A stretch of 64,000 nucleotides of DNA from Nocardioides marinus. Its GTDB lineage: Bacteria; Pseudomonadota; Alphaproteobacteria; Rhodobacterales; Rhodobacteraceae. The position numbers were made by a program, and so were the translations under genes. The DNA lies in contig JAHVJD010000010.1 of the NCBI GenBank assembly GCA_019801415.1, forward strand, positions 1 through 64,000. Direction: 5' to 3'. The notes under the pieces are model-generated. The model made no database searches. It saw only the letters and a program-made list of their open reading frames with translations, and was not told the DNA's origin. Numbering within the stretch: the stretch's first letter is position 1; each line of letters opens with the position of its first letter. Shown piece by piece: positions 1 through 64,000 of the stretch.

Positions 1-557
1 CCGCCCACATATCTCTTCAGTTATCCATCAATGTCAAAGAGCATACACCCGGAGGCAAAAACAGGACCGTTGCGCCATTCTCACAGCGCGCCCGCCTCGT
101 TCCATCCAACAGATGCCGCCGTCTCTCCAGCGCGTCCCGCCGTCTCTCCGGCGTGTCAGCAGCGCCTCAGCGCCGCCGGTGAAGGGGCTTTTACGGACAC
201 CCCGGGATGCCCGCAACCCCAAAATTCACAAAAACGCAGATCCGCCGAAGAAAATCCCTGCAACAACAAAAAATCAATGACTTAGCAGGAAAGAAACCCG
301 CCAGGACCTGGCGCAGGATCGCCGATGCCGCCCTCCCCTCCCGGCCCCGCGACCGCGACCGCCACCCAAACGCCCAGTTACCCACAGACTCGCAGGACTT
401 GCCCACAGACAACGCCCGGAATCAGCCGAACATTGGACCACCTGCCCCGGGGACGACTCGCTCAAACGCTTCACTGGGCAGAAACGAAAACGGGCGTCCA
501 CTGGGGCCGCCCGAAAACTCCGCAGCGCAGCAACCTGCCCCGCTCCAACAGGAACCC
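1..557. other. 557 bp without a supported gene
   Basis: I see no reading frame here with recognisable protein content. The open frames on both strands are short, rich in Pro/Arg/Ser and look like GC-bias artefacts. Two sequences loosely resembling DnaA boxes (TTACCCACA near 377, TTGCCCACA near 399) are too degenerate and isolated to call an origin. I do not recognise rnpB, tmRNA, SRP RNA or 6S RNA. It could be the leader of a gene to the left of the window or simple spacer. Confidence 0.5.
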
Positions 558-908
558 TCACTGTGACAACAGCCAGCCCGCCTCCGCTTCACAAAATTTA
601 CGGCTGAGCTGGCGAGGCTCGTCACTGCCCTCGAGGTAGGCCTGATGGACCAGGGTCATGCAATTTCCCTGCCGCGCGCCAAAACGCACCTCCCCATGCG
701 CACCGCTATCAGCGTTCTTCCAGCTCACCGCCCCAAGGCTGCCCGGTTGTGCCGCCCCCAGGATCCGCTGCTCCGTCTCGCGCATCAGATTTGTATCCTC
801 AGGGGTGAAACCGGATTTGGACAGGATACGGCTGAGCGGGTTGGCCGCGACAGGTGCGCAGGCCAGCGCGGCGACAACGGCAAGAACAACTCCAGAAAGA
901 CGCATTTC
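558..908 (-). CDS. small exported protein resembling the 17-kDa surface antigen C-terminal domain
   Basis: A protein of about 116 aa beginning MRLSGVVLAVVAALACAPVA, a clear signal peptide with likely cleavage after VAA. The mature part carries a Gly/Ser-rich segment (SLGAVSWKNADSGAHGEV), then Cys in GNCMTL and Cys in RKFCEAEAGW near the C terminus. This pattern recalls the C-terminal domain of RT0821/Lpp0805-type surface proteins, where two Cys precede a final GxW. I start at the second in-frame Met because the preceding residues are not signal-like. It is monocistronic and convergent with nothing on its left. Function unknown; family assignment is tentative. Confidence 0.7.
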   Translation of the reverse strand, partial: EMRLSGVVLAVVAALACAPVAANPLSRILSKSGFTPEDTNLMRETEQRILGAAQPGSLGAVSWKNADSGAHGEVRFGARQGNCMTLVHQAYLEGSDEPRQLSRKFCEAEAGWLLSQ

Positions 909-1026
909 AAATACTCCATGAGGCATGGGACACTGCCCCCCATGCTGTTCAACAAAACCTGCGAGCAGTAAGACGCAAGCTCACGCCGTTGTCCATGCAA
1001 CCAATCCGATGCACGCGGCTCGCCGC

Positions 1027-1899
1027 TCAGGAGAACTTGCGGAACAGCCGCGTCATGTCGAACAGCTCGTCCAGCCTGTCGTATCGCTCCTTGGTCTTGT
1101 CCCAACTCTCCTCCTGAGTGGCCGCAATCATCGCCTCGAGCAACATCATGGTGGAAATGTTGGAGTCCCAAGCCGAGGGGATCTCCACCCAGCAATTGAA
1201 GACATGGTCCGCAACAGAGGCAATCGGGCTGGTCCACTGATCGGTGATCAACACCACCTTCACGCCCCGCTCGGCCGCCAGTTCAGCGAGGCGCTGCAGA
1301 TTTGTCTCGTAGCGGCGCACGTCGAACATCAGCAATGTGTCGCCTTCGACCATGTCCAGCACGTAGTGCGGCCAGGTCGCCGAGGAGGATGTCATATGGG
1401 TGACCCGCTGGCGAATGGCCTGGAAGTGAGTAAAGGCGTAATCGGCCAGCGCCCGCGTGATCCGGCCGCCAACGACATAAAGACGCCCCTCCGTATTGGC
1501 GAGCTGCCGGGCTGCCGCATCGAATTGCGCGGAGTCGATGTTTGAAAATGTCTGCTGGAGGTTTTCGGTGACGGCAGTGGCAAAGCGGTTCAGCAGGTGC
1601 CCCTCAGGCGCTTCGGACGCCCAGTTGTCCCGCCGCTTGGTCGGCCCGGAGACCTTGGCCTCCAACTCCTTGAGAAGCGCCTGATGGAACTGCGGATACC
1701 CTTTGAACCCCAGCTTCTGCACCATCCGCGCCACCGTCGGCGTGGAGACATCCGCGTTGGCCGCAACGATGGTGATCGAAGCCAGCCCGGCCGCCGGGTA
1801 GTTTTCAAGCAGGCGATTGGCAAATTTCCGTTCGGACTGGGTAAGCCCGGCAAAATTCTCGCGGATCAACTCGCGTACGGTGGCTGGCGGCTTGGTCAA
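1027..1899 (-). CDS. MurR/RpiR family transcriptional regulator
   Basis: 290 aa with an N-terminal RpiR-type helix-turn-helix (about residues 1-80, including LTQSERKFANRLLENYP and the recognition-helix region VSTPTVARMVQKLGFKGYPQF) and a C-terminal SIS domain (about 120-260) that normally binds a phosphosugar or related ligand. The start is TTG at 1899, preceded by GGGAG at a suitable distance; no ATG fits better. The gene diverges from the amidohydrolase-TRAP-dehydrogenase operon at 2052, and the space between holds several TTC-N3-GAA dyads. It is therefore the probable local repressor of that operon. The ligand cannot be read from the sequence. Confidence 0.9.
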   Translation of the reverse strand: MTKPPATVRELIRENFAGLTQSERKFANRLLENYPAAGLASITIVAANADVSTPTVARMVQKLGFKGYPQFHQALLKELEAKVSGPTKRRDNWASEAPEGHLLNRFATAVTENLQQTFSNIDSAQFDAAARQLANTEGRLYVVGGRITRALADYAFTHFQAIRQRVTHMTSSSATWPHYVLDMVEGDTLLMFDVRRYETNLQRLAELAAERGVKVVLITDQWTSPIASVADHVFNCWVEIPSAWDSNISTMMLLEAMIAATQEESWDKTKERYDRLDELFDMTRLFRKFS

Positions 1900-1941
1900 C
1901 GTGGCACTCCCGCTTGTAAACTGGATCCCCCGCCCGGTTCA

Positions 1942-2024
1942 CTCTGAAGAAAATCTTTCAGAGCCGTCCTGTCGGAAAACTTCCATGAAAGTATATTGAC
2001 ACAAAAATCTCTTCATGGAAACAT
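1942..2024 (+). promoter_or_regulatory. promoter with three dyads, probable RpiR operators
   Basis: Between the RpiR gene and the operon at 2052 lie CTCTGAA (1942-1948) facing TTCAGAG (1957-1963), then TTCCATGAA (1981-1989) and TTCATGGAA (2012-2020). The last two are each TTC-N3-GAA palindromes, are reverse complements of each other, and are 31 bp apart centre to centre (three helical turns). A sigma-70-like -35 TTGACA (1996-2001) with a weak AAACAT at 2019-2024 lies between and over them, so binding would block the promoter. The dyads are seen; RpiR as the binder is inferred from position. Confidence 0.55.
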
Positions 2025-2051
2025 TTTTCCAAGCCTCAGGGGGGACGATAA

Positions 2052-2837
2052 ATGCAAGTGAGTGATTCTCACGCTCAGGATACAGCCGTGGAGGTGGTGA
2101 ACGCGGACGGTAGCGGCCAGGTCTTGCTGCTGTGTGAACACGCCTCCAATCACATTCCGGACCGTTATCAGGGGCTGGGACTGCAACAGGAACACCGCCT
2201 GAGCCATGCTGCCTGGGACCCCGGCGCGCGGGCCGTGGCGCTGCACCTGTCCCGCGCCCTCGATGCGCCGCTGGTGGCGGGTCGCGTCTCGCGGCTGGTA
2301 TATGATTGCAACCGTCCGCCCGAAGCCCCCTCTGCCATGCCGGAAAAATCCGAGCTGATCGAGGTGCCCGGCAATCGCGGCTTGACGGACGCCCAACGGC
2401 AGGAACGCGTGGCGACGGTGTATGCCCCCTTTTGCGCCGCGACCACCAAGCTGATCGAGGCGCGCAAGGCCGCAAATGTGCCGACGGTACTGGTCACCAT
2501 GCACAGTTTCACCCGCCACTACTATGGCAAGGAACGGGCCGTGGAGATCGGCATTCTGCACGACAGCGACAGCCGACTGGCGGATGCGATGCTCGCTGCC
2601 GCTCCGGCCTTGCCGCACCGCCGGATCGAGCGGAACGAGCCATACGGGCCGCAGGACGGGGTGACCCATTCGCTGCAGATCCACGGGATCGCCCATGGGC
2701 TCGACAACGTGATGATCGAGATCCGCAACGACCTGCTGTCGACCCCCGCGGACGAGGAAGCGCTGGCAGAGGAGACGCTCACCCTGCTGCGCCCTGCCCT
2801 GGCCGCATTGACGCCGAAGGGGGACACCAATGCCTAA
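2052..2837 (+). CDS. N-formylglutamate amidohydrolase family protein
   Basis: 261 aa of the zinc-dependent N-formylglutamate amidohydrolase family (PF05013). Visible family motifs are CEHASNHIPDRY near residue 30-40, RLVYDCNRPP near 85, and TMHSFTRHYYGKERAVEIGIL near 155-175, with the expected His and Glu metal/substrate residues. Known members deformylate N-formylglutamate in histidine breakdown, but no other hut genes are here. The gene is first in an operon with a TRAP transporter, a GS-like ligase and two dehydrogenases and overlaps dctQ by 8 bp. I infer it may hydrolyse another N-acyl or gamma-glutamyl amide made in this pathway; that role is untested. Confidence 0.85.
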   Translation: MQVSDSHAQDTAVEVVNADGSGQVLLLCEHASNHIPDRYQGLGLQQEHRLSHAAWDPGARAVALHLSRALDAPLVAGRVSRLVYDCNRPPEAPSAMPEKSELIEVPGNRGLTDAQRQERVATVYAPFCAATTKLIEARKAANVPTVLVTMHSFTRHYYGKERAVEIGILHDSDSRLADAMLAAAPALPHRRIERNEPYGPQDGVTHSLQIHGIAHGLDNVMIEIRNDLLSTPADEEALAEETLTLLRPALAALTPKGDTNA

Positions 2838-3426
2838 GGTAATCCGGGCCTACGTCCGCGGCATCGACGCGATGAACCGCTTTATCGGCCGCATTGCGAT
2901 GTATCTGATCTTTGCCCTGATCGGGGTGCTGTTGTGGTCCTCGGTCTCCAAGACCTTCTTCAACCCGTCCCTGTGGACGCTGGAAACGGCGCAGTTCGTG
3001 ATGGTCGCCTATTACATTCTGGGCGGCCCCTATTCGATCCAGATGGGCTCCAACGTGCGGATGGATCTGTTCTACGGCAGCTGGTCGGTGCGCACCAAGG
3101 CGCTGGTTGATGCCTTCACCGTGCTGTTCCTGATCACCTACCTCGTGATCCTGATGTACGGCGCGCTCAGCTCCACCGCTTATTCTCTGGGATACTTCGG
3201 GATGGAGCCGCTGCAGTTCTTCTGGGAGCTGCTCGTCACGCTGGTGACCGAAGGCTTCAGCGCCGCGGGCGAAAAACTGGGCTATCTCGAGCGCAGCTCG
3301 ACCGCCTGGCGGCCCTTCCTGTGGCCGGTGAAAACCATTCTCTGCTTCGGCGTCTTCCTGATGCTGCTGCAATGCCTTGCTGAACTGTTCCGGGATATCG
3401 GACGCCTGCGTGGAGTTGAAATCTGA
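2830..3426 (+). CDS. TRAP transporter small permease (DctQ type)
   Basis: 198 aa with four hydrophobic helices (approximately residues 17-38, 52-75, 93-116 and 158-185), the layout of the small membrane subunit of tripartite ATP-independent periplasmic transporters. It works with the large permease and the periplasmic binding protein encoded directly downstream to import an organic anion using a sodium gradient. Its ATG lies within the end of the amidohydrolase gene, and its TGA shares one base with the ATG of the next gene, so the three are translationally coupled. At about 200 aa it is slightly longer than most DctQ subunits because of the loop between helices 3 and 4. Confidence 0.9.
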   Translation: MPKVIRAYVRGIDAMNRFIGRIAMYLIFALIGVLLWSSVSKTFFNPSLWTLETAQFVMVAYYILGGPYSIQMGSNVRMDLFYGSWSVRTKALVDAFTVLFLITYLVILMYGALSSTAYSLGYFGMEPLQFFWELLVTLVTEGFSAAGEKLGYLERSSTAWRPFLWPVKTILCFGVFLMLLQCLAELFRDIGRLRGVEI

Positions 3427-4928
3427 TGTCCTACGAATGGATTGCGATCGTCATGTTTGCCGGCATGATGCTGATGCTGATGACCGGCCAGCGCGTGTTC
3501 GGCGCCATCGGCTTTGTCGGCGCGGTTGCGGGCATGCTCCTGTGGGGCACCGGCGGGGTGGAGATTCCCTTCTCGGCCGCGATGAAGCTGATGAAGTGGT
3601 ATCCGCTGCTGACGCTGCCGATGTTCATCTTCATGGGCTACGTGCTGTCGGAATCGAAGATCGCCGACGACCTCTACCGGATGTTCCACGTCTGGATGGG
3701 CCCGGTGAAGGGTGGCCTGGCCATCGGCACCATCGGCCTGATGGTGTTGATCTCGGCAATGAACGGCCTGTCAGTTGCTGGCATGGCCATCGGCGCCACC
3801 ATCGCGCTGCCGGAACTGCTGCGCCGTGGCTATGACAAGATCCTGGTGACGGGCACCATCCAGGCCGGGTCGTCGCTGGGCATCCTCGTGCCGCCCTCGG
3901 TGGTGCTGGTGCTTTACGCGATGATCGCCCGCCAGCCGGTGGGACAGCTGTGGCTGGCCGGCGTGGTGCCGGGTCTGCTGATGGCCACCATGTTCATCAT
4001 CTACATCTACCTGCGCGCCCGCATGCAGCCCGACCTCGGCCCTGCTATGGCACCCGAGGACCTGGCCGAGTACGAGACCATCTCCGACCATCCGCTGCGG
4101 CTGAACTACATCGTTCTGGGCGCGCTGGTGCTGGTGCCGCTGTTGATCCAGACCGACCTGCTGGAGGCGAAACCCGCGCTCGGCCTGGCCGCGGCACTCG
4201 CAGCATTGTCTTTCGTGACCCGCAAGAACCCGCTGTTCTACAAAGACATCTTCATGAAGGAGAAGTACCGCCTGCTGTTCTCGGGCGTGCTGCCTCTGGC
4301 GATCTTTGCCGCCATGATGGTGCCCTTCGTGAACGGCTGGACCTCGCTGGTCGAAAGCTCTGCCATCGGTGCGATGACCGCCTTTATCGCTGCGGTGCTG
4401 AAAGGGCGCATGAACAAGGAGGTCTTCGAGATCTCCGTGCGTTCCACCCTGGGGATCTCCTGCATGTTCATGTGGATCATCCTGGCGGCACTGGCCTTTG
4501 GCGCGATCTTCGACGGGCTGGGCGCGGTCAAGGCGATCGAGGACCTGTTCACCACCAAACTGGGTCTGTCCCCCTGGATGATCCTGATCCTGATGCAGCT
4601 CAGCTTCATCGTGATGGGGACCTTCCTCGATGACACCGCAATGCTGGTGATCGTGGCGCCGCTTTACGTGCCGCTGGTGGGCGCGCTCGGGTTCGACCTG
4701 ATCTGGTACGGTGTGCTTTACACCATCACCACCCAAATCGCCTACATGACCCCACCCTTCGGCTACAACCTGTTCCTGATGCGCGCCATGGCACCGCCGG
4801 AGATCGGGCTGAAAGACATCTATGTCTCGATCATCCCCTTTGCCGCGGTCATGGTGGTGGCACTGGCGCTGATCATGGTCTTCCCGCAGATCGCCCTGTG
4901 GCTGCCGGAATATGTCTACGGAAAATAA
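3426..4928 (+). CDS. TRAP transporter large permease (DctM type)
   Basis: 500 aa, strongly hydrophobic, with about 12-13 predicted membrane helices. Family hallmarks include GQRVFGAIGFVG near the N terminus, QAGSSLGILVPPSVVLVLYA around residues 145-165 and the C-terminal YMTPPFGYNLFLMRA. It is the transport subunit of the TRAP system with the DctQ protein upstream and the DctP protein downstream. The length is above the usual 425-450 because of an extended cytoplasmic segment around residues 200-275 (MAPEDLAEYETISDHPLR), which is typical of one DctM subfamily. Substrate cannot be assigned from this subunit. Confidence 0.93.
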   Translation: MSYEWIAIVMFAGMMLMLMTGQRVFGAIGFVGAVAGMLLWGTGGVEIPFSAAMKLMKWYPLLTLPMFIFMGYVLSESKIADDLYRMFHVWMGPVKGGLAIGTIGLMVLISAMNGLSVAGMAIGATIALPELLRRGYDKILVTGTIQAGSSLGILVPPSVVLVLYAMIARQPVGQLWLAGVVPGLLMATMFIIYIYLRARMQPDLGPAMAPEDLAEYETISDHPLRLNYIVLGALVLVPLLIQTDLLEAKPALGLAAALAALSFVTRKNPLFYKDIFMKEKYRLLFSGVLPLAIFAAMMVPFVNGWTSLVESSAIGAMTAFIAAVLKGRMNKEVFEISVRSTLGISCMFMWIILAALAFGAIFDGLGAVKAIEDLFTTKLGLSPWMILILMQLSFIVMGTFLDDTAMLVIVAPLYVPLVGALGFDLIWYGVLYTITTQIAYMTPPFGYNLFLMRAMAPPEIGLKDIYVSIIPFAAVMVVALALIMVFPQIALWLPEYVYGK

Positions 4929-4980
4929 TCAACGAGAGCCTTGCCAAGGGGCCGGATATTTCAACAAGGAGATGAGACGA

Positions 4981-6015
4981 ATGACAACGAGACGCAAGTT
5001 TTTGCAAACTGCCGGCGTCGGCGCCATGGCAGCGCCCCTCGCCACCCCGGCCCTCGCGCAATCCACCATCAAATGGCGGATGCAGACCTACGCCGGTGCA
5101 GCACTGGCCGAACATGTGGTGAAACCAGCCATCGACATGTTCAACAAGGTTGCCGGAGACCGGATGCAGATCGAACTCTATTATGCCGACCAACTGGTCC
5201 CGACCGGTGAACTGTTCCGCGCCATGCAGCGCGGCACCATCGACGCGGTGCAGTCGGATGACGACTCGATGGCCTCGCCGACCGAAGTCACCGTGTTCGG
5301 CGGCTACTTCCCCTTCGCCTCTCGTTACTCGCTGGATGTGCCGGTGCTGTTCAACCAGTACGGCCTGAACGAAATCTGGGACGAGGAATACTCCAAGGTC
5401 GGCGTCAAGCACATCTCCGCGGGCGCCTGGGACCCTTGCCACTTTGCCACCAAGGATCCGATCAACTCGCTGGCGGACCTCAAGGGCAAGCGCGTCTTCA
5501 CCTTCCCGACCGCCGGTCGCTTCCTCAGCCAGTTCGGCGTGGTGCCGGTCACCCTGCCTTGGGAAGACATCGAAGTCGCCATGCAGACCGGCGAACTGGA
5601 CGGCGTGGCCTGGTCGGGCATCACCGAAGACTACACCGTTGGCTGGGCTGACGTGACCAACTACTTCCTGACCAACAACATCTCCGGCGCCTGGGCCGGG
5701 TCGTTCTTTGCCAACCAAGAGCGCTGGAACGAGCTGCCCGAAGACATGCAGACCCTGTTCCGCGTCTGCTGTGACCAGTCGCACTACTACCGTCAATGGT
5801 GGTACTGGGGTGGCGAAGCATCCTTGCGCGTGAACGGCGACAAGATGAAGCTGACAACCATTCCGGACAACGAATGGCAGCAGGTCGAAGACGCCGCAGT
5901 GAAGTTCTGGGACGAAATCGCCGCCGAAAGCCCGACAAAGGCCAAGGTGGTCGAAATCTTCAAGAAGTACAACTCGGACATGCAAAAGGCAGGCCGCCCC
6001 TACCGCTATAGCTAA
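4981..6015 (+). CDS. TRAP transporter substrate-binding protein (DctP type), Tat-exported
   Basis: 344 aa starting MTTRRKFLQTAGVGAMAA, a twin-arginine signal (TRRKF) with cleavage expected after ALA in TPALAQS. The mature domain follows the DctP fold: KWRMQTYAGAALAEH at the start, then the DLKGKRVFTFPTAGRFLSQFG region around 160-185, where the family uses a conserved Arg to bind a carboxylate or similar anion. An upstream in-frame start exists at 4912, but AAGGAGATGAGACG directly before 4981 and the signal peptide fix the start there. It captures the operon's substrate in the periplasm. Confidence 0.92.
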   Translation: MTTRRKFLQTAGVGAMAAPLATPALAQSTIKWRMQTYAGAALAEHVVKPAIDMFNKVAGDRMQIELYYADQLVPTGELFRAMQRGTIDAVQSDDDSMASPTEVTVFGGYFPFASRYSLDVPVLFNQYGLNEIWDEEYSKVGVKHISAGAWDPCHFATKDPINSLADLKGKRVFTFPTAGRFLSQFGVVPVTLPWEDIEVAMQTGELDGVAWSGITEDYTVGWADVTNYFLTNNISGAWAGSFFANQERWNELPEDMQTLFRVCCDQSHYYRQWWYWGGEASLRVNGDKMKLTTIPDNEWQQVEDAAVKFWDEIAAESPTKAKVVEIFKKYNSDMQKAGRPYRYS

Positions 6016-6130
6016 GGGACCGCTTGAAAAGACGGAGTTTGGCCTGCACCCGCCGGCCAGGCTCCTGGACCAAGTAATTTGCCAAGGCTTTCATGAACAC
6101 GTCTTGGCTCCAGCACGCAAAGGGCTGCTC

Positions 6131-7483
6131 ATGCTCTCCTTCGACGATTTGAAAACCCAGGTGTCTTCCGGCCTGGTCGATACGGTTCTGGTCTGCCTGG
6201 TGGACATGCAGGGCCGCCTGATGGGCAAACGCTTTCATGCGCAGCACTTCATCAACGGCGCCTGGGAAGAAACCCACTGCTGCAACTACCTCTTGGCCAC
6301 CGACCTGGAGATGGCGACACCGGACGGCTATGCCTCCACCTCCTGGGAAAGCGGTTACGGCGACTACGTGATGAAGCCGGACCTGGAAACCCTGCGTCCG
6401 GTGCCTTGGCTGGACGGCACCGTGATGGTGTTGTGCGATGTCCTCGATCACAACACCCACAAGGAAGTCCCGCATTCCCCGCGCGCGATCCTGAAAAAGC
6501 AGGTGAACCGCCTCAAGGCGATGGGCTATGACGCCATGTGCGCCACCGAACTGGAATTCTTCCTGTTCGAGCAGAGCTTTGACGAGATCCGCAAAGCGGG
6601 CTTCCGCAATCTGGCGCCGATTTCAGGCTACAACGAAGACTACAGCATCCTGCAGACCACCCGCGAAGAGCACGTGATGCGCCCGATCCGCAACCACCTG
6701 TGGAACGCGGGCCTGCCGATCGAGAACTCCAAGGGTGAGGCTGAGACCGGCCAGGAAGAGCTGAACATCAAATACGCCGCCGCGATGGACACGGCGGAAT
6801 ACCACACCATCGCCAAGCATGCGGTGAAGGAAATCGCCCAGCAGCAAGGCCATGCAGTGACCTTCCTGCCGAAGTGGAGCCACGAAAAGGTCGGCTCCTC
6901 CAGCCATGTGCATCAGTCGCTGTGGCAGGACGGCAAGCCCGCGTTCTATGACGAAAGCGACGACTTGGGCATGTCGGCGCTGATGAAGAGTTATATGGCG
7001 GGTCTGCTGAAATACGCGCCCGACTACACCTATTTCATGGCGCCCTATATCAACAGCTACAAACGCTTCATGAAGGGCACCTTTGCCCCCACCCGCATCA
7101 TCTGGTCCGTGGACAACCGCACCGCGGGCTACCGGCTGTGCGGCGCAGGCACCAAGGCGATCCGGGTGGAATGCCGCATTCCGGGCTCTGACATGAACCC
7201 CTACCTGGCGATGGCAGGCATGCTGGCGGCAGGCATCGCGGGCATCGAGGAAGGCCTGGATCTGCAGGCACCCGCGAAGGGCGACGTCTACCAGGGCGAC
7301 AGCGGCCTGATCCCCGGCAACCTGCGTGACGCGGGCGCGGCGCTGAAAGCGTCTGAAATGTTGCGCACCGCCCTGGGCGACGACGTGGTGGATCACTATG
7401 TCCGCGCCGCCGAGGTGGAAATCGAGGAATTCGAACGCGTGGTCACCGACTACGAGATCGCGCGAGGGTTCGAGCGGGCGTAA
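6131..7483 (+). CDS. glutamine synthetase family protein, probable gamma-glutamyl amide ligase
   Basis: 450 aa with the GS fold: an N-terminal beta-grasp region (1-100) and a catalytic domain with ELEFFLFE (about 140), the KVGSSSHVHQSL loop (about 260) and NRTAGYRLCGAGTKAIRVECR near 345. In true ammonia-using GS the N-terminal region carries a FDGSS motif; here the position reads TSWESGYGDYVMKPD, as in ligases that join glutamate to an amine (PuuA, IpuC, GlnA4 types). The neighbours, alcohol and aldehyde dehydrogenases and an amidohydrolase, match pathways that oxidise a gamma-glutamylated amino alcohol. The start at 6131 follows AAAGGG; an upstream TTG at 6104 is less likely. The amine substrate is unknown. 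Confidence 0.85.
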   Translation: MLSFDDLKTQVSSGLVDTVLVCLVDMQGRLMGKRFHAQHFINGAWEETHCCNYLLATDLEMATPDGYASTSWESGYGDYVMKPDLETLRPVPWLDGTVMVLCDVLDHNTHKEVPHSPRAILKKQVNRLKAMGYDAMCATELEFFLFEQSFDEIRKAGFRNLAPISGYNEDYSILQTTREEHVMRPIRNHLWNAGLPIENSKGEAETGQEELNIKYAAAMDTAEYHTIAKHAVKEIAQQQGHAVTFLPKWSHEKVGSSSHVHQSLWQDGKPAFYDESDDLGMSALMKSYMAGLLKYAPDYTYFMAPYINSYKRFMKGTFAPTRIIWSVDNRTAGYRLCGAGTKAIRVECRIPGSDMNPYLAMAGMLAAGIAGIEEGLDLQAPAKGDVYQGDSGLIPGNLRDAGAALKASEMLRTALGDDVVDHYVRAAEVEIEEFERVVTDYEIARGFERA

Positions 7484-7520
7484 ACCGCTACCGGGCGGCA
7501 CCGGCGCAAGACGCGGGCCA

Positions 7521-7563
7521 CCCGGGTATTTTGACCAGAAAGAAACAGGGGCAAGCTGCCCCT
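7521..7563 (+). repeat. intergenic repeat of the CCCGG-TATTT type with GGGGC hairpin
   Basis: CCCGGGTATTTTGACCAGAA is followed by an AGGGGCA-AGC-TGCCCCT hairpin (7547-7563). The same two modules recur, in different order, at 18458-18489 and 38448-38545, always after a gene end. Here they lie between the ligase and aldehyde dehydrogenase genes and may be a processing or attenuation point within the operon. Confidence 0.45.
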
Positions 7564-7581
7564 TGGAATGGAGTTGTTGGC

Positions 7582-8964
7582 ATGGGCCAGACACTGAAGT
7601 GCATCTCGCCGATCGACGGATCGGTTTTTGCCGAACGCGAAACCCTGTCGCGCGAAGCGGCGACTGACGCCGTGGCGCGCGCGCGCAGCGCCCAGGCCGC
7701 CTGGGCGGCCCGTCCTCTTCAGGAGCGGATCGACCTGGTGATGGCCGGCGTCGCCGCCGTGGGCGCCATGAATGACGAGATCGTGCCCGAACTCGCTCAC
7801 ATGATGGGCCGCCCGGTGCGCTACGGTGGTGAATTTGGCGGCTTCAACGAGCGCGCCAGCCACATGGCGAAAATCGCCGAGGAAGCGCTTGCGGATATCG
7901 AGGTCGGAGACGACGCCAGCTTCAAGCGCTACATCAAACGCGTGCCGCATGGGGTTGTGCTTGTCGTTGCCCCCTGGAATTACCCCTACATGACCGCGAT
8001 CAACACCGTGGCACCTGCGCTGATCGCAGGCAACACGGTGCTGCTGAAACACGCGACGCAAACCCTTCTGGTGGGCGAACGCATGGCGCAGGCCTTTGCC
8101 TCTGCCGGTGTGCCCGCGGATGTGTTCCAGAATGTCTTCCTCGATCACGACACCACGTCGGCGCTGATCGCCGAGAAGGCCTTCAACTTCGTCAACTTCA
8201 CCGGTTCCGTCGGCGGCGGCAAAGCGATGGAACGCGCTGCGGCAGGCACCTTCACCGGCGTCGGCACCGAACTGGGCGGCAAGGATCCGGGCTATGTCAT
8301 GGAAGACGCCGATCTGGACGCCGCGGTCGACACGCTGATTGACGGCGCCATGTTCAACTCCGGTCAGTGCTGCTGCGGCATCGAACGGATCTACGTGCAT
8401 GAAAGCCTGTTCGACGCCTTCCTTGAAAAGGCTATCGCCATCGTCAAAGGCTACAAGCTCGGCAACCCGCTGGACGAGGCGACCACCATCGGCCCGATGG
8501 CCAACGTCCGCTTCGCCAAGGAAGTGCGCGAACAGATCGCCGAGGCCGTTGCGGCCGGCGCCACCGCCCATATCGAGACCATGCCCGAGGACGACGGCGG
8601 CGCGTACCTCACGCCGCAGATCCTGACCAACGTGACCCACGATATGCGCGTGATGCGCGAGGAAAGCTTTGGCCCGGTTGTCGGCATCATGAAGGTCACC
8701 TCCGACGAGGAAGCCATCAAGCTGATGAACGACAGCGACTTTGGCCTGACCGCCTCGCTCTGGACCAGGGATCTGGAGCGGGCACAGCGCGTCGGTGACC
8801 AAATCGAAACCGGCACCGTGTTCATGAACCGCGCCGACTACCTGGATCCGGGCCTGTGCTGGACCGGCTGCAAAGACACCGGTCGCGGTGGCGGGCTGTC
8901 CGTCATCGGCTATCACAACCTGACCCGTCCGAAGTCCTACCACCTGAAGAAAGTGGCAGGCTGA
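7582..8964 (+). CDS. aldehyde dehydrogenase family protein
   Basis: 460 aa NAD(P)-dependent aldehyde dehydrogenase. The oxyanion region PWNYPYMTAINTVAPALIAGNTVLLK lies at about 132-157, the general base Glu in TELGGKDPGYV near 231, and the catalytic Cys in NSGQCCCGIER, where the GQxC position is Cys264 (flanked by two further Cys). The C-terminal FMNRADYLDPGLCWTGCKDTGRG matches the family. The start at 7582 has GGAG 8 bases upstream; an in-frame ATG at 7531 would add a non-conserved tail. It would oxidise the aldehyde produced by the iron alcohol dehydrogenase encoded next. Natural substrate is inferred, not known. Confidence 0.93.
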   Translation: MGQTLKCISPIDGSVFAERETLSREAATDAVARARSAQAAWAARPLQERIDLVMAGVAAVGAMNDEIVPELAHMMGRPVRYGGEFGGFNERASHMAKIAEEALADIEVGDDASFKRYIKRVPHGVVLVVAPWNYPYMTAINTVAPALIAGNTVLLKHATQTLLVGERMAQAFASAGVPADVFQNVFLDHDTTSALIAEKAFNFVNFTGSVGGGKAMERAAAGTFTGVGTELGGKDPGYVMEDADLDAAVDTLIDGAMFNSGQCCCGIERIYVHESLFDAFLEKAIAIVKGYKLGNPLDEATTIGPMANVRFAKEVREQIAEAVAAGATAHIETMPEDDGGAYLTPQILTNVTHDMRVMREESFGPVVGIMKVTSDEEAIKLMNDSDFGLTASLWTRDLERAQRVGDQIETGTVFMNRADYLDPGLCWTGCKDTGRGGGLSVIGYHNLTRPKSYHLKKVAG

Positions 8965-9027
8965 GGACACCCTGCCCGCTCCGAAGTCTCCTCCCGGAGC
9001 GGGCTGTTTGCATCAAAGGAAAACGAC

Positions 9028-10173
9028 ATGAGCCTCGTTGGAAACTGGTCCTACCCGACCGCAATCAAATTCGGCGCCGGCCGGATCAAGGAACTGGCCG
9101 ATGCCTGCGCGGCAGCCGGGATCAAGAAACCGCTGCTGGTCACCGACAAGGGGCTGGCGGATCTGCCGGTCACCCAGTCCACCCTCGACATCATGGAAGC
9201 GGCAGGTCTGGGCCGCGGCATGTTCTCGGACGTGGATCCCAACCCGAACGAGAAAAACCTCGAAGCGGGCGTCGAAGCCTACAAGGCCGGCGGCCATGAC
9301 GGCGTGATCGCCTTCGGCGGCGGCTCCGGCCTGGATCTGGGCAAGATGGTGGCCTTCATGGCCGGTCAGACCCGCCCGGTTTGGGATTTCGAGGACATCG
9401 GCGACTGGTGGACCCGCGCGGATGCCGACGCCATCGCCCCGATCATCGCAGTGCCCACCACTGCAGGCACGGGATCCGAGGTCGGCCGCGCCAGCGTCAT
9501 CACCGACAGCGTCACTCACCAGAAGAAGATCATCTTCCACCCCAAGGTGCTGCCCACCGTGGTGATCTGCGATCCCGAGCTGACCGTGGGCATGCCCAAG
9601 TTCATCACCGCAGGTACCGGTCTGGATGCCTTTGCGCATTGTGTCGAGGCGTTCTCCTCGCCGCATTACCATCCGATGTCCCAGGGCATCGCGCTGGAAG
9701 GCATGCGTCTGGTCAAGGATTACCTGCCGCGCGCCTATGCTGACGGCACCGATATCGAAGCCCGCGCGCAGATGATGTCCGCCGCCGCCATGGGCGCCAC
9801 CGGCTTCCAAAAGGGGCTCGGCGCGATCCACGCCATGAGCCACCCGATCGGGGCGCATTTCAACACCCACCACGGCACCACCAATGCGGTCTGCATGCCC
9901 GCAGTGCTGGAGTTCAACGCGCCGGTAATCGCCGACCGGTTCAACATGGCAGCGGCCTACCTGGGGATCGAAGGCGGCTTTGACGGCTTCCGCGCCTTTG
10001 TGCAGGAGCTGAACGACTCCTTGGGCATTCCGCGCAAGCTGTCCGATCTGGGCGTGACCGAGGCCTCGATCCCAGATCTGGTCAAGGGCGCGATCATCGA
10101 CCCGTCCTGCGGCGGCAACCCCGTCGAGCTGACCGAGGAAAACCTGACCCAACTCTTCAAGGCGGCCCTCTAA
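9028..10173 (+). CDS. iron-containing alcohol dehydrogenase
   Basis: 381 aa group III alcohol dehydrogenase. The NAD-binding GGGSGLDLGKMVAFMA motif is around residues 93-108, the specificity region PTTAGTGSEVGRASVITD at about 145-162, and the metal ligands lie in AGTGLDAFAHCVEAFSS (Asp and His near 198-202) and in HAMSHPIGAHFNTHHGTTNA (His residues near 270-285). ATG at 9028 follows AAGGAAAACGAC. It ends the operon before a strong terminator at 10196. In the proposed scheme it oxidises the alcohol function to the aldehyde used by the preceding enzyme. Confidence 0.93.
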   Translation: MSLVGNWSYPTAIKFGAGRIKELADACAAAGIKKPLLVTDKGLADLPVTQSTLDIMEAAGLGRGMFSDVDPNPNEKNLEAGVEAYKAGGHDGVIAFGGGSGLDLGKMVAFMAGQTRPVWDFEDIGDWWTRADADAIAPIIAVPTTAGTGSEVGRASVITDSVTHQKKIIFHPKVLPTVVICDPELTVGMPKFITAGTGLDAFAHCVEAFSSPHYHPMSQGIALEGMRLVKDYLPRAYADGTDIEARAQMMSAAAMGATGFQKGLGAIHAMSHPIGAHFNTHHGTTNAVCMPAVLEFNAPVIADRFNMAAAYLGIEGGFDGFRAFVQELNDSLGIPRKLSDLGVTEASIPDLVKGAIIDPSCGGNPVELTEENLTQLFKAAL

Positions 10174-10195
10174 GCCAACCACTCACGGAACTCGG

Positions 10196-10226
10196 AAACG
10201 CTCCCCCCGCGGGGAGCGTTTTACTT
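10196..10226 (+). terminator. rho-independent terminator of the TRAP/dehydrogenase operon
   Basis: AAACGCTCCCC (10196-10206) pairs perfectly with GGGGAGCGTTT (10211-10221) across a CCGC loop, followed by a short T-containing tail. It lies 23 bp after the alcohol dehydrogenase stop and may also serve the opposing LacI gene. Confidence 0.85.
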
Positions 10227-10258
10227 TACGCCAGTCTCCAGCGTCTCTTTTTCGCGGG

Positions 10259-11263
10259 TCAGAGCGTTTCGCCCAGGCTGATCGCAGGGTGCAACCGGTC
10301 GAACACCAGCTCTCCTCCCGCGTCACCGCTACGCGATTGCAGGATGATCTTCGCCGCGCGCTCGCCAATTTCGCGGCGGCAGGCGTCGGTGGTGGCCAGC
10401 TGCTTGGGCAGCCCCTGCAACAATTGCAGATTGTTGAACCCGGCCAACGCGATGTCGTCCGGGACGCTCAACCCGGTCGCGAGACAGTGCATCAGCCCGC
10501 CAACGCTCATCACGTCGCTGGAATAATAGATACAGTCCAGGTCCGGGCTGCGCGCCAGCATCTGCGCCGTCAGCTGGCGCCCGGTCTGGATTGAGCTTTC
10601 GCCGGAGTAATGCTCGCGATCCGCCAGCGTCACCCCTTGCGCCGCCAGCCCGTCGGTAAAACCGTCAAAGCGCTTACGGGCCCGGAAGTCCTGCGGCATC
10701 TTGGTGCCGATAAAACCAATCCGCCGGTAGCCTCGGGCGAGGATCTGTTCCGCCATGCCGCGCCCCGCGTCCAGATGCGAAATGCCGACGCAATGACGCA
10801 CTGGTTCACCGTCCACATCCATCACCTCGACCACCGGGCAATCCGCCTGCTGCAGCATCCGCCGTGTCGGGTCGGAATGCTCCAGCCCGGCGACGATCAG
10901 CCCGGACGGCCGCCAGCTCAGCATTTCGCGGATGACCTCTTCTTCCTCTTCCAGTGCGTAGCCTGAAATGCCAACCACCGGCTTCAGCGGGCTGTCGCGC
11001 AGCACCGCGGAAATGCCGGACAGCACCTCGGGAAACACGAAACTGTTAAGCGACGGCACCACCACCGCCACCAGGTTCACCGACTGCGACGACAGGGAGC
11101 CCGCGATCCGGTTCGGCACATAGCCATGGATGCGGGCGATTTCCTCGACCTTGGACTTGGTCTTGGCCGAGACATCTGGCGCCCCGCGCAACGCGCGCGA
11201 GGCCGTCATCTCGCTGACCCCTGCGAGCCGGGCCACATCTTTCAGCAACAGTTTTTTTGTCAT
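10259..11263 (-). CDS. LacI family transcriptional regulator
   Basis: 334 aa with an N-terminal LacI helix-turn-helix (LLLKDVARLAGVSEMTASRALRG, residues 4-26) and hinge, followed by a periplasmic-binding-protein-like effector domain (GFIGTKMPQDFRARKRFDGF about 180, CIYYSSDVMSVGGL about 245, DDIALAGFNN about 280). The start ATG at 11263 places the HTH at the very N terminus; longer in-frame starts add a non-conserved leader. It is divergent from gap, and tandem dyads typical of LacI-family operators lie between them, so it probably regulates itself and gap. The sequence looks GntR/gluconate-like, but the effector is not certain. Confidence 0.92.
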   Translation of the reverse strand: MTKKLLLKDVARLAGVSEMTASRALRGAPDVSAKTKSKVEEIARIHGYVPNRIAGSLSSQSVNLVAVVVPSLNSFVFPEVLSGISAVLRDSPLKPVVGISGYALEEEEEVIREMLSWRPSGLIVAGLEHSDPTRRMLQQADCPVVEVMDVDGEPVRHCVGISHLDAGRGMAEQILARGYRRIGFIGTKMPQDFRARKRFDGFTDGLAAQGVTLADREHYSGESSIQTGRQLTAQMLARSPDLDCIYYSSDVMSVGGLMHCLATGLSVPDDIALAGFNNLQLLQGLPKQLATTDACRREIGERAAKIILQSRSGDAGGELVFDRLHPAISLGETL

Positions 11264-11306
11264 GACCCCATGGTCTTGCAGTTCGCCGCCAGCCGCAAGA
11301 GGAGAA

Positions 11307-11375
11307 CGTTGCAACGCAGAGCTTGATTTACGCTTCCGTTATCGCTATCAGTGGCGCAGCCGTTATCGATACCGG
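11307..11375. promoter_or_regulatory. tandem LacI-type operators between the LacI gene and gap
   Basis: CCGTTATCGCTATCAG (11336-11351) and CCGTTATCGATACCGG (11360-11375) are two copies of an imperfect dyad with a central CG, the usual symmetry of LacI-family sites; their centres are 24 bp apart. A perfect 10-bp palindrome CGTTGCAACG (11307-11316) lies closer to the regulator gene. All sit in the 145 bp between the divergent starts. The repeats are directly visible; the identity of the binding protein is inferred. Confidence 0.6.
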
Positions 11376-11408
11376 ATTTCACGCCGGTGCCACAGCCGGA
11401 GATCAGGA

Positions 11409-12422
11409 ATGACACTGAAAATCGCAATCAATGGGTTCGGGCGCATTGGCCGCGGCGTGCTGCGCGCGCTGCTGGAAAACAACGTCCAGGATATCGAGGT
11501 GGTGGCGATCAACGACCTGTCCCCGCCGGAAACCCTGGTCCATCTTCTGAAATACGACAGCGTCCACGGCCGCCTGAAGACCCCGGTCTTCCTGTCCGGC
11601 GACGAAATCCGGGTCGGACATCACACCATCCGCCTGACCGCCATCCGCAACCCCGAGGAACTGCCCTGGCAGGACGTGGACGTGGCCTATGAATGCACCG
11701 GCCTGTTCACCACCCGCGATACGGCGGCGCTGCATCTGAAGAACGGCTCCAAGCGGGTGCTGATCTCGGCCCCGGGCAAGGATGCCGACCGCACCGTGGT
11801 CTTTGGCGTCAACCACATGGATCTGACCGCCGAGGATGTGATCGTCTCCAATGCCTCCTGCACCACCAACTGCCTGGCACCGCTGGCCAAGGTCATGGAC
11901 GAGACCTTCGGTATCAAGACCGGCTACATGACCACGATCCACGCCTATACCGGCGACCAGCCGACCCATGACACCAGCCACAAGGATCTCTACCGCGCCC
12001 GCGCTGCGGCGCTGTCGATGATCCCCACCTCCACCGGCGCTGCCCGCGCCATCGCCGAGGTGCTGCCGCATCTGAAGGGCCGCCTCGAAGGCTCTGCCAT
12101 CCGGGTGCCGACCGCCAATGTCTCCGTGGTCGACCTCAGCTTCGTGCCAGAACGCCCCGCCACTGTCGAGGCGGTGAACCGGGCGGTGCAGGCGGCGGCG
12201 GAATCCGATCTCGCCGGGATCCTGTCCTATGAGGAAGACCCGCTGGTGTCGGTGGATTTCAACCACGATTCGCATTCCAGCTGCTTTGCCGCGCCGCAAA
12301 CCGCCGTCACCTCAGAGGGACTGGTGCGGGTGGTCAGTTGGTACGACAACGAATGGGGCTTCTCCAACCGGATGATCGACACCGGCCGCCGTATTGGCGA
12401 GGTGATGAAAGCCGTCGGCTAA
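11409..12422 (+). CDS. gap: type I glyceraldehyde-3-phosphate dehydrogenase
   Basis: 337 aa. The N-terminal Rossmann motif INGFGRIGRGVLRALLEN is followed by NDLSPPETLVHLLKYDSVHG. The active-site Cys is in SNASCTTNCLAP (about residue 151), and the phosphate-binding TGAARAIAEVLPHLKG and C-terminal WYDNEWGFSNRM are intact. It interconverts glyceraldehyde 3-phosphate and 1,3-bisphosphoglycerate in the cytoplasm. The ATG at 11409 follows AGATCAGGA; the open frame extends far upstream into the LacI gene but without conserved content. It stands alone beside a LacI regulator rather than with pgk, so it may serve a dedicated glycolytic or gluconeogenic direction. Confidence 0.95.
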   Translation: MTLKIAINGFGRIGRGVLRALLENNVQDIEVVAINDLSPPETLVHLLKYDSVHGRLKTPVFLSGDEIRVGHHTIRLTAIRNPEELPWQDVDVAYECTGLFTTRDTAALHLKNGSKRVLISAPGKDADRTVVFGVNHMDLTAEDVIVSNASCTTNCLAPLAKVMDETFGIKTGYMTTIHAYTGDQPTHDTSHKDLYRARAAALSMIPTSTGAARAIAEVLPHLKGRLEGSAIRVPTANVSVVDLSFVPERPATVEAVNRAVQAAAESDLAGILSYEEDPLVSVDFNHDSHSSCFAAPQTAVTSEGLVRVVSWYDNEWGFSNRMIDTGRRIGEVMKAVG

Positions 12423-12458
12423 GGTCGACAGCCTAGGCGCGCCAGCGGCAGCGGTCCT

Positions 12459-12515
12459 CTCCCGCCCGTTGCCAGTCACTGGCGTGCCTGCCGCCCGTTG
12501 GGCCCGGCGCCGCGC
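12459..12515 (+). repeat. 3'-end hairpin repeat, copy D (after gap)
   Basis: Constant arms CTCCCGCCCGTTGC (12459-12472) and GTTGGGCCCGGCGCCGCGC (12497-12515) flank a variable middle that contains CCAGTCACTGG. It is sense-oriented to gap, starting 36 bp after its stop. Together with copy A and a CCCATG-AAA-CATGGG hairpin (12553-12567) it fills the gene-free stretch 12423-12736. Confidence 0.55.
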
Positions 12516-12552
12516 TGACGCGCGGCGCGGGTGCGTTCAGACCGGGCTGTTC

Positions 12553-12572
12553 CCCATGAAACATGGGTTTAA
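12553..12572 (+). terminator. weak hairpin downstream of gap
   Basis: CCCATG (12553-12558), loop AAA, CATGGG (12562-12567), then TTTAA. The stem is only six pairs and the T run short, so termination is possible but not convincing. Confidence 0.3.
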
Positions 12573-12649
12573 GCGCCCCTCCGACTGCGGTGCGTGCACG
12601 TCCGCTCCCTTCCCCAGCCAGCCAGGTTTCGGCCCGGCCCCCGTGCGCC

Positions 12650-12713
12650 GCGCAGCGGCGCCACGCCCAACTGTGAGGCGCATTTTATCAAATGCGCCGC
12701 AACAGGCGGGAGC
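12650..12713 (-). repeat. 3'-end hairpin repeat, copy A (after the phn transferase)
   Basis: Read on the minus strand, the arm GCTCCCGCCT is followed by a perfect GGCGCATTT/AAATGCGCC hairpin (12677-12698) and then the arm GTTGGGCGTGGCGCCGCTGC. It begins 23 bp after the stop of the transferase gene and is sense-oriented to it. Confidence 0.6.
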
Positions 12714-12736
12714 CACGCCTGCCGAACAGACGTGGT

Positions 12737-13351
12737 TCAGGCGTATTTCTCCAGGAACGCCTCTGCCTTCAACGACCGGAAATCCGGCAACGCCTCTCGC
12801 AGGCGGGCGTGGTCCCAGTCCCACCAGGCCAGCGCCATCATCGCTTCGGCCACGGCCTCAGGATAGCGGCGGCGGATCAGCCGGGCGGTGTTGCCGCCCA
12901 CGATCGTGTAGGGGGCCACATCCTTGGTCACGATCGCGCCGGAAGCCACCACCGCGCCGTGGCCGATGGTTACCTCTGGTTTGATGATCGCCGCATGGCC
13001 GATCCAGGTGTCATGTCCGATAGAGGCCGTGCGTCCGGCGCGGTGGCGGAACCAGTCTGCATCCGCCCCCGCATCCTCCCAATAGTCGCCGGAGCGGTAG
13101 AGGAAGTGATGCTGCGAGGCTTTCTCCATCGGGTGATCTGTCGCGCCGATGCGGGTGAAGCTGGCGATATTGGCGAATTTGCCGACCTGCGCATTGGCGA
13201 TGTCGCAGCTGCGGTCGCAGTAGCTGTAGTCGCCGATCCGCGAGTTGGTGACCCGGCTGCCTTCACCGATTTCCACATAGGCGCCGAACGTGCTGTCCGC
13301 GATGCTGCAATCGGGGTGGATAAACGGGGTCTCTGCCGTCAAACGGGCCAT
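12737..13351 (-). CDS. phosphonate-associated hexapeptide-repeat acetyltransferase
   Basis: 204 aa left-handed beta-helix protein. Hexapeptide-like repeats run from residue 13 (HPDCSIADSTFGAYVEIGEG) to about 170, with the acetyl-CoA site region HDTWIGHAAIIKPEVTIGHG near 120-140. It matches the phosphonate-metabolism transferase family (TIGR03308) that occurs in phn operons, with the characteristic insert TDHPMEKASQHHFLYRSGDYW at about 70-90. It lies immediately downstream of the two permease genes in the same direction. Its acceptor is not established; family members are thought to modify phosphonate or phn-pathway intermediates. Confidence 0.85.
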   Translation of the reverse strand: MARLTAETPFIHPDCSIADSTFGAYVEIGEGSRVTNSRIGDYSYCDRSCDIANAQVGKFANIASFTRIGATDHPMEKASQHHFLYRSGDYWEDAGADADWFRHRAGRTASIGHDTWIGHAAIIKPEVTIGHGAVVASGAIVTKDVAPYTIVGGNTARLIRRRYPEAVAEAMMALAWWDWDHARLREALPDFRSLKAEAFLEKYA

Positions 13352-13390
13352 GGAGCTGCCTTATCTGTGGTGTCTGTGCCGCCGCCCCGA

Positions 13391-14755
13391 TCAGGGCAGC
13401 AGCATCGCCTTGCCCGCGCGCGTTTTGCGCTTGGCCGACCCGGTCTCGCCAGTGATCAGCCGCCGCCGCAACCAGCCCGAGATCCAGTCCATAAGCATCA
13501 CCATCAGGATGATGAGGGTGATGTAGTAGGCCACCTCCTCCCAGTCCTTCTGGGTGATGATCGCCTGCGTCAGCAGCAGACCGATGCCGCCGCCGGTGAT
13601 CGCGCCGATGATGGTGGCAGAGCGGGTGTTGGATTCCAGGAAATACAGCAGCTGGCTCAGCAGCACCGGCGTGATCTGTGGGATCACCCCGAAGCGGTAG
13701 CGCTGCGCCGGTTTCGCCCCGGTCGAGGCTACGCCTTCGATCTGCTTTTCATCGACGTTTTCCAGCGCCTCGGAGAAGATCTTGCCGAAAGTGCCAGTGT
13801 CCGTCACCAGGATCGCCAGCGCGCCGGTCAGCGGTCCGGGACCAAAAGCACGGGCCAGAACAACCGTCCAGATCAGGGAATCCACGCCACGGACGAAGTC
13901 GAACAGGCGGCGCATGGCAAAGCGCAGCGGCGCAAAAGGCATGAAGTTGCGGGTCGCGGCAAAGGCCAGCGGCAGCGCGATCAGCCCGGCGCCGAAGGTG
14001 CCCAGGAAGGCCATCAGCAGCGTTTCCGCAATCGCCCAGGCCACGTCCTGATGGCGCCACATCTTGTTGGTCCAGACGTCGTGCAGGATCGCCCCCGCCT
14101 CGCCACCGGCGGCGCGCTGCAACAGCTCGCCAATCCCAAGGCCATAATAGGGGCTGTCGAGGGTGAAGAAGAACAGCTCCCAACCGGTGAAATAGCGGAA
14201 CACCTCGGCCCGGTTGCGGGTCACTGTCAGGCGGCCAGCATCCGTGGTAATCGCCAGCCGGTTCTTGGAGCTGTTGATCCACTCCGGCACCTCGCCTGCG
14301 GGCAGTTCCGCTTGCACCCCGGCGCTGCGGCTGGGGGTTGCGCGCACGGTGCCGTAACCCGGTATCACATATTCAATTGTTTCAGGACCAAGGGTGACGC
14401 GGTGGCCGTCTTCGAGGTCGATCACCGTGGTCTCACCCAGCGACACCCAGTCCGGCGCGGTGCCTTCGGGGTAGGCGCCCTTGCGCTCGCCCTCGATGGC
14501 GACGGATACCGCACCGCTGCGATTGTCGCGTGTGACATGGGTCTTGTAGCTGTAGCTGTCGCTGACAAGGGTGCGCGCGTTTTCGAGGCTGGCACGCTGC
14601 CACAGACCCGCCACGTCGAAAGCGACAAAGACATATGCCATGTAGGCCAGAACCGCAGCTGGCAGCACAAAGCTCAGCAGGCGCTTCTTCAGGAACAGCT
14701 GCGCCGCTTCCTGCTTCAGCTCGGCCGGTGTCAGATTGGTGTCAAAGGTGGTCAT
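13391..14755 (-). CDS. phnE: phosphonate ABC transporter permease PhnE (long form)
   Basis: 454 aa. After a cytoplasmic N terminus and one membrane helix (about 27-49) there is a roughly 175-residue periplasmic segment, then a standard binding-protein-dependent permease domain (about 240-445) with the EAA-type loop GIFSEALENVDEKQIEGVASTGA-like region near 330-355. Usual PhnE proteins are about 260-290 aa, so the extra periplasmic domain is notable although it occurs in this family. The start ATG overlaps the stop of the second permease gene (ATGA), indicating coupling. It pairs with the 289-aa permease as a heterodimer. Confidence 0.9.
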   Translation of the reverse strand: MTTFDTNLTPAELKQEAAQLFLKKRLLSFVLPAAVLAYMAYVFVAFDVAGLWQRASLENARTLVSDSYSYKTHVTRDNRSGAVSVAIEGERKGAYPEGTAPDWVSLGETTVIDLEDGHRVTLGPETIEYVIPGYGTVRATPSRSAGVQAELPAGEVPEWINSSKNRLAITTDAGRLTVTRNRAEVFRYFTGWELFFFTLDSPYYGLGIGELLQRAAGGEAGAILHDVWTNKMWRHQDVAWAIAETLLMAFLGTFGAGLIALPLAFAATRNFMPFAPLRFAMRRLFDFVRGVDSLIWTVVLARAFGPGPLTGALAILVTDTGTFGKIFSEALENVDEKQIEGVASTGAKPAQRYRFGVIPQITPVLLSQLLYFLESNTRSATIIGAITGGGIGLLLTQAIITQKDWEEVAYYITLIILMVMLMDWISGWLRRRLITGETGSAKRKTRAGKAMLLP

Positions 14756-15621
14756 GCCTTCGCTCCATGGGTCAGACGGTCACGCAGCAGGCCGGACAGC
14801 TGATCCACGGCCACGATGGTGACAAACAACAGAAGGAAGATCGCAGCGGCTTCATCGTAGCGCCCCTGCCCCCAGGACATGGCGTTCTTCAGCTCGTAGC
14901 CGATACCACCGGCGCCGACGAAGCCCAGGATCGCCGAAGCGCGGATGTTGATCTCAAAGCGCAGCAGCGCATAGCTCACATAGTTCGGCCCCACCTGCGG
15001 CAGCACCCCCAGCGCCATCCGCTGCGCCCAGCTGGCCCCGACCGAGGTCAGCCCCTCCACCGGCTTCAGCGAGGCATTTTCGTTCACCTCGGAAAACAGT
15101 TTGCCCAATGCCCCGGCGGTGTGGATGGCAATGGCGATCATCGCAGGCACCGGCCCGCCGCCCAGCACAAAGATCAGCACCAGCGCGATGACGATCTCGG
15201 GGATGGCGCGGCAGATGTCGCTGATGCGCCGGAACAGCGGGATCAGCGCAGGCCAGGGAGCCATGCCGCGGGTGGCCAGCATGGACAGCAAGGTACCGAC
15301 AACCGCCCCCACGAGCGTCGACGCCGCGGCAATGTTCAGGGTCTCCACCAGCGCCGGGAAGAAATGCACCACATGGCCCGGGAGCTGCGCGGCCTTCTCA
15401 GCGGCTTCTGCAAGCACCTCGGCGGGGTAGTCGAAGATGCGGGTGAACCCTTCACCAAAGGAGCCGGCGTTGCGATCATCAGCGGTGCGGAACCCCGCCA
15501 CCATCATGGCCACGAAAACCGCAAGTAGAATGCCGCCATACAGTCGCTTGCGTCGAGTATGGTCCGTGTATTGTTCCCGGATCTCGTCCAGCGTCGGCCG
15601 GGCTGCCGTCAGATCTGCCAT
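14752..15621 (-). CDS. phnE: phosphonate ABC transporter permease PhnE
   Basis: 289 aa of normal PhnE length: a cytoplasmic N terminus (about 1-28), first helix (LYGGILLAVFVAMMVAGF) and a five-helix permease domain. The cytoplasmic coupling loop reads LGKLFSEVNENASLKPVEGL followed by TSVGASW, the site that contacts the ATPase PhnC. It would form the membrane channel with the longer PhnE encoded next. It is separated from phnD by about 110 bp and overlaps the downstream permease gene. Substrate class is inferred from the whole cluster. Confidence 0.93.
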   Translation of the reverse strand: MADLTAARPTLDEIREQYTDHTRRKRLYGGILLAVFVAMMVAGFRTADDRNAGSFGEGFTRIFDYPAEVLAEAAEKAAQLPGHVVHFFPALVETLNIAAASTLVGAVVGTLLSMLATRGMAPWPALIPLFRRISDICRAIPEIVIALVLIFVLGGGPVPAMIAIAIHTAGALGKLFSEVNENASLKPVEGLTSVGASWAQRMALGVLPQVGPNYVSYALLRFEINIRASAILGFVGAGGIGYELKNAMSWGQGRYDEAAAIFLLLFVTIVAVDQLSGLLRDRLTHGAKA

Positions 15622-15732
15622 TTAGGGGTCCTGGTCTTGCTGAGGCGACGCATCAGCGTGCCTTCATGGAAATTGCGGGGTCCGGGACGACCCGAACCCC
15701 GCAGACTGTGATCGAGAATTTACTCTCTGAAA

Positions 15733-16635
15733 TTACTTGGATTTCAGCTTGCGCGCTTCGATGATGACCTCATAGGCCTCGTGGGTGATCGGCTCGAATG
15801 CGCGGGCTTCGCCGGCGGCAACGCCATAGAAGCAGTCACGGTCCTTTTCAGCTAGGCCCGCCATCAGCGCGGTCATCTTTTCCTTCACGTCCGCAGGCAG
15901 AGCCTTGCGCAGCACCACCGGGCCTTCCGGGATCGGCGCCGATTTCCAGATCTCGACCATGTCGTTCATGTCGACCAGGCCGGCATCCACCGCACGGCGC
16001 AGGGCGCCGGACTTGTAGCCATCTTCCCATTCGCCCAAGCCGTCGGCCCAGGTCACGCCACCGTCAACGTCACCATTGGCAACCGCCACGATGGTCTGCT
16101 CGTGACCACCGGTGAACTTCACCTCACCGAAATAGTCGCCAGATTCCATGCTGGCGTTGATCTTCTGCGGAATCTCGATCGAGGGGATCAGGTAGCCGGA
16201 GGTGGAGTTCGGATCACCGAAACCGAAGGTTTTGCCCTTCAGATCCTCCAGCGAGGTGATGCCGCTGTCCTTGCGGGCAAAGCCGACCGAGTAGTAACCG
16301 TAGCCGCCGTCAGTGTTCACCTTGACGAGCACCGGCTCGACCGCCTCCGGGTCGGACAGATAGGTCTTGGCATAGCCCGAAGCGCCCAGCCAGGCCATGT
16401 CGATGGTACCGCCGAGCAGCCCCTGGATCACACCGTTATAGTCGGCGGGGGCAAACAGCTTGGTTTCGACACCCAGTTCTTCTTCCGCGTATTTGCGCAG
16501 GCATTCGTTGTTGTTCAGACGGTCCTGGGCGTTTTCACCGCCCAGCAGGCCAATGCGGAATTCGGTGATTCCTTCGGCCGCGACCGGGGCGGTCAGGGCG
16601 GTGGAGGCCAGTACGGCAGCAATAATCTTCTTCAT
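15733..16635 (-). CDS. phnD: phosphonate ABC transporter substrate-binding protein
   Basis: 300 aa with signal peptide MKKIIAAVLASTALTAPVAA and a phosphate/phosphite/phosphonate-binding protein domain. Typical landmarks are EFRIGLLGGENAQDRL at the mature N terminus, APADYNGVIQGLLGGTIDMAWLGASGYA around 60-90 and FGFGDPNSTSGYLIP near 145-160. It captures phosphonates (or phosphite) in the periplasm for PhnC/PhnE. The ATG at 16635 is preceded by GGAGAG; an in-frame TTG upstream overlaps that site. It sits between phnC and the permeases. Confidence 0.93.
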   Translation of the reverse strand: MKKIIAAVLASTALTAPVAAEGITEFRIGLLGGENAQDRLNNNECLRKYAEEELGVETKLFAPADYNGVIQGLLGGTIDMAWLGASGYAKTYLSDPEAVEPVLVKVNTDGGYGYYSVGFARKDSGITSLEDLKGKTFGFGDPNSTSGYLIPSIEIPQKINASMESGDYFGEVKFTGGHEQTIVAVANGDVDGGVTWADGLGEWEDGYKSGALRRAVDAGLVDMNDMVEIWKSAPIPEGPVVLRKALPADVKEKMTALMAGLAEKDRDCFYGVAAGEARAFEPITHEAYEVIIEARKLKSK

Positions 16636-16700
16636 TTTACGTCTCTCCAAATGATCTCCCCGACAGGCAAACTGCCGGTTTGACGAATACGGTCAGGGGG

Positions 16701-17519
16701 TTATTCGGCGGGAACCACGGCACGCAGCGCGTCCGTCTTTTCCAGCGTTTCGATTTCGGTCGAGGTCGCGGCCTCCGAGAACTCCTCTCCGGCGCCGTAG
16801 ATCTCGCGGGCAACGCCGGTGGTCAGCTGCTCGGGCAGACCGTCAAAAACGATGCGACCATCGCGCATGCCCACCACCCGGTCGCAATAGCGACGCGCGG
16901 TATCCAGCGTGTGCAGGTTGGCAATGACGGTGCGGCCGTCTTCCTCGTGGATGCGGCGCAGTGCCTCCATCACGGTCTGGGCATTCATCGGATCCAGCGA
17001 GGCAATCGGTTCATCCGCCAGGATGATCTTGGGGTCCTGCATCAATGCCCGGGCAATCGCCACCCGCTGCTGCTGGCCGCCCGACAGCGCCTCGGCCCGC
17101 TTGGCGGCGTGTTCGGCGATGCCCAGACGGTCCAGGATATCGATCGCCTTGTGGATGTCTGCCATCGGGTACAGGTTGAACAGCGTCGCCATCACGTTGC
17201 GGCGGTTCAGCGTCCCGTGCAGCACGTTGGACACCACGTCCATCCGCGGCACCAGGTTGAACTGCTGGAAGATCATCGCGCATTCGGACTGCCAGGCACG
17301 TTTTTCCTTGCCCTTCAATCGGGTAATGTCACGACCCTCAAACAGGATGCGGCCTTCGCTGGCGTCGCCCAGCCGGTTGATCATCCGCAGCAATGTGGAC
17401 TTGCCGGCGCCGGAGCGGCCGATGATCCCTATCATGCAGGGTTTGTCGATATCCAGCGTCGCGGCCTCGACCGCAGTCTTGTCGCCGAAACGTTTCGTAA
17501 GTCTGTCAATGCGCAGCAC
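16701..17519 (-). CDS. phnC: phosphonate ABC transporter ATP-binding protein
   Basis: 272 aa. Walker A is [12 protein letters not shown] (about 33-44), the Q-loop [14 protein letters not shown] near 83-96, the signature [15 protein letters not shown] at about 145-159 and Walker [15 protein letters not shown] near 165-178. The N-terminal [21 protein letters not shown] and the length match PhnC. A GTG at 17519 is the start. The gene is first in the phnC-phnD-phnE-phnE-transferase run and diverges from rpe. A Pho-box-like repeat lies about 50 bp upstream. Confidence 0.94.
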
Positions 17520-17570
17520 GGCGGCGCTCCCTTTTCTTTCCGGGACTGCCTAGCGCTGCTGCTCAAAGCT

Positions 17571-17601
17571 CATGTGTCACAGCCGTGAAAGTTTTGTAAC
17601 G
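17571..17601 (-). promoter_or_regulatory. Pho-box-like direct repeats upstream of phnC
   Basis: On the minus strand, GTTACAAAACT, TTCACGGCTGT and GACACA follow each other at an 11-bp period, about 52 bp before phnC. PhoB sites are tandem CTGTCAT-like repeats at 11-bp spacing. The match to the consensus is only partial, so this is a candidate. Confidence 0.35.
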
Positions 17602-17736
17602 CCACCCGCCCGCATCCATTAGGTGCAGGTGCCCTGCCCAGATGGTATGGATGCAAACTGCCCCTGTCCTCAGCCCGCCAGACCCGCTATACGGCCAGAA
17701 ACTGCCTCTATCTTTGCTGCTGAAGGAAGCTGCCAG

Positions 17737-18426
17737 ATGTCCTTTGACCGTTCCATCAAGATCGCCCCCTCGATCCTCTCCGCCGATTTCGCCAACTTCG
17801 GGCAGGAGATCCAGGCCATCGAAGCCCAAGGCGCCGACTGGGTGCATGTGGATGTGATGGACGGGCACTTCGTCCCGAACCTCACCTTCGGCCCGCAGGC
17901 GGTGAAGGCGTTCCGCCCGCATGTGAAGACGGTGATGGATGTGCACCTGATGATTGCGCCGGTGGACCCCTACATCGATGCCTATGCCGATGCAGGCGCC
18001 GATGTGCTGACCGCCCATGTCGAGGCTGGTCCGCATATCCACCGCACCCTGCAGGCAATCCGCGCAGCTGGCATGAAGGCTGGCGTCGCCCTGAACCCCG
18101 GCACCCCGGCCGAGGCGGTCGAACATCTGCTGGACCTGACCGATCTGGTCTGCGTGATGACCGTGAACCCCGGTTTCGGCGGCCAGAAGTTTCTCGACAT
18201 GACCGCCAAGGTCCGCCGCCTGCGCAGCATGATCGGCGACCGCCCGGTACATATCGAGATTGATGGCGGCGTCGACCCCACCACCGCACCGCTGGTGGCC
18301 GAGGCTGGCGCAGATGTGCTTGTCGCGGGCTCGGCCGTGTTCAAGGGCGGTTCGGTCGACAATCCTGACGTCTACGGCGAAAACATCCGCAAGATCCGCA
18401 GCTCGACCCAAGGCACCTGGGCCTGA
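17737..18426 (+). CDS. rpe: ribulose-phosphate 3-epimerase
   Basis: 229 aa TIM-barrel enzyme that interconverts ribulose 5-phosphate and xylulose 5-phosphate. Conserved motifs are APSILSADFANFG at the start, WVHVDVMDGHFVPNLTFGP (metal-binding Asp/His, about 28-46), DVHLMI near 67 and MTVNPGFGGQKF near 140-151. The phosphate site IDGGVDPTTAPLVAEAGADV lies near 176-195. ATG at 17737 follows AAGGAAG. It is a single gene divergent from phnC, closed by a strong terminator at 18522. Confidence 0.96.
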   Translation: MSFDRSIKIAPSILSADFANFGQEIQAIEAQGADWVHVDVMDGHFVPNLTFGPQAVKAFRPHVKTVMDVHLMIAPVDPYIDAYADAGADVLTAHVEAGPHIHRTLQAIRAAGMKAGVALNPGTPAEAVEHLLDLTDLVCVMTVNPGFGGQKFLDMTAKVRRLRSMIGDRPVHIEIDGGVDPTTAPLVAEAGADVLVAGSAVFKGGSVDNPDVYGENIRKIRSSTQGTWA

Positions 18427-18457
18427 GCGCCAGACCGGGGCACTTGCGCCAATCGCT

Positions 18458-18489
18458 AGGGGCCTGCCCTTCGGCACATCTTGGTATTT
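18458..18489 (+). repeat. degenerate CCCGG/TATTT-type intergenic repeat after rpe
   Basis: AGGGGCCTGCCCTTCGGCAC followed by ATCTTGGTATTTGACA resembles the GGGGC hairpin plus TATTT modules seen at 7521 and 38448. It begins about 30 bp after the rpe stop, sense-oriented. Confidence 0.3.
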
Positions 18490-18521
18490 GACACGCTTGT
18501 CTTGTTTGCCTTGTCAGGCCC

Positions 18522-18551
18522 AGCGCCGCGCGTTTCGCGCGGCGCTTTTGC
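18522..18551 (+). terminator. rho-independent terminator of rpe
   Basis: AGCGCCGCGCG (18522-18532), loop TTT, CGCGCGGCGCT (18536-18546), then TTTTGC. The 11-bp stem is perfect. Confidence 0.8.
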
Positions 18552-18658
18552 ATTTAACATCGGCCTCAGCGCGCCTGGCACGGCGTAGCCGGGCCGCGGC
18601 CTGATGGCCCTCGATGGGCCGGAAGGGCGCGCCACCGACGAGGGCGGCGCTTCCGGTG

Positions 18659-20749
18659 TCAGTCGGCCTTGTTCAGATCGTTAAACCGGCGGCCCTCGGC
18701 GACCAGCTGCTCCAGCAGCGGCGCAGGCTGCCAGAAGAAGTCATCCTCTGCTGCATAGGCCCGGATGTCCGCGAGGATCCCGTCCAGCCCCTGCAGGTCC
18801 GCCCATTTCAGCGGGCCACCCCAGAAGCGCGGGAACCCATAGCCAAACAGCATGACCATATCCACGTCCAGCGGGCGGCGGGCTATGCCTTCCCCCACCA
18901 CCTTGGCGGCCTCGTTCACCATGGCACACATGTAGCGCCGCAGCACCTCGGCATCGCTGAACTCGCGCGGGGTCACGCCCTGCTGCGCCTGATCCCTGGC
19001 AATCAGTTCGGCCACCTCCGGGTTGGGCACGCCACCACGCTGACCTGCCTCGTAGATGTAGAACCCCTTGCCGGTCTTCTGTCCGAAGTCGCCGCCTTCA
19101 CAGAGCATCTCGTAAAAGCGCGGCACACGTTCGCGCGGATCGCGGGTCGGCGCGCGGCGCTTGCGGGCAGCCCAATTGATATCGAGCCCCGCCAGATCCC
19201 CCATCTCGAACGGCCCCATCGGGAAACCGAAACCGCGCACCACCTCGTCCACCTGGTAGGGCGAGGCACCGTCCAGAACCACATATTCCGCCGCCTTGCG
19301 GTAAGCGTTCATGATGCGGTTGCCGATGAAGCCGTCACAGATGCCCGAGCGCACGGCGACTTTCTTCAACCGCTTGCCAAGGGCAAAGCCGGTGGCCAGC
19401 ACCTCCGGCGCGGTTTTCTCTGCCACCACGACCTCGAGAAGCTTCATCACATGCGCAGGCGAGAAGAAATGCAGACCGATCACATCCTGCGGGCGGGAAG
19501 TCGCAGCCGCGATCTCGTCCACATCCAGATAGGACGTGTTGGTCGCCAACACCGCCCCCGGTTTGCAATGGGTGTCCAGCTTGCCAAAGACCTCGCGTTT
19601 CACGTCCATGTCCTCGAACACCGCCTCGACCACCAGATCCACCTGCGCCAGTGCCGTGTAATCGGTGGACACCGTCAGCGCCGCGCCGGTCAGTTCGGCG
19701 AACTGCGCCTCGCTGATCTTGCCGCGCTTCAGCGCGCCGCGCAGGTTGCCTTCGATCCGGCCGCGCGCCGCCGCCACCGCGTCCTCTGTCATCTCGATCA
19801 ACACCACCGGCAACCCGGCCAGCAGGACGGCGGTGGCAATGCCCGCCCCCATGGTGCCGCCGCCGATCACCCCGACCGATGCGACGTCGCGCGGGCTGAC
19901 GCCCTCCAGCTCCGGCAATTTGCTGACCGCCCGCTCGGCAAAGAAGGCGTGGATCAGGCCCTGGCGCTGATCCGAGTCCATCAGCTCCATGAACAGCGCG
20001 CGCTCGCGCTTCAGCCCTTCCTCGAAACTGCCCGCCTCGGCCGCAGCCTGAACCGCCCGTACCGCAGTGGCGGGCGACAGCTGGCCGCGGCCCTTCTTCA
20101 GCACTGCCGCGTAGGCCGCATCAAAGTCCACCGCCTCAGGCGCAGGCATCTCGCCCACCGCCCGGCGCGCAGCCCCTAGTTCCAACAGTTCGCGGGCATA
20201 GGACAGGCCGATCTCCCGCGGATCGCCGTCCACCACCCGGTCGACGATGCCCTTCTCCAGCGCTTCGGCGGCGCTGACGTGACGCCCCGAGGTGATCATC
20301 TCCAGCGCCGCTTCGGTTCCCGCCAGCCGCGGCAGCCGCTGAGTGCCGCCGGCACCGGGCAGGATGCCGAGGTTCACCTCCGGCAAGCCCATCTTGGCGG
20401 ACGGCACCGCCACCCGGTAATGCGAGGACAACGCCACCTCCAGCCCGCCGCCCAGCGCAGTGCCATGCATGGAAGAGACCACCAGCAGAGGCGAGGCTTC
20501 GATCCGGTTGCACAGATCCGGCAGGCTCGGCTCCTGAGGCGGCTTGCCGAACTCGCGGATGTCAGCACCCGCGAAATAGGTGCGACCCTCACCGTAGATC
20601 AGCACCGCCTTGGCGCCCTCTTGCTCGGCCCGTTCGATGCCCGCGAGCAGCCCCTTACGCACCTCGACGCCCAAGGCGTTCACGGGCGGGTTCTGCGCTT
20701 TCAGGACAGCGATGCTGCCCTCACGCTCATATGCAATGGCTTCACTCAT
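18659..20749 (-). CDS. fadJ: bifunctional enoyl-CoA hydratase / 3-hydroxyacyl-CoA dehydrogenase
   Basis: 696 aa. The N-terminal crotonase domain (1-190) has the oxyanion-hole segments GRTYFAGADIREFG and HGTALGGGLEVALSSHYRVA, with Glu residues in GLPEVNLGILPGAGGTQRLPRL. The 3-hydroxyacyl-CoA dehydrogenase part begins at SVGVIGGGTMGAGIATAVLLAG (about 292) and includes FFSPAHVMKLLEVV, GFIGNRIMNAYRKAAEYV and a second C-terminal dehydrogenase domain. Length and order fit FadJ/FadB alpha subunits. It diverges from phenylacetate genes and no separate paaF or paaH is present, so it may supply the hydration and dehydrogenation steps for the ring-opened product. A 15-bp palindrome lies upstream. Confidence 0.93.
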   Translation of the reverse strand: MSEAIAYEREGSIAVLKAQNPPVNALGVEVRKGLLAGIERAEQEGAKAVLIYGEGRTYFAGADIREFGKPPQEPSLPDLCNRIEASPLLVVSSMHGTALGGGLEVALSSHYRVAVPSAKMGLPEVNLGILPGAGGTQRLPRLAGTEAALEMITSGRHVSAAEALEKGIVDRVVDGDPREIGLSYARELLELGAARRAVGEMPAPEAVDFDAAYAAVLKKGRGQLSPATAVRAVQAAAEAGSFEEGLKRERALFMELMDSDQRQGLIHAFFAERAVSKLPELEGVSPRDVASVGVIGGGTMGAGIATAVLLAGLPVVLIEMTEDAVAAARGRIEGNLRGALKRGKISEAQFAELTGAALTVSTDYTALAQVDLVVEAVFEDMDVKREVFGKLDTHCKPGAVLATNTSYLDVDEIAAATSRPQDVIGLHFFSPAHVMKLLEVVVAEKTAPEVLATGFALGKRLKKVAVRSGICDGFIGNRIMNAYRKAAEYVVLDGASPYQVDEVVRGFGFPMGPFEMGDLAGLDINWAARKRRAPTRDPRERVPRFYEMLCEGGDFGQKTGKGFYIYEAGQRGGVPNPEVAELIARDQAQQGVTPREFSDAEVLRRYMCAMVNEAAKVVGEGIARRPLDVDMVMLFGYGFPRFWGGPLKWADLQGLDGILADIRAYAAEDDFFWQPAPLLEQLVAEGRRFNDLNKAD

Positions 20750-20868
20750 CCGGCTGTCTTCTCCCCTTCGGCGCTGCTTGCGGTGCAGCGCAGCTTACGT
20801 CTGATTGGGCCTCGCAGAACACCCTGCGCCAAGCCCCGATATCCTTTGGCAACCCGAGGGCACCTGGC

Positions 20869-20900
20869 AACTTGTAACAAGTTTCAGGCAGAAGTGAAAC
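20869..20900. promoter_or_regulatory. perfect palindrome upstream of fadJ, candidate PaaR/Fad operator
   Basis: AACTTGTAACAAGTT (20869-20883) is a perfect 15-bp palindrome, followed by GTTTCA (20881-20886) facing TGAAAC (20895-20900). It lies 120 bp upstream of fadJ in an otherwise featureless 384-bp divergent region (20750-21133). Its minus-strand core TTGTTACA reappears before the thiolase at 21649-21656. Confidence 0.5.
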
Positions 20901-21133
20901 TTTTGAAACTCGTCACCCAAGCCTGCCATTCAGCTTTCCGCGGCAAGAAGAGCCGACGACGGCCGGAAAAGAAACCCCAAAGAACATCTGCGCCCCCACC
21001 CCGGCGAGCGTCAGTTCGGGAAAGAGGAGCCAGCCAGCCTGGCGTCGGAAGATCCCTTCAGGGGCGCCAAGACCCTTGACCCGCGTTCGGCCCTGACGAA
21101 ACGATTGCGCATTTCCCCCTCGCCCACGGAGCC

Positions 21134-21629
21134 ATGATGAACGCAACCAGGTCCCTCATCCGCACCGTTCAATCGAAGTCTGGTTGGGAACCTACCTGCG
21201 CCAAGGCGTTGCAGCGGCCTTTGCCGACTTCGTCCTCGACCATTTCACCCGATTGCACTTCGAGACCGCGCTGCAAGATCCCCACGACCGAATTCTGGTG
21301 TCACAGAACCAGCAGGGAATTGATGGCTACATTCGGCTGAGCCACAACCGCGCGCCCCCCACCGGCGGCGCGTCCCGCACCGAGATCTCGACGCTGTATG
21401 TTCAGCCACGCCACCAGGGCAGCGGTATCGGTCGCCGCCTGCTCCACGCCGGGCTGGAGCAGAGGCGCAGTTTGCACTGGGACGCGCCCTGGCTGACCAC
21501 GAACGCTGAAAACCTTCCTGCAATCGAATTCTATCTGCGGCACGGGTTCAGTCGCGCTGGCATGACCCATTTTCAGATCGACGGTCAAAAATACCCAATC
21601 AGGTCTTTCAGTTCGTGGACGCTTGCTAG
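21134..21629 (+). pseudogene. frameshifted GNAT acetyltransferase
   Basis: The pieces of a GNAT protein lie in two frames. The start MMNATRSLIRTVQ (ATG 21134 after GGAG) is out of frame with IEVWLGTYLRQGVAAAF, which continues through the acetyl-CoA motif LYVQPRHQGSGIGRRLLHAG and FYLRHGFSRAGMTHFQIDGQKYP. At about 21594 the frame shifts again: the expected C terminus NQVFQFVDAC followed by TAG (21627-21629) is in another frame. Each break is explained by one missing base. Without the second base, translation would run on in frame into the thiolase gene. Two lesions suggest a pseudogene, though sequencing error in short homopolymers is possible. Confidence 0.65.
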
Positions 21630-21646
21630 CCGCGATGCGCCCGCCC

Positions 21647-21688
21647 AATTGTTACAGAATTTTCCACCACAACCTAATTACGTTACAT
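21647..21688 (+). promoter_or_regulatory. AT-rich promoter region with paired GTTACA sites before the thiolase
   Basis: AATTGTTACAGAATT (21647-21661) and ACGTTACATTT (21680-21690) carry GTTACA exactly 31 bp apart, three helical turns. TTGTTACA is shared with the palindrome upstream of fadJ. The region is distinctly AT-rich compared with its surroundings and precedes the thiolase-paaABCDE run. Confidence 0.45.
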
Positions 21689-21774
21689 TTAACTTGCCGC
21701 GAATCATCATTCGGCGTATCACCGACCCTACGGTCGGGGAATTCCCGCCAGCACCACAGGAGACGCGAACACCC

Positions 21775-22977
21775 ATGGATGCTTTCATCTGCGACGCCAC
21801 CCGCACCCCGATCGGCCGCTACGGCGGTGCGCTCAGCCAGATACGCACTGACGACCTGGCCGCCCTGCCGATTGCCGCTCTTGCAGCGCGCAACCCGGAT
21901 GTGGACTGGGGCAGACTGGACGACGTGATTCTGGGCGACGCCAATCAGGCCGGCGAAAGCAACCGCAACGTCGCACGCATGGCGGCCCTGCTGGCGGGCC
22001 TGCCCACCACGGTGCCGGGCACCACGATCAACCGTCTCTGTGCCTCGGGCATGGATGCGGTCGGCATGGCCTCGCGCGGGATCAAGGCGGGTGACTATGA
22101 CATGGCCATCGCCGGCGGCGTTGAAAGCATGTCGCGCGCGCCCTTCGTGATGCCCAAGGCCACCGCAGCCTTTACCCGTGCCAATGCGGTCTACGACACG
22201 ACCATCGGCTGGCGCTTCGTGAACAAGCGGATGCACGACATGTATGGCACCGATTCCATGCCGCAGACCGCCGACAACGTTGCCGAAGACTACGGCGTCT
22301 CCCGCGAGGATCAGGACGCCTTTGCCGCCCGCAGCCAGGCCCGTTGGGCTGCCGCGCATGAGGCTGGCATTTTCAAGGAGGAGATTACTCCGGTCACCAT
22401 TCCCCAGCGCAAGGGCAAGGACCTGGTGATCGACACCGACGAACACCCCCGCCCCGGCACCACGGCGGAGAAGCTGGCGGGGCTGAAAGGCGTCAACGGC
22501 CCGGACAAGAGCGTGACCGCAGGAAACGCCTCTGGCGTCAATGACGGCGCCGCCGCGATCCTGATGGCCAATGAGGCTGCGGCTGCGAAGAACGGCCTGA
22601 AGCCGATGGCCCGCATCGTCGGCATGGCCGCCGCAGGGGTCGAGCCGCGCATCATGGGCATTGGCCCGGTGCCCGCCACCCGCAAGGTTCTGGCCCGCAC
22701 TGGCCTGACCATCGAACAGATGGATGTGATCGAACTGAACGAGGCCTTCGCCAGCCAGGGGCTTGCCACCCTGCGCGAACTTGGCCTTCCGGACGATGCG
22801 CCCCATGTTAACCCTAATGGCGGCGCCATCGCACTTGGCCACCCGCTCGGCATGTCCGGCGCGCGGCTGGTGCTGACCGCCGCCTATCAGCTGCAGCGCA
22901 CCGGCGGGCGTTATGCGCTCTGCACCATGTGCGTCGGCGTCGGTCAGGGAACAGCCCTGATCCTGGAACGCGTGTAA
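21775..22977 (+). CDS. paaJ: acetyl-CoA acyltransferase, probable 3-oxoadipyl-CoA thiolase
   Basis: 400 aa thiolase. The first catalytic Cys is in [16 protein letters not shown] (about residue 90), the His in [20 protein letters not shown] (about 355) and the second Cys in [16 protein letters not shown] near 385. The N terminus [20 protein letters not shown] and length match PcaF/PaaJ, which cleave 3-oxoadipyl-CoA to succinyl-CoA and acetyl-CoA. The ATG at 21775 has AGGAGA upstream; the open frame extends further 5' only because the preceding GNAT gene has lost its stop frame. It lies 24 bp before paaA, supporting a role in phenylacetate breakdown. PcaF activity for protocatechuate is an alternative. 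Confidence 0.9.
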
Positions 22978-23001
22978 TCTACCCCGCAGGAGGTCCCAGA
23001 C

Positions 23002-23979
23002 ATGTATGCTCAGATGATCAAATCCGAAGCGACCCAGGACGATCCGGAGAAGCTGGCCGCCTTTCAGGCCCGCATCGACGCGGGTGAGAAGATCGAGCCC
23101 AAGGACTGGATGCCCGAGGGCTACCGCAAGACGCTGATCCGTCAGATCGGCCAGCACGCACATTCCGAAATCGTCGGCCAGCTGCCCGAAGGCAACTGGA
23201 TCACCCGCGCGCCGACGCTGGAGCGCAAGGCGATCCTGCTGGCCAAGGTGCAGGATGAGGCAGGCCACGGGTTGTATCTCTACTGTGCCGCGGAAACGCT
23301 GGGTATCAGCCGCGACGAGATGACGGAAATGCTGCTCGACGGGCGCATGAAGTATTCCTCGATCTTCAACTATCCGACGCTGAACTGGGCCGACATCGGC
23401 GCGGTCGGCTGGCTGGTGGACGGGGCGGCGATCATGAACCAGGTGCCGTTGCAGCGGACCTCCTACGGCCCCTACTCCCGCGCCATGATCCGCGTCTGCA
23501 AGGAAGAAAGCTTTCACCAGCGCCAGGGCTACGATGTCATCCGCCGAATGGCCGAGGGCACACCGGAGCAGAAGAAGATGGCGCAGGATGCGCTGAACCG
23601 GCTGTGGTACCCGTCACTGATGATGTTCGGCCCTTCGGACAAGGACTCGGTCCATTCCGCGCAGTCGATGAAATGGAAGATCAAGATGAACACCAACGAC
23701 GAGCTGCGTCAGAAGTTCGTCGATCAGACCGTGCCGCAAGCGGAATACCTGGGGCTGACCATTCCGGACCCGGACCTGAAATGGAACGAGGAACGCGGTC
23801 ACTACGATTTCACTGACCCGGACTGGAATGAGTTCTTTGACGTGATCAAGGGCAATGGCCCGTGCAATGCCGACCGTCTCGCCGCCCGCAACAAGGCCTG
23901 GAAGGATGGCCAATGGGTGCGCGACGGCATGCTCGCACATGCCCGCAAAAAGGCCGCGCGCAAACACGCGGCCGAGTAA
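23002..23979 (+). CDS. paaA: phenylacetyl-CoA epoxidase catalytic subunit PaaA
   Basis: 325 aa ferritin-like di-iron oxygenase subunit. Iron-binding helices are visible as [16 protein letters not shown] (about 52-67), [22 protein letters not shown] (EAGH, near 91), and [13 protein letters not shown] (near 170). It converts phenylacetyl-CoA to ring-1,2-epoxyphenylacetyl-CoA with PaaB, PaaC and the reductase PaaE. ATG at 23002 follows AGGAGG. It is the first of five tightly spaced paa genes in the order A-B-C-D-E found in most bacteria. Confidence 0.96.
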
Positions 23980-24032
23980 CTTTCGAACCTTCCAGCGCCC
24001 GCGGCGCCCCCTCAGCCAAGAGGATTAGAGAT

Positions 24033-24317
24033 ATGAAAAACGAATGGCCCCTGTGGGAAGTCTTCATCCGCGGCCAGCACGGCATGAGCCACCGCCACGT
24101 CGGCTCCCTGCACGCGCCCGACGCCGAAATGGCAATCAAGAACGCCCGCGACGTCTACACCCGCCGCAACGAAGGTGTGTCGATCTGGGTTGTCGAAGCC
24201 GCGGCGATCACCGCCTCCTCACCCAGCGACAAAGGTCCTCTTTACGAGCCGTCGGAAAGCAAGGTTTACCGTCACCCGACCTTCTTCGATATTCCTGACG
24301 AAGTGGGGGCGATGTGA
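24033..24317 (+). CDS. paaB: phenylacetyl-CoA epoxidase subunit PaaB
   Basis: 94 aa, the normal PaaB length, with WPLWEVFIRGQHGMSHRHVG near the N terminus and ALNARDVYTRR-like segment (AMIKNARDVYTRRNEGVSIWVV) in the middle. PaaB bridges PaaAC dimers in the epoxidase complex. The ATG at 24033 follows AGAGGATTAGAG. Its TGA overlaps the ATG of paaC, so the two are coupled. Confidence 0.95.
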   Translation: MKNEWPLWEVFIRGQHGMSHRHVGSLHAPDAEMAIKNARDVYTRRNEGVSIWVVEAAAITASSPSDKGPLYEPSESKVYRHPTFFDIPDEVGAM

Positions 24318-25111
24318 TGACTGCCGCCGCCGCCAAAGCTCAGCCCGCCCTCACCCAGCAAGAAGCCTTTGTGCAGTTCCTGCTGCGCATGGGAGACAAC
24401 ACACTGATCCTCGGTCACCGGGTCAGCGAATGGTGCGGGCACGCGCCGGTGCTGGAGGAAGACATCGCACTGGCCAACATCGCTCTCGACCTGATCGGCC
24501 AGACACAGATCTGGCTGGGGCTAGCAGCAGATGTGCAGGGCGAGGGGAAATCCGCAGACGACCTCGCGTTTCTGCGCGACGCTTGGGACTTCCGCAACCT
24601 GCTGCTGGTCGAGATGCCCAACGGTGACTTCGGCCAGACGCTGATGCGCCAGTTCCTGTTCGATGCCTGGCATGGGCTGATGCTGGAGCAGCTGAAAAGC
24701 TCCTCGGACGAGCGGGTGGCCGCGATTGCAGAGAAAGCTTCGAAGGAAGTTGCCTACCACTTTGAGCGGTCCGCCGAGACGGTGATTTCCCTCGGGGACG
24801 GCACCGAAGAAAGCCACAACCGCATGCAGGCGGCGCTGGATTACCTCTGGCCCTACGTCGGCGAAATGTTCCTCTCCGACGAGATCGACGCCGCGATGGA
24901 GCAGGCAGGAATCGCGCCGGACCCGACAACCTTGCGCGACGCATACGATACCCGCGTCTCCGACGTTCTGGCAGAGGCTACGCTTACCATCCCGGAGAGC
25001 CGCTTCGCCCAGAAAGGCGGCCGCACCGGCCAGATGCACACCGAGCATCTGGGCCATCTGCTGACCCAGATGCAGTGGCTGCAACGCGCCTACCCCGGCG
25101 CCAAGTGGTAA
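24317..25111 (+). CDS. paaC: phenylacetyl-CoA epoxidase structural subunit PaaC
   Basis: 264 aa ferritin-fold protein that pairs with PaaA but lacks a complete metal site in characterised homologues. Recognisable stretches are LRMGDNTLILGHRVSEWCGHAPVLEEDIALANIALDLIGQ (about 18-57) and MLEQLKSSSDERVAAIAEKASKEVAYHFERS near 125-155. The start is ATG 24317, overlapping the paaB stop. It is followed by a 123-bp gap before paaD that contains a branched hairpin element, the only sizeable gap in the paaABCDE run. Confidence 0.95.
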   Translation: MTAAAAKAQPALTQQEAFVQFLLRMGDNTLILGHRVSEWCGHAPVLEEDIALANIALDLIGQTQIWLGLAADVQGEGKSADDLAFLRDAWDFRNLLLVEMPNGDFGQTLMRQFLFDAWHGLMLEQLKSSSDERVAAIAEKASKEVAYHFERSAETVISLGDGTEESHNRMQAALDYLWPYVGEMFLSDEIDAAMEQAGIAPDPTTLRDAYDTRVSDVLAEATLTIPESRFAQKGGRTGQMHTEHLGHLLTQMQWLQRAYPGAKW

Positions 25112-25131
25112 CGCCACGGTACAAGAACTGA

Positions 25132-25210
25132 GGGCAGCACCCGGCCTCGGGTGGGGGTAAAGCCCCCTCCCGTGGGAGAGGTCGGGAGCTGCCCGGCCTA
25201 GCGTCCGGGC
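25132..25210 (+). ncRNA. candidate structured RNA element between paaC and paaD
   Basis: A closing stem GGGCAGC (25132-25138) / GCTGCCC (25188-25194) encloses three hairpins: ACCCG/CGGGT (25139-25152), GGGG-TAAAG-CCCC (25154-25166) and CTCC-CGTG-GGAG (25167-25178). The 3' strand of the closing stem can instead form GCCCGG (25191-25196) / CCGGGC (25205-25210). Two mutually exclusive folds 25 nt before the paaD start suggest post-transcriptional control. I do not recognise a known riboswitch; GC-rich spacer is the alternative. Confidence 0.4.
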
Positions 25211-25234
25211 GAAACAGCCAATGAGGATTTCCGC

Positions 25235-25720
25235 ATGAGCCAACTTGCCGAAAAGCCAGCCGAGAAGCCCAGCCTGGACCAAGTCTGGGAGTGGCTGGAC
25301 GCGGTGCCGGACCCGGAGATCCCGGTGATTTCTCTTGTCGACCTTGGCGTCATCCGCGGCGTCGAGTGGCAGGACGACACGCTGGTCGTCACCGTTACAC
25401 CCACCTATTCCGGCTGCCCGGCCACCGCGGTGATCCAGATGGATATCGAAACCGCCCTCAAGGCCCGCGGCATCGAGGATATGCGTCTCAAGACCCAGAT
25501 CTCTCCCGCCTGGACCACCGATTGGTTGTCGGACAAAGGCCGCGCCAAGCTCGAGGCCTACGGCATCGCTCCGCCCGAGCCCGCGGGTGGCCCGGAAACA
25601 TGCCCGCATTGCGGCAGCCGACATGTCACCAAGGTCAGCCAGTTCGGCTCGACCCCCTGCAAGGCCCACTGGCGCTGCCAGGACTGCCTCGAACCTTTTG
25701 ATTATTTCAAGTGCATCTGA
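25235..25720 (+). CDS. paaD: phenylacetate degradation protein PaaD (Fe-S maturation type)
   Basis: 161 aa. The N-terminal MIP18/DUF59 domain (about 12-105) includes DPEIPVISLVDLGVIRGVEW and TYSGCPATAVIQMDIETAL, and the C terminus has a zinc-ribbon-like set of Cys (CPHCGSRHVTKVSQFG, then CKAHWRCQDC). PaaD is needed for epoxidase activity, probably by helping to install the iron or Fe-S centre in PaaE/PaaA. The ATG at 25235 follows GAGGATTTCCGC. A structured element precedes it. Confidence 0.94.
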   Translation: MSQLAEKPAEKPSLDQVWEWLDAVPDPEIPVISLVDLGVIRGVEWQDDTLVVTVTPTYSGCPATAVIQMDIETALKARGIEDMRLKTQISPAWTTDWLSDKGRAKLEAYGIAPPEPAGGPETCPHCGSRHVTKVSQFGSTPCKAHWRCQDCLEPFDYFKCI

Positions 25721-25730
25721 GGAGACCCTG

Positions 25731-26804
25731 ATGGCGCGCTTTCACGACCTTGAAGTCACCGATGTCCGCAAGACCATTCGCGATGCGGTGGTGGTCACCC
25801 TGAAACCCTCGCCGGAGGCGGCCACTGCGTTCGATTTCACCCAAGGCCAATATCTGACCTTCCGGCGGGACTTCGACGGCGAGGAGCTGCGCCGCAGCTA
25901 TTCCATCTGTGCCGGAAAGGACGAGGGCATCCTGCAGGTCGGCATCAAGCGCGTCGACGGCGGCGCCTTTTCGACCTGGGCCAACACCGAGCTGAAAGTC
26001 GGCGATACCCTGCAGGCGATGCCGCCGATGGGCACCTTTCACACACCGCTCGATCCGAAGGCTGAGAAACACTATCTCGGCTTCGCGGGCGGCTCCGGCA
26101 TCACACCCGTCCTCTCGCTCCTGAAGACGACGTTGGCAACAGAGCCCAAGTCCTCCTTCACGCTGGTCTACGCCAACAAGGGCGTGAACACGATCATGTT
26201 CCGCGAGGAGCTGGAGGATCTGAAGAACATCCACATGGGGCGACTGAACGTCATCCACGTGCTGGAATCCGACGCTCAGGACATTGACCTGTTCACCGGT
26301 CTCGTGACCGAGGAAAAATGCGCCCAGCTCTTTGAGCATTGGATCGACATCACGTCCGTCGACACCGCCTTCATCTGTGGCCCAGAACCGATGATGCTCG
26401 GCATCGCCGCAGCCCTGCGCACGGCCGGGCTGGAGGACAGCCAGATCAAGTTTGAACTTTTCGCCTCTGCCCAGCCGGGCCGCGCCAAGCGCAAGGCGGG
26501 CGCCGCAGAAGCCGGTACAAGCGCCAATCAGACCAAGGCGGCCATCACACTCGACGGGGCCACTCAGACCATCCAGATGGGCAAGGACGTAACGCTGCTG
26601 GACGCCGCACTGGAAAACGCCATGGACGCGCCCTACGCTTGCAAGGCGGGCGTCTGCTCCACCTGCCGCTGCAAGGTTTTGGAGGGCGAGGTGGAGATGG
26701 TCGCCAATCACGCGCTTGAGGATTACGAGGTCGAAAAAGGGTATGTGCTGAGCTGCCAGGCCTACCCGGTGACGGATACAGTGGTGGTGGACTACGACCA
26801 GTAG
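25731..26804 (+). CDS. paaE: phenylacetyl-CoA epoxidase reductase subunit PaaE
   Basis: 357 aa flavin/Fe-S reductase. FAD-binding RxYS motif in EELRRSYSICAGKDEG (about 45-60), NAD-binding GFAGGSGITPVLSLL (about 116-130), CGPEPMM near 215, and a C-terminal plant-type 2Fe-2S ferredoxin domain with CKAGVCSTCRCKVLEG and the last Cys in VLSCQAYP. It passes electrons from NADPH to PaaA. The ATG at 25731 follows GAGGAGACCCTG, 10 bp after paaD. Confidence 0.96.
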   Translation: MARFHDLEVTDVRKTIRDAVVVTLKPSPEAATAFDFTQGQYLTFRRDFDGEELRRSYSICAGKDEGILQVGIKRVDGGAFSTWANTELKVGDTLQAMPPMGTFHTPLDPKAEKHYLGFAGGSGITPVLSLLKTTLATEPKSSFTLVYANKGVNTIMFREELEDLKNIHMGRLNVIHVLESDAQDIDLFTGLVTEEKCAQLFEHWIDITSVDTAFICGPEPMMLGIAAALRTAGLEDSQIKFELFASAQPGRAKRKAGAAEAGTSANQTKAAITLDGATQTIQMGKDVTLLDAALENAMDAPYACKAGVCSTCRCKVLEGEVEMVANHALEDYEVEKGYVLSCQAYPVTDTVVVDYDQ

Positions 26805-26828
26805 CAACCGTTTTGGGGAGGATCAGCC

Positions 26829-27590
26829 GTGGCTGAAGATATGAGCATCGAAACCTACCTGGCCCGCGGGGGCGTGTTGACCACCCCGGCCAACGTCCCG
26901 CCCCGCTACCGGGCAGAGCTGCTGAAGCTGATGGCAACCTTCGTCGACAGCGAGCTGGCCGGTGCCGCAGGTTTTGCTGATATTATCAACCAGGGTCCCG
27001 GCATCCAGGCCCGCATCGCCGCGGCCCGTATCGTGCTGGAAAAAACCGCGCATGCGGACCAGGTGTTGCGCCTGATGGGGGAATTCGGTGCGGACACGGC
27101 CCGCTATGCCGATCACCATCCCTGGACCGCCCGGCTCGCGCGCGATGCCGACATCGGACAGAGCCGAAGCCAGCACGACATGCGACTGGCGGTCTTCAAC
27201 TACCCGCTGCAAGGCTGGGCCGATGCAGTTGTGATGAACGTGTTGATGGGCCGCGCCGTGACCCTCCAGCTGGAGGAGCTGAGCCATGTCTCCTATCAGC
27301 CCTTGGCCGAGGCCTTCCGCACGATCCTGCCAGTGGAGACCCGCCACGCGGAACTGGCCGAAGAAGGGCTGATGACACTTGTGGAATCAACCGGAACCGA
27401 GCCTCTGCAAGACTTGGTTGACTATTGGTGGCCAAGGGTCGCGGCCAGCTTCGGGCAGGAAGCCTCGGACAAGTTCGAAGGGCTGAAAGCGATGGGACTG
27501 CGCCGCACGCCAAACGCCGAGCTGAAAGCCCGCTGGCAGCAAGAGGCAACTTCCATCCTGACGAAGGCCGGGCTGGCGCCAGGGAGCTGA
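26829..27590 (+). CDS. PaaA/PaaC-like ferritin-fold protein of unknown role
   Basis: 253 aa encoded 24 bp after paaE. It follows the phenylacetic acid catabolic protein fold (PF05138): FVDSELAGAAGFADII resembles the first metal helix of PaaA, RIVLEKTAHADQVLRLMGEFG occupies the place of the EAGH helix but has Lys where the EXXH Glu should be, and VETRHAELAEEGLM matches the ExxH of the fourth helix. It is about 70 aa shorter than PaaA. GTG at 26829 has GGGGAGG at good spacing. It may be an extra or regulatory epoxidase subunit, or a diverged oxygenase; function unknown. Confidence 0.8.
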   Translation: MAEDMSIETYLARGGVLTTPANVPPRYRAELLKLMATFVDSELAGAAGFADIINQGPGIQARIAAARIVLEKTAHADQVLRLMGEFGADTARYADHHPWTARLARDADIGQSRSQHDMRLAVFNYPLQGWADAVVMNVLMGRAVTLQLEELSHVSYQPLAEAFRTILPVETRHAELAEEGLMTLVESTGTEPLQDLVDYWWPRVAASFGQEASDKFEGLKAMGLRRTPNAELKARWQQEATSILTKAGLAPGS

Positions 27591-27619
27591 GCCCGGCTGC
27601 GCCTGCGCGCCAGGCAGCC

Positions 27620-27681
27620 CGGCGCTCCCGCCCGTCCTTGCACGCAGTGTCATGCGCTGGTCCGCTTGGGCGCGGCGCGCC
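27620..27681 (+). repeat. 3'-end hairpin repeat, copy C
   Basis: GGCGCTCCCGCCCGT (27620-27634) is identical, as the reverse complement, to the arm at 38612-38626, and GCTTGGGCGCGGCGCGCC (27664-27681) corresponds to the other arm. The middle is variable and only weakly self-complementary. It starts 30 bp after the ferritin-like gene and is sense-oriented to it. Confidence 0.55.
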
Positions 27682-27701
27682 TGTCGGCGCGCGGTCACGA
27701 T

Positions 27702-27714
27702 CACTGTGACAGTG
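27702..27714. promoter_or_regulatory. perfect palindrome upstream of the VOC gene
   Basis: CACTGTGACAGTG is a perfect 13-bp dyad 110 bp before the VOC protein start. It could be an operator; no binding protein can be named. Confidence 0.35.
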
Positions 27715-27824
27715 TGAAACCGCACAGGGGAATGGTGCGCCCCTGTGGACTGGCACCGGCCCTGACTGTCGCCATAATCAAAGGGTCAGACTGCGCGGCG
27801 GCAAAGCACCTCAAGGAGACGAAC

Positions 27825-28331
27825 ATGAGCACTGGTTCCACATCCCTTCCCCAAGGCACCTGCATCGGCCATATTCACCTGAAGGTCTCCGACCTTGAGC
27901 GTGCAATCGGCTTTTACAGCGACGTTCTGGGGTTCGATGTCACCCAGCGGATCGGCGAGTCCGCGGCTTTCCTCTCGGCGGGTGGCTATCATCATCACAT
28001 TGGCCTGAACACCTGGCACTCGCGCGGCGGGGCGCAACCGGCTCCGGGCACCACGGGGCTATACCATACTGCAATCCTGCTACCGGACCGCCCCAGCCTC
28101 GGTGCCGTGCTGCGTCGGGTCCTGGCGGCCAACATCCCGCTGGAGGGCGCCGCCGACCATGGCGTTTCAGAAGCGCTCTACATCCGCGACCCGGACGGCA
28201 ACGGTGTCGAACTCTACCGGGACCGCCCGGTAGAGGAATGGCCACGGACCGCCGATGGCGAACTGGCGATGGTCAACGAGCCGCTTGATCTCGAGGCGCT
28301 GCTGGAGGCGGAAAAGGGTATGGACCTCTGA
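27825..28331 (+). CDS. VOC family protein, CatE-like
   Basis: 168 aa of the vicinal oxygen chelate (glyoxalase/bleomycin-resistance/extradiol dioxygenase) family. The first metal-ligand His is in CIGHIHLKVSDLERAIGFY (about 12-30), HHHIGLNTWHSRGG lies at about 58-71, and the DHGVSEALYIRDPDGNGVELY motif provides the C-terminal ligands. The C terminus RPVEEWPRTADGELAMVNEPLDLEALL is typical of the bacterial group annotated as catechol-2,3-dioxygenase-like, though short for a true dioxygenase. ATG at 27825 follows AAGGAGACGAAC. Substrate unknown; proximity to paa genes may be incidental. Confidence 0.87.
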   Translation: MSTGSTSLPQGTCIGHIHLKVSDLERAIGFYSDVLGFDVTQRIGESAAFLSAGGYHHHIGLNTWHSRGGAQPAPGTTGLYHTAILLPDRPSLGAVLRRVLAANIPLEGAADHGVSEALYIRDPDGNGVELYRDRPVEEWPRTADGELAMVNEPLDLEALLEAEKGMDL

Positions 28332-28376
28332 CCCATTCCTGCCTAGCGTTCCGCCACCAAGCGAAAGGACAGATCG

Positions 28377-29240
28377 ATGGCCGCAGGCAGCAAAATCCGG
28401 ACCTATTTCAATGGCACCTGGCACGACGGCGACGTCGCCGTGATGCGGGCCGCGGACCATGGGATGTGGCTGGGCTCCTCGGTGTTTGACGGCGCCCGCT
28501 TCTTTGATGGCGTCACACCGGACCTGGACCTGCATTGCGCCCGCACCAACGCCTCGGCCCGTGCGTTGATGATGGAGCCGACCTTGCAGGCAGCTGAAAT
28601 GGCCGAACTGATCCGCGACGGGCTCAAAGGGTTTGCCGCGGACGCAGCCGTCTACGTGCGGCCGATGTACTGGGCCACCGATGGTGATGCGACGCTGATT
28701 GCTCCGGACGCGGACAGCACGCAATTCGCCGTCAGCCTGGAAGAGATCCCGATGCCCGCCGCCGACGCCTCTGCCACGCTGACCCGCACCCGTTTCCGTC
28801 GGCCGGTGCTGGAAAACGCGGTGGTGAATGCCAAGGCCGGATGCCTCTATCCCAATAACGCCCGCATGCTGCGCGAGGCCCGCAGCAAGGGCTTTACGAA
28901 TGCCCTGGCACTGGATGCCATGGGCAATGTTGCCGAAACCGCCACCAGCAACGTCTTCATGGTCCGCGATGGCGTCGTGTTCACGCCGATCCCCAACGGC
29001 ACCTTCCTGGCCGGCATCACCCGCGCCCGCCATATCGCCAACATGCGCGCCGATGGAATGACCGTGACCGAATGCGTGCTGACCTACGAAGACTTCGAAA
29101 CCGCGGATGAAATCTTTCTGTCCGGCAACATGGCCAAAGTGACCCCGGTCACCGCGTTCGACGATTGCACCTATGAGATCGGCCCGGTGACCAAACGCGT
29201 CCGCGCGCTCTACTGGGATTGGGCAGCAGGGCAGAAATGA
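28377..29240 (+). CDS. branched-chain amino acid aminotransferase-like, PLP fold type IV
   Basis: 287 aa. The PLP Lys is in VVNAKAGCLYPNNARMLREA (about residue 152) and the cofactor-contacting Glu and Thr/Ser in GNVAETATSNVFMVRDG near 185. The N-terminal YFNGTWHDGDVAVMRAADHG matches IlvE-like proteins of Rhodobacterales. It would transfer amino groups between glutamate and branched-chain or D-amino acid partners; IlvE and DatA/PabC-like alternatives cannot be separated by eye. It follows the VOC gene by 45 bp and may share its transcript. Confidence 0.87.
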   Translation: MAAGSKIRTYFNGTWHDGDVAVMRAADHGMWLGSSVFDGARFFDGVTPDLDLHCARTNASARALMMEPTLQAAEMAELIRDGLKGFAADAAVYVRPMYWATDGDATLIAPDADSTQFAVSLEEIPMPAADASATLTRTRFRRPVLENAVVNAKAGCLYPNNARMLREARSKGFTNALALDAMGNVAETATSNVFMVRDGVVFTPIPNGTFLAGITRARHIANMRADGMTVTECVLTYEDFETADEIFLSGNMAKVTPVTAFDDCTYEIGPVTKRVRALYWDWAAGQK

Positions 29241-29314
29241 CGGCGCGGCAGCAGCTCTATTGCCTGATCGGCCTGCTTGCGCCATGATCCCGACGCAACA
29301 ACACGTGAGGCGAG

Positions 29315-29770
29315 ATGCGCAAATTCCTGGTGGTACTGGACGACAGCCGCGAATGTCTGAACGCGATGCGCTTTGCCGCGATGCGGGCTGCGCACACCGG
29401 CGGCGGCGTGACCATCCTGTCGGTGATCCCGCCGGATGAATTCAACCACTGGATCGGTGTCGGCGAGGTCATGCGTGAAGAGGCCCGCGAACGCATTCAC
29501 GCCCACTTCGAGGTTTTCGCCAAGTGGATGCGTGACCGCCAGAATGTCGACCCCGAACTGGTGATCCGCGAAGGCGAGCCAGTGCCAGAAATTCTCGACT
29601 ATATCGAGGGCGATCCAGAAATCGGCGTGCTGGTGCTGGGCGCGGGCATCGGGCGCAAGGGACCGGGACCGCTGGTCACCCAGCTGACCAAGAACTCGGG
29701 CACGCTGCCGGTGCCGATCACCATCGTCCCGGGCGATCTGTCCAAGGAACGGCTGGAAGCCATCACCTGA
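29315..29770 (+). CDS. universal stress protein family (UspA)
   Basis: 151 aa single Usp domain. The N-terminal FLVVLDDSRECLNAMRFAAMRAAHTGGGVTIL carries the first beta strand and nucleotide-contacting Asp, and the C-terminal region VLGAGIGRKGPGPLVTQLTKNSGTLPVPITIVPG has a G-x2-G-x9-G(S/T)-like arrangement, here only partly conserved, so ATP binding is uncertain. Proteins of this type respond to stress or starvation. It is followed by the promoter of the Nfu gene. Confidence 0.88.
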   Translation: MRKFLVVLDDSRECLNAMRFAAMRAAHTGGGVTILSVIPPDEFNHWIGVGEVMREEARERIHAHFEVFAKWMRDRQNVDPELVIREGEPVPEILDYIEGDPEIGVLVLGAGIGRKGPGPLVTQLTKNSGTLPVPITIVPGDLSKERLEAIT

Positions 29771-29832
29771 TACCCGACGCGACCGAACACCACCGCGCTG
29801 CGCCTCGCTCCCATTGCCATTGCTCTGCCGAG

Positions 29833-29889
29833 CCCCGGCAATTTAGAATGGTTCCAAATCTTGACTTGCCGGGGCGCAAGGCGCATATC
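29833..29889 (+). promoter_or_regulatory. Irr-box-like site and promoter of the nfu gene
   Basis: TTTAGAATGGTTCCAAA (29842-29858) differs by one base from TTTAGAA-N3-TTCTAAA, the iron control element recognised by Irr in Alphaproteobacteria. It lies directly upstream of a -35 TTGACT (29861-29866) spaced 17 bp from CATATC (29884-29889), 58 bp before the ATG. CCCCGGCAA (29833-29841) and TTGCCGGGG (29866-29874) form a perfect inverted repeat around it. Confidence 0.6.
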
Positions 29890-29915
29890 GGGAACACGCT
29901 TAACGGAGACCCGCC

Positions 29916-30482
29916 ATGTTCATTCAGACCGAATCCACGCCCAACCCGGCGACGCTGAAATTCCTGCCGGGTCAGACAGTTCTCGAAGTCGGCACCGCAG
30001 ACTTTGCCAGTGCCGAGGCCGCCGAGAAATCCCCCCTGGCTGCCCGCATTTTCGCCGTCGACGGCGTGACCGGCGTATTCTTTGGCAATGACTTCGTCAC
30101 CGTGACCAAGGAAGACAGCGTCGATTGGGACCACATCAAGCCCGCCATACTCGGCGCGGTGATGGAGCACTTCCAATCCGGTCAGCCGGTAATGGCCGAT
30201 GGCTCGTCCGATCCGGCCTCGGGCCACGCGGAACACACGGGCGAGGACGCCGAGATCGTCAACCAGATCAAGGAGCTGCTGGACAGCCGCGTGCGCCCGG
30301 CAGTGGCCCAGGACGGCGGCGACATCACCTTCCACGGCTTTGACCGCGGCGTGGTCTACTTGCACATGCAGGGCGCCTGCGCGGGCTGCCCGTCCTCGAC
30401 GCTCACGCTGAAAATGGGCATCGAGAACCTGCTGCGCCATTACATTCCGGAAGTCACCGAGGTGCGCCCGGTTGCCGTGTGA
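29916..30482 (+). CDS. nfuA: Nfu-type iron-sulfur cluster carrier
   Basis: 188 aa. The N-terminal Nfu domain (IQTESTPNPATLKFLPGQTV, residues 3-22; FFGNDFVTVTK near 50) is followed by the C-terminal NifU domain with the cluster-binding CxxC in MQGACAGCPSSTLTLKMG (about 150-167). It carries Fe-S clusters to client proteins. It lies upstream of tsaB and rimI, an arrangement common in Rhodobacterales; tsaB starts 21 bp after it. The Irr-box-like promoter suggests control by iron status. Confidence 0.93.
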   Translation: MFIQTESTPNPATLKFLPGQTVLEVGTADFASAEAAEKSPLAARIFAVDGVTGVFFGNDFVTVTKEDSVDWDHIKPAILGAVMEHFQSGQPVMADGSSDPASGHAEHTGEDAEIVNQIKELLDSRVRPAVAQDGGDITFHGFDRGVVYLHMQGACAGCPSSTLTLKMGIENLLRHYIPEVTEVRPVAV

Positions 30483-30502
30483 CGGCTGCGAAAGGACATT
30501 GC

Positions 30503-31099
30503 ATGACCTCTGAACCACTGGTTCTGGGATTTGACACATCGGCCGCGCATTGCGCGGCCGCTTTGCTGCGCGGCGACGAGGTGCTGACCACCCGCCTGGA
30601 AGAGATGACCCGCGGCCAGGCCGAGCGACTGATGCCGCTGCTGCAAGAGGTGCTGTCCGAGGCCGACGCCAGCTGGGAAGACCTCGACGCGCTGGGAGTC
30701 GGCATCGGGCCGGGCAATTTCACCGGGATCCGCATAGCCGTATCCGCAGCCCGTGGGCTGGCCCTCGGGCTGGACATCCCGGCGGTGGGCGTCAACGGCT
30801 TTGAGGCCCGCAAGGCGGACGGCAGCCTGCCCGCGGTGCCTGCCCCCCGTGACCAGGTCTATGCCGCCCTGCCCGGCGAGGCGCCGCGTCTGATGCCGCG
30901 CCAGGAGGCCGAGGACGCCGCCCGCGGTGCCGGTCTGGCGTTTGCGCCCGAGGCGAGCCCCCCCGGGATCGCGGAAGCCATTGCGCGCATCGCCTCCGTA
31001 CGCTTTGCCACCGCCACCGAGCCCCCCGCGCCACTTTACCTGCGGGCCGCGGACGCCGCGCCCTCGAGTGACGTAGCGCCGACCCTGCTCGATGACTGA
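30503..31099 (+). CDS. tsaB: tRNA threonylcarbamoyladenosine biosynthesis protein TsaB
   Basis: 198 aa of the ASKHA fold. LGFDTSAAHCAAALL at the N terminus and GIGPGNFTGIRIAVSAARGLALGL near 68-91 are diagnostic. TsaB partners TsaD and TsaE to make the t6A modification of ANN-reading tRNAs. The ATG at 30503 follows AAAGGACATTGC; an earlier GTG at 30479 overlaps the nfuA stop and is less likely. Its end overlaps the start of the RimI-like gene. Confidence 0.93.
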   Translation: MTSEPLVLGFDTSAAHCAAALLRGDEVLTTRLEEMTRGQAERLMPLLQEVLSEADASWEDLDALGVGIGPGNFTGIRIAVSAARGLALGLDIPAVGVNGFEARKADGSLPAVPAPRDQVYAALPGEAPRLMPRQEAEDAARGAGLAFAPEASPPGIAEAIARIASVRFATATEPPAPLYLRAADAAPSSDVAPTLLDD

Positions 31100-31517
31100 C
31101 GCACCAAACCCGTCACAGATGGCCGCGACCCATGCGGCCGCCTTCACCCAATCGCGTCCCTGGACACCCGGTGAATTCGCGGAGCTGTTGAGCAGCCCCC
31201 TGTCCCTTGTGGCCGGCGACGAGCGCTGCTTTGCCCTGTTTCGCCTGATCGCGGACGAGGCGGAACTGCTGACCATTGCCACCCACCCGGACCACCAGCG
31301 CCAGGGACTGGCGCGGGCCTGCCTGTCCCGCGCGGAGGTCGAGCTGCGGTTGTGTGACGTGACGGAGGTGTTCCTTGAGGTCGCCGCCGACAATGCTCCG
31401 GCACAGTCGCTATATCTCAGCGCGGGATTCGCGGAGTGCGGCCTGAGGCGGGAATATTACCCGCGTCCGGGCGCGCAAGCTGTCGACGCGCTGCTGATGC
31501 GCAAGGCTTTACGTTAG
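31092..31517 (+). CDS. rimI: GNAT acetyltransferase, RimI-like
   Basis: 141 aa GNAT. The acetyl-CoA motif is LTIATHPDHQRQGLARACLSRAE (about 61-83; Q/RxxGx pattern HQRQGLA), followed by EVFLEVAADNAPAQSLYLSAGFAECGLRREYY, matching RimI, which acetylates the N terminus of ribosomal protein S18. Overlap with tsaB (ATG within the tsaB end) is the usual arrangement of rimI. Exact target is inferred from context. Confidence 0.88.
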   Translation: MTDAPNPSQMAATHAAAFTQSRPWTPGEFAELLSSPLSLVAGDERCFALFRLIADEAELLTIATHPDHQRQGLARACLSRAEVELRLCDVTEVFLEVAADNAPAQSLYLSAGFAECGLRREYYPRPGAQAVDALLMRKALR

Positions 31518-31554
31518 GCCACTTTGCGGTTCAGCCCGCTATTTCGCACCATTT

Positions 31555-31598
31555 GGTCAAAAAGCTGTTGACCCTCTCCCTGCCCTGCAGGCTAAATT
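31555..31598 (+). promoter_or_regulatory. promoter with GGTCAA/TTGACC dyad before the BMP operon
   Basis: GGTCAA (31555-31560) and TTGACC (31568-31573) form an inverted pair across 7 bp; TTGACC also reads as a -35 with TAAATT (31593-31598) as -10. The half-sites resemble TGGTCAA elements of purine/pyrimidine catabolism regulators such as RutR, but their order is reversed. Confidence 0.4.
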
Positions 31599-31680
31599 GC
31601 CGCACCCTTTTGGCCTGAACGAGGCCGGGCAGCGGCAAACCCCGCTGCATATGAAAAAAAATGATAGTGGGAGTTTCCTG

Positions 31681-32679
31681 ATGACCCTGATGAAATCGCT
31701 GATGGGCGCAGCCGCGTCGCTGGCGCTGACCGCAGGCGCCGCACTGGCAGAACCGGCGCTGATCTTCGACCTGGGCGGCAAATTCGACAAGAGCTTCAAC
31801 GAAGCCGCCCATAACGGTGCCAGCCGCTGGGCCGAAGAGACTGGCGGCAGCTACCGCGAGATCGAGCTGCAGTCCGAAGCCCAGCGCGAGCAGGCCCTGC
31901 GCCGCTTTGCCGAAGCCGGCGCCAACCCCGTCATCACCATGGGCTTTGCCATGGCCGACCCGCTCAGCACTGTTGCCGCCGATTACCCGGACACCAAGTT
32001 CGTGGCTGTCGACGTCACCTGGCTGGAAGCGCCCAACATTCGCCAGATCGGCTTTGCCGAGCATGAAGGCTCCTATCTGGTCGGCATGATGGCGGCGATG
32101 GCGTCGAAGTCCGACACCGTCGGCTTCATCGGCGGCATGGACATCCCGCTGATCCGCCACTTTGCCTGTGGCTATGCCCAGGGCGTGAAGGCCGTGAACC
32201 CCGACGCCAAGGTTGTCGCCAACATGACCGGCACCACCCCGGCGGCCTGGAACGACCCGGTGAAGGGCTCGGAGTTGACCAAGTCGCAGATCAGCCAGGG
32301 CGCTGACGTGATCTATGCAGCGGCCGGCGGCACCGGTGTGGGCGTGCTGCAGACCGCCGCCGACGAAGGCATCCTGTCGATTGGTGTGGACAGCAACCAG
32401 AACCACCTGCACCCGGGCAAGGTTCTGACCTCCATGCTCAAGCGGGTGGACGTGGCCGTCTATGAAGCCATGAAGGCCGGCGAAGACCTGGAGACCGGCG
32501 TCTTCACCATGGGTCTGGCCGAAGACGGTGTGGGCTATGCCCTGGACGAGCACAACGCCCCGCTGGTCACCGACGAGATGAAGGCCGCGGTTGAAGAAGC
32601 CCGCGAAAAGATCATCGCAGGCGAGATCAGCGTCGCAAGCTACTATGAAAACGACAGCTGCCCTGCGCTGAGCTTCTGA
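31681..32679 (+). CDS. BMP family ABC transporter substrate-binding protein
   Basis: 332 aa. A signal peptide (MTLMKSLMGAAASLALTAGAALA) is followed by a Bmp/PnrA domain: ALIFDLGGKFDKSFNEAAHNGASR (about 24-47), KFVAVDVTWLEAPNIRQIGFAEHEGSYLVGMMAA, and DVIYAAAGGTGVGVLQTA near 218-235. Characterised members bind purine nucleosides. ATG at 31681 follows GGGAGTTTCCTG; upstream in-frame starts precede the signal sequence. It heads an operon with an ATPase and two permeases. Confidence 0.93.
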   Translation: MTLMKSLMGAAASLALTAGAALAEPALIFDLGGKFDKSFNEAAHNGASRWAEETGGSYREIELQSEAQREQALRRFAEAGANPVITMGFAMADPLSTVAADYPDTKFVAVDVTWLEAPNIRQIGFAEHEGSYLVGMMAAMASKSDTVGFIGGMDIPLIRHFACGYAQGVKAVNPDAKVVANMTGTTPAAWNDPVKGSELTKSQISQGADVIYAAAGGTGVGVLQTAADEGILSIGVDSNQNHLHPGKVLTSMLKRVDVAVYEAMKAGEDLETGVFTMGLAEDGVGYALDEHNAPLVTDEMKAAVEEAREKIIAGEISVASYYENDSCPALSF

Positions 32680-32914
32680 TCCGATTGTCCCAGGCCATGA
32701 CGGATTGTCTGCATATTCTGCGTGCCGCCTGGGGCCAGCTATCACCCGCTTCCCGATCCGCCTCGGCGGACATGGGGGGCGGGTTCCTCTTTTTCCACTC
32801 CGATCCCGGCAGCGCCGGTTGGTCAGGCATCTATCCCGCCTGCCCGTCCCGCATCGCGCCAGCCGCCCTCACTTTGGGAGCAAGGATCGGAACTTCAGGC
32901 ATGGGAGAGCCCGC

Positions 32915-34444
32915 TTGACCGCCCCCGCCATCGAACTCAAAGGCATTTCCAAAGCCTTTGGCCCGGTCCAGGCAAACAAGGACATTTCCATCCGCGTCGC
33001 CCCCGGCACCATTCACGGCATCATCGGTGAAAACGGCGCCGGTAAATCGACACTGATGTCGATCCTCTATGGGTTTTACAAGGCTGACAAGGGCGAGGTC
33101 TGGATCAACGGCACGCGCACCGAGATCCCCGACAGCCAGGCCGCCATCGCTGCCGGCATCGGCATGGTGTTCCAGCATTTCAAACTGGTGGAGAATTTCA
33201 CCGTGCTGGAAAACATCGTGCTGGGCGCCGAGGACAGCGGCCTGCTGATGCCCTCGCTGCGCCGCGCCCGCAAGGAGCTGAAGGCGCTTGAGGAAGAATA
33301 CGAGCTGTTCGTCGACCCCGATGCCCGCATCGACGAAATCGGCGTCGGCGCGCAGCAGCGGGTCGAAATCCTCAAGGCGCTGTACCGCAAGGCGGAAATC
33401 CTGATCCTGGACGAACCCACCGGGGTGCTCACCCCGTCCGAGGCCGACCAGCTGTTCCGCATCCTCGACCGGCTGCGCGCCGAAGGAAAGACCATCATCC
33501 TGATCACGCACAAACTGCGCGAGATCATGGAGTACACCGACACGGTGTCGGTGATGCGCCGCGGTCAGATGACCGCCACCGTCAAGACGGCTGAGACCAG
33601 CCCCGAGCACCTGGCCGAACTGATGGTCGGCCGCAAGGTGCTGCTGCGCGTCGACAAGGTGCCCGCAACACCAGGGGCCCCGGTGCTGGAGGTCGAGGGC
33701 CTGCGGGTGGTCGACAGCGCCGGCGTCGAGCGCCTGAAGGGCATTGATCTGACCGTGCGCGCGGGCGAGATCGTCGGCATCGCCGGGGTTGCGGGCAATG
33801 GCCAGTCCGAGCTTCTGGAGGTGCTGGGCGGCATGCGCGAAGGCACCGGCACCCTCAAGCTGCACGGCCAGCCGCTGCCACTGTCAGGTCATGGTGCCGA
33901 CGGCAGGGCGCGCCGCGCCGCCCATGTCGGCCACGTGCCGGAAGACCGCCAGCGCGAAGGGCTGATCATGGATTTCCACGCCTGGGAAAATGTCGCCTTC
34001 GGCTATCATCGCGATCCGGCCTACCAGAACGGCCTGATGATGAACAATGCCGCCCTGCGCGCCGATACCGAGGCCAAGATGGAGAAGTTCGACGTGCGCC
34101 CGCCGGATCCCTGGCTGGCCGCCAAGAACTTCTCTGGCGGCAACCAGCAGAAGATCGTGGTCGCCCGCGAGATCGAGCGCAACCCCGACCTGCTGCTGGT
34201 GGGCCAGCCGACCCGCGGCGTCGACATCGGCGCCATCGAATTCATTCACAAGCAGATCGTGGCCCTGCGCGATCAGGGCAAGGCCATCCTGCTCGTCTCG
34301 GTCGAGCTGGAGGAAATCCTGTCCCTGTCGGACCGTGTGGCGGTGATGTTTGACGGCATGATAATGGGCGAACGCCCGGCTGATCAGACCAACGAGAAAG
34401 AGCTCGGCCTGATGATGGCCGGTGTCGCGGGGGAGGCCGCGTAA
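32915..34444 (+). CDS. ABC transporter ATP-binding protein (two ATPase domains, nucleoside/sugar type)
   Basis: 509 aa with two ABC domains. Domain 1 has Walker A GENGAGKSTLMS (about 37-48), a modified signature IGVGAQQRVEILKAL and Walker B ILILDEPTGVLTP. Domain 2 has GVAGNGQSELLEVLGG as a degenerate Walker A and the signature FSGGNQQKIVVAREI with LLLVGQPTRGVDIGA. The pattern is that of RbsA/NupO-like ATPases that serve BMP-type importers. The TTG start at 32915 follows GGGAGAG; no better ATG fits the conserved N terminus (AIELKGISKAFGPVQAN). It overlaps the first permease by 1 bp. Confidence 0.92.
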   Translation: MTAPAIELKGISKAFGPVQANKDISIRVAPGTIHGIIGENGAGKSTLMSILYGFYKADKGEVWINGTRTEIPDSQAAIAAGIGMVFQHFKLVENFTVLENIVLGAEDSGLLMPSLRRARKELKALEEEYELFVDPDARIDEIGVGAQQRVEILKALYRKAEILILDEPTGVLTPSEADQLFRILDRLRAEGKTIILITHKLREIMEYTDTVSVMRRGQMTATVKTAETSPEHLAELMVGRKVLLRVDKVPATPGAPVLEVEGLRVVDSAGVERLKGIDLTVRAGEIVGIAGVAGNGQSELLEVLGGMREGTGTLKLHGQPLPLSGHGADGRARRAAHVGHVPEDRQREGLIMDFHAWENVAFGYHRDPAYQNGLMMNNAALRADTEAKMEKFDVRPPDPWLAAKNFSGGNQQKIVVAREIERNPDLLLVGQPTRGVDIGAIEFIHKQIVALRDQGKAILLVSVELEEILSLSDRVAVMFDGMIMGERPADQTNEKELGLMMAGVAGEAA

Positions 34445-35538
34445 TGGAAAAGATGCCAAAATGGGCCGACGTGGTCCTGATCCCGCTGATCAGCCTGCTG
34501 CTGGCCGCCGCGCTCTCGGCGCTGGTGATCCTTGCCATCGGCGAAGACCCGGTGGCCGCGGTCAAGCTGATGGTCGACGGAGCGCTGGGGTCCACCTATG
34601 GCTGGGGCTACACGCTCTATTACGCCACCAACTTCATGTTCACGGGCCTCGCGGTGGCGGTGGCCGCCCATGCAGGGCTGTTCAACATCGGCGGTGAAGG
34701 CCAGGCAATGCTGGGGGGCCTCGGCGTTGCCCTGGTGTGCCTGTTCATCCCCTGGCCGCATTGGTCGCTGGCGCTGATCTTTGCCGCCCTTGGCGCCGGC
34801 CTGTTTGGCGCCGCCTGGGCCGCGATCCCCGCCTATCTGCAGGCCAAGCGCGGCAGCCATATCGTGATCACCACCATCATGTTCAACTTTATCGCCGCGG
34901 CGGTGCTGAACTACATGCTGGTCAATGTGCTGCGCCCCAAGGGCTCGCAGGATCCGGCCTCGGCCCGCTTCCCGGAAACGGTCCACCTGCCCTCGCTGCA
35001 TGAAATGCTGGCGCCGCTGGGGATCGAGTTCTCCAAATCCGGCCCCGCCAATGTCAGCCTTCTGGTGGCGCTGGCCGCCTGCGTGGTGATCTGGCTGCTG
35101 ATCTGGCGCACCCCGCTGGGCTACGAGATTCGCTCCCTAGGCAAATCCGAACCGGCAGCGCGCTATGCGGGCATTTCCTCGGTGCGGATCGTGATGATCG
35201 CCATGCTGATCTCCGGCGCGCTGGCCGGGATGATGGCGATCAACAACGTCATGGGCGAGGCCGAGCGCCTCGTGCTGAACTCCACCGAGGGCGCCGGCTT
35301 CATCGGCATCGCGGTGGCGCTGATGGGGCGCAACCACCCCTTCGGCGTGTTCCTGGCCGCAATCCTGTTCGGCTTCCTGTACCAGGGCGGCGCAGAACTG
35401 GCGCTCTGGACCTCGATCCCGCGCGAGCTGATCGTGGTGATCCAGGCCTTGGTGATCCTGTTCACCGGCGCGCTGGACGACATGGTGCGGATGCCGCTCG
35501 AGAAGATCTTCATCGCGGTACGGAAGGGGCAGAACTGA
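34444..35538 (+). CDS. ABC transporter permease (BMP-type system)
   Basis: 364 aa, about 8-10 membrane helices, of the BPD_transp_2 family. Motifs include GLAVAVAAHAGLFNIGGEGQAMLGG (about 60-84), AYLQAKRGSHIVITTIMFNFIAAA and the cytoplasmic loop YEIRSLGKSEPAARYAGIS near 225. With the second permease it forms the channel of a probable nucleoside importer. Start and stop codons overlap both neighbours (ATGGA after GTAATG; TGATG at 35535), showing coupling. Confidence 0.93.
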   Translation: MEKMPKWADVVLIPLISLLLAAALSALVILAIGEDPVAAVKLMVDGALGSTYGWGYTLYYATNFMFTGLAVAVAAHAGLFNIGGEGQAMLGGLGVALVCLFIPWPHWSLALIFAALGAGLFGAAWAAIPAYLQAKRGSHIVITTIMFNFIAAAVLNYMLVNVLRPKGSQDPASARFPETVHLPSLHEMLAPLGIEFSKSGPANVSLLVALAACVVIWLLIWRTPLGYEIRSLGKSEPAARYAGISSVRIVMIAMLISGALAGMMAINNVMGEAERLVLNSTEGAGFIGIAVALMGRNHPFGVFLAAILFGFLYQGGAELALWTSIPRELIVVIQALVILFTGALDDMVRMPLEKIFIAVRKGQN

Positions 35539-36545
35539 TGGAATTCCTGACGATCATCCAGATTCTGGACTCCACCATCCGCCTGGCAACACCGCTGCTG
35601 CTGGCCTGCCTCGCGGGTCTGTTTTCCGAACGCGCGGGCATCTTTGACATCGGGCTTGAGGGCAAGATGCTGATGGCGGCCTTCTTCTCGGCAGCGGTGG
35701 CCGCCGTCACCGGCAATGTCTGGCTGGGACTGCTGGCAGGTATTGCCGCCTCTCTGGTGCTGTCGGTACTGCACGGGGTCGCGTCGATCACCTTCCGGGG
35801 CAACCAGCTGATCTCCGGCGTTGCGATCAACTTCCTCGCCTCTGGCCTGACGGTTCTGATCGCGCAGGACTGGTTCAAGCAGGGCGGACGCACGCCTTCG
35901 CTGTTCAGCGGCGGCCGGTTCGAGGGCTGGGAATGGCCTTTTGCCATCGGCCCTGCGGATGCCGCGGCGACAGGCCAGCCGGTGTCGCGCCTGATGGCCG
36001 AAGCCAACCCCGTGCATCAGGTCTATTCCGAGCTGCTGTCGGGCCACTCGATCCTGGTCTACTTCGCCTTCCTCGCTGTGCCCGCAACCTGGTGGATCCT
36101 GTTCCGCACCCGTTTTGGTCTGCGGCTCCGGGCGGTGGGCGAAAACCCTGCCGCAGTTGATACCGCCGGCGTCTCGGTCGTGGGGCTGCGCTACGCAGCC
36201 GTTCTGATCTGCGGCTTGCTGTGTGGCATTGCCGGTGCTTACCTCGCCACCGCGCTTCAGGCCGGCTTCGTCAAGGAGATGACCGCAGGGCGCGGCTTCA
36301 TCGCGCTTGCGGCGCTGATCTTTGCAAAGTGGCGCCCTTGGCACGCCATGGGGGCCTGCCTGCTGTTCGGCCTGTTGCAAGCCATTGCGCTGCGCTTTCA
36401 GAACATCGAACTGGGCGGCCTTACCATCCCGGTGCAGGCAATGGACGCGCTTCCCTATGTGCTCACGGTCGTGATTCTAGCCGGCTTCGTGGGCAAGGCG
36501 ATCCCGCCCCGTGCCGGCGGCCAACCCTATGTAAAGGAGCGCTAA
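35538..36545 (+). CDS. ABC transporter permease (BMP-type system), second subunit
   Basis: 335 aa BPD_transp_2 permease with about 8-9 helices. LLLACLAGLFSERAGIFDIGLEGKMLMAAFFSAA (about 18-51) and the coupling loop LRLRAVGENPAAVDTAGVSV near 195-214 mirror the partner permease. A periplasmic insert around 115-150 (KQGGRTPSLFSGGRFEGWEW) is present. It is the last gene of the importer and is followed by a perfect terminator. Confidence 0.93.
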   Translation: MEFLTIIQILDSTIRLATPLLLACLAGLFSERAGIFDIGLEGKMLMAAFFSAAVAAVTGNVWLGLLAGIAASLVLSVLHGVASITFRGNQLISGVAINFLASGLTVLIAQDWFKQGGRTPSLFSGGRFEGWEWPFAIGPADAAATGQPVSRLMAEANPVHQVYSELLSGHSILVYFAFLAVPATWWILFRTRFGLRLRAVGENPAAVDTAGVSVVGLRYAAVLICGLLCGIAGAYLATALQAGFVKEMTAGRGFIALAALIFAKWRPWHAMGACLLFGLLQAIALRFQNIELGGLTIPVQAMDALPYVLTVVILAGFVGKAIPPRAGGQPYVKER

Positions 36546-36580
36546 GGGGCATAACGCCCTGCCGCTACGCTCTGTCACTC

Positions 36581-36618
36581 AAACGCCCGGTCCCGCACCG
36601 GGCGTTTTCTGTTTTCCC
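36581..36618 (+). terminator. rho-independent terminator of the BMP importer operon
   Basis: AACGCCCGGT (36582-36591) pairs with ACCGGGCGTT (36597-36606) over a CCCGC loop and is followed by TTCTGTTTT. Ten perfect pairs. Confidence 0.9.
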
Positions 36619-36737
36619 GTCTGCGCCCGAAATTGCCGAGGCTCGATAGGTCCAGTTTCTCGCGTCAAATCAGTCCTGCACGCTGCATAGCAGCATCGGT
36701 CATTGATTTTTGAACGAACTCAGGTCTAACAAAGAAC

Positions 36738-37661
36738 ATGCAGATCTACCTTCCCATAGCCGAGGTCTCGGTGAACGCGTTCCTGTTGCTGGGCCTTGGC
36801 GGCCTGGTCGGGATTCTGTCGGGCATGTTTGGGGTTGGCGGCGGCTTCTTGATGACGCCGCTCTTGTTTTTCATCGGCATTCCCCCCGCGGTGGCGGTGG
36901 CGACCGAGGCCAACCAGATTGTCGCCTCTTCCTTTTCCGGTGTGCTGGCCCATTTCCGAAGGCGCACCGTCGATATCAAGATGGGGCTGGTGCTGCAGGC
37001 AGGCGGCCTCATCGGCGCCGCGCTCGGGGTGGTGGTTTTCAACTACCTCAAGGCACTGGGGCAGGTCGATCTGCTGGTGAAGCTGTGCTATGTCGTGTTC
37101 CTCGGCGTCGTCGGCGGGCTGATGTTCATCGAGAGCCTCAACGCCATCCGCAAAACCCGCAAGGCAGGCGGCACCACGCCCCCCACCCGGCGCCAGCGCG
37201 GCTGGGTGCATGCGCTGCCCTTCAAGATGCGCTTTCGCACCTCCGGGCTCTATATCTCAGTGATCCCGCCGGTGCTGGTCGGGGTCTGCGTCGGCATCCT
37301 GGCGGCGATCATGGGGGTCGGCGGAGGCTTCATCATGGTGCCTGCGATGATCTACATTCTCGGCATGCCCACCAAGGTGGTGGTCGGCACCTCGCTGTTC
37401 CAGATCATTCTGGTCACCGGCTTCACCACCATGCTGCACGCCACCACCAACTATACAGTCGACATCGTCCTGGCCGTTCTGCTGCTGGTCGGCGGCGTCA
37501 TCGGCGCGCAGATCGGCACCCGCATCGGCGTCTACCTCAAGGCAGAGCAGCTGCGCATCCTGCTGGCGCTGATGGTCATTGCCGTCTGCGTCAAGCTGGG
37601 CCTCGATTTGCTGCTGCAACCGGCTGAGCTGTTCTCGCTGGGCGCGATGGGGGGGCACTGA
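36738..37661 (+). CDS. TSUP family permease (TauE/SafE type)
   Basis: 307 aa with about eight helices arranged as two repeats, each with a Gly-rich motif: GILSGMFGVGGGFLMTPLLFF (about 28-48) and ILAAIMGVGGGFIMVPAMIYI (about 190-210). TSUP proteins move sulfite, sulfoacetate or other sulfur-containing anions, usually outward. A hydrophilic loop at about 135-165 separates the halves. It is 2 bp from the gene for a TIGR02186 protein, a pairing common in Rhodobacterales, so the two likely act together. Substrate not known. Confidence 0.9.
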   Translation: MQIYLPIAEVSVNAFLLLGLGGLVGILSGMFGVGGGFLMTPLLFFIGIPPAVAVATEANQIVASSFSGVLAHFRRRTVDIKMGLVLQAGGLIGAALGVVVFNYLKALGQVDLLVKLCYVVFLGVVGGLMFIESLNAIRKTRKAGGTTPPTRRQRGWVHALPFKMRFRTSGLYISVIPPVLVGVCVGILAAIMGVGGGFIMVPAMIYILGMPTKVVVGTSLFQIILVTGFTTMLHATTNYTVDIVLAVLLLVGGVIGAQIGTRIGVYLKAEQLRILLALMVIAVCVKLGLDLLLQPAELFSLGAMGGH

Positions 37662-37663
37662 CA

Positions 37664-38446
37664 ATGCGCAAGCTGCTGCTGCCCGCCCTTGCCGCTGCCG
37701 CGCTGCTGCTGCCGCAGACCGCCGCCAAGGCCGCCAAGGAAGAGGTCGTGCTGGGCCTTAGCCAAGACCGCGTCGCGATCACCGCCACGTTCGATGGCTC
37801 CGAAATCCTCGTGTTCGGCGCAGTGAAACGCGAAACACCGATCCCGGTGGATGACCCGCTGGAGGTTGTCGTGACAGTCTCCGGCCCGGCCCCCGCGGTG
37901 ATGGTGCGTCGCAAGGAAAAGAAGCTTGGCATCTGGGTCAACGCCGACAGCGTATTGGTTGATTCCGCGCCGGCCTTTTATGCGGTGGCCACCAGCGCGC
38001 CGTTTGACCAAGTGCTGACCGACACCGAGGACCTGCGCCATCGCATCTCGATCGAGCGGGCCATCCGCTCGGTCGGCGCTGCGATGCACATTCGCGGCGC
38101 TCAGGATTTCGCCGATGCGGTGGTGCGTATCCGCGAGAAGAACGGTCTCTATTCTCTGCGGGAAAACACCGTGGCGGTTGATGAGCAGACCCTGTTCCGC
38201 ACCGCCATCCGGATGCCCGCGAACCTGACCGAAGGCACCTACGCGACCCGCATCTTCCTGACCCGTGGCGGCGAGGTGGTCTCCAGCTACGAAACCGCCA
38301 TCGACGTGCGCAAGGTCGGGCTGGAAAAGTTCCTCTACGCCCTGTCGCGCGAACAGCCCTTTATCTATGGGCTGATGTCGCTGGCAATTGCCATCGCCGC
38401 CGGCTGGGGCGCCTCCGCCGCCTTCAGCCTGATCAGGAACCGCTGA
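37664..38446 (+). CDS. TIGR02186 family membrane-anchored protein
   Basis: 260 aa with a signal peptide (MRKLLLPALAAAALLLPQTAA), a beta-rich periplasmic domain (EEVVLGLSQDRVAITATFDGSEILVFGAV at about 25-53; RREKKLG-like segment VRRKKEK near 85) and one C-terminal helix (FIYGLMSLAIAIAAGWGASAAF) leaving a few cytoplasmic residues. It matches the conserved family found beside TSUP permeases. Role unknown; it may be a periplasmic accessory of the neighbouring exporter. Two hairpins follow within 35 bp of its stop. Confidence 0.88.
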   Translation: MRKLLLPALAAAALLLPQTAAKAAKEEVVLGLSQDRVAITATFDGSEILVFGAVKRETPIPVDDPLEVVVTVSGPAPAVMVRRKEKKLGIWVNADSVLVDSAPAFYAVATSAPFDQVLTDTEDLRHRISIERAIRSVGAAMHIRGAQDFADAVVRIREKNGLYSLRENTVAVDEQTLFRTAIRMPANLTEGTYATRIFLTRGGEVVSSYETAIDVRKVGLEKFLYALSREQPFIYGLMSLAIAIAAGWGASAAFSLIRNR

Positions 38447-38447
38447 C

Positions 38448-38545
38448 AGGGGCTCTGCCCCTCTTGGCCTTGCGGCCAATTCACCCCGGAGTATTTGCGA
38501 AAAGATGAAGCCCGGTGTTTCGCCTTTCCCGAAATACTCCGGCCG
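38448..38545. repeat. converging CCGGAGTATTT repeats with GGGGC and TTGGCC hairpins
   Basis: After the TIGR02186 gene come AGGGGC-TCT-GCCCCT (38448-38462), TTGGCC-TTGC-GGCCAA (38464-38479) and CCGGAGTATTT (38486-38496). AAATACTCCGG (38532-38542) is the inverted counterpart facing the SDR gene. Each CCGGAGTATTT is sense-oriented to the gene whose end it follows. The hairpins may terminate transcription from both sides. Confidence 0.5.
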
Positions 38546-38563
38546 GAGGCCCGCAGCGCATCA

Positions 38564-38626
38564 GCGCAGCGCCACGCCCAACGGGAGCGGCGCATCCCAG
38601 ATGCGCCAGCGACGGGCGGGAGCGCC
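38564..38626 (-). repeat. 3'-end hairpin repeat, copy B (after the SDR gene)
   Basis: On the minus strand: arm GGCGCTCCCGCCCGT (38626-38612), perfect hairpin GGCGCATC-TGG-GATGCGCC (38607-38589), arm GTTGGGCGTGGCGCTGCGC (38582-38564). It begins at the SDR stop codon and is the clearest copy of the family. Confidence 0.65.
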
Positions 38627-39363
38627 TAGCCGCGGCCGATATAGGGCATTTTGGTGGCCATCACCGTCATGAACTGCACGTTGGCCTCCAGCGGCAGATT
38701 GGCCATGTGCAGCACCGAACGCGCCGCATCTTCGACTGCAAAGCTCTGCATCGGCGCCGCCTCGGGATCGGCGGCGGCCTGACGCTGGCTCAACTCCTCC
38801 ACCATTGGCGTGCGGGCATTGCCGATGTCGATCTGGCCACAGGCGATGTCAAAGGGGCGACCGTCCAGCGACAGGCTTTTGGTGAGGCCCGTGATCGCCG
38901 CCTTGGTCGCGGCATAAGGCGCGCTCTGCGGTCTGGGGACATGCGCGGCGATGGAGCCGTTGTTGATGATCCGCCCACCCTGCGGCGCCTGCTGCCGCAT
39001 CTGCCAGAACGCTGCGCGGGCGGCAAGGAACATGCCGTTGAGATTGACGTTCACCGAGGCGAACCAGTCGTCCAGCGGGATTTCGTCAATGGTGCCGGGC
39101 GGCGTGAAAATGCCTGCGTTGTTGAACAGCACATCCAGCCGCCCCGCGGTCATGGCAAAGCTGTTCACTGCGTGATCCACCGCTGCCGGGTCGGTCACAT
39201 CGGCCGCCAGCACATGCGCGTTTGCATGGCCCTGCGCCACCTCCTGCAGCTTGTCGGCTCGACGCGCCAGCAGACCAACCTGCCAGCCTTCGGCCAGGAA
39301 CAGCTCAGCCACCGCGCGGCCGATACCGGAGCTCGCGCCGGTAATCAGGATTGATTGCGTCAT
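38626..39363 (-). CDS. SDR family NAD(P)-dependent oxidoreductase
   Basis: 245 aa classical short-chain dehydrogenase. Cofactor motif TGASSGIGRAVAE (about 8-20), NNAG in LFNNAGIFTPPG near 88, catalytic Ser in RIINNGSIAAHVPRP (about 138) and YxxxK in SAPYAATKAAITG (about 152-156). The C-terminal half contains VEDAARSVLHMANLPLEANVQFMTVMAT, as in many 3-oxoacyl reductase-like SDRs. Its ATG overlaps the stop of the upstream helicase gene. Substrate cannot be assigned. Confidence 0.9.
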   Translation of the reverse strand: MTQSILITGASSGIGRAVAELFLAEGWQVGLLARRADKLQEVAQGHANAHVLAADVTDPAAVDHAVNSFAMTAGRLDVLFNNAGIFTPPGTIDEIPLDDWFASVNVNLNGMFLAARAAFWQMRQQAPQGGRIINNGSIAAHVPRPQSAPYAATKAAITGLTKSLSLDGRPFDIACGQIDIGNARTPMVEELSQRQAAADPEAAPMQSFAVEDAARSVLHMANLPLEANVQFMTVMATKMPYIGRG

Positions 39364-40898
39364 GCCGGGGTGTCCTCCTGTACTTCCAAAGTCAGTGCCG
39401 CCGCCGGGACCGCTTTCAGGTCATCCACACGCAAGGGGCCGCTGGGTTTGGCCAGACGATTACGCACCACCCAGATCAGCCGCTCCTGCGCGCGGGTGAT
39501 GGCGACATAGGCCAGACGTTTCCACAAGGGCTGCCCTGCTTCGACCCGGCCCATTCGGGCGGCGGCGTAGATATCGGGTGCGAAGACCTGCGTGGTGTCC
39601 CACTGCGAGCCCTGCGCCTTGTGGATGGTAACCGCCGCGCCGTGCAGAAAAGTGGCCCCCATGCGCGCGGCATAGGGGATGAAGGGCTCTTCCTCATCCG
39701 GTTTCTCGATCTTGACGATCGACGCCGCCGACACCTGCGGATCCTCTGCCCCCATCACGTGCAGCCGCGAAAAACCGGGTTTGCGCCCTGCCCCGAGAAA
39801 AATCACCTGCGCGCCCTTGATCAGGCCGCGCGCCTCAAGATCGAGGCGTTTCTTGCGATGCTTGATCGGCAACTCGATGCCATCGCAGATCAGCGGCTCG
39901 CCCTCGATCAGCGCATCTTCCGGCGCGCCATGCACGGCGCGGAAGGCATTGATCAGCCGGATGCGGGTGTTGTTGCGCCACACCAGAACCGGTGAGCGCG
40001 CCATCAGGTCGACCTCGACCCGCTGGCCCCAGACCACCCGCTCATCGCGGCGGGCGGTGTCCTCGATCATCCGCTCGAAATCCTCGAACCCCAGCTGCGG
40101 ATCGGCCAGCGCATGCGCCAGATCCAGGATCGGGTTGCCCGCCTCCTGCCGGTGGATGCGGTTCAGGATCAGGCGGCGCGGCTCCGGCAGCGCGTCGAAC
40201 ACCATCGAGCCGGACTGGTTGACCGGCGCCAGCTGCGCCGGGTCTCCGAACAGGATGAGGTTGGGGAAGATCTCCTTCAGATCCTCGAACTGGCGATCGT
40301 CCAGCATCGAAGCCTCATCGACAAAACCGATATCCAGCGGCTCTTCGCGCCGCTTCCAGCCGGTGATGAAGTCCGAGCCACGCAAACCCGCGGCAGCCAG
40401 CGCACCGGGGATCGACTTGTTCTTCTCGTAAAACGCCGCCGCGCGCGCCAAGGCTTCTTCGGTCAGCCCCTCGATCTCGGGCTGATCGCCCTGCCCGGCC
40501 AGCCATTCGGCGATCTTCTCGAACTCCGGGTCATAAACCGGGGTATAGAGGATGCGGTGGATGGTGGTGGCCGGCACCCCGCGCAGTCGCAGAACGCTGG
40601 CCGCCTTGTTGGTGGGTGCCAGAATCGCCAACGTGCGACGGTCGTCACTTTTCTTGCGGCTCTCGTAATCGCCCGAGACAACCTCGACCCCGGCCTGTTC
40701 CAGCGCCTTGTACAGTTCCGCCAACAGCAGCGTCTTGCCCGAGCCCGCCTTGCCAATCACCGCCATCACCCCGGCATCGCCGCGCGGCGGGTGCAAAAGC
40801 CCGTCATCAAGGTCAATCCCCGCCTGGCGCAGGAGCTCGGTCACGCTGTCATAAGCGGTGGCCTGGTCATCGGAAAACTGTACGGGCAAGGTGGTCAT
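39360..40898 (-). CDS. RecD-like ATP-dependent DNA helicase
   Basis: 512 aa SF1 helicase. Walker A GKAGSGKTLLLAE (about 50-62), motif Ia ILAPTNKAASVLRLRGV, Walker B region IGFVDEASMLDDRQF (DEAS, about 188), motif III FGDPAQLAPVNQSGSM and motifs V/VI near the C terminus (VTIHKAQGSQWD and YVAITRAQERLIW). It resembles exodeoxyribonuclease V alpha-type and Pif1-like 5'-3' helicases but lacks the RecD N-terminal domain and the partner recBC genes. Likely a DNA repair helicase acting alone. It is upstream of and coupled to the SDR gene. Confidence 0.88.
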   Translation of the reverse strand: MTTLPVQFSDDQATAYDSVTELLRQAGIDLDDGLLHPPRGDAGVMAVIGKAGSGKTLLLAELYKALEQAGVEVVSGDYESRKKSDDRRTLAILAPTNKAASVLRLRGVPATTIHRILYTPVYDPEFEKIAEWLAGQGDQPEIEGLTEEALARAAAFYEKNKSIPGALAAAGLRGSDFITGWKRREEPLDIGFVDEASMLDDRQFEDLKEIFPNLILFGDPAQLAPVNQSGSMVFDALPEPRRLILNRIHRQEAGNPILDLAHALADPQLGFEDFERMIEDTARRDERVVWGQRVEVDLMARSPVLVWRNNTRIRLINAFRAVHGAPEDALIEGEPLICDGIELPIKHRKKRLDLEARGLIKGAQVIFLGAGRKPGFSRLHVMGAEDPQVSAASIVKIEKPDEEEPFIPYAARMGATFLHGAAVTIHKAQGSQWDTTQVFAPDIYAAARMGRVEAGQPLWKRLAYVAITRAQERLIWVVRNRLAKPSGPLRVDDLKAVPAAALTLEVQEDTPA

Positions 40899-40915
40899 GG
40901 CGCGACACTACAGCC

Positions 40916-40950
40916 GCGGAGCCGGGTCCGCCAGAGGCTCCCGGCTCCGC
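40916..40950 (-). terminator. hairpin after luxI
   Basis: GCGGAGCCGGG (40916-40926) and CCCGGCTCCGC (40940-40950) form a perfect 11-bp stem with a 13-nt loop in the 84 bp between luxI and the helicase gene. There is no T tract, so a terminator or mRNA end-stabilising role is possible. Confidence 0.5.
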
Positions 40951-40982
40951 CGTGTGCTTTGCGGACTGCGCCCGGTGCCGGG

Positions 40983-41624
40983 TCAGGCCGTGAGCGGCAG
41001 CGCCGGTGACGCGGCGACGCCGCCGAACGCTCGGTCGAACCACAGTTGCGACAGCTCGGGCGCGATCCCGGCCTTTGCCGCCACCCTCAGGTAGACCTCC
41101 GGGCGGTACTCCCACAGCCCCAGACAGATCCGTTCACGGCCTTCGCCGCTGCTGCCGATCACCTCGGGACAGAAGCCAAGGCCGCGATAGACCCGCACCA
41201 TGCGTCGGTCAAAGACACCGGCGAAGTGGCGCAGATGGAAGTTGCGCATGATTTCCACGCCGCCCAGGGTCAGCGCCCCGGCAACAGATCCCCCCGCCTT
41301 GCGCGACAGGCAGAACCGGGTGCATTCCCAGATCAGCGGACTGCACACCGGCACCCCACCCGCCAGTTCCAGAAACACGTCGTTGACCATCACCGGCCCT
41401 GTGGTGGGCAAAAACCGCATCGAGCCGCCGTGACGGCCATCGGGCATCTCCCAGATCACATAGAGCGGATCCAGCGCATCATACTCATCGCGCTCCTCTC
41501 CCTGCGCGTCGACCTGCACCTCCCATCCCAGCCGGGTTCGGAACTGATCCGCCCGGTCGCGGAACATGGACCGGGCCAGCAAGGCGTGGTTGTTCAGGTC
41601 ATGGCCATAGATGTAACGAAGCAT
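40983..41624 (-). CDS. luxI: acyl-homoserine lactone synthase (LuxI family)
   Basis: 213 aa. The canonical LuxI residues fall at their standard positions: Arg24, Phe28 and Trp34 in FRDRADQFRTRLGW, Asp46 and Asp49 in RDEYD, Arg70 in GGSMRF, Phe84, and Glu100 and Arg103 in IWECTRF. It makes an acyl-homoserine lactone signal from S-adenosylmethionine and an acyl-ACP or acyl-CoA. It lies 91 bp downstream of a luxR gene on the same strand. Its ribosome binding site AAGGGGA is embedded in a hairpin, so translation may be controlled. The acyl chain cannot be predicted from sequence. Confidence 0.95.
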   Translation of the reverse strand: MLRYIYGHDLNNHALLARSMFRDRADQFRTRLGWEVQVDAQGEERDEYDALDPLYVIWEMPDGRHGGSMRFLPTTGPVMVNDVFLELAGGVPVCSPLIWECTRFCLSRKAGGSVAGALTLGGVEIMRNFHLRHFAGVFDRRMVRVYRGLGFCPEVIGSSGEGRERICLGLWEYRPEVYLRVAAKAGIAPELSQLWFDRAFGGVAASPALPLTA

Positions 41625-41630
41625 GATATA

Positions 41631-41656
41631 GTCCCCTTCTGGTGAACAGTGGGGAC
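41631..41656 (-). promoter_or_regulatory. hairpin covering the luxI ribosome binding site
   Basis: In the transcript, GTCCCC (41656-41651) pairs perfectly with GGGGAC (41636-41631). The 3' arm is part of the Shine-Dalgarno AAGGGGA, which ends 6-7 nt before the ATG at 41624. The loop is 14 nt and contains CTG/CAG that could add pairs. Confidence 0.55.
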
Positions 41657-41715
41657 AGCTTACGCGATTTCTTGCAATTTAAGGGCGTGTCGGATGTGGC
41701 GCACACACCCAAAGG

Positions 41716-42435
41716 TCACACGACGATCAACCCCAGGGACAAGGCACGCGCAATCGCGTGAGTGGTGTTGATCGCGCCCAGTTTGAAACGCGCGCTTTCG
41801 ATGTAGACGCGCAGGGTATGTTCCGAGATTGCCAGCGTTTGCGCCACCTGCGCGCGGCTGTAGCCAATGGCCAGAAGGGTCAGCGCGTCCACCTCGCGCG
41901 GGGACAGCGGCTGGGTCTGTTCAGGCGTGCGGTTGGGTTCGAACTCCAGCGCCTTTCGGTTGAAGTAATGCCCCATCAGGATCAGCTCCCGACCGAATTT
42001 CTCGGTCAGTTTTTCCCAGGTTGCATCGTCGCAATTGTGGCTGACCGTGAAAACGGCGAACTGGCCGTTGGGACCGCGGATCGGGATCGAGTAGCCCTGG
42101 TTGCCAACCCCATGTTCCAACGCGTCTTTCAGGAATTCCCGCGCCGGTTTCGGCGACCAGTCAAGCCGCTTCCAGTCCACCGGGTGAAAGCGCTGGTAAC
42201 ATCCCACCACCACCGGGTCGACCCGCACATAGGCCCGCTCCTGGTAGCGTTGCACCCAGTCCTGCGGGTAGGTTCCGAAATAATAGTGGTCGCCGGCACT
42301 GTCGACCCAATGATACATGGCGTGGTCGACACCAAACACCTCGCAGACCTGCTCGATGATCTGCTGCAGACCGTCCAGCGTGTCGGTCGCGTCAAGTGCT
42401 TCCAGAATGCGATCCAGGTCTGCCTTGCTAGCCAT
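41716..42435 (-). CDS. luxR: LuxR family quorum-sensing regulator
   Basis: 239 aa. The N-terminal autoinducer-binding domain (about 15-160) shows the family pattern around AMYHWVDSAGDHYYFGTYPQDWVQRYQERAYVRVDPVV (Tyr/Trp, then Asp-Pro) and WSPKPAREFL. The C-terminal LuxR helix-turn-helix is PLSPREVDALTLLAIGYSRAQVAQTLAISEHTLRVYIESARFKLG (about 175-220). The ATG at 42435 gives the usual N terminus; an in-frame start at 42495 adds 20 unlike residues. It is encoded just upstream of luxI on the same strand and is its probable partner. Confidence 0.93.
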   Translation of the reverse strand: MASKADLDRILEALDATDTLDGLQQIIEQVCEVFGVDHAMYHWVDSAGDHYYFGTYPQDWVQRYQERAYVRVDPVVVGCYQRFHPVDWKRLDWSPKPAREFLKDALEHGVGNQGYSIPIRGPNGQFAVFTVSHNCDDATWEKLTEKFGRELILMGHYFNRKALEFEPNRTPEQTQPLSPREVDALTLLAIGYSRAQVAQTLAISEHTLRVYIESARFKLGAINTTHAIARALSLGLIVV

Positions 42436-42569
42436 GTCGTGCCGCTGTTGCCCTCGCGAGTCTGCCCAGTTGGTTTTTACAACCCGTGGCAGCATCCGGG
42501 CTGCGACGTGGTTCGATCACCTTGTGCCGCGCCCGACACGGAACAGTCAACGGCAAGCGCCGAGTTTAG

Positions 42570-42625
42570 CGCAAATCCGGACAGACCTGACGCAAATTCG
42601 AACAAGACGGTCGAAATCCGTTCAA
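42570..42625. promoter_or_regulatory. three helically phased AAATYCG repeats upstream of luxR
   Basis: AAATCCG (42573-42579), AAATTCG (42594-42600) and AAATCCG (42614-42620) are spaced 21 and 20 bp apart. The second and third extend to AAATTCGAACAAGA and AAATCCGTTCAAGA. They lie 135-185 bp upstream of luxR within the gene-free stretch 42436-42806. Two-turn phasing suggests several protein molecules on one face. Confidence 0.4.
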
Positions 42626-42697
42626 GATGCGCGAGGCCCAAACTCCCCCGGAATAGTGAAAGCACTCAGCTCAAGCCGTTGAAATTGTTGCCTCAGT

Positions 42698-42737
42698 GAG
42701 AAAAAGAACCTGCGAATCACCTCAGTGATTCGCAGGT
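42698..42737 (-). terminator. rho-independent terminator of ccr
   Basis: ACCTGCGAATCAC (42708-42720) and GTGATTCGCAGGT (42725-42737) form a perfect 13-bp stem with a 4-nt loop. On the minus strand it is followed by TCTTTTTCTCAC. It lies 70 bp after the ccr stop. Confidence 0.93.
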
Positions 42738-42806
42738 CGCCGACGACCCGAAGAGATCGCCAACCAGGCGCGGCCGACCCTTGGCTCGGCCGACAGGGAG
42801 ATACGA

Positions 42807-44093
42807 TCAGCTGTTGCTCTCCAGCACGTCCTGAAGCGTCCGCATGCCGGTTTTCGGCGCTTGCACCAGCACCGACATGTTGCCCGGCAGATGCTCGTTG
42901 CGCATCATCTTCATGTGGGCTTCGGGCAAATCGGCCCAGGCAAAGACCTCGGACATGCAGGGGTCCAGACGGCGCTCGACCATCAGCTTGTTGGCAGCGG
43001 CGGCCTGCTTCAGATGCGCAAAGTGCGAGCCCTGCAGGCGCTTCTGATGCATCCACATGTAGCGGACGTCAAAGGTCAGGTTGTAACCGGTGGTGCCCGC
43101 GCAGATCACAACCATACCGCCCTTCTTCACCACGAAGGTGGAGACCGGGAAGGTCGCCTCGCCGGGGTGTTCGAACACCATGTCGACGTTCACGCCCTTG
43201 CCGGTGATGTCCCAGATCGCCTTGCCGAACTTGCGGGCTTCCTTGAACCACTCGGCATATTCCGGCGTGTTCACGGTGGGCAGCTGCCCCCAGCAGTTGA
43301 AGTCCTTGCGGTTCAGCACGCCCTTGGCGCCAAGCCCCATCACGAAGTCGCGCTTGCTCTCGTCCGAGATCACCCCGATGGCATTGGCGCCGGCGGTGTT
43401 GATCAGCTGGATCGCATAGGAGCCAAGGCCACCCGAGGCGCCCCAGACCAGCACGTTCTGGCCCGGCTTCAGGTCATGCGGCTCATGGCCGAACAGCATC
43501 CGGTAGGCGGTTGCCAGCGTCAGCGTGTAGCAGGCCGACTCTTCCCAAGTCAGGTGCTTGGGCCGCGGCATCAGCTGCTGCGCCTGGACGTTGGTGAACT
43601 GCGCGAAGGACCCGTCCGGCGTCTCGTAACCCCAGATCCGCTGGCTGGGGGAATACATCGGGTCGCCGCCGTTGCATTCCTCGTCGTCGCCGTCGTCCTG
43701 GTTGCAGTGGATCACCACCTCGTCACCGACCTTCCAGCGGGTGACCTTGGAACCAACCGCCCAGACGATGCCCGAGGCGTCAGACCCGGCGATATGATAG
43801 GGGGCCTTGTGGCCATCAAACGGCGAGATCGGCGTGCCGAGGGAGGCCCAGACGCCATTGTAGTTGACGCCCGCTGCCATCACCAGAACCAGCACCTCGT
43901 TGCTGTCCAGCTCCGGCACGTCGACCACTTCCTGCACCATCGCGGTGTCCGGCTCGCCGTGGCGTTCCTTGCGGATGGCCCAGGCATACATCTTCTTGGG
44001 GACGTAACCCATCGGGGGGATTTCCCCCACTTCATAGAGATCCTTTTCGGGCGCCTCGTAAGACATGACGTCAGTCTGGGTGTCCAATGCCAT
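42807..44093 (-). CDS. ccrA: crotonyl-CoA carboxylase/reductase
   Basis: 428 aa medium-chain reductase. The N-terminal YEVGEIPPMGYVPKKMYAWAIRKERHGEP is diagnostic for Ccr, as are GSDASGIVWAVGSKVTRWKVGDEVVIHC (about 95-122), the NADPH motif VLVWGASGGLGSYAIQL (about 218-234) and HPGEATFPVSTFVVKKGGMVVICAGTTGYNLTFD. It makes (2S)-ethylmalonyl-CoA by reductive carboxylation of crotonyl-CoA, the key step of the ethylmalonyl-CoA pathway for acetyl-CoA assimilation. The ATG at 44093 follows AGGAGGCCGTC. Ecm, the mutase of the pathway, is encoded 1.7 kb away. Confidence 0.96.
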   Translation of the reverse strand: MALDTQTDVMSYEAPEKDLYEVGEIPPMGYVPKKMYAWAIRKERHGEPDTAMVQEVVDVPELDSNEVLVLVMAAGVNYNGVWASLGTPISPFDGHKAPYHIAGSDASGIVWAVGSKVTRWKVGDEVVIHCNQDDGDDEECNGGDPMYSPSQRIWGYETPDGSFAQFTNVQAQQLMPRPKHLTWEESACYTLTLATAYRMLFGHEPHDLKPGQNVLVWGASGGLGSYAIQLINTAGANAIGVISDESKRDFVMGLGAKGVLNRKDFNCWGQLPTVNTPEYAEWFKEARKFGKAIWDITGKGVNVDMVFEHPGEATFPVSTFVVKKGGMVVICAGTTGYNLTFDVRYMWMHQKRLQGSHFAHLKQAAAANKLMVERRLDPCMSEVFAWADLPEAHMKMMRNEHLPGNMSVLVQAPKTGMRTLQDVLESNS

Positions 44094-44153
44094 GACGGCC
44101 TCCTTTGCATCCAGGTTTTGCCGCAGTGCAGAATCGCGGCGATTACCTAGTGG

Positions 44154-44208
44154 ATAAAATTCACCAAGCAACATTGCAACAACTTTTGATCAGTTTGTGA
44201 AATTTTAT
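44154..44208 (-). promoter_or_regulatory. ccr upstream region with TTGCAA palindrome and AT-rich inverted repeat
   Basis: TAAAATTCAC (44154-44163) and GTGAAATTTTA (44197-44207) face each other in the AT-rich ccr promoter region, with TTGCAA (44174-44179) between. TTGCAA is the core of sites bound by ScfR-type regulators of acyl-CoA metabolism. The match is to the core only. Confidence 0.35.
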
Positions 44209-45626
44209 AACCCAGCAGATGCAGCATTGCCTTTAGCAGGTGCAGCATCCCCCGCCCCGCAGCCGTCGTCTGCGGGCAACAGGTGGCGGATTGAATTGGC
44301 ATAGAACTCCAGCAATCCCAGCCGCGCCGGATCCGGCACCAATCGGTCATCCTCGCAGGTCACCAGCCTCCGGCGGCGCAGATGCTCCACCCCCTTGCCC
44401 GCGGCTTTACAGGCCTCCTGTGGTGGCAGGTGCAACTTCGCCACTGGAAGAGCCGTGATCCACTTCTGCACTCGCGCCTCGATCTCGGCGCGGGTCTGGG
44501 GACCATGACGACACAGCGCCGCCGCAACCAATGGCACCGGCAGCACCGGCACAATGGTGCTGATCCGCGCCATCAACTCCTGTGCCAGCGGCTCGGTCGG
44601 GTCACCCGCCTGCGTGGCAGCAAACCCGCTGAGGCTCAGCGGTGCGCCAACCGTTACGGCAGCGCGGCCAGCCCGCCGATAGCGCCCTGTGAGCCAACGC
44701 CACAGCTGCCGCAGCAACCGCAGGGCCACCACGCCGATGCGGGCCTTGAACCGACGCTCCCCGGCGCGCGCGGCGTCCTGCAGGATCTGGTCCTCCAGCA
44801 CCCGATCGTAATTCAGGGCCACCGGGACAAAGACCACGTCGCGCCCCTTTGGGTCCCGCGCCTCGACGATGTATTTCAGCAATCCCAGCCTCGGTGCAGC
44901 CAGCGCGCCATCCAGGCTCAGCCCGCCCTCCGGGAACATCGCCTGCGTCGAGCCACCGCGCGTGGCCATCCCCACATAGGCCGCCAGCACCTTGCGATAC
45001 AAATCATTGCGCGAGCGGCGGCGGATGAAATAAGCACCCATTGCCCGGATCAGCCGCGACAGCGGCCAGACCCGCGCCCATTCGCCCACCGCATAGGACA
45101 ATGCCGACCGCCGTGCGGCCAGGTAGGTCACCAGCACGTAGTCCATGTTGGAACGGTGGTTCATCACGAACACGACCGTCGCCTCGGGATCGATGTCATT
45201 CAGCGCACCGGGCTGCTGCTGCGCCAAGCGGACGTCGTAAATGCTGTTTGACAGCAATCGCGCCGCCCGCGCTGCAAAGCTGAAATAGGCAAAGGCGGAA
45301 AACCCCGGCACGATTTCGCGCGCATAGCGGCGCACCTGCTCAAAGGCGACGTTCTCGGGAATCCCCTCGGCACGGGCATGATCCGCCGCCGCCTGGGTCA
45401 CCTGCGGATCGTGGATCAGCCGCTGGATCATGTCATAGCGCCGGATCAGCTTGAACGGCTCGATCGGGCGCTCCAGCCGCTGGTTCAACCGCGCCACCGC
45501 GCGCTCCAGCCGCCGCCGCACGAACCAGCGCACGGAAGGAAACAGGAAATGCGAGGCAAAGGTCACCGCGGCGAAGCCGAGGATCAGCACGAAAAGCCAC
45601 AGCGGAAGTTCCACGGTCTGCGTCAT
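44205..45626 (-). CDS. plsB: glycerol-3-phosphate acyltransferase (PlsB-like)
   Basis: 473 aa membrane-associated acyltransferase. An N-terminal helix (LWLFVLILGFAAVTFASHFLF) precedes the acyltransferase domain with block I VFVMNHRSNMDYVL (HX4D, about 163), block II AYFIRRRSRNDLYRKVL, block III AMFPEGGLSLDG and block IV VVFVPVALNYDRV. These are the PF01553 motifs in the order of glycerol-3-phosphate acyltransferases, which start phospholipid synthesis. The ATG at 45626 is chosen over 45668 because it begins just before the helix. Its 3' end runs into the ccr promoter region. Confidence 0.85.
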   Translation of the reverse strand: MTQTVELPLWLFVLILGFAAVTFASHFLFPSVRWFVRRRLERAVARLNQRLERPIEPFKLIRRYDMIQRLIHDPQVTQAAADHARAEGIPENVAFEQVRRYAREIVPGFSAFAYFSFAARAARLLSNSIYDVRLAQQQPGALNDIDPEATVVFVMNHRSNMDYVLVTYLAARRSALSYAVGEWARVWPLSRLIRAMGAYFIRRRSRNDLYRKVLAAYVGMATRGGSTQAMFPEGGLSLDGALAAPRLGLLKYIVEARDPKGRDVVFVPVALNYDRVLEDQILQDAARAGERRFKARIGVVALRLLRQLWRWLTGRYRRAGRAAVTVGAPLSLSGFAATQAGDPTEPLAQELMARISTIVPVLPVPLVAAALCRHGPQTRAEIEARVQKWITALPVAKLHLPPQEACKAAGKGVEHLRRRRLVTCEDDRLVPDPARLGLLEFYANSIRHLLPADDGCGAGDAAPAKGNAASAGL

Positions 45627-45722
45627 ACACCGACAGTTGCCGATGGCTGCCGCCATTACAACCGCCAAGCCTCCAGCCCCTCAGATCTGCGGCTTCGCTC
45701 GACATTGCCGCAACGCAGCGAA

Positions 45723-45757
45723 TTGACATGGGTCTAAAATTGCAGTTTAGATCCCAT
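45723..45757 (+). promoter_or_regulatory. ecm promoter with overlapping dyad
   Basis: A -35 TTGACA (45723-45728) is 17 bp from TTTAGA (45746-45751). ATGGGTCTAAA (45728-45738) and TTTAGATCCCAT (45746-45757) form an inverted repeat, broken by one base, covering the space between and beyond the two hexamers, 44 bp before the ecm ATG. Repressor control is likely; the protein is unknown. Confidence 0.5.
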
Positions 45758-45800
45758 TAGAGAAATAAAATTACCCACCAACCGACTCGCGAGGTCCCCG

Positions 45801-47768
45801 ATGCCGCAGATGCAAAAAGACCGCCCCTGGCTGATCCGCACCTATGCCGGACACTCCACCGCCAAGGCCTCGAACGCACTTTACCGCTCAAACCTCGCGA
45901 AGGGGCAGACCGGGCTGTCGGTCGCCTTCGACCTGCCCACGCAGACCGGGTATGACAGCGATCACGTGCTGGCGCGCGGCGAGGTCGGCAAGGTCGGCGT
46001 GCCGATCTGTCATCTCGGCGACATGCGCACACTGTTCGACCAGATCCCGCTCGAACAGATGAACACCTCGATGACGATCAACGCCACCGCGCCGTGGCTG
46101 CTGGCCCTGTATATCGCGGTGGCCGAGGAACAGGGCGCGGATGTGTCCAAGCTGCAAGGCACGGTTCAGAACGACCTGATCAAGGAATACCTGAGCCGCG
46201 GCACCTATGTCTGCCCGCCCAAGCCCAGCCTGCGGATGATCGCGGATGTGGCCGAATACTGCTACACCAACGTGCCGAAATGGAACCCGATGAACGTCTG
46301 CTCCTACCACCTGCAGGAAGCGGGCGCGACGCCGGAGCAGGAGCTGGCCTTTGCATTGGCCACTGCGCAGGCGGTGCTGGACGAGCTGCGACCGCGCATC
46401 GCGCCAGAGGATTTTCCGGCCATGGTCGGGCGCATCTCCTTCTTCGTGAATGCGGGCATCCGGTTCATCACCGAGATGTGCAAGATGCGCGCCTTCGTCG
46501 ATCTGTGGGATGAAATCTGCCGCGAGCGTTACGGCGTGGAGGACCCGAAGTTCCGCCGCTTCCGCTACGGCGTGCAGGTGAACTCCTTGGGGCTGACCGA
46601 ACAGCAGCCGGAAAACAACGTTTACCGGATCCTGATCGAGATGCTGGCGGTGACGCTGTCGAAGAAGGCGCGCGCCCGCGCAGTGCAGCTTCCCGCCTGG
46701 AACGAGGCGCTTGGCCTGCCCCGCCCCTGGGACCAGCAGTGGTCGATGCGGATGCAGCAGATCCTCGCGTATGAGACCGACCTTCTGGAATACGGCGACC
46801 TTTTTGACGGCAACCCGGTGGTCGATGCCAAGGTCGAGGAATTGAAGGCGGGGGCCCGCGCCGAACTCGCCAATCTGGAATCCATGGGCGGCGCCGTCGC
46901 CTCGATCGAGTATATGAAAGGCCGCCTCGTCGACTCCAATGCCGAGCGTCTGAACCGTATCGAACGCAATGAAACCGTCGTGGTCGGCGTCAACAAGTGG
47001 ACCGAAGGCGAACCCTCGCCGCTGCAAACCGAGGATGGCGGCATCATGGTCGTGGATCCCGCTGTGGAACAAGAGCAGGTCGACCGCCTGAACACCTGGC
47101 GGCGAGAGCGAAACGAGGACGCGGTGCAATCGGCCCTCGCCAGCCTGCGGGCGGCGGCGCAAAACGGTGACAATATCATGGAGCCTTCAATTGCGGCGGC
47201 CAAGGCCGGGGTGACCACTGGCGAATGGGCCGAGGAGATGCGACGCGTACACGGCACCTACCGCGGCCCCACCGGCGTGTCGGCCTCGGTATCGAACAAG
47301 ACCGAAGGGCTGGATGAATTGCGCGCGGCAGTCGACAGCGTCAGCGATGCACTCGGCCGCCGGATCAAGTTCGTGGTCGGCAAACCGGGCCTGGACGGCC
47401 ATTCCAACGGCGCCGAGCAGATCGCCTTCCGCGCCCGCGACTGCGGTATGGACATCACCTATGACGGCATCCGCATGACCCCCGCCGAACTGGTCGAGGC
47501 CGCCCAAAAGGACGATGCCCATGTGGTGGGCTTGTCGATCCTGTCCGGCAGCCACCTGCCACTGGTCGAGGATCTGATGCAGCGCATGCGCGATGCCGGC
47601 CTCAGCCACGTCCCGGTGATCGTGGGTGGAATCATTCCCGACGACGATGCGAAAAAGCTCAAATCGTTCGGCGTTGCCCGGGTCTATACACCCAAGGATT
47701 TCGAGCTCAATGCAATTATGAGTGACATTGTCGAACTTGCAAAGCCACCGGAAATTGCAGCCCACTGA
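45801..47768 (+). CDS. ecm: ethylmalonyl-CoA mutase (B12-dependent)
   Basis: 655 aa single-chain mutase. The N-terminal TIM-barrel (about 1-510) includes TYAGHSTAKASNALYRSNLAKGQTGLSVAFDLPTQTGYDSDH, and the C-terminal cobalamin domain has the base-off motif DxHxxG with Asp532, His534 and Gly537 in GLDGHSNG. Residues and the missing N-terminal extension fit ethylmalonyl-CoA mutase (MeaA type) rather than methylmalonyl-CoA mutase, and ccr nearby supports this. It converts (2R)-ethylmalonyl-CoA to methylsuccinyl-CoA. No cobalamin riboswitch is visible upstream. An in-frame ATG at 45801 follows GAGGTCCCCG. Confidence 0.94.
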   Translation: MPQMQKDRPWLIRTYAGHSTAKASNALYRSNLAKGQTGLSVAFDLPTQTGYDSDHVLARGEVGKVGVPICHLGDMRTLFDQIPLEQMNTSMTINATAPWLLALYIAVAEEQGADVSKLQGTVQNDLIKEYLSRGTYVCPPKPSLRMIADVAEYCYTNVPKWNPMNVCSYHLQEAGATPEQELAFALATAQAVLDELRPRIAPEDFPAMVGRISFFVNAGIRFITEMCKMRAFVDLWDEICRERYGVEDPKFRRFRYGVQVNSLGLTEQQPENNVYRILIEMLAVTLSKKARARAVQLPAWNEALGLPRPWDQQWSMRMQQILAYETDLLEYGDLFDGNPVVDAKVEELKAGARAELANLESMGGAVASIEYMKGRLVDSNAERLNRIERNETVVVGVNKWTEGEPSPLQTEDGGIMVVDPAVEQEQVDRLNTWRRERNEDAVQSALASLRAAAQNGDNIMEPSIAAAKAGVTTGEWAEEMRRVHGTYRGPTGVSASVSNKTEGLDELRAAVDSVSDALGRRIKFVVGKPGLDGHSNGAEQIAFRARDCGMDITYDGIRMTPAELVEAAQKDDAHVVGLSILSGSHLPLVEDLMQRMRDAGLSHVPVIVGGIIPDDDAKKLKSFGVARVYTPKDFELNAIMSDIVELAKPPEIAAH

Positions 47769-47811
47769 TCTTTCCTGCGCAAATTTCCGCGAGCGACAAA
47801 GAAAAAGCTAA

Positions 47812-47871
47812 ACCGAATTTGAAATTCGGTCCATAAAGAATGGCACACCGGCTTTTCCGGAGTGCCATTTA
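47812..47871 (+). terminator. two hairpins between ecm and the H-NS gene
   Basis: ACCGAATTT-G-AAATTCGGT (47812-47830) is a perfect dyad. TGGCACACCGG (47841-47851) pairs with CCGGAGTGCCA (47857-47867) with one mismatch and is followed by TTTATC. The second probably terminates ecm; both could also shape the leader of the H-NS gene, which starts 15 bp later. Confidence 0.65.
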
Positions 47872-47885
47872 TCATGGAGTAAGAA

Positions 47886-48203
47886 ATGACGCTCGATCTT
47901 TCGAAAATGACAAGAAAAGAACTGCTCCAGCTGCAAGGTGATGTAGAGGAAGCCCTGCGCACCGCCGAATTGCGGGAACGTCAGGAAGCCCTGAAAGCGG
48001 CCGAAGAAGCGGCCGCGAAATACGGTTTCTCGCTGGACGAAATTGCCAATGGTCCCCGCCCGGGTGGCAAGAAAACAAAAGCAGCCCCCAAGTATCGCAA
48101 CCCGAACAATCCCGAAGAAACCTGGACCGGTCGCGGTCGCAAACCGCATTGGGTCCACGCCGCATTGACCGCCGGAATGGACATTTCCGATCTGGAAATC
48201 TGA
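47886..48203 (+). CDS. H-NS family nucleoid protein
   Basis: 105 aa. An N-terminal coiled-coil region (about 8-45, [23 protein letters not shown]) for oligomerisation is linked to the DNA-binding domain [22 protein letters not shown] (about 68-90), the H-NS/HvrA/Spb signature with TWTGRGRKP. Such proteins silence AT-rich DNA or modulate promoters; HvrA in Rhodobacter is a related example. GGAGTAAGAA precedes the ATG. It sits 16 bp before deoD, which may be cotranscribed. Confidence 0.92.
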
Positions 48204-48219
48204 ACCAAGGGAAACGCAA

Positions 48220-48924
48220 ATGACAGTTCATATCGGCGCTGCCAAGGGTGAAATCGCGGAAACCGTGCTGATGCCGGGGGATCCCTATCGCGCCAAATGG
48301 GCGGCGGAGACCTTTCTCAGCGACGCGGTTCTCGTCAATGAAGTGCGCGGCATGCTGGGCTACACCGGCACCTGGAACGGCCACCGCGTGACCATCCAGG
48401 GCAGCGGCATGGGCATGCCCTCATTGTCGATCTACGCCAACGAGCTGATCCGCGACTACGGCGCAAAGACCCTGATCCGCATCGGCTCCTGTGGCGGCAT
48501 GCAGGAAAAGGTCAAGGTCCGCGACGTGATCCTCGCCATGACGGCGACCACCGTTCACAGCCCCTCCAGCAGTATTTTCCGCGAGGTGAATTTTGCCCCC
48601 TGTGCCGATTGGGGCTTGCTTCAGGCTGCTGCAAAAGCCGCCGCAACCCGTGACGTGGCCACCCATGTCGGCGGGATCTATTCCTCGGATGTCTTTTACG
48701 ACGAGCGTCCGGATTTGAATGAACAGATGGTGCGGCATGGCATTCTCGGCGTCGAAATGGAGGCCGCGGAACTTTATACTCTGGCCGCGCGTTACGGCTG
48801 CCGCGCCTTGGCGGTCTTGACCGTTTCCGACCATTTGCAAACCGGCGAGGCGCTGCCATCCGATCAGCGCGAACGCAGCTTTGGCGACATGGTTGAAATT
48901 GCACTCGAGGCCGCGTTTCGCTGA
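48220..48924 (+). CDS. deoD: purine nucleoside phosphorylase DeoD-type
   Basis: 234 aa. [29 protein letters not shown] (about 3-31), [14 protein letters not shown] near 65, [21 protein letters not shown] near 87-107 and the C-terminal [14 protein letters not shown] and DHLQTGE motifs define the hexameric DeoD family. It splits purine (deoxy)nucleosides to base and (deoxy)ribose 1-phosphate. It follows the H-NS gene, and an importer of probable nucleosides is encoded elsewhere in the window (31681-36545), which would feed it. Confidence 0.95.
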
Positions 48925-49100
48925 ATGCCCCTGTCACGCGCGGCGTAAGAGCCCGACCCTGGCATTGTTGATTATGGGCAGAGGCGCGACCTCTGCCCTT
49001 TTCATTTGCCCTGTGGGGTCGCGTCAATTGCAACATGCGAACTGTCGGGTTTTCGAAACTCAATCACCTGCCGGGCCGCGGCTTCCCCCTCTGTCCTGTC

Positions 49101-49958
49101 TCACCCTCGCCCGTGGCTGCGGTCATAGCCATTGACCGCGGGCGGGCGCCAGTTCGCCAGTTCATCGGAAGATGGCGCAAAAACCTCTACCAACATCGGG
49201 TAGCAGGCGGCGGTGTCGCTGGAATGCTCCGCCGAACAATCACCACCCGGACAGGCGCTGAGCGCGCCCAGCAGGTCGATCTCCGCGAAAAACTCAAGGT
49301 AGTCACCCGGGCGGACCGGACTTGCCTTCATGAAATACTGGCCGGTGTCGCGGGTAAAGCCGGTGCACATAAAGACGTTGAGAACGTCGTGCACATGCGG
49401 CTCGGCCTCCGCCAGCGGCAGCCGCAGGTGATCCGCCAGCGCCCGGGTCAGGTTGGAGTGGCAGCAGTGGTGATACTGGCTGCGCGACAGCAGGTTGCCG
49501 GTATAGGGGTCACAGCGGGTCCCGATCACGTCGTGAACCGAGCCGCCGAATTCATCAATGCCATACCACCCCAAGGTGTCCTCGACGATGGTAGCGATCG
49601 GGCGCAGGTAGGGAAAGCTGCTCCACAGGCGCTCGCCGGTGCTGACATGGGTGCCGTGCAATGCGCGGGTCTTGCCGGAATAAAAGCGCTCTGACAGGTT
49701 GTTGCGGTTCCACAGGTTGAGATCCCCCACCTGTGGCCCCTCGATCGAGGTGATGCGGAAGAAATGCCCGGCAGGCACCTCGAAACAGGCCGCCTCGCGG
49801 GGGGCGACGCGCTGCTCCGCCGTTTTCACCGCCCCCTGTCGCGCCCGTCGGTATAGCGGCAGATCCGGCTCCGGCAGGCTGTCATTGGAATAGCAGATGA
49901 CCGGACGCACGGCGCGTCGGGCCTGCGCATCATCGGGCGCGGAGGGAGTGTCTGTCAT
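49101..49958 (-). CDS. DUF1989 / urea carboxylase-associated family protein
   Basis: 285 aa of the family that includes urea carboxylase-associated proteins. Family motifs are CFEVPAGHFFRITSIEGPQVGDLNLWNRNNLSERF (about 60-95), TRALHGTHVSTGERLWS and GTRCDPYTGNLLSRSQYHHCCHSNL near 150-175, with Cys/His residues likely to bind metal. I start at ATG 49958; an in-frame ATG at 49988 is possible. It lies 72 bp downstream of the ornithine decarboxylase gene on the same strand, so a link to polyamine or amidine nitrogen metabolism is possible but unproven. Confidence 0.87.
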   Translation of the reverse strand: MTDTPSAPDDAQARRAVRPVICYSNDSLPEPDLPLYRRARQGAVKTAEQRVAPREAACFEVPAGHFFRITSIEGPQVGDLNLWNRNNLSERFYSGKTRALHGTHVSTGERLWSSFPYLRPIATIVEDTLGWYGIDEFGGSVHDVIGTRCDPYTGNLLSRSQYHHCCHSNLTRALADHLRLPLAEAEPHVHDVLNVFMCTGFTRDTGQYFMKASPVRPGDYLEFFAEIDLLGALSACPGGDCSAEHSSDTAACYPMLVEVFAPSSDELANWRPPAVNGYDRSHGRG

Positions 49959-50030
49959 GGGGCAAACCTTTTTCAATGCTTGCCCCATCAAGACTGCTTC
50001 GCGGCCGGGCTGCAAGCCCCGCTGCCAGTC

Positions 50031-51200
50031 TCAGATTACCACGACATCCAGCGGCGGGAAGCCATTGAAGCCAACCGAGGCATAGGTCGAGGTATAGGCC
50101 CCGCAGCTGTGGATCACCACGCGGTCCCCGGCTTTCAGGCCCAACGGCAGCTGGTAGGGGATGCGCTCATACAGCACATCGGCACTGTCGCAGGACGGGC
50201 CGGCCAGGATGCAGGGACCTGTCGGCTCATGGTCGCGCTCGGTGGTGATGCGATAGCGAATTGCCTCGCCCATGGTCTCGGCAAGACCCGAGAACATGCC
50301 GATGTCCAGATAGGCCCAGCGATGCAGGTCATCGGCGTCCTTCCGCGACACCAGCAGGACCTCTGCCGCGATGGCACCGGCCTCGGCGACCAGACCGCGC
50401 CCCGGCTCGGCCATGATCTGCGGCACTTCGCCAAAACGCTCCGTCACCAGCGCCATGACCGCACGGGCATAATCCTCTGCGGGCAGCATTTCGGCACCGT
50501 AAGAGGCCGGGAAGCCACCACCGATGTTCAGCAGCTGCAGGTCATGGCCGGCCGCACGCGCCTGGTGCCAGACGGTCGCCACCTGATCCAGCGTCCCCGC
50601 CCACATCTGCGGCGCCCGCGTCTGGGAGCCGACGTGGAACGACAGCCCGGCCACCACCAGACCGGCGTCACGCGCCTGGTCCATCAGCTTCAGGACCATC
50701 TCGGCCGAGCTGCCGAACTTGCGGCTCAGCGGCCAATCGGCCTCGGTGTTGTCGACCAGCATGCGCAGGTAGACGCTGGCCCCGGGCGCATGCTCGGCCA
50801 GCTTCTCCAGCTCCTCTGCCGCATCGGCAGCAAAATGGGTGATCCCGAGGCGGTGGGCATAGGCGATATCCGCCGGCCGTTTGATGGTGTTGCCAAAGCT
50901 GATCTGCTCCGGCTGCGCCCCGGCGGCCAGGCACATGTCGATCTCGGCACGGCTTGCAGCGTCAAAGTTTGCGCCCTCGGCCACCAGCCGCTGCAGGATG
51001 CCCGGAGCCGGGTTGGCCTTGACCGCATAGTGGATGCGCGCACGTCCCAAGCCACGCGCCAATGCGTGGTATTTCGCAGCAACGGCCTCGGCGTCGACCA
51101 CCAGCGTCGGCCGGTCGAACCGGTTGGAGGCGATGTAGCTCAGGGTGCGGGATACGAATTCACAGTTGCGGGCGGTCAGCCCGGCTACGTTTGCGTTCAT
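50031..51200 (-). CDS. ornithine decarboxylase (PLP, alanine-racemase fold)
   Basis: 389 aa group IV decarboxylase. The PLP Lys is in RIHYAVKANPAPGILQRL (about 56), the glycine-rich phosphate loop in LQLLNIGGGFPAS (about 222-234), and the active-site Cys from the partner subunit is in AGPSCDSADVLYE (about 325), whose C-D-S-x-D spacing favours ornithine or lysine decarboxylase over diaminopimelate decarboxylase. It would make putrescine (or cadaverine). GGAG precedes ATG 51200. A conserved speF-like leader lies directly upstream, as in other Alphaproteobacteria, supporting ornithine as substrate. Confidence 0.93.
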   Translation of the reverse strand: MNANVAGLTARNCEFVSRTLSYIASNRFDRPTLVVDAEAVAAKYHALARGLGRARIHYAVKANPAPGILQRLVAEGANFDAASRAEIDMCLAAGAQPEQISFGNTIKRPADIAYAHRLGITHFAADAAEELEKLAEHAPGASVYLRMLVDNTEADWPLSRKFGSSAEMVLKLMDQARDAGLVVAGLSFHVGSQTRAPQMWAGTLDQVATVWHQARAAGHDLQLLNIGGGFPASYGAEMLPAEDYARAVMALVTERFGEVPQIMAEPGRGLVAEAGAIAAEVLLVSRKDADDLHRWAYLDIGMFSGLAETMGEAIRYRITTERDHEPTGPCILAGPSCDSADVLYERIPYQLPLGLKAGDRVVIHSCGAYTSTYASVGFNGFPPLDVVVI

Positions 51201-51345
51201 GGTCATCTCCAATAGACCCGGCCGAATACGGCCGCTCAGTGCTGTCAGAGACGTTACCGTCGCTACGTAACCTTAGGGGCGTGACCCCTTTCGCCAGAGG
51301 CGCGTGCGTTGGCGTCTTGGCGGCCCATATCTGGCAAACCGACGA
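51201..51345 (-). ncRNA. speF-type leader RNA of ornithine decarboxylase
   Basis: The transcript leader contains AAGGTTACGTAGCGACGG and GACG-GTAA-CGTC (51251-51262), a stretch I recognise as typical of the alphaproteobacterial speF motif found upstream of ornithine decarboxylase. It also forms AAGGGGTCACGCCCCT, CGGCCG-TATT-CGGCCG (51219-51234), and GGTC...GACC (51201-51218), which holds the GGAG ribosome binding site in its loop. The leader could control translation in response to polyamines. The assignment is from memory of the motif and not from a covariance search. Confidence 0.6.
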
Positions 51346-51396
51346 GTCGTTCAAGTGTTTTTTGCATTGCTCCACCGGTTTTGCAGATCAGTGATG

Positions 51397-51459
51397 CGCT
51401 CCCGCCTGCGCCCCGGTCCTTTGACAAGGACCGTCGGCAGTTGGGCCCGGCACCGCGCC
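51397..51459 (+). repeat. 3'-end hairpin repeat, copy E
   Basis: GCGCTCCCGCCTGCGCC starts at about 51397, followed by a perfect CGGTCCTT-TGAC-AAGGACCG hairpin (51417-51436) and GTTGGGCCCGGCACCGCGCC ending at 51459. It points away from the ornithine decarboxylase leader and meets copy F head on at 51460. Confidence 0.55.
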
Positions 51460-51480
51460 GGGGCGCGGTGCCGGGCCCAA
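51441..51480. repeat. 40-bp perfect palindrome where copies E and F meet
   Basis: The 19 bp at 51441-51459 (starting TTGGGCCCGG) and the 19 bp at 51462-51480 are exact reverse complements with only GG between. As RNA it would form a very stable hairpin, as DNA a cruciform. Confidence 0.9.
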
Positions 51481-51536
51481 GGCCGCACGGAAGGGGCTCC
51501 GGCGCAGCCGGTGCACCTGCGGGCGCGGGAGCGCAC
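51462..51536 (-). repeat. 3'-end hairpin repeat, copy F
   Basis: On the minus strand, GTGCGCTCCCGCGCCCGC begins 8 bp after the stop of the small gene at 51544 and ends in CTTGGGCCCGGCACCGCGCC (51481-51462). The middle contains CCGGCTGCGCCGG. It is sense-oriented to that gene. Confidence 0.55.
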
Positions 51537-51543
51537 CGGTCTG

Positions 51544-51741
51544 TTATCGCCCCTGGGTCGGGTTGAGGCAGACGGTCGGCTCTGCGTCAGACGGCGCAAC
51601 AGCGCCACAATACTGGCACCGCCATTGGCCCTCGGCACGCGCCTGCCGCCAGCGACAGTTGCGGGTAAGGCTCGTAGTTCGTCTCCGCCACAGCAAGTAG
51701 CCCAGAACTGCAGCCAGCAGAAAAATCAGAAGAATCGGCAT
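51544..51741 (-). CDS. small membrane protein with zinc-ribbon-like cysteines
   Basis: 65 aa. One N-terminal helix (PILLIFLLAAVLGYLLW, residues 2-18) is followed by basic RRR and four Cys at about 29, 42, 45 and 58 in the pattern NCRWRQARAEGQWRCQYCGA, reminiscent of a small zinc ribbon. Similar Trp/Arg/Cys-rich mini-proteins are common in Rhodobacterales. The ATG at 51741 lacks an obvious strong ribosome binding site. Role unknown. Confidence 0.6.
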   Translation of the reverse strand: MPILLIFLLAAVLGYLLWRRRTTSLTRNCRWRQARAEGQWRCQYCGAVAPSDAEPTVCLNPTQGR

Positions 51742-51802
51742 GATAGCTGTCTATGCCTCCGCAGGCGGCGGCTCAACCGGCTCTGAGCGGGCAGCAGGTC
51801 TC

Positions 51803-51991
51803 TCAGGCGGCAGCGTAGTAGTCGAACAGGCGATCCGTGTCCGCGTCCGGCGTGTCTACCGCGGCAGCCGACAACGGCGCGGGCGTATAGTATTCAAAGC
51901 TCTGCTCCAACGCGGCCAGGGCCTGTAGTGCCGCGGTCTCGACCTGCTCGGACTTGGTCTGCGGCGCGTGAAGTGCGGTGATCTGGGTCAT
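51803..51991 (-). CDS. hypothetical small protein, 62 aa
   Basis: 62 aa starting MTQITALHAPQTKSEQVETA, preceded by an excellent AGGAGG 8 bases before the ATG at 51991, which is why I call it and reject the longer frame starting at 52087. It is hydrophilic and Ala-rich, with a predicted helix QVETAALQALAALEQSFEYY and an acidic C terminus PDADTDRLFDYYAAA. I recognise no family. Confidence 0.6.
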   Translation of the reverse strand: MTQITALHAPQTKSEQVETAALQALAALEQSFEYYTPAPLSAAAVDTPDADTDRLFDYYAAA

Positions 51992-52112
51992 GGAATTGCC
52001 TCCTTGGGCTTGGCAAGATCCTCCCATGGCCGACAAGATAGCCCCCAGCGCCGGGGCCCGCAGCCGGTGAATGCGCAAGTCCGCCATGCAGCCAGCGCAT
52101 CCCCCGCCGAGG

Positions 52113-52823
52113 TCAACTGATCAGCATTTCCCCGGCCAGCCCCAGCGCAAAGCCCGCAACCGCACCAAGGGCCGGCAGGCTCTTTTCGTTCGAATGGGCC
52201 TTTGGCGCGATGTCCTGAAACAACAGGTACAGAATGCCCCCAGCGGCAAAGATCATGATAGCGGCGAGCAGCGCATGCGCCTGGGCCAACCAGACAAGAC
52301 CCACCAAGGCGCAAACCGGTCCCAGCGCCGCCAGCCCCAGAAACACCAGCAGGACATGCCCGGCAGAGCTGTCCCCCTGGCGGATCTCGCGGAAAGCGGC
52401 AAAGCCTTCGGGCAGATTCTGCAGAAAGATCATCAATGCCAGCAGCCGCGCGGTTGCCGCATCCGCCACCAGCATCGCCCCCAGTGCCATCGCCTCCGGG
52501 ACGTAGTCCAGCAGCATCGCCAACAGCAGCGCGCCACTGCCGCCTTTGCGTTCCAACAGGCTGTCGACGCCGTAAAAGACCACGCCCCCCGCCACGAACA
52601 GGGCCACCGCCAGCAAGGGCGGCAGCGTCTCCGCCGCCTCGGGGACCAGCACCAAAGCCACGGCGGAGGCCAGCGCGCCGCCGCCAAAAGCGGCGATCAG
52701 GTGCAGCACCTCGTCCCGCAGCATCGGATTGTGGATATGCTCCCGCGCGGCGAGAAACCCGCCGAGCGGCATCGCAAGACCGGCAAATCCGGCCAGAAGC
52801 ATGGCAGAAACAACAGGTTCCAT
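52113..52823 (-). CDS. ZIP-like metal transporter with altered metal motifs
   Basis: 236 aa with about seven to eight helices. ZIP proteins carry HNxPEG in helix 4 and HExPHE in helix 5; here the corresponding segments read LLDYVPEAMALGAML (about 105-119) and FLQNLPEGFAAFREI (about 133-147), keeping Pro-Glu but with Asp/Tyr and Gln/Asn in place of His. The fold fits divalent-cation transport (zinc, iron or manganese), but the missing His residues mean specificity or function may differ. It lies alone between small genes. Confidence 0.8.
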   Translation of the reverse strand: MEPVVSAMLLAGFAGLAMPLGGFLAAREHIHNPMLRDEVLHLIAAFGGGALASAVALVLVPEAAETLPPLLAVALFVAGGVVFYGVDSLLERKGGSGALLLAMLLDYVPEAMALGAMLVADAATARLLALMIFLQNLPEGFAAFREIRQGDSSAGHVLLVFLGLAALGPVCALVGLVWLAQAHALLAAIMIFAAGGILYLLFQDIAPKAHSNEKSLPALGAVAGFALGLAGEMLIS

Positions 52824-52924
52824 GGGGCCAGCCTAGCGCCCGCCCGCGCGCGTCTCAACCATCTATTGTGTCTGTCGTGGCGCGGTTCAGCCTGGCAGCC
52901 ACAGCGGCAATCACCCCGCGACGG

Positions 52925-53194
52925 TCACGCATTCAGGCAGCGGGTCATTTGCGCCGCCTGCGCCGCCGTCACCGTGTCGCTCGGACGAACCTCGCGCACC
53001 ACGGTTGCTCCCGGCCCATGGCCCAGCACCTCGGTCCAGACCCGATAGGGGCCGGTTATCCCGGCCGCACTCGCGCACCCGGCAAGCCGCGCATCCGAGG
53101 CCGCTAGCTGCGCCCCCAACCGGTCGCCGTCCGTCGCCATCATGCAACCACCCAGAACCATCGTCACAGCCACCGCCGGGATCATCGGTTTCAT
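52925..53194 (-). CDS. small lipoprotein
   Basis: 89 aa with a lipoprotein signal: MKPMIPAVAVTMVLGGC, where VLGGC is a lipobox with Cys17 as the acylated residue. The mature part has two further Cys (LAGCASAAG and TRCLNA) and no family I recognise. I start at 53194 because the longer frame adds residues before the signal. Probably attached to the inner leaflet of the outer membrane. It precedes no operon; sdhB ends 118 bp upstream of its start. Confidence 0.7.
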   Translation of the reverse strand: MKPMIPAVAVTMVLGGCMMATDGDRLGAQLAASDARLAGCASAAGITGPYRVWTEVLGHGPGATVVREVRPSDTVTAAQAAQMTRCLNA

Positions 53195-53311
53195 CGCCGC
53201 GCTCCACACTCTGTTGCAAAGAACATGCCCCCGGTCTCGCAGGAAACCGGGGGCAGCGCAATTTTCAGATTGGCAGGCAGGCGGAACGCCGCGGATCCCC
53301 TGCCCGACGGA

Positions 53312-54091
53312 TCAGACCGTGCGCTCGACCATCATCTTCTTGATGTGCGAGATCGCCTTGGCCGGGTTCAGGCCTTTGGGGCAGGTCTTCGCGCAGTTCA
53401 TGATGGTATGGCAACGATACAGCTTGAAGGGATCTTCCAGCTGATCCAGACGTTCGCCGGTGGCCTCGTCCCGGCTGTCGATGATCCAGCGGTAGGCATG
53501 CAGCAGCGCGGCCGGGCCGAGGTAGCGATCGCCGTTCCACCAGTAGGACGGGCAGGACGTCGAGCAGGACGCGCACATCACGCATTCATACAGGCCGTCC
53601 AGTTTCTTGCGGTCCTCAATCGACTGCTTCCATTCCTTGGCGGGACGGTTGGTCTTGGTTTCCAGCCACGGCATGATCGAGGCATGCTGGGCGTAGAAAT
53701 GCGTCAGATCCGGGATCAGGTCCTTGACCACCGGCATATGCGGCAGCGGGTAGATACGCACATCGCCCTTCACCTCGTCCAACCCGTAGATACAGGCCAG
53801 CGTGTTGATGCCGTCGATGTTCATCGCGCAGGACCCGCAGATCCCCTCGCGGCAGGAACGGCGGAAGGTCAGCGTCGGATCGATCTCGTTCTTGATCTTG
53901 ATCAGCGCGTCCAGGACCATCGGACCGCATTTGTCCATGTCGAGGAAGTAGGTATCCACCTGCGGGTTTTTCCCGTCATCCGGATTCCAGCGGTAGATCT
54001 TGAACTTGCGCACGTTGGTGGCGCCTTCCGGCTTGGGCCAGGTCTTGCCGGTCACCACCTTGGAGTTCTTGGGGAGGCTGAATTGAACCAT
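53312..54091 (-). CDS. sdhB: succinate dehydrogenase iron-sulfur subunit
   Basis: 259 aa. The N-terminal 2Fe-2S domain has [21 protein letters not shown] (about 75-95), and the C-terminal domain holds the 4Fe-4S and 3Fe-4S ligands in [16 protein letters not shown] (about 165-180) and [20 protein letters not shown] (about 225-245). It passes electrons from the flavoprotein SdhA to ubiquinone. Last gene of sdhCDAB, 11 bp after sdhA. Confidence 0.97.
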
Positions 54092-54102
54092 GGTCTGTCT
54101 CC

Positions 54103-55911
54103 TTAGAACGTCCGCGCCTTGGGCGCGATTTTCTTGAGGCTGATGCCGCCTTCGTCTTCGGAGGTCAGCGGATCGGTGATCACCGGACGGTAGCTCAGCT
54201 CGACCTTGTTGCCCTCGACACGGGACACGGTGTGGACGCGCCAGTTCTCGTCATCACGCTCGGCGTAGTCCTCATGCGCATGGGCGCCGCGGCTCTCTTT
54301 GCGGGCTTCCGCGCCCACGATGGTGGCCAGCGCGTTGGGCATCAGGTTGGTGAGTTCCAGCGTCTCCATCAGGTCGGAGTTCCAGACCAGCGAGCGGTCG
54401 GTTACGTGCAGGTCGTCCAGCTTGGCCGCGATTGCGGTCATCTTCTCGACGCCTTCCTTCAGGGTCTTGTCGGTGCGGAACACCGCCGCGTCGGCCTGCA
54501 TGGTGCGCTGCATTTCCAGCCGCAGATCGGCGGTCGGAATGCCGCCCTTGGCGTGACGCAGCGCATCGAACCGGTCGAACGCCTTGTCGACGGACGCCTT
54601 GTTCAGCACCGGGTTCGGCGCCTCCGGGTCGACAACCTTGCCCGCGCGAATGGCGGAGGCGCGGCCAAAGACCACCAGGTCGATGAGCGAGTTGGAGCCC
54701 AGACGGTTGGCACCATGCACCGAAGCACAGCCCGCCTCGCCCACGGCCATCAGGCCGGGCACGACCGCGGTCGGATCCTCCTCGGTCGGGTTCAGCACCT
54801 CGCCCCAGTAGTTGGTCGGGATACCGCCCATGTTGTAGTGTACGGTCGGCAGAACCGGGATCGGCTCCTTGGTGACGTCAACGCCCGCGAAGATCTTCGC
54901 CGACTCCGAAATCCCCGGCAGCCGCTCCGCCAGCGCCTCGGCCGGCAGGTGGTTGAGGTTCAGGTGGATGTGGTCGCCATGCTCGCCCACGCCGCGACCT
55001 TCGCGGATTTCCATGGTCATCGAGCGGGAGACGTAGTCGCGCGGTGCGAGGTCCTTGTACTGGGGCGCGTAGCGCTCCATGAAGCGCTCACCCTCGGAGT
55101 TGGTGAGGTAGCCGCCCTCGCCGCGCGCGCCCTCGGTGATCAGACAGCCAGAGCCGTAGATGCCGGTGGGGTGGAACTGCACGAACTCCATGTCCTGCAG
55201 CGCGAGGCCAGCGCGCGCCACCATGCCGCCGCCGTCGCCGGTGCAGGTGTGCGCCGAGGTGGCGGAGAAATAGGCGCGGCCGTAACCGCCGGTCGCCAGC
55301 ACCACCATCTTGGCGTTGAAGACATGCATGGTGCCATCGTCGAGCTTCCAGCACACCACGCCCTGGCACTGCCCGTCTTCGGACATGATCAGGTCGATGG
55401 CGAAATACTCGATGTAGAACTCGGCGTTGTTCTTCAGCGACTGGCCGTAGAGCGTGTGCAGGATCGCGTGGCCGGTGCGGTCGGCGGCGGCGCAGGTACG
55501 CTGCACCGCAGGACCTTCACCGAACTCGGTGGTGTGACCGCCGAAGGGGCGCTGGTAGATCTTGCCTTCCTCGGTGCGCGAGAACGGCACGCCGTAATGT
55601 TCCAGCTCGTAGACCGCCTTGGGGGCCTCGCGGGCGAGGTACTCCATCGCATCGGTGTCGCCCAGCCAGTCAGAGCCCTTGACGGTGTCATACATGTGCC
55701 ACTGCCAGTGGTCCGGGCCCATGTTGGCCAGCGACGCGGCGATGCCGCCCTGTGCGGCCACAGTGTGCGAGCGGGTCGGGAAAACCTTGGTTACGCAGGC
55801 GGTGCGCAGACCTTGCTCGGCCATGCCCAGCGTCGCCCGCAGACCCGCGCCACCGGCGCCAACCACCACGACATCATATTCGTGGGTTTCATATTCATAT
55901 GCTGCTGTCAT
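54103..55911 (-). CDS. sdhA: succinate dehydrogenase flavoprotein subunit
   Basis: 602 aa. FAD-binding [21 protein letters not shown] (about 15-35), the His that carries covalent FAD in [14 protein letters not shown] (about 49), [23 protein letters not shown] (about 250) and MSRSM-like VSRSMTMEI near 295 with the active-site Arg. It oxidises succinate to fumarate at the inner membrane. Start ATG 55911 and length agree with alphaproteobacterial SdhA. It lies between sdhD and sdhB. Confidence 0.97.
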
Positions 55912-55937
55912 CGTTTCTGTTCCTTGCCGCGCATATA

Positions 55938-56309
55938 TCAGAGGGCGAGTTTGACGAGGGCGAATAGGCCCGCCGCGATCAGCGTGTAGGTAAACGCCGC
56001 AACGGCCACCAGGGCCAGTTTCTGCGCCACGCCATGCACGTAATCTTCAATCGCTTCCTGCGCCTCGCGCAGCAGGTGCAACAGGATCACCACCAGGCTC
56101 AGGCCCAGGATGATCGCCGGAATCGGACGGCTGAAATAGGCCAGCACCTCTTCATGGCTGCCGCCCAGCGCGCTGCCGAAAATGAAGATGAATAGCGGTA
56201 CCAGCGGCACCAGCAGAATGGAGCTGACAATCATCTGCCAGTGGTGATGGGTGCCAGTGCCCCCGGCGCCCAGGCCCTGAGCGCGTTTGCGGTCCGTCAG
56301 AAATTGCAT
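55938..56309 (-). CDS. sdhD: succinate dehydrogenase membrane anchor subunit
   Basis: 123 aa with three helices ([22 protein letters not shown] at about 24-45, [21 protein letters not shown] at about 63-83 with the haem-ligand candidate His, and [21 protein letters not shown] near 96-116). With SdhC it anchors the complex and forms the quinone site. The N terminus [21 protein letters not shown] is typical of SdhD in this order. Twelve bp separate it from sdhC. Confidence 0.94.
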
Positions 56310-56321
56310 GTGAAGCCCCCC

Positions 56322-56711
56322 TTACACGACCAGAATGGTCAGAACCGCCAGCACGGTGGCGCCGATGAACATGCCCATGCCCATCTTTTCGGAAATCGCA
56401 ACTTCCAGGCAGTAGCCGAAGTCCCAGATCACGTGACGCAGGCGGCCCAGCATGTGGTACCACAGCGCCCAGGCCCCTCCGAGCATCAGCAGGTCACCCA
56501 GCCAGCTGCGCAAGAGCCCGTCGATGAAGGCAAAAGCGGAGTCGGATGTTGCGGCGGCCAGCAGCCACCAAACCACCAGCACGGCCAGGATCAGTGCCGC
56601 GATGGCTGTAATACGAACCATGATCGAAGAGATGGAGGTCATCTGCGGCCGGTAATATGGCCCGATCATGAATGGCGAAAGCGGGCGGTTGCCCCGATTG
56701 ACATCGGCCAT
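56322..56711 (-). CDS. sdhC: succinate dehydrogenase cytochrome b556 subunit
   Basis: 129 aa with three helices. The N terminus NRPLSPFMIGPYYRPQMTSISSIMVRITAIA (about 7-37) carries the RPLSPH-like and SISHRxTG-like quinone-site residues in modified form, and HMLGRLRHVIWDFGYCLE (about 88-105) holds the haem-ligand His. First gene of the sdh operon; paired GTGATCAC dyads lie 116-145 bp upstream. Confidence 0.94.
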   Translation of the reverse strand: MADVNRGNRPLSPFMIGPYYRPQMTSISSIMVRITAIAALILAVLVVWWLLAAATSDSAFAFIDGLLRSWLGDLLMLGGAWALWYHMLGRLRHVIWDFGYCLEVAISEKMGMGMFIGATVLAVLTILVV

Positions 56712-56826
56712 GTTGGCTCCTTTCCGGTTGGCTGACGACGTTTTAGCCGATTTTCACGGCATGTCACCCGAAGGAAGGATTAAAACACGCCGGAAATCGC
56801 GCCGGTGACGCGAAAAGACCACGCGT

Positions 56827-56858
56827 TGTGATCACACAAAATATTTAGTGATCACAAA
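56827..56858. promoter_or_regulatory. paired GTGATCAC dyads upstream of sdhC
   Basis: TTGTGATCACAC (core 56828-56835) and AGTGATCACAAAA (core 56848-56855) have centres 20 bp apart, about 116-145 bp before sdhC. An almost identical pair precedes sucC (63278-63306). Confidence 0.65.
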
Positions 56859-56885
56859 ACGCCTGTTTGGATATTTTTTGCAGAA

Positions 56886-57605
56886 TCAGCGGCCGGATTG
56901 CAAATCACTGCAAAGGCAGGCAGCGGTCGGATCAGCCGACGTCAGCGCCGCGGTCTGCTGGGCCACCTCTCGCACCAGCTTCTTTCGGATCCGGGCCGGG
57001 TAATCGGCAAAGCTGGCGGCTGTGACCACAAATGCCCCCTCGCCCCGGATCACGTTCTCGAAGAAGTAGGCGGTCAGCCCAGGCTCGCTCTGCTCGATGG
57101 CGATGGCATTCACGGTGACGCCCGCCGCCGCCAGCGGCCCATGCGCCGCGCGCGGCTCCACGCCCTCGTTGGAGAAGCCGTCACCGGAAATGTCGATCAC
57201 CCGGCGGCGACAGTCCGGCACCGCCGCGAATTGCTCCAGCGCCAGGAACAGCGCCTCCCCCACCGCTGTGGAATAATTGCGCCAGGGCCGCGGCGCGGTC
57301 TCGATCCGCTGCGCCAGGGTTTCGACATCCGCAAAGCTGCGCAGCTGCGCCCAGCCCAGGGACACTTCCTGCCGCGACCGCCCGGACCATTGCACCAGCG
57401 AAACCTGCGCACGCGCCCGCACCAAGGCTTCCGAGACCACGCCATCGCGCAGGCCCGCCGCCAATCCGTCCATCTGGATCCGGTATTCCTCGGCGTCGAC
57501 CGAGCCGGAGACATCCACCGCCAGCACCAACGCAAGGTCACAGGCAAGGGCCCGTGACGGCCCCTGAAGCCCCAGCAGCAATACGACTAGCAGCACGATC
57601 CGCAT
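56886..57605 (-). CDS. DUF1194 domain protein (vWA-like, exported)
   Basis: 239 aa with a signal peptide (MRIVLLVVLLLGLQGPSRALA) and a von Willebrand A-like domain. The metal-ion motif DxSxS is present as VLAVDVSGSVDAEEYRIQM (about 28-46), with a second conserved Asp in VIDISGDGFSNEG near 135. DUF1194 proteins are periplasmic and of unknown function; a metal-dependent adhesion or scaffold role is plausible by fold. It is convergent-neutral between sdh and the mch operon. Confidence 0.88.
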   Translation of the reverse strand: MRIVLLVVLLLGLQGPSRALACDLALVLAVDVSGSVDAEEYRIQMDGLAAGLRDGVVSEALVRARAQVSLVQWSGRSRQEVSLGWAQLRSFADVETLAQRIETAPRPWRNYSTAVGEALFLALEQFAAVPDCRRRVIDISGDGFSNEGVEPRAAHGPLAAAGVTVNAIAIEQSEPGLTAYFFENVIRGEGAFVVTAASFADYPARIRKKLVREVAQQTAALTSADPTAACLCSDLQSGR

Positions 57606-57709
57606 GCCCCAGCCTAACCGTCACCGTGCCGCCGGGTCACGCCTTTTCACCTGTCCCCTCGCCGCTCAGGCAACCCAAGCGCGGCAAGGAAGGGGCAACG
57701 CCCCGCGTG

Positions 57710-58741
57710 TCACTTCGGCATCAAGGCCCAGTAGTCCAGGTCCAGCAGCACGCCGGGCAGGTATTTGCCATCGTCGCCCTTCAGCTCAAACGGTGCGCCG
57801 CCCGCGGTCGCCACCAGCCGCAGCCGGATCGCGCCGACACCCGGCGCGGCCGTCTCGGCCTTGTCCAGAACTTCGGACCAGGCCCGCACCGTCATCCCCG
57901 CAAGGCACGGGTTGGCATGGGCGCCGCCGTTCAGCCCGACGATCATCTGCGCATTGGCCAGCCCGTTAAAGCTCAGCGCCCGCGCCATCGAGATCACATG
58001 CCCGCCATAAATCAGCCGGGTCCCGTCGGGGCGCGCGGTAGTGTCGAAATGCACCTTGGCAGTGTTCTGCCACAGGCGGGTGGCCAGCATATGCTCAGCC
58101 TCCTCGATGGTGACACCATCGACATGGTCAATGGTCTCGCCCACCTCATAGTCGCCCCAGCGGTGCGGCTCGCCCGCCAGGGTGAAATCATAATTGCTGA
58201 AATCCAGCTCCGCCGGAACCGCCAGCTGGTCGGCCGGGATCGCCTTGGTCAGCTCGGGGATCACCGTCTCGGGCGCCGGCGCTTCGGGGTCGCGTTTGCG
58301 CACCATCACCCAGCGCACGTATTCCAGCACACACTCGTCGCGCTGGTTCAGCCCGCGGGTGCGCACATAGACCACGCCCGACTTGCCGCTGGAGTTCTGC
58401 TTCAGCCCGATCACCTCGGATTCGGCGCGCAGCGTGTCGCCGGGATAGACCGGCAGCAGCCAGCGCCCCTCGGCATAGCCGAGGTTCGCCAGCGCGTTCA
58501 GGCTGATGTCCGGCACCGTCTTGCCGAACACCAGGTGGAAGGCCGCCAGATCATCCAGCGGCGCCGAAGGCAGACCAGCCGCGCGCGCGAACTCATCCGA
58601 GGAATAGATCGCATGACGCGCCGGGTAGAGCGCGTGATACAGCGCCCGCTCGCCGCCCGATACCGTGCGCGGCACCGCGTGGGCGATCACCTCGCCAACG
58701 GTATAATCCTCGAAAAAGCGGCCCGGGTTGGTCTTGGCCAT
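57710..58741 (-). CDS. mch: mesaconyl-CoA hydratase
   Basis: 343 aa tandem MaoC/hot-dog protein. The N-terminal NPGRFFEDYTVGEVIAHAVPRTVSGGERALYHALYPARHA and the second hot-dog with LIYGGHVISMARALSFNGLANAQMIVGLNGGAHANP (about 243-278; catalytic His/Asp region) match the Rhodobacter mesaconyl-CoA hydratase, which hydrates mesaconyl-C1-CoA to beta-methylmalyl-CoA in the ethylmalonyl-CoA pathway. The gene overlaps the DUF1737 gene by one base and lies near mcl2, mdh and sucC, the same neighbourhood as in Rhodobacter sphaeroides. Confidence 0.94.
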   Translation of the reverse strand: MAKTNPGRFFEDYTVGEVIAHAVPRTVSGGERALYHALYPARHAIYSSDEFARAAGLPSAPLDDLAAFHLVFGKTVPDISLNALANLGYAEGRWLLPVYPGDTLRAESEVIGLKQNSSGKSGVVYVRTRGLNQRDECVLEYVRWVMVRKRDPEAPAPETVIPELTKAIPADQLAVPAELDFSNYDFTLAGEPHRWGDYEVGETIDHVDGVTIEEAEHMLATRLWQNTAKVHFDTTARPDGTRLIYGGHVISMARALSFNGLANAQMIVGLNGGAHANPCLAGMTVRAWSEVLDKAETAAPGVGAIRLRLVATAGGAPFELKGDDGKYLPGVLLDLDYWALMPK

Positions 58742-58944
58742 CAGTGTTCTCCCAGTTTGGTCTCAGGGGTGTAGGTGCCGTCGACGACCTTCACCACCGC
58801 CTGACCGCAGCGCATGACGCCCTTCACGGGATCAAAGGCCTGGGTCGGGCTGCCGTGCAGCTCCCAACCCTTGTTCAGCGCGTCGGTCACCTTGTGGCAA
58901 AAGGCAGACGTGTCGTCTTCAGACAGAAATCGGTACAGTTTCAT
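58741..58944 (-). CDS. DUF1737 domain protein
   Basis: 67 aa, MKLYRFLSEDDTSAFCHKVT at the start and KGWELHGSPTQAFDPVKGVMRCGQAVVK in the middle, the DUF1737 pattern. No signal or helix. GGAGGATAACACC precedes ATG 58944. It lies between nnrU and mch with overlapping or 4-bp junctions, so it is part of that operon. Function unknown. Confidence 0.88.
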   Translation of the reverse strand: MKLYRFLSEDDTSAFCHKVTDALNKGWELHGSPTQAFDPVKGVMRCGQAVVKVVDGTYTPETKLGEH

Positions 58945-58948
58945 GGTG

Positions 58949-59497
58949 TTATCCTCCAAAGGGCGATGGCCCGACCATCCCGTGGACGTAGCCGATCACC
59001 CCCAGCAGCACAATCGAGCCGCCAAGGAACATGGCATCCTTGGCCAGGCTGCCCTTGGGGCCGGGCTGCCACTCGGGCTCCGAGCGGTTGATGACGATCA
59101 CCTCTGCCACCGCCCAGGCCAGCAGACCGCCGAACAGCACGAAGGACGCCAGATCCCAGTTCACCAAAAGATGCGCCAGTGCCCACAGCTTGATCCCTGC
59201 CAGCATCGGATGGCGCATGCCATGCAGCAGCGCGCCTTTCTTCGGTGCCGGGCTCATCAGGAAGATGGCGATCAGCACCAAAAGGTTGTTGATATGGCGC
59301 AGCACCGGCGGCACCGCCGCGATGTCGTAATACTCGGCACTGCGGTAGCCGATCACCATCAGCACCACCGACAGCAGCAGCACCAGCGCCACAAGCGGCC
59401 GCCCCTTGCTGCCCAGCGCAGCGCGCATGTCCGGGGCCAGCCGCTTGAACAGATGCGCGCCCCACCACAGCAAAAGTCCCAGAATCAGTAACGCCAT
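58949..59497 (-). CDS. NnrU family integral membrane protein
   Basis: 182 aa with about five helices (for example ALLILGLLLWWGAHLFKRL at the N terminus and LVALVLLLSVVLMVIGY near 33-50). NnrU-type motifs include HLLVNWDLASFVLFGGLLAWAVAEV around 115-140. NnrU was linked to nitrite/nitric oxide metabolism, but no denitrification genes or FNR-type site (TTGAT-N4-ATCAA) are seen here. It heads the nnrU-DUF1737-mch operon; a 17-bp palindrome lies 17 bp upstream of its start. Confidence 0.87.
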   Translation of the reverse strand: MALLILGLLLWWGAHLFKRLAPDMRAALGSKGRPLVALVLLLSVVLMVIGYRSAEYYDIAAVPPVLRHINNLLVLIAIFLMSPAPKKGALLHGMRHPMLAGIKLWALAHLLVNWDLASFVLFGGLLAWAVAEVIVINRSEPEWQPGPKGSLAKDAMFLGGSIVLLGVIGYVHGMVGPSPFGG

Positions 59498-59513
59498 GCC
59501 GGCCTCCCTCAGA

Positions 59514-59530
59514 TGTTAATTCGATTAACA
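59514..59530. promoter_or_regulatory. perfect TGTTAAT-TCG-ATTAACA palindrome before nnrU-mch
   Basis: Seven-base arms are exact reverse complements around TCG, lying in the 34 bp between the mcl2 stop and the nnrU start. It is placed to act as an operator for the nnrU-DUF1737-mch operon or on the mcl2 transcript. Confidence 0.55.
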
Positions 59531-59531
59531 C

Positions 59532-60386
59532 CTATTCGGAAAGCGCGGCGATTGCATCCGCTTTTGCAAGTATTTCGCGTGCCGTCGCCACATGCAGGTT
59601 CTCGACGATCTTGCCGTCCACCACGGCAACGCCCTGCCCCTCGGCTTCCGCCGCCTCGAACGCCGCGATCTGGCGCTGCGCGAGATCAATCTCCGCCTCC
59701 GACGGCGCGAAGGCGGCATTCGCGATCTCCACCTGCGCCGGGTGGATCAGCGTCTTGCCGTCAAAGCCCATGTCACGGCCCTGCTCGCATTCCGCGGCCA
59801 GCCCCTCGGCGTCCTTGAAGGCGTTGTAGACACCGTCGACGATCACCACGCCCTCGGCCTTGGCCGCCAGCAGGCACAGGCCCAGCCCCGCCATCATCGG
59901 CAGCCGGTCGGCGCGATAGCGGCATTGCAGCTCCTTGACCAGGTCATTGGTGCCCATCACCATGCCCTGAAGCCTGGGGTGCGCTGCGATCGCCGGTGCG
60001 TTCAGCATGCCGCGCGGCGTTTCCATCATCGCCCACAGCGGCATATCCCCGGTGATCTCCGCCAGCGCGTCCAGATCTGCCGGGCTGTCCACCTTGGGCA
60101 GCAACACCGCGTCGCAGTCCATCTGCGCCGCCGCCGCGGCATCGGCGCGACCCCAGTCTGTGTCCAACCCGTTGATCCGCACGATCTTCATACGCGCACC
60201 GTAGCCGCCCGCCGCCAGCGCCTCGGCCAGGGTCGCGCGCGCATTCTCTTTTTCCTCGGGCGAGACCGCGTCCTCGAGATCAAAGATCACCGCATCCACC
60301 GGCAGCTGCCGCGCCTTATCCAAGGCCCGCGGCTTGGAACCGGGGATATACAAAACCGAACGATATGGGCGGGTGCGCGGATCCAT
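59532..60386 (-). CDS. mcl2: (3S)-malyl-CoA thioesterase / CitE-like lyase
   Basis: 284 aa HpcH/HpaI aldolase-fold protein. RSVLYIPGSKPRALDKARQLPVDAVIFDLEDAVSPEEK (about 9-46) is the CitE/Mcl N terminus, with acidic metal residues in VIFDLEDAV and in PRGMLNAPAIA near 125. Two homologues exist in the pathway: Mcl1 (about 318 aa, lyase) and Mcl2 (about 285 aa, malyl-CoA thioesterase). Length and position beside mch and mdh match Mcl2 of Rhodobacter sphaeroides. The start ATG 60386 follows GGAGGCTCGTG. Confidence 0.85.
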   Translation of the reverse strand: MDPRTRPYRSVLYIPGSKPRALDKARQLPVDAVIFDLEDAVSPEEKENARATLAEALAAGGYGARMKIVRINGLDTDWGRADAAAAAQMDCDAVLLPKVDSPADLDALAEITGDMPLWAMMETPRGMLNAPAIAAHPRLQGMVMGTNDLVKELQCRYRADRLPMMAGLGLCLLAAKAEGVVIVDGVYNAFKDAEGLAAECEQGRDMGFDGKTLIHPAQVEIANAAFAPSEAEIDLAQRQIAAFEAAEAEGQGVAVVDGKIVENLHVATAREILAKADAIAALSE

Positions 60387-60410
60387 CACGAGCCTCCAGA
60401 AGTTATTTTA

Positions 60411-60442
60411 TTGCGCAAACGGCTACAGATTCGGTTGCAACC
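60411..60442 (-). promoter_or_regulatory. TTGCGCAA and GGTTGCAACC palindromes upstream of mcl2
   Basis: TTGCGCAA (60411-60418) and GGTTGCAACC (60433-60442) are perfect palindromes with a shared TTGC/GCAA pattern, 25-56 bp before mcl2. TTGCAA also occurs upstream of ccr. The rest of the 350-bp region 60387-60736 shows nothing further. Confidence 0.4.
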
Positions 60443-60736
60443 TTTCAAGGGGAATTTTGCCGCAGCGCAGAAACGCGCCAAGTGGATGACGCCCAATATT
60501 CTGAAAACAAATGTGAAATTGCCGGGTACGCGCCATTAACCACTTGTCAGCACCTGCCCGGCACAGTGTAAGGTACCACGGCACCGGACCCAGGCCGCCA
60601 TCTCCGGCCGCGCCCGACGCCAGCAGGCATGGGGCCTGCACCTGCAACTTCGTCACTCACCGGCCCACCCAGGGACGCCGGGGGCAGCGTTTCGCCGCCC
60701 CGCCCTGTCCGGCCGTTCCGGAAAGGGTAAAACAGT

Positions 60737-61051
60737 ATGAAACCGACATTTCCTGCACTGACGGCCGCCTGCGCGGTGGTGACCCTGGCGGCCGCCCCGG
60801 CGATGGCTCAGGGGCGCAACTGCGCCCCCCGCGACATGGTCGTGAAACGCCTGGCCGAGAAATACGGCGAAAGTCGCCAGAGCATCGGCATGGGCCAGCA
60901 GGGCGCGGTAATGGAGACCTTCGCCTCGGGCGAGACCGGCAGCTGGACCATCACCGTGACCACGCCGAACGGGATGACCTGCCTAGTGGCCTCGGGCCAA
61001 GCCTACGAAACCCTCGCCGAGGCGCTGCCGCAATCCGGCGACGACGCCTGA
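60737..61051 (+). CDS. small exported protein of unknown function
   Basis: 104 aa. Signal peptide KPTFPALTAACAVVTLAAAPAMAQ with cleavage after AMA, leaving an 80-residue periplasmic protein with two Cys (GRNCAPRD and MTCLVASG) that could form one disulfide. GGAAAGGG precedes ATG 60737. The pattern RDMVVKRLAEKYGES...SWTITVTTPNGMTCLV recurs in small Rhodobacterales proteins; I know no function. Confidence 0.78.
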   Translation: MKPTFPALTAACAVVTLAAAPAMAQGRNCAPRDMVVKRLAEKYGESRQSIGMGQQGAVMETFASGETGSWTITVTTPNGMTCLVASGQAYETLAEALPQSGDDA

Positions 61052-61147
61052 TCCGAGTGCCCGCGTCACCGCCCCGCGGCGGTGGTCCTCCCCGCGTCAC
61101 TGTGCTGAGGTCAGGGATGCTGCAGCGGACCGAGGCTGTCGCCGGTG

Positions 61148-61894
61148 TCAGACAAACCCGTCCCAGATCAGCTTGATCCCGGTGATGGTCAGCAACACGT
61201 AGGTCAGCCCGAAGAACCAGCGCTCGGGGATCCGGTGATGCAGCCATACCCCCAGCGCAGCGCCCCCCAGGGCAAAGGGCACCAGCATCAGATCCAGCAG
61301 CAATGTTTCACGTGTGAACAGCCCCAGCCCCGCATAGGGCACGGCCTTGGCCAGGTTGATCGCCCAGAAGGTCAGCACCGTGCTGGCCTGAAACTCTGTT
61401 TTCCGCAACCCAAGGCTGAGCAGGTAGACCGCCGCCGGCGGCCCTCCGGCATGGCTGACAAAGCTGGTGAAGCCAACAATCAGCCCCGCCAGCGCCCCTG
61501 CGGCCCGGCCCAGCGGGCGCGCGGTGACCACTGGCCAGCCCAGCTTGGCGCGCAGCTGCCACAGCACGAAGCCGACCGATACCGCACCAATCAGCACCCG
61601 CATCACATCCGCGTCCACTGCGCTGTACAGCCACGCCCCCAGCGCCACACCGGGCAGACCGCCCGCGATCAACAGCAGCGATGCGCGCAGGTTCCAGCGC
61701 CCCCAATAGGGTTTCAGCGACACCAGGTCGATCAGCATCAGCAGGGGCAGCATCAGCGCCAGCGCCATGCCCGGCTCCAGCACCAGCGCCAGAATCGCCG
61801 AGGACGCAAAGGCCGCGCCCGACCCGAAGCCACTTTTGGACACGCCTGCAAACAGAACCGCCGGAACCGCAAAGGCGAATATCGTGACATCCAT
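61148..61894 (-). CDS. TSUP family permease (TauE/SafE type)
   Basis: 248 aa with about seven to eight helices. The two TSUP repeats show FAGVSKSGFGSGAAFASSAIL (about 17-37) and GLIVGFTSFVSHAGGPPAAVYLL (about 135-157), the latter with the SHAGGPP motif. It exports or imports sulfur-containing or organic anions; substrate unknown. The reading frame extends far 5' through the opposite strand of mdh, but the protein starts at ATG 61894, just before the first helix. Confidence 0.88.
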   Translation of the reverse strand: MDVTIFAFAVPAVLFAGVSKSGFGSGAAFASSAILALVLEPGMALALMLPLLMLIDLVSLKPYWGRWNLRASLLLIAGGLPGVALGAWLYSAVDADVMRVLIGAVSVGFVLWQLRAKLGWPVVTARPLGRAAGALAGLIVGFTSFVSHAGGPPAAVYLLSLGLRKTEFQASTVLTFWAINLAKAVPYAGLGLFTRETLLLDLMLVPFALGGAALGVWLHHRIPERWFFGLTYVLLTITGIKLIWDGFV

Positions 61895-61939
61895 CACCGG
61901 GCTGCCCTCTTTGAAATCCTTTTGTCCCAACAGCCTTAG

Positions 61940-63022
<1,083 letters not shown>

Positions 63023-63052
63023 TCGCGCCCACCCTTTTTCTGAGACCATCGC

Positions 63053-63078
63053 AAAGGCCCGGTCATCCGGGCCTTTCG
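63053..63078 (+). terminator. rho-independent terminator of mdh
   Basis: AAAGGCCCGG (63053-63062), loop TCAT, CCGGGCCTTT (63067-63076): ten perfect pairs with the T run in the 3' arm. Confidence 0.88.
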
Positions 63079-63277
63079 CAATTCAGGGCCTGTACCCCAG
63101 CTGCCGTTGCTACTCCGCTTCGCCCGACCGGCGGACTTTGCCCCCCCAAGGCACGGCGCCCGCGTCCCCACTGATGCCCGTCGCACGGTATTTCACACCC
63201 AGCACCGCAGATCGCCCGCCGCTGACCGATCTTCAAGATTCGTTCCGCAAGCTGCGCAGCCCGCGGCAGGCCTATTT

Positions 63278-63309
63278 GTGATCACACGCGCAAAAACTGT
63301 GATCACAAA
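63278..63309. promoter_or_regulatory. paired GTGATCAC dyads upstream of sucC
   Basis: TTGTGATCACAC (core 63278-63285) and CTGTGATCACAAAA (core 63299-63306), centres 21 bp apart, 115-143 bp before sucC in the 398-bp mdh-sucC gap. Flanks match the sdhC pair at 56827-56858. Confidence 0.65.
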
Positions 63310-63420
63310 AGTGAAAAATCTTCGGCATTTCCCCGCGCCCGGTCAAAAAAGCCTTTAACACTTGGCCCTAAGACAGCCTATAAATCGACAGATAATTGCA
63401 GCCAGACGGGACCGTTTCAC

Positions 63421-64000
63421 ATGAACATCCACGAATATCAGGCCAAAGCCCTTCTTCGCAGCTATGGCGCGCCAGTGTCCGACGGGCGCGTGGTGCTGAA
63501 AGCCGAAGAGGCCAAGACCGCAGCCGGTGAACTGGACGGCCCGCTCTGGGTCGTCAAAGCCCAGATCCATGCGGGCGGCCGCGGCAAGGGCTCCTTCAAG
63601 GAGGCAGATGCCGGCGAAAAAGGCGGCGTGCGCCTGACCAAGTCGGTGGAAGAAGCCGCCGAGGAAGCCAAGAAGATGCTGGGCCGCACCCTGGTCACCC
63701 ATCAGACCGGCCCCGCAGGCAAGCAGGTGAACCGTATCTACATCGAGGCCGGTTCCGGTATCAAAACCGAACTGTACCTGGCGCTGCTGGTCGACCGCCA
63801 GACCTCGCGCATCTCCTTCGTCTGCTCGACCGAGGGCGGCATGGACATCGAGGAAGTGGCCGAAGCCACCCCCGAGAAGATCCTGTCCTTCTCCGTTGAC
63901 CCGGCCACCGGCTACCAGCCCTACCACGGCCGCCGCATCGCGTTTTCGCTGGGCCTGCAGGGCGCGCAGATCAAGCAGTGCGTCAAGCTGATGGGTCAGC
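63421..64000 (+). CDS. sucC: succinate-CoA ligase (ADP-forming) beta subunit, 3' end beyond the window
   Basis: The first 193 codons are present and run off the window. [21 protein letters not shown] at the N terminus, [21 protein letters not shown] (about 42-62) and [25 protein letters not shown] (about 123-147) are the ATP-grasp SucC signature. The enzyme makes ATP and succinate from succinyl-CoA in the TCA cycle and accepts succinyl-CoA formed by phenylacetate breakdown. Its promoter region carries the dyads shared with sdhC. The gene order mch, mcl2, mdh, sucC follows other Rhodobacterales. Confidence 0.97.

Follow-up and report, generated by a model that had tools for sequence, protein, structure and literature searches.

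The operon at positions 2052-10173 of the window, by which we mean the whole stretch of 64,000 nucleotides analyzed here, is almost certainly an ethanolamine utilization operon of the EtoX/gamma-glutamylation type. Its gene set is already known, the operon being an ordinary copy of the ethanolamine operon published for marine bacteria. In Phaeobacter sp. MED193, the corresponding operon (MED193_10021-10056) encodes an RpiR regulator, a gamma-glutamylglycine amidohydrolase, EtoV, EtoW, EtoX, an ethanolamine gamma-glutamylase, a gamma-glutamylacetaldehydeamide dehydrogenase, and a gamma-glutamylethanolamide dehydrogenase (PMC10132767). The same eight genes are present in the window in identical order, and no difference between the two was found in this comparison, which is one of published gene order rather than of aligned MED193 sequences. 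The order RpiR, FGase-family amidohydrolase, TRAP genes Q, M, and P, glutamine-synthetase (GS)-like ligase, aldehyde dehydrogenase, and iron-containing alcohol dehydrogenase is that of an EtoX-type operon. Among Phaeobacter and Roseobacter relatives carrying the same operon, the identity to the window proteins ranges from about 67-69% for the FGase to 92-94% for the iron-containing alcohol dehydrogenase. The initial annotation had read the genes as a pathway for the gamma-glutamylation of an amino alcohol, and the gene-for-gene match to the MED193 ethanolamine operon bears this out.

The window begins at the first base of its contig, and the genome is alphaproteobacterial, with a size of 3.9 Mb. 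The regulator, of the RpiR/MurR family with HTH_6 and SIS domains (1027-1899, minus strand; counterpart MED193_10021), is divergent from the operon, whose genes all lie head to tail on the plus strand, with overlaps or short gaps between them. The first is the FGase-family amidohydrolase, a probable gamma-glutamylglycine amidohydrolase (GGAH, 2052-2837), followed by the TRAP small permease DctQ (EtoV, 2830-3426) and the large permease DctM (EtoW, 3426-4928). The TRAP substrate-binding protein DctP (EtoX, 4912-6015) carries a Tat-type signal, and its true start is probably near 4972. The GS-fold ligase, the putative ethanolamine gamma-glutamylase (ETAGA), spans 6104-7483, with the ATG near 6128 as the probable start. 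Family matches and synteny again point to the aldehyde dehydrogenase (7531-8964), the true start of which may be further in than 7531, as a gamma-glutamylacetaldehydeamide dehydrogenase (GAADDH), and to the iron-containing alcohol dehydrogenase (9028-10173) as a gamma-glutamylethanolamide dehydrogenase (GETADH). All the parts that had been named between 2052 and 10173 are thus present, in the families given for them. The description of the operon as flanked by RpiR holds on the upstream side only, the gene directly downstream (10259-11314, minus strand) encoding a LacI/GntR-type regulator. The latter adjoins the operon in just 14 of 67 close relatives and is not counted as an operon member.

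The proposed route would start with the import of ethanolamine, a head group of membrane lipids, by the TRAP transporter EtoVWX. The GS-fold ligase would then consume ATP to join ethanolamine to the gamma-carboxyl group of glutamate, and the alcohol of the resulting gamma-glutamylethanolamide would be oxidized to the aldehyde by the iron-containing alcohol dehydrogenase and further to gamma-glutamylglycine by the aldehyde dehydrogenase. Hydrolysis by the FGase-family amidohydrolase would finally yield glutamate and glycine. We infer each enzymatic step in the window genome from homology and synteny, and the sequence of intermediates is the one given for MED193, namely ethanolamine, gamma-glutamylethanolamide, the aldehyde, gamma-glutamylglycine, and glutamate plus glycine (PMC10132767). 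What has been shown elsewhere is that EtoX homologues bind ethanolamine and that the Phaeobacter operon proteins are co-induced on phosphoethanolamine, the MED193 operon proteins being upregulated during growth on this compound; the MED193 EtoX binds ethanolamine with a Kd of 7.9 uM, while phosphoethanolamine, phosphocholine, G1P, and G3P are left unbound (PMC10132767). The EutBC ethanolamine ammonia-lyase route is absent from the window genome, in which EutB (PF06751) has no match. A search of the newer literature on the EtoX-type ethanolamine pathway found nothing further.

It is very improbable that close analogues (e.g., alaninol, serinol, or 3-amino-1-propanol) are processed by the operon alongside ethanolamine and that ethanolamine is not its main substrate in vivo. 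GS-fold ligases of the ETAGA type can be broad, and few ligands of EtoX were tested in PMC10132767, but in the same study the homologous operon is induced by supplied phosphoethanolamine and the homologous EtoX has a micromolar affinity for ethanolamine.

The association of these genes is well conserved. By ligase identity, the nearest named relatives are Leisingera (90-92%) and Phaeobacter/Roseobacter strains (about 89%). In a sample of 67 named close relatives, having a ligase at least 80% identical and both flanks available, the ligase locus contains the iron-containing alcohol dehydrogenase in all 67, the aldehyde dehydrogenase in 65, the FGase in 63, and RpiR and the three TRAP genes in 56. 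Since the neighbors recur in 56-67 of the 67 relatives, the gene order is conserved far beyond chance. The whole operon is located on a plasmid in Paracoccus denitrificans PD1222. On the conjugative plasmid pMET3 of Aminobacter sp. NyZ550 (L081), the ethanolamine core lies directly beside bhcRABCD, the genes of the beta-hydroxyaspartate cycle. This cycle uses glycine and glyoxylate, so the arrangement fits glycine as the product of the pathway.

Among 289 genomes of the class, 31 have the ligase (at least 45% identical), 36 have EtoX, and 18 have both, where about 4 would be expected (Fisher p = 4e-11, uncorrected for relatedness); the other 18 of the 36 EtoX genomes have no ligase at this threshold. 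The linkage is looser at this scale, a recognizable FGase being present at the ligase locus in only 9 of the 31 genomes. At five loci (L044, L046, L050, L051, and L055) the ligase is directly followed by the iron-containing alcohol dehydrogenase, and the aldehyde dehydrogenase and FGase are not adjacent.

The nature of the substrate is indicated by the TRAP binding protein. The window DctP and PDB 4uab, which we take to be the ethanolamine complex of Csal_0678 from Chromohalobacter salexigens, are 85% identical across 318 amino acids. Csal_0678 is an ethanolamine-binding protein without the usual Arg-147 equivalent (PMC4646407), and a review singles out the ethanolamine cation as especially surprising among the ligands of TRAP proteins (PMC5812351). 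In 4yzz, a TRAP protein of a more typical kind, the LNMRIGG motif contains an Arg that aligns with Phe196 of the window DctP, and 4uab has the same residues as the window protein at this position. The window DctP thus belongs to the group of ethanolamine-binding TRAP proteins that do not have the selectivity Arg. Because this Arg is replaced by Phe in both the window DctP and 4uab, the argument that a TRAP importer implies an anionic ligand is inapplicable to the EtoX subgroup. The initial annotation had used that argument to propose an amino alcohol with an acid group, and the proposal fails on this point. Gamma-glutamylation of an acid-bearing amino alcohol, imported by a carboxylate-type TRAP transporter, would agree with the carboxylate ligands of most TRAP binding proteins (PMC4646407), and the enzyme set is compatible with other small amino alcohols too. 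The similarity to 4uab and the presence of Phe instead of the carboxylate-binding Arg make it exceedingly improbable, as does the finding that other transporter types substitute for the TRAP genes beside the same enzymatic core, namely EamA in Ruegeria conchae and an amino-acid permease in Sinorhizobium.

The GS-fold ligase is 75% identical to PDB 5dm3, presumably Csal_0679, the C. salexigens gene neighboring Csal_0678, and 55% identical to PDB 11zs. In a FastTree tree that also contained the other GS-domain proteins of the genome, GlnA and PuuA of E. coli, two GmaS, and NpaA1, a single clade unites the window ligase with 5dm3, 11zs, and the homologues from across the class. The group containing PuuA is the nearest to it, while GlnA and GmaS fall outside and NpaA1 is also apart. 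The window ligase is thereby grouped with that of C. salexigens and separated from the ammonia-dependent glutamine synthetases, in a tree without GlnA4 and IpuC. Clustering with the ammonia-dependent enzymes, the outcome named at the outset as contrary to a gamma-glutamylation role, did not occur.

The alignment with GlnA shows that the FDGSS ammonia loop is replaced by YASTSWES, with loss of its Asp and Ser, and that the HEVAT motif retains its Glu. The motif TSWESGYGDY, which had been proposed to replace FDGSS, is indeed present in the ligase, but only its first part corresponds to that loop, GYGDY being aligned with ESDMV of GlnA. Three known enzymes were rejected as identities for the ligase. 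A canonical GlnA is at odds with the replaced loop, the separate clade, and an NCBIfam GlnA score of 255 bits against a cut-off of 429; GmaS (type III glutamate--ammonia ligase, TIGR03105) gives 231 bits against 470 and is likewise in a separate clade; and the gamma-glutamylputrescine synthetase PuuA (NF045547) reaches 193 bits against 650. An AlphaFold model of the ligase, with 13 close homologues, has a pLDDT of 44.5, too low to be of use. No GmaS was found above the cut-off in the own genome, although one is present in 12 of 12 genomes sampled from its genus, which are also larger (4.6-5.3 Mb vs 3.9 Mb).

The FGase-family amidohydrolase, assigned by Pfam to FGase (PF05013), is of the Atu2144 type, with 54% identity to Atu2144 (PDB 2odf). 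The motifs CEHAS, DCNRPP, HSFT, and EIRNDL are common to it and its nearest homologue. The Phaeobacter FGase has been assigned as the gamma-glutamylglycine amidohydrolase (PMC10132767), and the family member SCO1615 has been proposed for the same step beside the Streptomyces GlnA4 (PMC6529630). The suggestion that an FGase-family enzyme stands in for the PuuD-class hydrolase as the releasing enzyme is thus in agreement with the literature on both organisms, although for the same reason the amidohydrolase is not unusual, as had been thought, but the standard published assignment. The literature basis of the FGase-type step appears to consist of prediction and proteomics rather than a purified-enzyme assay.

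The Pfam family alone would also accommodate a HutG-like N-formylglutamate deformylase that merely sits in the operon. This is highly unlikely, because the HutG of the genome itself adjoins HutH on another contig and the window FGase matches it only weakly and locally (28% over 98 amino acids), no NCBIfam model matches the window FGase, and a gene of its family lies beside the ligase in 63 of the 67 close relatives, including several that lack the TRAP genes. With no hut linkage and only the weak partial match, the window FGase was not assigned to the HutG deformylases.

Four alphaproteobacterial genomes (G001, G168, G041, and G286) have clusters of FGase and EtoX-type TRAP genes (L176-L179, EtoX 74-86% identical), and no clade ligase at least 45% identical was found in them, either in the cluster or elsewhere. 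RpiR is present in L176, L177, and L178 and absent in L179, which retains the aldehyde and iron-containing alcohol dehydrogenases and has only about 200 bp at the expected place of the ligase. EutB was not found in any of the four genomes, and each has other GS-domain genes. It is unlikely that the FGase of EtoX operons does more than hydrolyze gamma-glutamylglycine or that it takes the product of a different ligase. In the own genome, the region C5:615-8206 (L075) contains a second FGase of the Atu2144 type, 43% identical to the window FGase, about 6 kb from a GS-like gene for which the best model is gamma-glutamylputrescine synthetase, below the cut-off. This region is possibly a second gamma-glutamylation cluster.

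The operon would be under the control of the divergent RpiR, probably acting as a repressor that responds to the substrate. Between the two lies a probable promoter/operator (1996-2030, plus strand), with TTGACA at 1996 and GAAACATTTTTCC at 2018. Of the 29 upstream regions with an RpiR at least 70% identical (the window counted), 14 contain the latter element in the form GAAANATNTTTCC, and all 48 others, whose RpiR is more divergent, lack it; GAAANATNTTTCC is for this reason a candidate RpiR site. It is better conserved among the upstream regions than the 9-nt inverted repeat TTCCATGAA/TTCATGGAA that precedes the FGase gene and was rejected as the RpiR operator, being found in only 1 of 77 upstream regions, that of the window itself.

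Several other known systems resemble the window operon. C. salexigens Csal_0678/0679 shares the ethanolamine-binding TRAP protein (85%) and the ligase (75%), and the Agrobacterium Atu2144 cluster shares the FGase type (54%), both in hosts distant from the window genome. The source that PMC10132767 and PMC4646407 cite for Csal_0678/0679 and the Atu2144 cluster is Vetting et al. 2015. The GlnA4 cluster of Streptomyces coelicolor likewise combines a GS-like gamma-glutamylethanolamide synthetase with the dehydrogenases SCO1611 and SCO1612 and the proposed FGase-family enzyme SCO1615, but it is actinobacterial, and its description includes no operon of the TRAP-RpiR type (PMC6529630). The E. coli Puu pathway (PuuA, PuuC, PuuD) follows the same logic of glutamylating an amine, oxidizing it, and hydrolyzing the product, but differs in its putrescine substrate and its PuuD-class hydrolase, and the window ligase is only about 28% identical to PuuA.

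The analysis places this gene set of the window in a published pathway that connects phospholipid turnover with the supply of nitrogen and carbon in the sea.

Follow-up and report, generated by a model that had tools for sequence, protein, structure and literature searches.

The closest described relatives of the gene analyzed here are PaaA, the catalytic diiron subunit of the phenylacetyl-CoA epoxidase, its paralogue PaaC, and BoxB, the benzoyl-CoA 2,3-epoxidase. As given in two reports (PMC4498308, PMC7497051), the diiron center of PaaA is held by E42, E72, H75, D126, E155 and H158, and a lysine bridge is formed by K68, E49, E72 and D126. The second of these also presents PaaC as a PaaA homologue that carries no iron and belongs to the same complex, i.e. 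a precedent for a metal-free member of the fold (PMC7497051), and the first describes BoxB as a longer diiron enzyme for which no structural subunit is needed (PMC4498308). The architecture shared by PaaA and PaaC has been used as a pathway marker in a survey (PMC13186573). Here we characterize a further PaaA/PaaC-fold protein, referred to as X, whose gene follows paaE.

Locus and gene order

The window, i.e. the whole stretch of 64,000 nucleotides that was analyzed (C10:1-64000 of a 3.89-Mb genome), harbors a co-directional run of genes that reads thiolase-paaA-paaB-paaC-paaD-paaE and is followed by X. The relevant features are:

21775..22977, + strand: thiolase (pcaF/paaJ-like), first of the co-directional run
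23002..23979, + strand: paaA, catalytic diiron subunit (TIGR02156, 526.7 bits, over cut-off)
24033..24317, + strand: paaB (PF06243, 144.1 bits)
24314..25111, + strand: paaC (TIGR02158, 296.3 bits, over cut-off)
25235..25720, + strand: paaD (TIGR02159, 181.6 bits, over cut-off)
25725..26804, + strand: paaE, reductase (TIGR02160, 422.8 bits, over cut-off)
26815..26822, + strand: ribosome-binding-site-like stretch GGGGAGGA ahead of the GTG start of X (sequence reading)
26829..27590, + strand: gene X, PaaA/PaaC-fold protein of 253 aa (ORF, PF05138, AlphaFold model, solved-fold comparison)

X begins with a GTG codon 24 bp behind the paaE stop. Its sole Pfam match is PF05138 (E 2.6e-25, 89.5 bits, above the gathering cut-off of 28.5), and the genome to which the window belongs yields exactly three PF05138 matches, namely PaaA, PaaC and X. 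The ORF and the family match bear out the earlier note on this DNA, which had read a ferritin-fold gene of the PaaA/PaaC type after paaE, and the motifs that it pointed to (LEKTAH, with Lys at the Glu of EXXH, ETRH, and an N-terminal Glu in DSEL) are all present as claimed. An identical, thiolase-first gene order is annotated in Paracoccus denitrificans PD1222, where X is PDEN_RS23920. The paaK gene of the window genome lies on a separate contig (G000:C11:16271-17527), away from the paaABCDE-X operon on C10.

Fold and phylogeny

The AlphaFold model of X (46 sequences) has a mean pLDDT of 89.7, and the blocks of the lid average 65-88. When this model was compared with solved folds, ranking by Z and also using Foldseek, the top entry was SSO1313 (Z 26.3), followed by PaaA (26.0), PaaC (22.9) and BoxB (21.7). 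The fold is that of the family, and the scores against the models of its described members are low: X reaches 59.4 bits against the PaaA equivalog TIGR02156 (cut-off 280), 40.8 bits against the PaaC equivalog TIGR02158 (cut-off 133.35) and 19.5 bits against TIGR03225 for BoxB (cut-off 499). A tree of 65 rows places X and a second group of relatives (see below) together in a clade of their own (100/100); PaaA, PaaC and BoxB fall outside it, as do two more groups, termed Y and Z. The separation of this clade from PaaC is likewise 100/100, i.e. X does not group with PaaC; the program warned of long branches meeting elsewhere in this tree (Y with BoxB, PaaC with PaaA).

Distribution and position after paaE

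X was found almost only in Alphaproteobacteria. In the family sample of 198 genomes, own genome included, PaaA scored over its cut-off in 90 and X (E 1e-33 or better) appeared in 38, all of them among the 90 with PaaA. Across the phylum sample of 398 genomes, X (E 1e-100 or better) occurs only in ten Alphaproteobacteria, again counting the own genome, and the best match outside that class reaches 3e-17, at loci reading as PaaA. A scan of species genomes, with 80 kept of 118 relatives, retrieved mostly Roseobacteraceae, as well as Rhizobium, Marinicaulis and a Rhodospirillaceae MAG; among the 40 plasmid records listed of 120 matches, X-like rows come from Ruegeria, Shinella, Mesorhizobium, Rhizobium, Phyllobacterium, Paracoccus and Bartonella. 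The objection that had been anticipated for X, i.e. no conservation beyond close relatives, falls away, for the gene is conserved far beyond them. The name given to X in the plasmid annotation is 'Phenylacetic acid catabolic protein' in 24 of the 40 records listed (of 120), and paaA_2 once. One plasmid (L271, NZ_CP084754.1) with the full rhizobial-type paaABCDE-X-paaZ order is named as that of Roseateles sp. XES5, a betaproteobacterium, and marked UNVERIFIED_ORG, which reflects either a misnamed organism or a transfer.

The position of the gene is very regular. The gene preceding X is paaE in 122 of 127 loci, a count in which the own locus stands three times and G186 twice, and which may include a genome once under its name and again without one; by distinct sequence the ratio is 112/117. 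In most of the loci where paaE precedes X, 10-50 bp separate the aligned ends of the two genes. Where paaZ follows, the order is paaE-X-paaZ (e.g. L227, L230, L231, L233-L235 and P. denitrificans PD1222), and throughout the paaE-linked loci X is either internal to the series of catabolic genes or the last of them. X stands directly behind paaABCDE in most of the hosts examined, an arrangement that suggests co-transcription. A role as replacement of PaaC was considered and discarded, because those paaE-linked operons that have sufficient flanking sequence contain PaaC next to X.

Metal-site residues and lid

The positions that correspond to the active site of PaaA, together with the lid, are located in the window as follows:

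26952..26954, + strand: Glu42 codon, PaaA E42 ligand position (alignment)
27039..27053, + strand: codons E71-K72-T73-A74-H75, first EXXH motif with Lys for Glu72 (alignment)
27105..27185, + strand: residues 93-119, X-specific lid insertion (alignment)
27249..27251, + strand: Gly141 codon, PaaA Asp126 ligand position (alignment)
27336..27347, + strand: codons E170-T-R-H173, second EXXH motif (alignment)

Residue counts refer to 117 distinct X sequences, 112 of them paaE-linked and 5 from the second group; 143 PaaA and 146 PaaC sequences were gathered as controls. The matching of X positions to those of PaaA rests on the ungapped spacing of 30 residues between E42 and K72, as between E42 and E72 in PaaA. 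A profile-profile alignment was not relied on, as it shifted the first EXXH stretch out of place and opened a gap at D126; neither in it nor in the spacing-based alignment does X have an acid at the D126 position.

Two of the six PaaA ligands are replaced in every sequence: position 72 is Lys in 117/117 and position 141, equivalent to D126, is Gly, Ser or Ala in 117/117. A third, position 75, is unconserved, with Asn in 64, His in 41 and Ser in 12 of the 117; the 76 sequences with Asn or Ser are all among the 112 paaE-linked ones, and X of the window keeps His. E42 is retained in 102 of 117 (97 of 112 paaE-linked sequences, 15 having lost it, and 5 of 5 in the second group), and E71, K72, E170 (E155 in PaaA) and H173 (H158) are invariant in all 117. 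The lysine bridge is not found in X either, its positions reading I68, F49, K72 and G141: K68 of PaaA is replaced by Ile in 115 sequences, Val in 1 and Met in 1, and E49 by Phe in all 117. In the PaaA control, E42, K68, E72 and H75 are kept in 141/141 rows with a letter there, and D126, E155 and H158 in 142/142 such rows (143 sequences).

With E72 and D126 gone and H75 variable, neither iron site has its full ligand set: site 2 is without D126, site 1 without E72 and mostly without H75, and E170 and H173 are alone invariant among the six. Judged from these residues, the diiron center appears dismantled, two ligands being lost outright and a third in most members, and a diiron center in X is unlikely. 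Nor do the sequences support a mononuclear one, as had been suggested by the earlier note: family-wide, neither iron retains at least three of its known ligand positions. Mononuclear iron was dropped as the leading reading since, besides the change of E72 to Lys, two more ligands are lost or variable, the D126 ligand being absent in 117/117 and H75 varying. It should be noted that 37 of the 117 sequences, that of the window included, keep E42, H75, E170 and H173 around K72. The lid (residues 93-119) is longer than that of PaaA and carries invariant Y93, W99, R102, R105, D117 and R119, with W99, R102, R105 and R119 in 117/117.

Selection, gain and loss

X is under purifying selection, at a rate close to that of PaaC. 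Against four near relatives (L107, L034, L036 and L044), dN/dS is 0.10-0.12 for X, 0.11-0.17 for PaaC and 0.05-0.07 for PaaA; for more distant pairs (L089, L064 and L097) the values are 0.12, 0.15 and 0.25 for X, and 0.15, 0.12 and 0.28 for PaaC. The word degenerate, under which the gene had been introduced, is thus misleading, and a pseudogene or a sequencing artefact is excluded by these ratios together with the residues conserved in 117/117. An apparent in-frame TGA in the orthologue of G010 turned out to be an ordinary stop of a full-length ORF. X of Phaeobacter italicus (L089:7001-7747) has diverged from X of the window with pN 0.22, compared with 0.036 for its PaaA, a pattern from which the other near relatives differ; replacement or fast evolution in one lineage is possible.

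A tree of 92 paaA-C-E operons, obtained with a quick method and midpoint-rooted, contains 52 operons with X and 40 without. The 12 outermost operons are without X, and among the remaining 80 the early branches have it (Rhodospirillaceae, Marinicaulis and kin, Rhizobium and kin). The presence of X takes 14 changes on this tree, at least 7 of them forced by supported branches, compared with a mean of 30 for shuffled labels. We take X to have been present early in one paa lineage and to have been lost many times since, the tree alone being unable to separate gain from loss, and the scattered absence is read as a sign that X is dispensable.

X in genomes where PaaABC was not found

On the plasmids of Bartonella sp. 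HY761, HY038 and HY328, the PF05138 search returned exactly two matches each, both X-like (Xa and Xb), and no PaaA or PaaC; the same search on the P. denitrificans plasmid, taken as control, recovered PaaC, PaaA and X. In HY761 and HY328, the two that were read, Xa and Xb keep E71-K72, E170 and H173; their mutual identity is 48% in HY761. In HY761 and HY038 the two genes form a tandem that follows a PaaX-family regulator; in HY328 they do not follow one and are about 21 kb apart. Between HY761 and HY038, dN/dS is 0.19 for Xa and 0.16 for Xb. In two genomes of one genus, each 99% complete, PF05138 was matched only twice per genome, and weakly (best E 1.5e-10 and 3.7e-10); these genomes are probably Bartonella HY038 and HY328, which would then be without PaaA and PaaC genome-wide. 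As Bartonella is listed among the genera with phenylacetate-CoA ligase (PMC13186573), parts of the phenylacetate pathway may be there in the X-bearing strains. The loci with Xa and Xb (L246, L248, L249 and L259) belong to Bartonella of bat faeces.

The second group consists of an X relative that is not beside paaE in five alphaproteobacterial genomes (G380, G276, G284, G319 and G565, with loci L145, L142, L143, L144 and L146, respectively). These are drafts, 90-96% complete, with 2-5% contamination and 120-350 contigs. Canonical PaaA or PaaC was not found in any of the five, no PF05138 match exceeding 97.4 bits (328 for PaaA and 346 for PaaC of the window), and a profile search found PaaB in none of them. 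X heads an operon, at the place that paaABCDE would hold. In G380 this operon comprises X, PaaF-like (343 bits, cut-off 371), PaaG, PaaH (3 bits under its cut-off), PaaI, thiolase, PaaK and FAD monooxygenase genes, with PaaG, PaaI, thiolase and PaaK over cut-off, and a flavodoxin gene is divergent from it. By similarity to the G380 genes, flavodoxin, X, PaaG-, PaaI- and PaaK-like genes are present in all five genomes, and PaaF, PaaH, thiolase and FAD monooxygenase genes in some of the operons. The X proteins of this group keep E42, K72, H75, E170 and H173. These operons may encode a so far undescribed way of oxidizing phenylacetyl-CoA.

Each of the five genomes encodes two further divergent PF05138 proteins, Y and Z, with both EXXH motifs, at the following positions:

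L175:2100-2972, L169:1925-2821, L173:6925-7746, L167:8871-9773 and L171:9143-9976: Y genes
L174:7337-8059, L172:8691-9416, and one in L166: Z genes

Y is present in 5/5 genomes, in 4/5 on the contig of X, and has Thr at the D126 position despite both EXXH motifs. A small ORF overlaps or follows it in all five; the one scanned has no Pfam match. As Y accompanies it throughout, X could be a partner subunit there too. Z has a short-chain dehydrogenase gene as neighbor in G284 (L174) and G319 (L172), and a ferredoxin-type reductase with Fer2, FAD and NAD domains in G284 (L174, by Pfam) and, read by eye, in G319; in L166, the genes near Z code for a MarR regulator, an acyl-CoA ligase and a double-cupin protein. 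Z is another diiron-type PF05138 group and may serve a gentisate-type route as an aryl-CoA hydroxylase. Two further genomes of the G565 family are without X, and Z is their sole PF05138 protein over cut-off; the order of G380 holds that genome and one that is 68% complete, the latter without match.

What X may do

Our preferred reading, to which we assign a rough probability of 0.4, is that X serves the phenylacetate branch as an accessory aryl-CoA protein, has no diiron center and is not an obligatory subunit of PaaABCE. This fits most facts: an obligatory subunit of PaaABCE would be expected to disappear along with PaaABC, and an oxygenase with a diiron center to retain the ligands, whereas X outlives PaaABC and has not retained them. 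A pocket for the CoA thioester would be kept under the Arg/Trp-rich lid, CoA binding being suggested by the fold and the conserved residues. X would there bind phenylacetyl-CoA or the unstable epoxide/oxepin product, without O2 activation, and may stabilize the intermediate, hand it over or process it by acid-base chemistry through the invariant Lys72-Glu170-His173 core; both this substrate and the part played by Lys72 are proposals. Its role would be helpful, not essential, and hence its absence scattered. What speaks against an accessory protein is the tight link to paaE, which suits a true subunit of the complex equally well, a complex being a natural guess.

Nearly as likely is such a sixth, non-catalytic subunit of the epoxidase, metal-free like PaaC, which would dock on PaaA (or on Y) and shape assembly, substrate entry or electron transfer from PaaE. 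The very regular position after paaE, the occurrence of X only with PaaA in the family sample (38/38), the precedent of PaaC (PMC7497051) and an evolutionary rate like that of PaaC all agree with it, as does the fact that Y accompanies X in 5/5 second-group genomes and that the two relatives without X have Z alone over cut-off. It is harder to reconcile with the Bartonella plasmids, where X occurs without any other PF05138 protein, and with the two matching genomes that have only two PF05138 matches each, or with the 40 of 92 compared paa operons that do without X. We also tested 645 variable columns of PaaA, PaaC and PaaE against the presence of X over 7 independent pairs. In the best column 3.8 pairs agreed with the presence of X and 0.2 disagreed; the other tail reached 0.4 agreeing and 3.3 disagreeing pairs, and 10 of the 12 top columns are in PaaE. 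The lack of any PaaA, PaaC or PaaE column that tracks X beyond noise among these 645 columns and 7 pairs counts against a subunit, in a test that, as regards contact of X with these proteins, helps neither side. Of the earlier proposal of an extra paa subunit there stands an extra, widely conserved PaaA-fold protein of the paa operon; that X is a subunit of PaaABCE is possible but does not account for everything observed.

The other readings carry less weight. That X is an oxygenase with an unusual metal site, e.g. a dinuclear one with Glu170 and a carbamylated Lys72 as its bridges, or one iron on Glu42, Glu170 and His173, we regard as unlikely: the 37/117 sequences with E42, H75, E170 and H173 around K72 would suit it, and so would the five genomes where X heads a paaG/paaI/paaK-type operon (in G380 also F, H and J) in the place of paaABCDE and divergent from a flavodoxin gene, but the D126 position is acid-free in 117/117, H75 is Asn or Ser in 76/117, E42 is lost in 15/112 paaE-linked sequences, and Y, in which both EXXH motifs are present, is encoded in the second-group genomes as well. 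PaaX-type regulators are responsive to phenylacetyl-CoA, and the X pair follows a PaaX-family regulator gene in 2/3 Bartonella records examined, which would be consistent with an aryl-CoA-binding sensor or regulator that reports the substrate level and is neither enzyme nor subunit. Such a function is still less probable, since PF05138 is the only Pfam match of X, so that no DNA-binding or signalling domain is seen, and the gene sits inside or at the end of a catabolic run in paaE-linked loci. Finally, the loss of diiron ligands and the scattered absence could recall a decaying, functionless paaA duplicate; a dN/dS of about 0.1, the conservation of K72, E71, E170, H173 and the lid residues in 117/117, and a well-supported X clade in effect refute it.

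Going beyond the accessory protein preferred here, X might represent a functional class that is new to the ferritin-like fold of aryl-CoA oxygenases: an aryl-CoA enzyme that is metal-independent (or has a carbamyl-lysine-metal site), is built around a Lys-Glu-His core and acts with or without PaaABCE. Where PaaABCE is not present, it would take the place of paaABCDE in a paaFGHIJK-type operon and, with flavodoxin and Y, make up an undescribed system for phenylacetyl-CoA oxidation. We put this forward as a rather doubtful proposal.

Novelty and meaning

Neither the fold nor the family of X is new, and the annotation of the gene carries the family name, 'Phenylacetic acid catabolic protein'; behind this name X forms an undescribed subfamily. 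No description of it was found in the literature searched, which is no proof that none is in print. A conserved extra component of a well-studied pathway is thus masked by a family name in public plasmid records, and surveys in which the PaaA_PaaC architecture serves as a marker may mistake X for PaaA or PaaC. Should X assist the epoxidase as an accessory, PaaABC(D)E as given in textbooks would lack a component for many Alphaproteobacteria; should X be an enzyme, a metal site rebuilt around a lysine within a ferritin fold would mean new chemistry. The operons without PaaABC make its role directly testable.

Comparison with known proteins

Of the described proteins, PaaA (PDB 3PVR/3PW8 series) shares with X the operon and the fold (Z about 26, 2.1-2.4 A over 235-238 residues, 20-21% identity), as well as the positions E42 (mostly), E155 (E170 in X) and H158 (H173). 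Unlike PaaA, X has E72 changed to Lys, D126 to Gly, Ser or Ala, K68 to Ile and E49 to Phe, so that the lysine bridge is lost, and mostly Asn or Ser for H75; its lid is longer, the C-terminal extension of PaaA is missing, and it forms a separate clade. PaaC (PDB 1OTK, 3PVT) resembles X as a diiron-less paralogue in the same operon with a similar fold and evolutionary rate, but its ligands have eroded in a different manner: E72 (Leu), H75 (Gln) and E155 (Val or Ala) are mostly lost and D126 is kept in 127/146, whereas X keeps the E155 position and has K72. With BoxB, X shares the superfamily fold. The top solved fold by Z, tied with PaaA, is that of SSO1313 from Sulfolobus solfataricus (PDB 4MUD), entitled 'ring oxydation complex/ phenylacetic acid degradation-like protein', whose chain of 220 residues is similar in length to X at 20-21% identity; SSO1313 is archaeal and, in contrast to X, keeps LVDGAG at the D126 position together with an EESH motif.
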